Source of the DNA: a virus
Reading direction: 5' to 3' (one strand)
DNA length: 20,280 nucleotides
IMG/VR virus record: IMGVR_UViG_3300035228_000670
Location: 1-20,280 of that record
The notes under the pieces: model-generated
Seen by the model: only the letters and a program-made list of their open reading frames with translations
What the model was told of the DNA's origin: nothing
The model's database searches: none
Position numbers and translations under genes: made by a program
Shown here: one piece after another, positions 1-20,280 of the stretch
Layout of the letters: the number at the start of each line of letters is the position of its first letter
Position numbering within the stretch: position 1 is the stretch's first letter

Positions 1-3000
1 ACCAGATTGGCAATTGGAGTGTCAATCGTGACAATTGCTTCACCAGTAACAATATTGTCATAAACAAAATTTGTAATATTTACTGTTTGACCATTGTATG
101 TTACTGTACCACCAGAAACATAGGTGTGAACAAATCTAGATGCTCCTAGGTAAATCTTGAATTCAGAACCACCGACAATCAAAGAATCTGCTGCTGCTCT
201 TACAAAATTATGTGTAGACTGGGGTAAGTGCTTGATGGAGTTATTTGTAGCACCAGTAAAGGTGTGGGAAGACTGAGGTAGATGCTGTACAGCGTTTGCA
301 GTTGCACTGATAAAGGTATGTACAGAACCAGAAGCACTTCCACCAGCACCAACATTGATTGTAACGTTGCCAGTCAGTCTCTTGATAGCGTTAGTATTAG
401 CAGTTACAAAAGTATGATCTCCAGTGTAAGAAGAAGCACCAATGTTTACCTCAAAAGTATTTGTAGTTACATTACTGATCTCCAACCAGCGACCAGATGG
501 ATAATCGTATCCAGCACGAGGATAAGACTTAGTAGCAATATTGCCATCTAGAACACATGTATATTCTAAAGAATCATCATCAACTTTAATGTAATCACCA
601 TTAGAGAATCCGTGATTAGCAACCTGGAAGGTAATGACACCAGTTGCTGCAACATATGGCGCGTCGGATGGTGTATGCGAAGTGGTGCTGACATCAGTAA
701 TGGCAATAGACTTACCAGAGAAAGGATCTTGTCCTGAACGTGGATAAGTTTTTTGCTCTACATTACCATCTTGATCACATGTAAAGGTTAATGAATTGTC
801 TGCAAGAACAACGTTTCTACCAACTCCAAGACCATGCTGAGGTCCGAGGTTCAATACTAGATCACCAGTTGCAGCATCATAAGTTGTTCCTGCTAGTGGT
901 TGATAATTTCTGTTAGGTGCAGATACACCAACATTTAGGGTAATTGTTCCCGCTGTTTTATCAACGTCAATAATAGGAATAGAACGACTTGCATAAGGGT
1001 CAATACCAGGACGTGGATATGTCTTAGTAGACTGATTATTATCCATGGTGCAAGTGAATGACAAAGAGTTGTCATCAATGACAATACCTTCACCTATATC
1101 TAGTGTATGAGGACCAATGTCAAGAATCAAATCCCCAGTAGAAGGACTATAAGTTGCGGCACTAGGGGTGAACTCTTGATCAGGTCCAGACTCGCTTACA
1201 TCAATATCAAACGTATTAGTAGTTACGTTAAAGATAGGTAGAGTTTTGCCATATGCAAAGTGGTGTGACTGAGGTGCAGCATGCTCAGTCTTATTACCAT
1301 CCATATCACAGGTAAAGATGATAGAATCATCAGCAATTCTTACACCATCACCATTAGATAGACCATGATTATTAACTGTGAATGTAGAGATGCCCGTTCC
1401 AGGAGCATATGTTACATCAGATGGGGTAAATGTCTGATCAGGTGTTCCGCTAATGTCATATGGGAAAAAGTATTCTTGCTTGAATTGATCATTGACTTTT
1501 GAGACAACTTCATCTGCAATAAAGTCTCTATTATTTCTAATTTGATTTACAGCGTCCTGAAATCTTCTAGCAACAACAGTTGCTTCCGAAAATTTGTTAG
1601 GAGAGTTTAGTAGAGATAGAGTTACAGACTTAGAATAGTTTGTTACCTGTGCAAACTGACCAGGAGCATAATTGTCGTTAGTTAGGGTAGGTGCTTTCTT
1701 TGGAATAACAAAACGTCTGGATCTACCATCAGGGTCTTCGATAACTTTATAGATTCTCTGTTTGCCCATCAAGAATGACAGGTCAGGAGCACTAGTAGAA
1801 AGACCAGAAATTTCAATCTCTTGACCTTCTTTAAAGTCGTGGATGTTGTCTGCTTCTACTAGTGGATTTGTATAGAAGACAATACCACCGAGATCTTCCT
1901 GGACACCATAGTCTCCAAAACCACCAGTTGCTACTTCAGCAGTTCCTTGCTTGGCAAAGTCAATACGAGAAATTGGGAGAACATTAACAGTATCTCTATC
2001 CTCAAATACAACTTCACCTTCAGCTCTAATTGATAGAATGTCAGTTGTGACAAGAGAGTATGTATCTCTTATGTAAGTAAATACTAGAGTGTCTGGTCCA
2101 TTAGCTACTGCACCAGTATTGTGAATTGGGTTTGTTGGTCCAGATGTACCAGCAGTACTTACGTTATACAGGTAATCTTCTGTCCAAACTTGATCGCCTA
2201 TGGAATATACGGTATTTGGTGCGAATCTTTGAGTGCCCCCACCAGCAAATACTAGAGTTTCACCAGCATCTACTGAACCAGATATTTTTTGAAAATCGAA
2301 CGTACCAGTAATATATGCATTAGGACCAGTCGTTACATTAAAGCTGACTTGTCTAGATCTAACAACACCACCAGCGTTAACACCCCTAAATTCTTGGTTA
2401 GCAGTTAGAGAACTTAAACCTCCATTAGACTGGAATGTTGCTCTAAACAGATCTTCTCCAAAGATCTGGTGACCAATTGGGAATGAAGTATCAAAGTTGC
2501 CATTAACATCATAGTCATATGTAATTCTTTGCTTGTCATCAAAGACCATCGCAAAGTCCCAAGTTGCGACGGAGAAACCATCCGAGTCAATTTGGTCGCG
2601 ATATGTAACACCAGTAACATAGTTTTTGTCACCGAACTTGAATATATGCTTTCTTGGATTGGCAGGACGGATGATAACCAGACGTAGGTTATCCCCAACA
2701 ACAGATGCATCAGGTGGGATTGAAATTGGGTTATCTTCTACATAGTCACCACCAGAGATGATGATAGACTCTTTGATACCAACAGTTTGCCAAGCCAGCT
2801 GACATGCTCTCTTAATAGTTCTGACAGGAGCAACTGCCGAACGACCATCATTCTCGTCATTACCAATTAATTGAGAAACATAGATACGACCACCAACGTC
2901 ATTCGTTGCTAGGTTGAGGACGTATTCTGTTGTTGCAATTTTATCAGACTTATCACCTAGAATTGGTGTGATAGATCTTGGATAAATGCCAGCCTCGCCA

Positions 3001-3782
3001 GTTTCGTTATAGTATACTTCGTTCTCATCAGATACACGGAAACCAACATGCTTAAACTCGATAGTTCCATTGGTCTCAATACCATCAATATGTAAAGGTG
3101 GATTGAGTGGATCATTATCAGTTGTACCAGCAGTTAGAGACTGGTATACGTTAGGACCACGGAAGACGAATGTATTCTTCTGATACAAAGTGTCTGGTGC
3201 CCAAGGAGTACCAGTATTATTGATAAAAGTCTTAAGGTTTGGTGCTCTATATTGAGCGTCTGGAGTAACGAGGTTATCGATATCCAGGTTTAGAATTCGC
3301 GCCGTATCAGAAATGATAGACGTAGACGTTCTAATAGCGCCGTTAATGTCAAGTTCAAAATCAACAGTATCCAGGAACGAGGTTGCAGTCGCTCCAACAC
3401 CATTTCCACCAGTGATACTTACAGCTGGAGCAGAAGTATATCCGTCACCAGGAGAGTCGATAATAACAGATACAACTCTACCTTCAGAAACAACAGCAGA
3501 TGCTAGTGCTTGAACTCCAGTCTGAGACTGGGGAGGTCCTAAAAGAACAGTTGGTTGTGTAGTATATCCACTACCTTGGATATCTACTCTAATAACGTCA
3601 ATTCTACTTCCAGTTCTGTTAATACCAACACGAGGAAGTTTGCTAACAGGATCTAACTGAGTCCTAAGAATTTCAATTTCATTAGAACCCGTTCCACCCC
3701 TGATCGTTAGTTGATCATCACCGATAAAAGCAGGCGCGACCGCCCTAAATTGTTCCCTATCAGAATTTAACTTAAAGCTCAT
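1..3782 (-). CDS. Large modular tail-fibre-like structural protein (partial, C-terminus beyond left edge)
   Basis: An open frame runs from an ATG at 3782 to the left edge (1260 complete codons, no stop), so the C-terminus is missing. An in-frame TAG two codons before the ATG fixes the start. Domains seen in translation: two glycine/tyrosine repeats (GSGYTTQP, GDGYTSAP) near residues 70-120; a carbohydrate-binding-module-like unit at about 194-247; a segment at about 295-395 (GNDENDGRS, then SGGDYVEDNPISIPPDASV) resembling the pectin-lyase-like right-handed beta-helix region of marine phage fibres; a second binding-like unit at about 520-571; four tandem repeats of about 85 residues at 781-1118; then short HTF repeats at 1123-1200. 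A late-promoter-like element precedes the gene. The family looks like the large uncharacterised structural proteins of T4-like cyanophages. A role in the distal tail and receptor contact is inference. No enzymatic motif was recognised. Confidence 0.85.
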   Translation of the reverse strand, partial: MSFKLNSDREQFRAVAPAFIGDDQLTIRGGTGSNEIEILRTQLDPVSKLPRVGINRTGSRIDVIRVDIQGSGYTTQPTVLLGPPQSQTGVQALASAVVSEGRVVSVIIDSPGDGYTSAPAVSITGGNGVGATATSFLDTVDFELDINGAIRTSTSIISDTARILNLDIDNLVTPDAQYRAPNLKTFINNTGTPWAPDTLYQKNTFVFRGPNVYQSLTAGTTDNDPLNPPLHIDGIETNGTIEFKHVGFRVSDENEVYYNETGEAGIYPRSITPILGDKSDKIATTEYVLNLATNDVGGRIYVSQLIGNDENDGRSAVAPVRTIKRACQLAWQTVGIKESIIISGGDYVEDNPISIPPDASVVGDNLRLVIIRPANPRKHIFKFGDKNYVTGVTYRDQIDSDGFSVATWDFAMVFDDKQRITYDYDVNGNFDTSFPIGHQIFGEDLFRATFQSNGGLSSLTANQEFRGVNAGGVVRSRQVSFNVTTGPNAYITGTFDFQKISGSVDAGETLVFAGGGTQRFAPNTVYSIGDQVWTEDYLYNVSTAGTSGPTNPIHNTGAVANGPDTLVFTYIRDTYSLVTTDILSIRAEGEVVFEDRDTVNVLPISRIDFAKQGTAEVATGGFGDYGVQEDLGGIVFYTNPLVEADNIHDFKEGQEIEISGLSTSAPDLSFLMGKQRIYKVIEDPDGRSRRFVIPKKAPTLTNDNYAPGQFAQVTNYSKSVTLSLLNSPNKFSEATVVARRFQDAVNQIRNNRDFIADEVVSKVNDQFKQEYFFPYDISGTPDQTFTPSDVTYAPGTGISTFTVNNHGLSNGDGVRIADDSIIFTCDMDGNKTEHAAPQSHHFAYGKTLPIFNVTTNTFDIDVSESGPDQEFTPSAATYSPSTGDLILDIGPHTLDIGEGIVIDDNSLSFTCTMDNNQSTKTYPRPGIDPYASRSIPIIDVDKTAGTITLNVGVSAPNRNYQPLAGTTYDAATGDLVLNLGPQHGLGVGRNVVLADNSLTFTCDQDGNVEQKTYPRSGQDPFSGKSIAITDVSTTSHTPSDAPYVAATGVITFQVANHGFSNGDYIKVDDDSLEYTCVLDGNIATKSYPRAGYDYPSGRWLEISNVTTNTFEVNIGASSYTGDHTFVTANTNAIKRLTGNVTINVGAGGSASGSVHTFISATANAVQHLPQSSHTFTGATNNSIKHLPQSTHNFVRAAADSLIVGGSEFKIYLGASRFVHTYVSGGTVTYNGQTVNITNFVYDNIVTGEAIVTIDTPIANL
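159..320 (-). repeat. Three 54-base tandem units encoding 18-residue HTF repeats
   Basis: Three in-frame units begin at the His codons at 320, 266 and 212 and are exactly 18 codons apart. The first two read HTF(I/T)xAT(A/N)N(A/S)(V/I)(Q/K)HLPQS; the third keeps only the start (HNFVRAAADSL). A more distant copy (HTFVTANTNAIKRL) starts at 416. The DNA units are similar but not identical. Confidence 0.8.
429..1442 (-). repeat. Four tandem ~85-residue repeats in the left-edge fibre-like protein
   Basis: Four in-frame repeats start at 1442, 1184, 914 and 689 and encode 86, 90, 75 and 87 residues. Each has a TY/PY near position 11-12, then ATG or STG, a stretch rich in GP/NHGL, a D(D/N)S(L/I)xFTC core with one Cys, a KTYPR-type motif (replaced by APQSHHF in the first copy), and a final NVTTNTFD/EV-type strand, which is missing from the third copy. 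The pattern is a known type in marine T4-like phage structural proteins, probably a chain of beta-rich domains. The function is unknown. Confidence 0.85.
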
Positions 3783-3808
3783 CTTCTATGCAACCTTCTG
3801 ATGATTTT

Positions 3809-3827
3809 ATTTCCTCTATCTATTTAG
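3809..3827 (-). promoter_or_regulatory. T4-type late promoter-like element before the left-edge fibre gene
   Basis: Read on the minus strand, CTAAATA (3827-3821) lies 38 bases before the ATG at 3782. It begins just 2 bases after the stop codon of the upstream gene. CTAAATA is a relative of the T4 late octamer TATAAATA and of late-promoter motifs reported for cyanophages. Five bases further on is AGGAAAT (3815-3809), about where transcription should start. The same arrangement occurs at 17460-17442. Confidence 0.65.
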
Positions 3828-3829
3828 CA

Positions 3830-4339
3830 TCATGTCCATGCGATACTGACTACCTTTACGTATGCAACCCATTTAACTGTACGGGTTGTTCCTGATCTTG
3901 TTGTGGTATAAGAATATCTATTTACTGCACCTCCAGTAAATGGAGCAATAGTCCAAGATTGACCTGTAGGAATACTATCTTTGATAGTGGTGGTCATCGT
4001 CCCTAAATCTGTTACTACTCCACTCAGTGAAACTTCAATAGCAGATTCTAGTTTAGTATTAAGAGTTGCCGAACCATTATCATTAATTGCAATGATTGAT
4101 GCTTCTACAAAATTTATAGTATTACTTGGTAAAACAATAGAAGAAGTGATATCATCAGTAGCTAGAATAGCAGTGTTGACACCTCTCAAAATATAGTGAG
4201 TGACACTACTATCCTGATAAAATGAATTTTTTACTTCCAGGGTATTAACGTTTTTAATATCTTTGTTTTCATTGACTAGTGTAGTATTATCTACAGAAAA
4301 TCCACCTACAGAGTCAAAAGTCTTTAAATTTACTGCCAT
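3830..4339 (-). CDS. Small conserved marine-phage structural protein (169 aa), function unknown
   Basis: A complete frame of 169 codons from ATG 4339 to a TGA at 3832-3830, starting 2 bases after the stop of the 1504-residue gene, so translation is probably coupled. It begins MAVNLKTFDSVGGFSVDNTT and contains VNENKDIKNVNTLEVKNS, a Ser/Thr-rich, beta-type middle, and a C-terminal block PTGQSWTIAPFTGG followed by SYTTTRSGTT and a final WVAYVKVVSIAW. I recognise this overall pattern from short structural proteins that accompany fibre genes in T4-like cyanophages. It has no signal peptide, membrane segment or enzymatic motif. Lying between two fibre-like genes, it may be a tail accessory or fibre-tip protein; that is inference. 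Confidence 0.8.
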   Translation of the reverse strand: MAVNLKTFDSVGGFSVDNTTLVNENKDIKNVNTLEVKNSFYQDSSVTHYILRGVNTAILATDDITSSIVLPSNTINFVEASIIAINDNGSATLNTKLESAIEVSLSGVVTDLGTMTTTIKDSIPTGQSWTIAPFTGGAVNRYSYTTTRSGTTRTVKWVAYVKVVSIAWT

Positions 4340-4341
4340 TT

Positions 4342-7300
4342 TTATTTCTTAGTAATTTGGGATACTACAGTAATGTTAACATTGTTTCCGACAGAAATAT
4401 CGGTATTCAAAATAAATGTCAAACGACATTCATTAAATGCATTGAAGTCAAACGAGGTTAGTACCTGTTGACCATTTGTTCTCATATTCGCAATTTCTGT
4501 ATGAAAAATATCTGTACCTTTTGAGAACACTGTATATTTAACGACTTCTTTGTCGCCTGTTGTTATATTATGTGCAATCAACTGGACATCTGCACATTCA
4601 TCTGTTGAAGGATCAAACAAAACTGCTTCGTTCTGGTTGATAGATCCTCGGATTAGAGCAACTTTAGTAGTAGAAACTTTGACATGTGCAAGTTCAAAAT
4701 TTTGTAAAGTCTCGTCAAAGAGTTTGATACCCGTAAATGTTGATGTTCCGAATCCTAAGTTAAAAGTAATGTCTCCAACGTCAGACAATCTGAGCAAAGG
4801 ATCTACTGCCAAACCAGTTGATAGACCAATATCAAAGAATTCTTTAGAACAATGTAAGAATGAAACGTCGGCAGAAGTATTATCTAGAGTAGTTTCATTA
4901 TTATTAAAAGTGAGAAGTGAAAGATTGACTGCTAAAGAATCAGTATTAGTAGACTTTATACTATCAACTAGATCAAATTCTAGGTCATTAGCAGTCAGTC
5001 TAAGTGCTTCGTTATTAGCAGTAACGAAGAACAAAGTGTCTTCATCAGTACCAGGACCAACTTCTGCTTTGATTAGGGTGTCCTGATCAATATCCTTGAC
5101 TCCGCCAAGACCACCCCACTGAATTCCATCGTATCCTTCAAACTGAGAATCATCAGTATTGTATCTAATAGAACCTTGTTCTGGACTACCTTTTTGGTTG
5201 TTATCACCTACAGGGAGTACCAAAGAAGTTGGTGCTATAATTTTTACTTTCTTTCCACTAGAAGGTTCAATTTGAAGATCATTTGTTGTTGTAAGAATAT
5301 TATTATTAGAAAGACGAATCTCATTATTAACAACTAAGTCAGTAAATCCTAGGGGATCAATACGTAGTTCTGAAATTTCTTCAAACGTTAGAGAAGATAC
5401 TGCACTAATATACCACGTTAGTTCTGCAGAACCATTTGTCAATACACCTGTAGTGTGTATCGGTTCGCTACCACTCGTAGCAGTAGTGCCAGCTTGTGTT
5501 ACCTCATAAATGTTATTTCTATACTTGAGGTATTCTCCTAGTGTTACAGGAACGTTTGCTCTCCATTCAGTATAATCAGGTGCTGAGGTATTAGGAGATC
5601 TTACTTTCTTTACATTAACAAACTCTTGATATTCTGGAGTGAATCTAACTGTATTAACATTGTCGTTAATGAACCACAGAGTATTGTCATTAGAACCAAT
5701 AGTTTCTTCTGCAAGAATTGTGGTATTGCCATCTAGGTCTCTAATACCACCAAGAGAAGACCACGAAGTTGTGGAAGCATTATATCCTTCATATTGGTTT
5801 GTTTCGGTATTGTATCTAATAGAACCATCATAAGATACGTTAGGGAGAGGTCTTTGTGAAATATTGCCTGCAGGAATAACCAGTGCAGTTGTGCCAATAA
5901 TTTTAGTTTGATTTGCAGATGCAGGTTCAAAGACGAGATCTTCGCCAGGAACTGTACTAATTACATTATTAGTAATCTCTAGTTTGTCACCAGAGTTAAA
6001 GTTACCAGTTGTCTTAATGGCACCAGAACTAGTAATATTACCAGTTGTATTTTCAATTTGAATTGAAGATCCAATATTGACATTACCATAAGAGAAGTTT
6101 GTAGAAACTCCTGCATTCATCTCAATGATGTCATCGCCATCAGAATCAGATTTAATCATACCAACAACATGAGTGTCGGTAGTTTTAGATGTTGTACTCG
6201 TAAGATCAGTAATCGTACCAGAACCAAATGATAGGGTAGTACCCTGAGAACCTATTGATGTAATCTGACCAGTTTCAACATCTAGAGAAATTACATCTGT
6301 ACTACCAATTGCATTTACTTGGATAGTTCCGCCAGTACCAAATACTTTAGGATTGTTTGCATTATAAGTTAAAACTCCCTCAAAATTATCACTACCACCC
6401 ATATTTGGGTGTACTGTACAATAGTAGTATAAATTTGGTGTGGTTGAAGTGACCTTTAGAGACAGATCATTTGCAGTTCTAACTACGTTATCTGTGAATT
6501 CTGTTCCAATAAAATCAAGAACAGAAGAACCAGAACCTGTTGCTGCAGCATCAAGAGTAATCTGTGTTCCACTATCAACGCTAAGAACTTTAGTGCCTGC
6601 AGGAATAACAGCATTTCCTGATTGAATACTAACTTCCATTCCAGGCAGAATACCTGTGCTGTCGGTTACACCAACTACAGCACTTAAAGAGACATTAGAA
6701 GTTATACCTGTTACAAGTCCTCTACCTGTATCTCCACCTGGAATATCAGATAATGCAAAAATGTGCCCAGTATTTGATGGATCAGATACATCAAAGACAT
6801 ACTTATTACTAAGGAAAATAGTGAAAGAATCGCCAACTACTCCATCTAGAGCAAATCTATTTACATTTGTAGCAGTATCAATTGAATAAGCAGTACCTGA
6901 TCCAATCTGAATAGTTTGTCCAGCAGCAGCACCAACAGATTCAACAATAACTTCAGTAATATTGCCGCCCGAAGTTCCTACAGAAAGAACCTGTGCTTGT
7001 ACAGTACCAGCATCTCCACCGCCAATATCGGCAGTGTCTCCAACAGAGATGGCATTAGAAGGAACAGAAACAGCAAACGTTAATACTTCAACGTTAACAG
7101 TCGTTACTACTTTAGTGATTGGTTGAGTTAGGTCTGTTGCTGAAATTGTAACAACGTCAGCGACATCATATCCAGATCCTCCTTCAAGAACAGTAACCGC
7201 ATCGATAGATCCTAAAGTTTCAAGTTGGAAATTAACTTCTGTAGTTGGACTACCATATGCTGGAGTGAAGTCTAGTACAACTGCACCCGCTAGTGCTGGT

Positions 7301-8856
7301 TGATCACTAAGAGTCAATGTATTTGTAGCAGTATCAATTGCCGTGACAGTAGTTATAACTCCAGCCGCAAGATCGCCCGATCCAGAAACTTTAGTAACAA
7401 CTGCTCCCTGACCAATTGAAGTTGCTTGTGATGCTGATACCTGTACTGCAGTGAAATTGCCACCAGGAGATTCAAAACTAACATTACCAGCTGCTAATGT
7501 ACTAGTTGCTGCAGCACTCACTGTAATAGTAGTTCCAGAAATATTAGTAACAGTTGTTCCTTCTGGGAAAAATCCATTTTCATCAATAACTGTCATTCCC
7601 TGAAGAATTCCAGTAGTAGTAGCAAGATTTGTGATGTCTGTACTACCACTAGTAATATCACCAGTAGTTGCTACAGAACCTAGTAAATCAGTTGATACGT
7701 TATTTGTAGCACCAGGAAGAGTGATGTTATCACCAACAGCATAACCCTGTCCTTTACTAGCAAATTCTAGGTTCTGAGGTATTCCAGGTTGACTAGAAAT
7801 ACTAAATTCAAATCCAGAACCTCCTCCACCACCGAGATTAGCATCGCTTGCTGATATAACATCTAGTTGTTGATAACCTTGACCACTATTTGTGATAGTG
7901 ACAAGATCAATTACACCATCATATGTGATATTGGAAATTGTAAATGCAAACCCACTACCAGCAGCAGCACTGTCTCCAGATAAATCTTGTGCATCTGCAC
8001 TCAATACATCACCAGATACGTATCCATCTCCGTTGTCGGTGATAGTTACATCAGTAACAACACCACTGGTAAGAGTGATATCTGCTGTGATTGGAGTAAC
8101 AACTCCTGTACCACCAGTGAGAGTAACGCCAGCGACTACGCCATCGGGACCAGGATAAGCACTACCACCATTAGTAATACTAGCTGTTACAGTCTGTGCT
8201 CCAAGAATATCAATATCGGCAATTGCACCAGATCCTGAACTATTGATATTAGATATAGGAACGTCAACATATGATCCAGGTTTATATGCAGAACCAGCAT
8301 TCGTAATATTACCTAGAATACCTTCTACTGAAAATGCAATTTCTGCTCCAGTTCCACTACCATCAGTTTCTACTGGAGTAAAGAAAGAACCTTCATTATA
8401 TCCAGTACCAATAGTTGTAAATGTTCCTAAAAACTCAGTTACATCTATATTTAATGTAGCACCAAGACCTGTACCACCAATAACAGGAACGTTGACATAT
8501 GATCCTGAATCATAATTAGATCCAACTGCCGTAACGACAAGACCAGCAGTTGTTAAAATTTTGTTTTGGACATTAATATCTTTAAAAGAAACTACTTGAG
8601 TTTCGCGGAAGTCAACAATACGTTTCTCGCCACTAACTAAACCGATTGCCTTCAGATCTGGTTTAAAGATACCAAGAGTCCCATCGGTATTGAATGCTAA
8701 TGAGGGAACTACTTTAGTTCCATCTCCAAGTTTTAGGTTACCAGTAGATAGGTCACTACCACCAGCAGAAATACTGAAGATCTGTGTGCCGATATCGTTA
8801 ATTTTTACCCTTTGAGTTTCAAAGGTATCTGTTTTGGCTACATTAATTGCTGGCAT
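4342..8856 (-). CDS. Large modular tail-fibre/baseplate-type structural protein (1504 aa) with cupredoxin-like motif
   Basis: Complete frame from ATG 8856 to a TAA at 4344-4342. Residues 1-100 form a conserved-looking head (MPAINVAKTDTFETQRVKIN). Residues 110-570 hold about eight glycine/tyrosine repeats (GSNYDSGSY, GTGYNEGSF, GSAYKPGSY, GDGYVSGD, GQGYAVGD, GSGYDVAD). Residues 398-461 and 716-782 are two copies of a TGxL-PGM / PxGTxV / ITxxAAAT module. Residues about 668-830 carry a cupredoxin-like pattern with His698, Cys813, His816 and Met819. Residues 971-1080 and 1193-1293 are a duplicated GSIRYN / FEGY module, separated by a binding-module-like unit at 1096-1150. The last 180 residues resemble the C-terminal domain common in cyanophage fibre proteins (ending VVSQITKK). 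The start overlaps the 64-residue gene by 14 bases. A virion surface role is likely; the precise position is unknown. Confidence 0.88.
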   Translation of the reverse strand: MPAINVAKTDTFETQRVKINDIGTQIFSISAGGSDLSTGNLKLGDGTKVVPSLAFNTDGTLGIFKPDLKAIGLVSGEKRIVDFRETQVVSFKDINVQNKILTTAGLVVTAVGSNYDSGSYVNVPVIGGTGLGATLNIDVTEFLGTFTTIGTGYNEGSFFTPVETDGSGTGAEIAFSVEGILGNITNAGSAYKPGSYVDVPISNINSSGSGAIADIDILGAQTVTASITNGGSAYPGPDGVVAGVTLTGGTGVVTPITADITLTSGVVTDVTITDNGDGYVSGDVLSADAQDLSGDSAAAGSGFAFTISNITYDGVIDLVTITNSGQGYQQLDVISASDANLGGGGGSGFEFSISSQPGIPQNLEFASKGQGYAVGDNITLPGATNNVSTDLLGSVATTGDITSGSTDITNLATTTGILQGMTVIDENGFFPEGTTVTNISGTTITVSAAATSTLAAGNVSFESPGGNFTAVQVSASQATSIGQGAVVTKVSGSGDLAAGVITTVTAIDTATNTLTLSDQPALAGAVVLDFTPAYGSPTTEVNFQLETLGSIDAVTVLEGGSGYDVADVVTISATDLTQPITKVVTTVNVEVLTFAVSVPSNAISVGDTADIGGGDAGTVQAQVLSVGTSGGNITEVIVESVGAAAGQTIQIGSGTAYSIDTATNVNRFALDGVVGDSFTIFLSNKYVFDVSDPSNTGHIFALSDIPGGDTGRGLVTGITSNVSLSAVVGVTDSTGILPGMEVSIQSGNAVIPAGTKVLSVDSGTQITLDAAATGSGSSVLDFIGTEFTDNVVRTANDLSLKVTSTTPNLYYYCTVHPNMGGSDNFEGVLTYNANNPKVFGTGGTIQVNAIGSTDVISLDVETGQITSIGSQGTTLSFGSGTITDLTSTTSKTTDTHVVGMIKSDSDGDDIIEMNAGVSTNFSYGNVNIGSSIQIENTTGNITSSGAIKTTGNFNSGDKLEITNNVISTVPGEDLVFEPASANQTKIIGTTALVIPAGNISQRPLPNVSYDGSIRYNTETNQYEGYNASTTSWSSLGGIRDLDGNTTILAEETIGSNDNTLWFINDNVNTVRFTPEYQEFVNVKKVRSPNTSAPDYTEWRANVPVTLGEYLKYRNNIYEVTQAGTTATSGSEPIHTTGVLTNGSAELTWYISAVSSLTFEEISELRIDPLGFTDLVVNNEIRLSNNNILTTTNDLQIEPSSGKKVKIIAPTSLVLPVGDNNQKGSPEQGSIRYNTDDSQFEGYDGIQWGGLGGVKDIDQDTLIKAEVGPGTDEDTLFFVTANNEALRLTANDLEFDLVDSIKSTNTDSLAVNLSLLTFNNNETTLDNTSADVSFLHCSKEFFDIGLSTGLAVDPLLRLSDVGDITFNLGFGTSTFTGIKLFDETLQNFELAHVKVSTTKVALIRGSINQNEAVLFDPSTDECADVQLIAHNITTGDKEVVKYTVFSKGTDIFHTEIANMRTNGQQVLTSFDFNAFNECRLTFILNTDISVGNNVNITVVSQITKK
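4978..5946 (-). repeat. Duplicated ~105-residue module flanking a binding-like unit
   Basis: Two paralogous segments of the 1504-residue protein, residues 971-1080 (5946-5617) and 1193-1293 (5280-4978). They share the order EP(A/S)S, (T/V)KIIxxTxLVxPxG, GSIRYNT, (Y/F)EGY, W, LGG(I/V)(R/K)D(L/I)D, T, AE, DxTLxF, (V/A)xR(F/L)T. The pattern is common in marine T4-like phage fibres. The protein copies are clear; the DNA copies are well diverged. Confidence 0.75.
7147..8535 (-). repeat. Array of about eight glycine/tyrosine (GxGYxxG) protein repeats
   Basis: Residues 108-570 of the 1504-residue protein repeat a unit of roughly 35-45 residues: an (N/G)xG(S/T/D/Q)xY core, xxGxY or xxGD, VPxxGG or equivalent, then a beta strand. 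At least eight cores can be counted, with one longer interruption at about 385-545. The units are degenerate at the DNA level. Confidence 0.7.
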
Positions 8857-9037
8857 TTCTTGCGATCTCTCTAAGAAGTAGTTTGATTTCAGATAGTTCT
8901 TCCTTCAAAGTATTTATGTCACTCTTCATTCCTCGAATCATGTCGGAAGCAGTCTTTTTAGGGGGTGATTGTGTGTTAACAATCACCCCTGTTTCTGGAT
9001 CTCTGTAAAGACCTATATGACCATCAACTTTTATCAT
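8843..9037 (-). CDS. Small coiled-coil protein (64 aa) between two giant structural genes
   Basis: The frame runs from ATG 9037 to a stop at 8845-8843. Its start overlaps the stop of the 2794-residue gene as ATGA, and its end overlaps the next gene by 14 bases; no convincing ribosome site precedes it, so it is probably translated by coupling. The N-terminal half reads MIKVDGHIGLYRDPETGVIV, a signature I recognise from small proteins of T4-like cyanophages. The C-terminal half (residues about 31-61) is a likely coiled coil with Met, Ile and Leu at heptad-like spacing (MIRGMKSDINTLKEELSEIK). Function is unknown. By its size and coiled coil it could be a fibre-assembly helper or an oligomerising peptide, but no homology to T4 gp57A is claimed. 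A strong hairpin lies inside its coding sequence. Confidence 0.82.
   Translation of the reverse strand: MIKVDGHIGLYRDPETGVIVNTQSPPKKTASDMIRGMKSDINTLKEELSEIKLLLREIARNASN
8899..8918 (-). promoter_or_regulatory. Possible internal late promoter ahead of the 1504-residue gene
   Basis: CATAAATA (8918-8911, minus strand) matches the T4 late octamer at seven of eight bases. Five bases downstream comes purine-rich AAGGAAG (8905-8899), the same offset as AGGAAAT at the two intergenic elements. It lies inside the 64-residue gene, 54 bases before ATG 8856. Being in coding sequence, it could be chance. Confidence 0.4.
8962..8989 (-). other. Perfect 11-bp hairpin inside the 64-residue gene
   Basis: Arms 8962-8972 (GGGGTGATTGT on the plus strand) and 8979-8989 are perfect reverse complements around a 6-base loop, with a GC-rich base. 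The stem covers codons for GVIVNTQSPP of the small coiled-coil protein. On the transcribed strand the stem is followed by TAAAAAG rather than a run of T, so it does not look like a standard intrinsic terminator. Confidence 0.7.
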
Positions 9038-12000
9038 GCTGAAGCTACAACTCGAATGTCTTGAATCTTTGGAACATAAGATGGATTATCCGACTTCATT
9101 ACAAGTTTGATGCCGAAAGAGGTGAAGTTATCTAGACCAGAAATAGTATACCTGAACTCTTGGTAATCACCTTGCTCTTCTTTTTGTGGAGAGATTGCAT
9201 TTTGAGGACGCGCATTTTTCATCATATCTGGTCTGCCATCGGTATTAAAGAACAACCATTCCAGTTCTTCAAAATCTTTCTGTACAGAAGTTGTTTTAAC
9301 TTTGTAAAGAGCAGCAATATCTAGAGAATCTTTTACATTTGCTGTAATGATTAAATCAACAGCTTTTGCTGGTGTTTCTATACTCAATTCTTTTGTTACA
9401 TATTTTGCAACACTTGAAGAATCACTGACGCTATCCTCAGGAACATAATCTACACCATCAGTATAATTGACTGCCTTAATCTCAAAGTATCTTTCTTCTC
9501 CAGTTCCGATACTTGGGAAGGAAACTAAATCACCTACTCTAAACAGATCACTTTCTTGATCAAGAGTAACCTGCTCTCTAATAAACGACCCAATCAAAGC
9601 ACTAGATGTATAATCATTATTGATTGGTTGTCTATCAGATTCTACTCTAAGAACTTGCTTTGGAATATCCCAAAGTTTTACTGTTCCAGTAATACTAGTA
9701 TTATAAACTTCAGTTACAGAAGATGGATTAATAGCATTAATAACATCATTGAATGCAAAATCTGGTTTAAAGTTTTGTGCTCCTGATGCTGCGACTGATA
9801 TTGTTCTGCCTGCAAGTGTTTGACCAGATTGTGACTGGTTAGAGAAGAACAACTGCTCATTAGGTTCAAACAGGTTATTGTTTGTAACCTTGACCGTGAT
9901 CTCATTACTATTGGTATTAAATCCAACGATTGTACCTTTAGAACCAGTTGCAGAAATTCCTAAATTAATGTTACCAATACCTTCTACTGTTTGACCAGTA
10001 TTAATAGGAAGTTGGGCACCTCCTTCTGCTTCTGTTTGATAATTTCCGCCAAGAACAATTTTATAAACAGGATAGAATTCAATTTCTTGGAATCTCTTGC
10101 CATATCTTTCTTCCGTTCCAACAGCAGACTCAATTCTATTTGTAGAAGTTTTAATAGAAGAAGCAGTCAAGTCAATAATAGGAGATAGGTAAGACTTACT
10201 TGAAGATAAAACTAATCTGTAAACTAGACCATTGTCCAAATTATTCATCAAAAGATTGATGTCAGAAGGAACAACTTTCTGGTTGATGAAATATTGCTCT
10301 TCGTTTAAGAAAGTTTTCTCAAAGTCAGAAATAGAATATGAATTATAATTTTTTGTATTAGAATCAATAGCAACAACATTAGTAGTCTTTACTGAAGTGC
10401 TGATATTAGTTCCAGGAGACTGAATATAAGCAAGTTGTGCTAGCAGTCTTTCATACTTTTTGTTAGAAGCAATAAGTCCTCTTGTACCACCACCTTTGAT
10501 GGAATCAGCTGCTCTACCAATACCAGAAATATTAAATACGTCAATACCAGGATTGGAAACCTTAAATAGATTTGTATTCAAAGACCCTTCAGTATAACCA
10601 GCAGTAGTAGATAGATTCTTAAAGAAAACGTAAGAATCACTATTTTCAAATCCATGATTCTTGTGACTAATCTTAATAATATTGTTATTATTTTTGAATA
10701 ATCCTGAAGTTGCATTAGCATTAGCAAAAGCATAGGTCTCGATAGGATCTATAGTCATTTGCTCATAACCAAGAGAAATGTTTGTTAGATCAATAGTAGG
10801 ACTCTTGGTGATATCAAATTCTGCTCTGTATAGAGTAAACTTAATATCTTCAAACAGATCTTCGGTCCAGTTATCTATGTTCTGTGACTTGAATACAGAA
10901 CCTAAAGATGGATTAGTAGTGACTGTTGTGCTGGTAGCAATTTCAGTTTCTCCAAGTCTAGAAGACCAAATCTCGAAATCCTGAGAATCTGTTTCAATTG
11001 TTAGTGCATACTCGGCATTATTGCTAAGATATACTGGATATTCAAAGTTGAATCTAGTAGGAACGACAGACATTGTTTGACCAATCTCATCAATAGCAAC
11101 ACCCATTCTTACAGCGGGTTCGGTAATTTCAATTCTTGTAGATAGTGCAGCACCTGCATTACCAAGTCCAGTTCCTCTAACAACAACAGAAGGTGGTTCT
11201 GTGTATCCTCTTCCAGGAAGAGTTAGAGTTGCGTTATAGATTCTTCCATCAGAAACAGCAACTGTTGCAGTTGCATTACTACCACCAGGAAGACTTGGAC
11301 TTTCAACTGTGATAGTTGCGGAGTCGTAACTATCTCCAGTATCATCAACATTAATAGAAGAAATAAATCCAGAGTCTTTAGCAATTCTCATTGCAATCTC
11401 TGCATTGTTTTGATTATTGAAAGAAACAATCGAAGGTAAAGTTACAATTTCGTTTTGAACAAAAGAGATGCCATTATGATTACTGAGAATCATAGTATAT
11501 ACTTGCTCGTTTGTTAGTTGGATCTGTCCATCTTCAGAAACAGCAACTTGATTATTGTTCTTATCTAGAACCTTCAAGATAGGACCACTTGCACTAGATT
11601 GATCACCAGATATTCTTTCTCCTACTTTAATAGAGACAGATGCAGTTACATATACTTGTAGATAAGTATATGGTTCTACTACCACCTCTGTTCCAGGAAT
11701 AATGTTCTTACCTGGTTTCTCGGAATCAACATCCGTCAGATAGATTCTAATAGGAATATTTTCACTCTTCTTGGAGAAGAAGAGATCGACACCTGTAGAG
11801 AAACAACCACCTTCGTATCCTTCAACCTTGAATGTTTGTGCCAAGGGGTTGGGTTTCTGTTCTTGTTCGGTATTGTTGGAGATCAACTGAATACCTTCAT
11901 TTGCTTTAAAGTATGCTGGTTTCGTGGATACGATACTTCCAGGATTTTCTGGGAGCAATCCAGTTGCATAAAACTTGATTTCTGCAAATGTCTCTACAGA

Positions 12001-15000
12001 ATCCTTATCTGCATTAATTGAACTAGAAGTAAATCTAATAGTCTTTTCGCCAGTAGAAATTCTTACATCTTCTCCAGACTGATCATAAGTAACTGTTCTA
12101 ACATCGCCAGTCCAGTAACTACCATCTGTAGGAGGAGCACCAGCTGGGATTAAAATGATACCACTGATATTACCATTGTCATCGGTAATTATGGGGGAGT
12201 TAAAAGTAGAAGTAGAGTTGCCCGCAATTCCAGTAAATCTAATGTCGGGAACACACCAACGATTGATGTTCTTACCTTCTAGGAATACAGAAATTTCAGT
12301 CTTGGGTTTTAGTCTTCTAGCAACAAACTTAACTGGAATACTACGAGCGAAATAGTTGAGAGAAGTAATTACAGACTTACCTCTGCTTGCTTTTGTGGAA
12401 ACACCTTTTGGAGTTTCATTATTTTGAGGACTGATGTTGGAAGAACTTGCTACCAATGCATCTTGAACTCCACCAATAGATGCCTCACCATTTGTGGTGG
12501 AAAGAGGATTAATATTAAAGAATGCTCTTTCGGTTCCAGTCCATGTTATAACAAATGAGTTATAGATTTGAGAGAATGCAGTTGTTACATCATTCTTAGC
12601 AAGGAATGGAACAAACAAATTAGTGTTGTTATCTGTAATCAGTGGGGCAATAGATCTGTCATACCAAGTATCAACATTAGGTGTAATAGAAATATCACCA
12701 ACGTATTGTAGAACAACGAATGGGTTGGGATTGATTGTTTTCGTAGCAAAGTCATTGCCTAGTAGTTTGACACTCTCATAAGGGAGAGTCAAGACACCAT
12801 TATTATTAACATATCCAGCAACTTCTCTTTGATCTTCTCTTGTATTGATTTCTTTAACGAGGAAACTTTCCTCATTAACAGGTGCTCTCATTACTGATTG
12901 CTGTGTATCAATAGAAACTAAATGATCATTAGACTTGATGTTTCCTTTATGTGTTTCAAAGTTATCAACAAAGAAACCACACTTGAATCTATCAAGACCA
13001 ATGTCGTCACGAATCTGCATATTCAACGCCTGCTGCTCAAGAACACTTAAAGAAGTGTAATACTCAAGACGCTCAACACGCTGACTTATCTTACCAATGT
13101 CCTTCATCGTGTAACGCTTATTCTCTGCAGGAATAATACGTACATCTCTGTAACTATCAGTAAAAGCAGGAATGTACAGATAGTACAAAGTGATAGAGTC
13201 ACTTACCTGTTCTGGTTTAGAAGGATTGAGTGATGGGTTTCCTTTTTTAATAATAAACTCACCATTAGTATTCAGATATACTCCATCAATTCTATCCAGA
13301 TATTGTGTTTTGTTAAACTTAATAGTCCATGGAAGCATCGCATCTGGCGCTGGTGTGCTAGAGGCAATACCACCAGAACCAGAGAATTCTAGATAGTTAT
13401 CCTGACCCAATAGAGACTGGTTCTGATAACCAGTAATGATGTTCGTGTTGTCAACCTTGGGACGGAAGTCAATTACGTCTTTCAGGGATACGATTCCATT
13501 AACAGAAGAGTTAAACACAGGAATCTCTTCTGCACCAACACCTGCTTCATGCAGATAAGAGTCAATAGTGCAGAAGTCTCCTTGGGAATGTTCAAAGTAA
13601 TCAAATGCGACAACAAGTTGTCCAGTAGGTGCTTCTTGACCAGACTTCAGCAATAGAGTTGCAACACCATAATGAGTGTCTCTCATACCACTATCAAAGA
13701 TGTATTTGTCTGTAACATCTGTACCAGAAATTAGATTTCCTCCTGCGTCAACTGATGCAGGTGCAGACTCGGATCCTTCATAGACATATCTTAGTTTGAA
13801 TACGTCAGAATAGGATACAATACTAATAGTTTCGCCATCTAAATCTTGTCCTCTAAATGGAACAAGTTGTGTACCACTAGACTGAACAATAATCTGTTTA
13901 TTTCTTACAGCAGTCTTGAGTCTTGGTTTTGCTTTAGATACTTCTAGGGTAGCAGATAGTTTTAGAGTTGGGAATGTAATATTAGGAATACTGGCACGAA
14001 GAATAGTCAGTCTATCCAGTTGTGTTTGAGTTAGAGTACTCAAAGACTCGTAATATGCGATCTCAGTATTGAATGAGTTAACAATTTCTCCGATATCACC
14101 GAAGTAATTCTCAGGGAAGTTAACGCTAACGGATCCTGCTGTTAGAGCGCCTGTAGCTAGTGTAGACTGAGCAAACGATACATATTCAGGGTTAACATAT
14201 GCAATGTCTCCTGAGACGATAGGACCGCTATTCAGGACGATTTCAAAATCAGTCTCTAAGTATCCTGGTTGACCCTGAGTTCCTACTGAGAGTGTAGAAG
14301 ATCTTTCAGTTAAACTATGAACACAAATGCCTGGTTCTAGAATAGTAATAATAAAGTTTTTACTATCAAAATCTGTAAATCTTTGGGTGCCAAATGGTAA
14401 TTGAGCAGCAAACGTCAAACTACCATTACCAGAAGAAGATGTTGCAATAAAGTCTCTTCTGAAATGATAAGCAATTTTAGTATCTTCTGTAGAGTCGATA
14501 AGAGACTTAATTTGCTTATCTCCAGTTGGAACAACTAGAGATCCTACAGGATTTGTAACAAGAGGTCTTTGTACAACAACACTTGCATTGACAACATTAT
14601 CAAGTAGTACTCTATCAAGAATAATTCTCGATCTCTTAGATCCAGAAGGTGGAGTCGCATATATTACTTTATACTTGTAAACATTTCCACTAGTATCAGT
14701 AAACTGAATGATGTCACCATGAACTAGTTGCTTAGATGCATCCCCAGTAAATCCATCACAATCAATGAATCTATATCCTTTAATACCAGAGAACGTATTG
14801 CTAGTTACTTCATTAACAAGAGCATATCCACTAGCATCTAACTCAATATCTGCACTAAATTTGTTTTTATTGCCAGCACCAAACTGAGAATATACGGACT
14901 TTACATTCTCTGGAGAATATGTGTAGATAGAATTGCTAAACAGAACAGCAGTAACAATTGCAGGATTACCGATGTTATTAGCACCAGTATCAAATGAGAT

Positions 15001-17418
15001 TGCGGGAGGTTGAGCATAGACATTACTAACAGCACTGCGATTTTTGACTGATGCTTTGATGACAGCACCGCCTGCAGTAATTAAAGTATCAACTTTATTC
15101 CTATCAAAAGTAACACCATCAATAATCATTTTGGTGCCAGTTACAGGATAAGCCTCACCTCTCTTAGAAACCCTGAAGTGAGAAATAGTACCATCAGTTG
15201 CAATCTTTAAAGTAGCTCCACTTTCACTAATGATTGTTTCACCTTGGACAAATTCACCAAAAATCATTCTTACAAATAATTTATCGAGAGAAGAATAAAC
15301 ACCATCAGTGCCACCTTCAATAACAGCATATGCACCACTTACACCACCACGAATATACGTACCCGTAGTAAAGGAAGATGTTACATTAGACTCTAATAGA
15401 ATACGAGTAAAGAATTCTGGCGCAAAGAAAGAAAGATCAAAAATACTATTGTAAGATTCTGTTCCATTGGCAAGCTTGCCCTTGGATACAACTCGATCAA
15501 CATCTGGATTGAATCCAGTACTAATCTTACTCAGGTTAATATTTTTAGGTTTTGCAATACCAATAACAGGTGTAATAGTCTCATTGCAATCAGCAATGTA
15601 TCCAAACTCATTTGTATTCTGAAATGCCTCTGTATCAGTCAGGAATACTCTTCTGAGATAGGTAGAGGGTTCAGTTTCGTCATAAGAAACTAGGAAGGTA
15701 TCTAAATCATCTCTGGCACCAACTACGTTAACTTCTAAGTAAGCACCAGAACCATTGCCATCAATTTCAGGACGAATTACTTGTGCATAAGAAACAACAT
15801 CAGCATAAGAGTAATCAACAACAGCAGCACCTGCTGTATTGCTAGATCTAGTTTTAATGAACCATATTTTAGAGAAGTCTTCCTCGATGGTTTGTACTAC
15901 ACCATCTTTTCTTAAAAGGTTTTGTGCAATAGTATAATTAGCATCTAAAATAGAAATGTAAATAGTCTTAAGACCATCAGTAGGGGTATACCCTTTTCCT
16001 CTTCTAGAGATAGTGACCTTAGGAGCACCGTCAGGTTCTGATCCGTTCAGACCTGTACCACCATCATTATATGTGTTGCTTAGGAACAGAGTAGGATATG
16101 CAGATAGTTCTGCACCCTCAGCATTTAGAGGAATTGTTCCAAATACGTTGGTGATATAAACAGAAGGAAGACCAGCAGTCTTTAAAATCTCATTCTCTCT
16201 CTTGATAGTATCTCTAGACTTATCAACTTCAAGATACTTGGTTGATTTATTCCTTACCTCATACCCTCTAATATATGCCTTACCAGATCCTACACTAGAT
16301 AGAAGTTTTGTGATTGCTACTTCTTCTTTGTAACCATTTACTAGGTCATTCTCATCTTTGGCATAGAAACCCAAGTTGTCATTATTTTGATAGAACTCTC
16401 TAATTTGAATTGGGAAAGGTTCTACAACATAATCACCAGACTCGTCAAAAGTCTTTCTAGCAATTGCTGCTTCAATTAGAGAGTAATCAGTTGCTTTGAC
16501 TAGTTTTTGGATTGATCCATCCTTAACAAGAACCAACTGAATAAAGTTCTTATCAGTTAGAGCAAAGTAATTATACTTAACCAACTCAAGTTCAATCTTG
16601 AGTCTATGTGCTCCAGGAGCAGCGAAGTTAGAGAATCCTCTTGCATTATCATAGAGTGTAGAGTCCTCTTCTGGAGTTGCAATAGTCTCTTTAATTTTGA
16701 AACCAACCTTCGCAGAAGGTTTGTCGTAATACTTATTAATAACCAGAATCTGCTGGTCATTTCTCACAAAAAATCCATTTACAAAGTAAATACCTTCTTC
16801 TACTTTAACTGCAGAAGCAAACCCCAATGCAGGAGAGTCGATTGCTTTCTCGACACCTGTATTAGGGTTTGTGATAAGTATTGATGTTGGTAAAGAGACG
16901 CCATCAGTACCCACTACCAAAAGTGGGGAGTTTACGCCACCAACAACTTCTAATGTTTCGCCTTGTCTAAAAGTCTTTTCGGTGCCAGAAGAACCACTAT
17001 CTAGATAGTTTACAAAAATTGTATCAGAATCATCTGCTGTTGAATAAGTAGTCTCAACAACACTTGCTATAACACCAGAAGAAACACCTTTAACCTTAAT
17101 CCCCTTCAGGTTAGCGATATCGTATTTCTGATACGAAATGTTACCTTCAGAATCTGTGACCGCGATCTCAGAAACAGATGATAGTTTAACGAAGTTTAGT
17201 CTAGTGTTTAGACCTACTTCGCCAGGGACAACAAGATCACCTTGTTTGAAAATATTCCTACCGAAATTTTCTAATTGGGATTGCAGTACAGACTGGAGAG
17301 TAGTTAACTCCCTAGCCTGTACCGAATACCCTGGTCTGAATAAGACCTTATAAAAATTTCTTTGAGGATCAAAATCTTCAAAATATGGTGATGCATTAAG
17401 GTTAGTATTCTGGGGCAT
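9034..17418 (-). CDS. Giant baseplate/tail-fibre structural protein, DUF4815-type (2794 aa)
   Basis: One uninterrupted frame from ATG 17418 to a TGA at 9036-9034. The N-terminus has the block I associate with DUF4815 (YFEDFDPQRNFYKVLFRPGY, then VQARELTTLQSVLQSQLENF). Later family blocks are DFRPKVDN near residue 1319; RYTMKDIGKISQRVERLEYY near 1434, probably helical; RSIPVKFVARRLKPKTEISV near 1689; and NPLAQTFKVEGYEGG near 1856. The C-terminal block includes DNFTSFGIKLVMKSDNPSYV and ends near 2793 with IQDIRVVAS. Glycine/tyrosine repeats occur near 476 (GKGYTPTDG), 2029 (GDSYDSA) and 2068 (GRGYTEPPS). It follows gp8, the place where T4 carries genes 9-12. Position and family suggest a peripheral baseplate or fibre protein; the exact counterpart is uncertain. 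A late-promoter-like element precedes it and no strong ribosome site is visible. Confidence 0.88.
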   Translation of the reverse strand: MPQNTNLNASPYFEDFDPQRNFYKVLFRPGYSVQARELTTLQSVLQSQLENFGRNIFKQGDLVVPGEVGLNTRLNFVKLSSVSEIAVTDSEGNISYQKYDIANLKGIKVKGVSSGVIASVVETTYSTADDSDTIFVNYLDSGSSGTEKTFRQGETLEVVGGVNSPLLVVGTDGVSLPTSILITNPNTGVEKAIDSPALGFASAVKVEEGIYFVNGFFVRNDQQILVINKYYDKPSAKVGFKIKETIATPEEDSTLYDNARGFSNFAAPGAHRLKIELELVKYNYFALTDKNFIQLVLVKDGSIQKLVKATDYSLIEAAIARKTFDESGDYVVEPFPIQIREFYQNNDNLGFYAKDENDLVNGYKEEVAITKLLSSVGSGKAYIRGYEVRNKSTKYLEVDKSRDTIKRENEILKTAGLPSVYITNVFGTIPLNAEGAELSAYPTLFLSNTYNDGGTGLNGSEPDGAPKVTISRRGKGYTPTDGLKTIYISILDANYTIAQNLLRKDGVVQTIEEDFSKIWFIKTRSSNTAGAAVVDYSYADVVSYAQVIRPEIDGNGSGAYLEVNVVGARDDLDTFLVSYDETEPSTYLRRVFLTDTEAFQNTNEFGYIADCNETITPVIGIAKPKNINLSKISTGFNPDVDRVVSKGKLANGTESYNSIFDLSFFAPEFFTRILLESNVTSSFTTGTYIRGGVSGAYAVIEGGTDGVYSSLDKLFVRMIFGEFVQGETIISESGATLKIATDGTISHFRVSKRGEAYPVTGTKMIIDGVTFDRNKVDTLITAGGAVIKASVKNRSAVSNVYAQPPAISFDTGANNIGNPAIVTAVLFSNSIYTYSPENVKSVYSQFGAGNKNKFSADIELDASGYALVNEVTSNTFSGIKGYRFIDCDGFTGDASKQLVHGDIIQFTDTSGNVYKYKVIYATPPSGSKRSRIILDRVLLDNVVNASVVVQRPLVTNPVGSLVVPTGDKQIKSLIDSTEDTKIAYHFRRDFIATSSSGNGSLTFAAQLPFGTQRFTDFDSKNFIITILEPGICVHSLTERSSTLSVGTQGQPGYLETDFEIVLNSGPIVSGDIAYVNPEYVSFAQSTLATGALTAGSVSVNFPENYFGDIGEIVNSFNTEIAYYESLSTLTQTQLDRLTILRASIPNITFPTLKLSATLEVSKAKPRLKTAVRNKQIIVQSSGTQLVPFRGQDLDGETISIVSYSDVFKLRYVYEGSESAPASVDAGGNLISGTDVTDKYIFDSGMRDTHYGVATLLLKSGQEAPTGQLVVAFDYFEHSQGDFCTIDSYLHEAGVGAEEIPVFNSSVNGIVSLKDVIDFRPKVDNTNIITGYQNQSLLGQDNYLEFSGSGGIASSTPAPDAMLPWTIKFNKTQYLDRIDGVYLNTNGEFIIKKGNPSLNPSKPEQVSDSITLYYLYIPAFTDSYRDVRIIPAENKRYTMKDIGKISQRVERLEYYTSLSVLEQQALNMQIRDDIGLDRFKCGFFVDNFETHKGNIKSNDHLVSIDTQQSVMRAPVNEESFLVKEINTREDQREVAGYVNNNGVLTLPYESVKLLGNDFATKTINPNPFVVLQYVGDISITPNVDTWYDRSIAPLITDNNTNLFVPFLAKNDVTTAFSQIYNSFVITWTGTERAFFNINPLSTTNGEASIGGVQDALVASSSNISPQNNETPKGVSTKASRGKSVITSLNYFARSIPVKFVARRLKPKTEISVFLEGKNINRWCVPDIRFTGIAGNSTSTFNSPIITDDNGNISGIILIPAGAPPTDGSYWTGDVRTVTYDQSGEDVRISTGEKTIRFTSSSINADKDSVETFAEIKFYATGLLPENPGSIVSTKPAYFKANEGIQLISNNTEQEQKPNPLAQTFKVEGYEGGCFSTGVDLFFSKKSENIPIRIYLTDVDSEKPGKNIIPGTEVVVEPYTYLQVYVTASVSIKVGERISGDQSSASGPILKVLDKNNNQVAVSEDGQIQLTNEQVYTMILSNHNGISFVQNEIVTLPSIVSFNNQNNAEIAMRIAKDSGFISSINVDDTGDSYDSATITVESPSLPGGSNATATVAVSDGRIYNATLTLPGRGYTEPPSVVVRGTGLGNAGAALSTRIEITEPAVRMGVAIDEIGQTMSVVPTRFNFEYPVYLSNNAEYALTIETDSQDFEIWSSRLGETEIATSTTVTTNPSLGSVFKSQNIDNWTEDLFEDIKFTLYRAEFDITKSPTIDLTNISLGYEQMTIDPIETYAFANANATSGLFKNNNNIIKISHKNHGFENSDSYVFFKNLSTTAGYTEGSLNTNLFKVSNPGIDVFNISGIGRAADSIKGGGTRGLIASNKKYERLLAQLAYIQSPGTNISTSVKTTNVVAIDSNTKNYNSYSISDFEKTFLNEEQYFINQKVVPSDINLLMNNLDNGLVYRLVLSSSKSYLSPIIDLTASSIKTSTNRIESAVGTEERYGKRFQEIEFYPVYKIVLGGNYQTEAEGGAQLPINTGQTVEGIGNINLGISATGSKGTIVGFNTNSNEITVKVTNNNLFEPNEQLFFSNQSQSGQTLAGRTISVAASGAQNFKPDFAFNDVINAINPSSVTEVYNTSITGTVKLWDIPKQVLRVESDRQPINNDYTSSALIGSFIREQVTLDQESDLFRVGDLVSFPSIGTGEERYFEIKAVNYTDGVDYVPEDSVSDSSSVAKYVTKELSIETPAKAVDLIITANVKDSLDIAALYKVKTTSVQKDFEELEWLFFNTDGRPDMMKNARPQNAISPQKEEQGDYQEFRYTISGLDNFTSFGIKLVMKSDNPSYVPKIQDIRVVASA

Positions 17419-17441
17419 TGTATATTACTACTACAACCTGG

Positions 17442-17460
17442 ATTTCCTAACCTTATTTAG
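17442..17460 (-). promoter_or_regulatory. T4-type late promoter-like element before the DUF4815 gene
   Basis: In the 55-base gap after gene 8, CTAAATA (17460-17454, minus strand) is followed at the same 5-base offset by AGGAAAT (17448-17442), as at 3827-3809. The ATG of the giant gene is 35 bases beyond the 3' end of CTAAATA, which would give a leader of about 30 bases. Confidence 0.65.
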
Positions 17461-17473
17461 CAGGTTACCTAGA

Positions 17474-19378
17474 TCAGAACTCGATAACTAACTTAATATC
17501 TTCAATCTGGTCAGGAGCACGGGTGATGAGTCTTCTGTTCTCGACATAAATGATGTCACCAGAGTTTGGTTCGATCTCGGGATTGCCTTGACCTGCGGTA
17601 ACCGCAACGCCTAGGAAAGTACCAGTATCAGCAAGAACTGTACCAGAAGCAAGGGAATTAGCGCCAACGATAGGAGCAGAGTTGTCGAATGCACGTACAA
17701 CACCTTGATCTTGGTGGAAGTCAGGAGATTGGAAATACTTGAGGGTTCCATTTGTGGTAGATCCAGCATCAAGTACCCAAGAAACTACGGTTCCTTTTGC
17801 AGTACCGCCACCAGTAAGTGCCTGTTCGATTACTTCGTCAGAAGTGTAATCAGCAGTTGCATTTTCAATACGAACTGCATACAAACCATTGAGAGTATCC
17901 GTGGTTGCTTTGCTTACTGCAGAACCCCACTGGGTTGGATCCTTGATGATGCCGATACGACGGAAGTCGTTATCAACAGGGAAGTCGCCAGATCCTTCAG
18001 CATAAGTAAGGCGAATGTTAGTCATGACGCGCTTAGCGTTAAGTTCTGCTTCCATGTCTGCAGATCCATGACCACCTTCTGGTCCGAGGACAACTTCAAG
18101 AGCACCTGTGCCACTGACACTAGTACGTCCAGAAGTTAGACCTTGATCAGAATATAGACCAGTCTTGATTCCACCAATTGTAGCGCCATCGACTAGACGG
18201 ACGGAACCATAGGTGTAACCAGAACCTTTGACAACAACATTAGTTGAAGAAATGATACCAGCGGAAACAACGATTTCGACAACTGCTTCGGCACCACCTT
18301 GCTGACCATCACCATTAATAGGTGCATAGTGAGTTCCGTTAGGAAGACCTGAACCAACGTTCTCAACTAGAACAATATCAATCTGACCATCTACACTTGC
18401 AGTAGCAGTTGCAGCTCTGGTGGATTCAGTTGCTTCGTTAATTGGGAGGAAGTTAGTAGAAAGGAAACGGATAACGTCGTTTGTAGGCATGGTGTACATG
18501 TACTTCCAGACGTAACCTGCAGTATCAGATACTGTTGCATTAGCATCATCAGTGAAGATGCCGTTAGCAAATGTACCAGCGCCAGCACCTGGATTGGTGT
18601 CTGGTTGATACAAGGGATCGGGAAGAGTTCTACCAGGGAACTCACCATTATAGAGACACTTAAATACTTCGTACTTACCATTGATTAGGTAGAACTTAGC
18701 AGAACCTAGATCGGTAGCAGCAGTGAATGAACCTTTACCAACTTGACCAGTTGTGGTCTCGCTGTAGTCAGGCTTATACATGTCGAAACGCTTCTCGCTT
18801 GCAAGAGGGTTCCAATCGTAGCGAGTTACAACTGCACGAGCAAATTCTGACTTGATACGCTTAGCAGCAATGATTTCATCATAGACTGCAAATTTCTCAA
18901 GCTGGTTATCCAGGGGTCCTGGAGGTGCATCTTCGGTTGCATAGCGATATACGCCTGCCGATGCTTCTGCTCCAGTATCTGCACCACTACCAGCATTGGT
19001 AGGATCAGAACCAGACCATCCAGCGATGACAGCACCAGGAAGAGGAGTAGATAGAGCGGAACCACCACCTGCACCAATGTTGCTTAGTACCAATGAGTTG
19101 TCGTATACTTCTTCAATACGACCCGACCATGGCGAGTTAGCAATATTATATGAGCCATTGGCATCGGATTCCACATATGCAAATGTGCCTCCGCCGCCAG
19201 AAAACGCTACGGCATTCTTAGCAAAAATCTCTAGGTAAGAGTTCCAACCTTGAGGACGCCCAACGAAAAAATACATTAGTGTTCTTTCGGTGGCCGCATC
19301 GTCGGCTCCCTCGGACAGAGATTCTAGAAATTGCTGAGCGTTAAAAATTCTAAACTTGTCTGAAATAATTGCGGCCAT
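17474..19378 (-). CDS. 8: Baseplate wedge subunit gp8, enlarged form (634 aa)
   Basis: Complete frame from ATG 19378 to TGA 17476-17474. Several blocks match T4 gp8 in the same order: SDKFRIFNAQQF (6-17, T4 TSKFRTEKML), FFVGRPQGW (37-45, T4 ITFGRSEPW), ARAVVTRYDW (180-189, T4 LDAVIPRRDW), VFKCLYNGEFPG (238-249), GYVWKYMYTMP (288-298, T4 GYVWEYLFEIP), FRRIGIIKDP (472-481, T4 FRQISIITNP) and the C-terminal IIYVENRRLITRAPDQIEDI (609-628, T4 MIYMENRPPIIMAMDQTEEI). T4 gp8 has 334 residues and forms part of the baseplate wedge that joins gp7 and gp10. The extra length lies mainly at about 50-165, 320-445 (with GSGYTYGSV, a fibre-type repeat) and 505-600. The gene is preceded by two late-promoter-like elements. 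Confidence 0.93.
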   Translation of the reverse strand: MAAIISDKFRIFNAQQFLESLSEGADDAATERTLMYFFVGRPQGWNSYLEIFAKNAVAFSGGGGTFAYVESDANGSYNIANSPWSGRIEEVYDNSLVLSNIGAGGGSALSTPLPGAVIAGWSGSDPTNAGSGADTGAEASAGVYRYATEDAPPGPLDNQLEKFAVYDEIIAAKRIKSEFARAVVTRYDWNPLASEKRFDMYKPDYSETTTGQVGKGSFTAATDLGSAKFYLINGKYEVFKCLYNGEFPGRTLPDPLYQPDTNPGAGAGTFANGIFTDDANATVSDTAGYVWKYMYTMPTNDVIRFLSTNFLPINEATESTRAATATASVDGQIDIVLVENVGSGLPNGTHYAPINGDGQQGGAEAVVEIVVSAGIISSTNVVVKGSGYTYGSVRLVDGATIGGIKTGLYSDQGLTSGRTSVSGTGALEVVLGPEGGHGSADMEAELNAKRVMTNIRLTYAEGSGDFPVDNDFRRIGIIKDPTQWGSAVSKATTDTLNGLYAVRIENATADYTSDEVIEQALTGGGTAKGTVVSWVLDAGSTTNGTLKYFQSPDFHQDQGVVRAFDNSAPIVGANSLASGTVLADTGTFLGVAVTAGQGNPEIEPNSGDIIYVENRRLITRAPDQIEDIKLVIEF

Positions 19379-19411
19379 TTTGTATTTTCTCTAGAACGTT
19401 TATGTCTGATT

Positions 19412-19431
19412 TATTTATAAAGTTATTTATG
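19412..19431 (-). promoter_or_regulatory. Tandem T4-type late promoter elements before gene 8
   Basis: The minus strand reads CATAAATA (19431-19424), four bases, then TATAAATA (19419-19412). The second is an exact match to the T4 late promoter octamer and lies 33 bases before ATG 19378. The first overlaps the TAA stop (19429-19427) of the preceding gene. Exact consensus, position and orientation make the second the best-supported promoter in the window. Confidence 0.8.
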
Positions 19432-19954
19432 CCTCTACGGAAAACAAAACCACTTCATCTCCATCACTAATGTTCGCTGGACCCGTTTTTACGTATCCAA
19501 AAAACACCCCTGCGGATTTTGAAGTATATTCGATTAGTTGACGTTGTGCTGTAAATAAGTGTCCCGCATCAGGAAAACCATCTGTGGAACTCACAGAGAT
19601 TGCGGAAGGTAATGAAGAATCTGTAGATATAGTATCCGCACCCACCTTTAATGTCAGTTTATTAAAACGTGCGGCAGTAGTATTTGTAAATCGCAAACCA
19701 GATAATGTAAAAGTCGATAAAGAACGTTTCTCAAAATCTTGAATTTGAAGTCTAGGATACGCTCTAGTAATATCATCAATAGTATTATCACCTTCAAAGA
19801 CGGCACTTTGATAAGAACGAAGAGTCATACCTGCATTACCAGACTCAAAAGAGTCAAATCCATCAGGTTTTCTGCGACTGAGGTTTTCAGCATTAATCTC
19901 TGTTCCGTCACGTCTAGTAACGATCTTGTTAATTAATAGTAGTTCAGATGCCAT
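19427..19954 (-). CDS. Structural protein of unknown function upstream of gene 8 (175 aa)
   Basis: Complete frame from ATG 19954 to a TAA at 19429-19427. The start overlaps the stop of the upstream gene as TAATG, so the two are probably translated together. The N-terminal half contains TRRDGTEINAENLSRRKPDG and a block GMTLRSYQSAVFEG. The C-terminal third (about 120-172) has the pattern SVSSTDGFPDAG, then LIEYTSK, FFGYVKTGP and DGDEVVLFS. This resembles a small beta domain seen in many phage structural proteins (GFPxxGxLxI...IxYTxK...GxxRG). There is no signal peptide or membrane segment. A neck, baseplate or wedge accessory role is suggested only by position next to gene 8. Confidence 0.8.
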   Translation of the reverse strand: MASELLLINKIVTRRDGTEINAENLSRRKPDGFDSFESGNAGMTLRSYQSAVFEGDNTIDDITRAYPRLQIQDFEKRSLSTFTLSGLRFTNTTAARFNKLTLKVGADTISTDSSLPSAISVSSTDGFPDAGHLFTAQRQLIEYTSKSAGVFFGYVKTGPANISDGDEVVLFSVEA

Positions 19955-20280
19955 TAGTTTCTAGTTACGACGGTTGTTTCTAGTACGACCAGTTCCTCGA
20001 AGAAGTCAATGACTCCCATCTCTCTATTTAACATAATATCAGCTGATTTTGGTTTACCATTGACCAGAGGTAGATGGTTGGCAGTAATAATAACTTCGGT
20101 AGAGGTGCCATGCATTCTTGCCAAAATAGCAGTTTCTGTGCCAAGAATAGAGGCAACAGGAATTGGGGAGTTGAGACCACCAGGATCAGTTCCAGGAGGA
20201 ACAGAGACAGGAGAGATTGCAATTTGTCCATTGAATATTGATTGTTCAAAGATACTAGAAATTACTCTCGTAGTTTCGAC
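19954..20280 (-). CDS. C-terminal 108 residues of an unidentified structural gene (partial)
   Basis: A stop-free frame enters from the right edge (beginning VETTRVISSIFEQSIF) and ends at a TAA at 19956-19954, overlapping the next ATG. It contains ISPVSVPPGTDPGG, IGTETAILARMHGTSTEVII and a C-terminus DFFEELVVLETTVVTRN. I do not recognise the family from this fragment. In T4 the genes before 8 are 6 and 7, so a wedge protein is possible, but nothing in these 108 residues proves it. The start codon and promoter lie outside the window. Confidence 0.75.
   Translation of the reverse strand, partial: VETTRVISSIFEQSIFNGQIAISPVSVPPGTDPGGLNSPIPVASILGTETAILARMHGTSTEVIITANHLPLVNGKPKSADIMLNREMGVIDFFEELVVLETTVVTRN

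Follow-up and report, generated by a model that had tools for sequence, protein, structure and literature searches.

A virion structural protein of 1,504 residues (phrog_6005) appears to hold a cupredoxin domain (residues 661 to 830) that is split by an inserted beta module, and four residues of this domain, His698, Cys813, His816, and Met819, would form one type-1-like metal site with copper as the likeliest metal. Judging from sequence and structure models, we give this reading a probability of about 0.7. Our computations show the fold, its interruption by the module, and the joint evolution of the four ligands; binding of a metal by the split domain is likely, and copper is our best guess. 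The protein is encoded on a virus contig from IMG/VR, of which the whole 20,280-base record was analyzed (here called the window) (Table 1).

Genomic context

The minus strand is the coding strand for all main genes of the window, and the closest annotated relatives of the contig are cyanomyoviruses of Synechococcus and Prochlorococcus. The contig is the baseplate/fiber operon of a T4-like cyanomyovirus. Gene order and protein families suggest that the 1,504-residue protein belongs to the baseplate/fiber region, and it may be part of a baseplate-proximal fiber. The adjoining tail fiber (3 to 3782, minus strand) carries repeats that follow the pattern FTCxMDGN...YPRxGxDP and contain a single Cys each.

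Table 1. Features of the split-domain protein and its neighbors in the window
Feature	Position	Strand	Basis or location
1,504-residue virion structural protein, phrog_6005, holding the split domain	4342..8856	-	
Cupredoxin domain, first half, residues 661-711	6724..6876	-	Uninterrupted-domain profile match 661-707, E 6e-10; AF2 model
His698, first proposed metal ligand	6763..6765	-	
Inserted beta module, residues 714-782	6511..6717	-	Insert profile; AF2 model; ortholog alignment
Cupredoxin domain, second half, residues 784-830	6367..6507	-	Uninterrupted-domain profile match 796-824, E 2.5e-5; hhalign
Cys813, proposed metal ligand	6418..6420	-	
His816, proposed metal ligand	6409..6411	-	
Met819, proposed axial ligand; Glu in many orthologs	6400..6402	-	
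Module copy, free-standing, residues 395-462	7471..7674	-	Profile match E 1e-9
Second free-standing module copy, residues 471-531	7264..7446	-	Profile match E 7e-12
175-residue virion protein		-	Baseplate/fiber operon of contig
634-residue T4 gp8-like baseplate wedge protein		-	Baseplate/fiber operon of contig
2,794-residue DUF4815 protein		-	Baseplate/fiber operon of contig
169-residue virion protein		-	Baseplate/fiber operon of contig
Large tail fiber protein, start only within contig		-	

Evidence for a split cupredoxin fold

An earlier reading of the DNA letters (the sequence-only reading) had picked out the same four residues, and each was confirmed at its place in the open reading frame, where they make up the ligand set His...Cys-xn-His-xn-Met. 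The motif C-x2-H-x2-M occurs once in the protein, where Cys (4 residues), His (8 residues), and Met are all scarce; by our rough estimate, the probability of its arising by chance from composition is ~1e-4.

The AF2 model of the split domain was all-beta (pLDDT 90.7), with the His directly preceding a strand and the Cys ending one, and the same arrangement was observed in the AF2 model of one uninterrupted homolog (pLDDT 92.4). When the latter model was searched against the PDB, the top 12 matches were all copper proteins, namely, Cu nitrite reductase (E = 9e-5) and rusticyanin (E = 1.4e-4), which supports the cupredoxin-like fold that had been proposed. The complete split model returned weak cupredoxin matches (AcoP, E = 0.12 to 0.38, ranks 4, 13, and 16), and the insert confounds this search. 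The Greek-key beta sandwich of the plastocyanin/rusticyanin type was thus found directly in the uninterrupted homolog and, for the split domain, through the alignment across the insert, its direct fold match being weak.

That alignment was obtained with hhalign, which matched the split family to the uninterrupted domains with 99.5% probability (E = 4e-23); the gap corresponds to the insert, and all ligands are in register. Profiles built from uninterrupted domains matched the 1,504-residue protein only as two segments flanking the insert (Table 1), as expected if the two stretches are halves of one cupredoxin domain. The sequence profile of the uninterrupted domains, run against the PDB, matched a Cu nitrite reductase with a whole-sequence E of 6e-4; it also matched plastocyanins of cyanobacteria (E = 0.01), in which H and C..H line up with those of the profile.

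A match to a curated Pfam copper-protein family (PF00127 or PF13473) is a usual, but not a defining, criterion for the cupredoxin superfamily. No Pfam model matched the split domain of the window, the copper families included (the PF00127 and PF13473 cutoffs were not reached), and phmmer found no firm match in the PDB for the split-domain segment alone. The copy in phage P-HM2 matched Copper-bind and Cupredoxin_1 (E of ~1.5e-3, below the gathering cutoff). Assignment to the superfamily rests on fold and ligands and not on Pfam.

Uninterrupted homologs were found in pelagiphages (HTVC028P), S-TIM5, P-HM2, a fosmid podovirus, and IMG/VR contigs, so the intact versions for which the sequence-only reading had suggested looking do exist and are common. 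In the Prochlorococcus phage P-HM2, a single protein (PHM2_106) has two cupredoxin-like domains; its depositors noted an Ig V-set domain (PF07686) in it, probably a misreading of a cupredoxin-like fold.

An old insertion of a repeated module

The insert profile recovered the inserted copy with E = 8e-24. Since it also matched residues 395 to 453 (extending to ~462) and 471 to 531, the protein holds three copies of the module. The insert at ~716 to 782 and the copy at ~398 to 461 had been noticed before and were found again, but the earlier count of two fell short by one.

The insert was present in 16 of 16 fully aligned orthologs (the window and 15 isolate orthologs), and a profile built with the insert matched the main domain across the larger ortholog set; the insertion is therefore ancestral. 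The proposal that a module entered the domain with all four ligands kept thus holds for the window protein, but as an old, family-wide trait, judged from sequence comparison, rather than as an event in the present phage.

In fold, though with no clear support from sequence, the inserted module is similar to 8eci, the decoration protein of Arthrobacter phage Bridgette (Foldseek E = 0.01). This was the top fold match of the split-domain model, in an alignment spanning 83 columns, with sequence similarity to the insert region only; a sequence search with the insert profile did not recover 8eci.

Site variants and the putative metal

We analyzed the site in 125 nonredundant ortholog domains (<95% identical). 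The split copy was of the Met type (Cys-xn-His-x2-Met) in 35, of the Glu type (Cys-x2/5/6-His-x2-Glu) in 45, and without a callable site in 45, one of which lies on a contig that ends before the His. Among isolates, S-RSM4 has a Met-type split site, S-PM2 has a Glu-type one, and Syn1 has lost the split site but retains an intact upstream site. The sequence-only reading had made conservation of the H/C/H/M set a test of its proposal. All 107 uninterrupted phage homologs examined have the four residues, but only the 35 Met-type split copies do; across orthologs, the set is kept, changed to Glu, or lost as one unit and is not universal. In the Glu variants (L080, L062, L013, and others), the distant His is retained and the sequence is mostly Cys-x5/6-His-x2-Glu, with a longer Cys-His loop. 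Their Cys/His/His/Glu set resembles that of nitrosocyanin.

These variants bear on which metal would be held. Blue copper sites are known to use either Met or Gln as the axial ligand, and the uninterrupted relatives keep one or the other; the window set is exactly Cys/His/His/Met with amicyanin spacing. Both points argue against an alternative that we consider improbable, though the best of those weighed here, in which the domain holds another metal (Zn, Fe, or Mn) structurally. That alternative draws on the Glu variants, C-x5/6-H-x2-E suggesting a nonblue site, with Glu replacing Met in 45 of the 125 orthologs, mostly together with the longer Cys-His loop, and on the iron that phage tails already carry via HxH motifs (PMC11705849).

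Co-evolution of the four ligands

If the four residues meet in one site, they should be kept and lost together. Wherever Cys813 was present in the 125 orthologs, so were the His698 equivalent (80/80) and the downstream His (81/81); where Cys813 was absent, the His698 equivalent was gone in 32 of 44 and the downstream His in 43 of 44. In a blind mutual-information scan of the complete domain, in which sequences were weighted and the background was corrected for, the four highest-scoring of 17,391 pairs were, in order, H698-H816, C813-M819, H698-C813, and H698-M819, in support of the earlier suggestion that the four residues belong to one site. Variable loop length may inflate the covariation of the H816 and M819 pairs, whereas H698-C813 is unaffected. 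Independent contrasts on a tree from the C-terminal region gave 8.5 contrasts in the same direction to 0 in the opposite direction for Cys versus His698 (P of ~0.004); an earlier set gave about 9:0 for this pair and 10:0 for Cys versus the downstream His (P of ~0.002). Such a pattern is what a single metal site with ligands on either side of the insert would be expected to give.

Because the ligands are lost in concert, we rejected simple decay as the principal cause. The same observation weighs on the idea that the domain is a relic, a cupredoxin-descended fold whose ligands are vestigial and hold nothing in the particle. The absence of the ligands from 45 of 125 orthologs, a close relative included, speaks for a relic, but free decay would scatter the losses, whereas the four ligands are kept or lost together in many independent lineages, no uninterrupted homolog lacks any of them, and most proteins keep one Met/Gln-type site; we regard a relic as unlikely, slightly more so than another metal. 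An immunoglobulin V-set-like domain, in which YYYC would be the Ig Tyr-x-Cys and metal irrelevant, is very improbable: the depositors' PF07686 annotation of the P-HM2 homolog and the weak appearance of antibody domains among phmmer and profile matches favor it, but the window domain showed neither a PF07686 match nor an intradomain Cys pair, leaving Cys813 without a partner for the Ig disulfide, Cys813 covaries with His and Met, and copper proteins outrank every Ig domain in the structural matches of the uninterrupted homolog.

A second, upstream copy of the domain

Many cyanophages have a second, uninterrupted copy of the domain near residue 350 of the same protein. Where present, it is of the Met type, with Gln in one clade and C-x2-H-x4-M (plastocyanin spacing) in a few. 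In L062, L073, and L087, the upstream copy, near residue 400, has Gln instead of Met at the axial position (CSVHPNQ, CSVHPLQ), like sites of the stellacyanin type.

The upstream copy usually bears a Met/Gln-type site where the split copy does not. Counting both copies, 106 of 122 proteins have one such site, 13 have none, and 3 have two. For mutual exclusion between the two copies, the Fisher P was 2e-15, a naive value that ignores kinship; independent contrasts gave about 5:0 in the expected direction, short of significance (median P of 0.06 to 0.125). Since relatedness explains part of the one-site pattern, it is suggestive rather than proven. Five proteins have lost the upstream ligand set, and in all five the split copy keeps a site (three Met, two Glu). 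Seven proteins, including the nearest nonidentical relatives of the window, have no site in either copy; the nearest of these relatives (L027, 68% identical over the C-terminal region) has lost all ligands and has no second copy. Ligand-free orthologs without a second copy imply that the site is dispensable in some lineages.

About one Met/Gln-type site may thus be kept per polypeptide, often in the uninterrupted copy, and where the upstream copy bears it, the split copy would be left to become Cys/His/His/Glu or ligand-free. We suggest only tentatively that selection maintains about one blue-copper-type site per baseplate/fiber subunit in marine tailed phages and that the split copy is freed once the site has moved.

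Comparison with known metal proteins and proposed role

The phage domain shares its all-beta fold with plastocyanin (PF00127), amicyanin, rusticyanin, and the cupredoxin domain of Cu nitrite reductase. Like blue copper proteins, it has a His before one strand and a Cys ending a later strand, followed by His and Met in a loop. The Cys-x2-His-x2-Met spacing of the split domain is that of amicyanin; some upstream phage copies have the Cys-x2-His-x4-Met spacing of plastocyanin, and others have Gln for Met. In contrast to a periplasmic electron carrier, the phage domain is part of a virion protein; it is too divergent for Pfam to detect, an entire beta module separates its first His from its Cys, and many of its orthologs use Glu or have no ligands. 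Uninterrupted domains of marine-phage tail fibers belong to the same family by profile and share the four ligands, but they do not have the module.

In the cupredoxin reading that we prefer, the ~69-residue beta module would occupy the loop after the His-bearing strand, and His698, Cys813, His816, and Met819 would still meet in the fold as one mononuclear type-1-like site. The metal, most likely copper from the ligand set, would be bound on the virion and would hold the loops of an exposed beta domain in place, in a structural or adhesion role, rather than transfer electrons; for a virion protein, such a lock or a contact with the host surface that depends on metal seems more fitting than electron transfer.

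The nearest published parallel is the iron of the T4 gp37 phage tail, which is held by HxH motifs, together with the Trojan-horse idea for marine phages (PMC11705849). Both cases concern a metal (here predicted) in a tail or fiber protein of a marine or T4-like phage. They differ in fold and ligands: the split domain has His/Cys/His/Met in one domain, and no HxH motif of the T4 gp37 type occurs within the 1,504-residue protein. In the open-access literature, the uninterrupted marine-phage domains are nowhere described as cupredoxins, and we found no paper there on cupredoxins in phage virions or on copper sites on phage particles. Fold and site are themselves already known; what appears to be undescribed in that literature is that they occur in virion proteins, where a module splits the fold and the site is exchanged between two copies.

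Since the four residues evolve as one site, copper-type metal sites are probably present on the particles of marine viruses. If the tentative one-site reading holds as well, the virion would amount to a particle of copper protein, and copper could have a part in attachment or in the stability of the particle. If real, such sites would be common, the uninterrupted form being encoded by at least 597 stretches in viral contigs, and would link virus particles to ocean copper chemistry, as has been proposed for iron in tail fibers. The split domain would also be a clear example from nature of a metal-site fold that took up a repeat module and retained its predicted site.

The uninterrupted domain was also observed on contigs filed under Pelagibacteraceae, SAR116, and other marine bacteria or archaea (L186 to L210), which may be prophage or co-sorted phage DNA.
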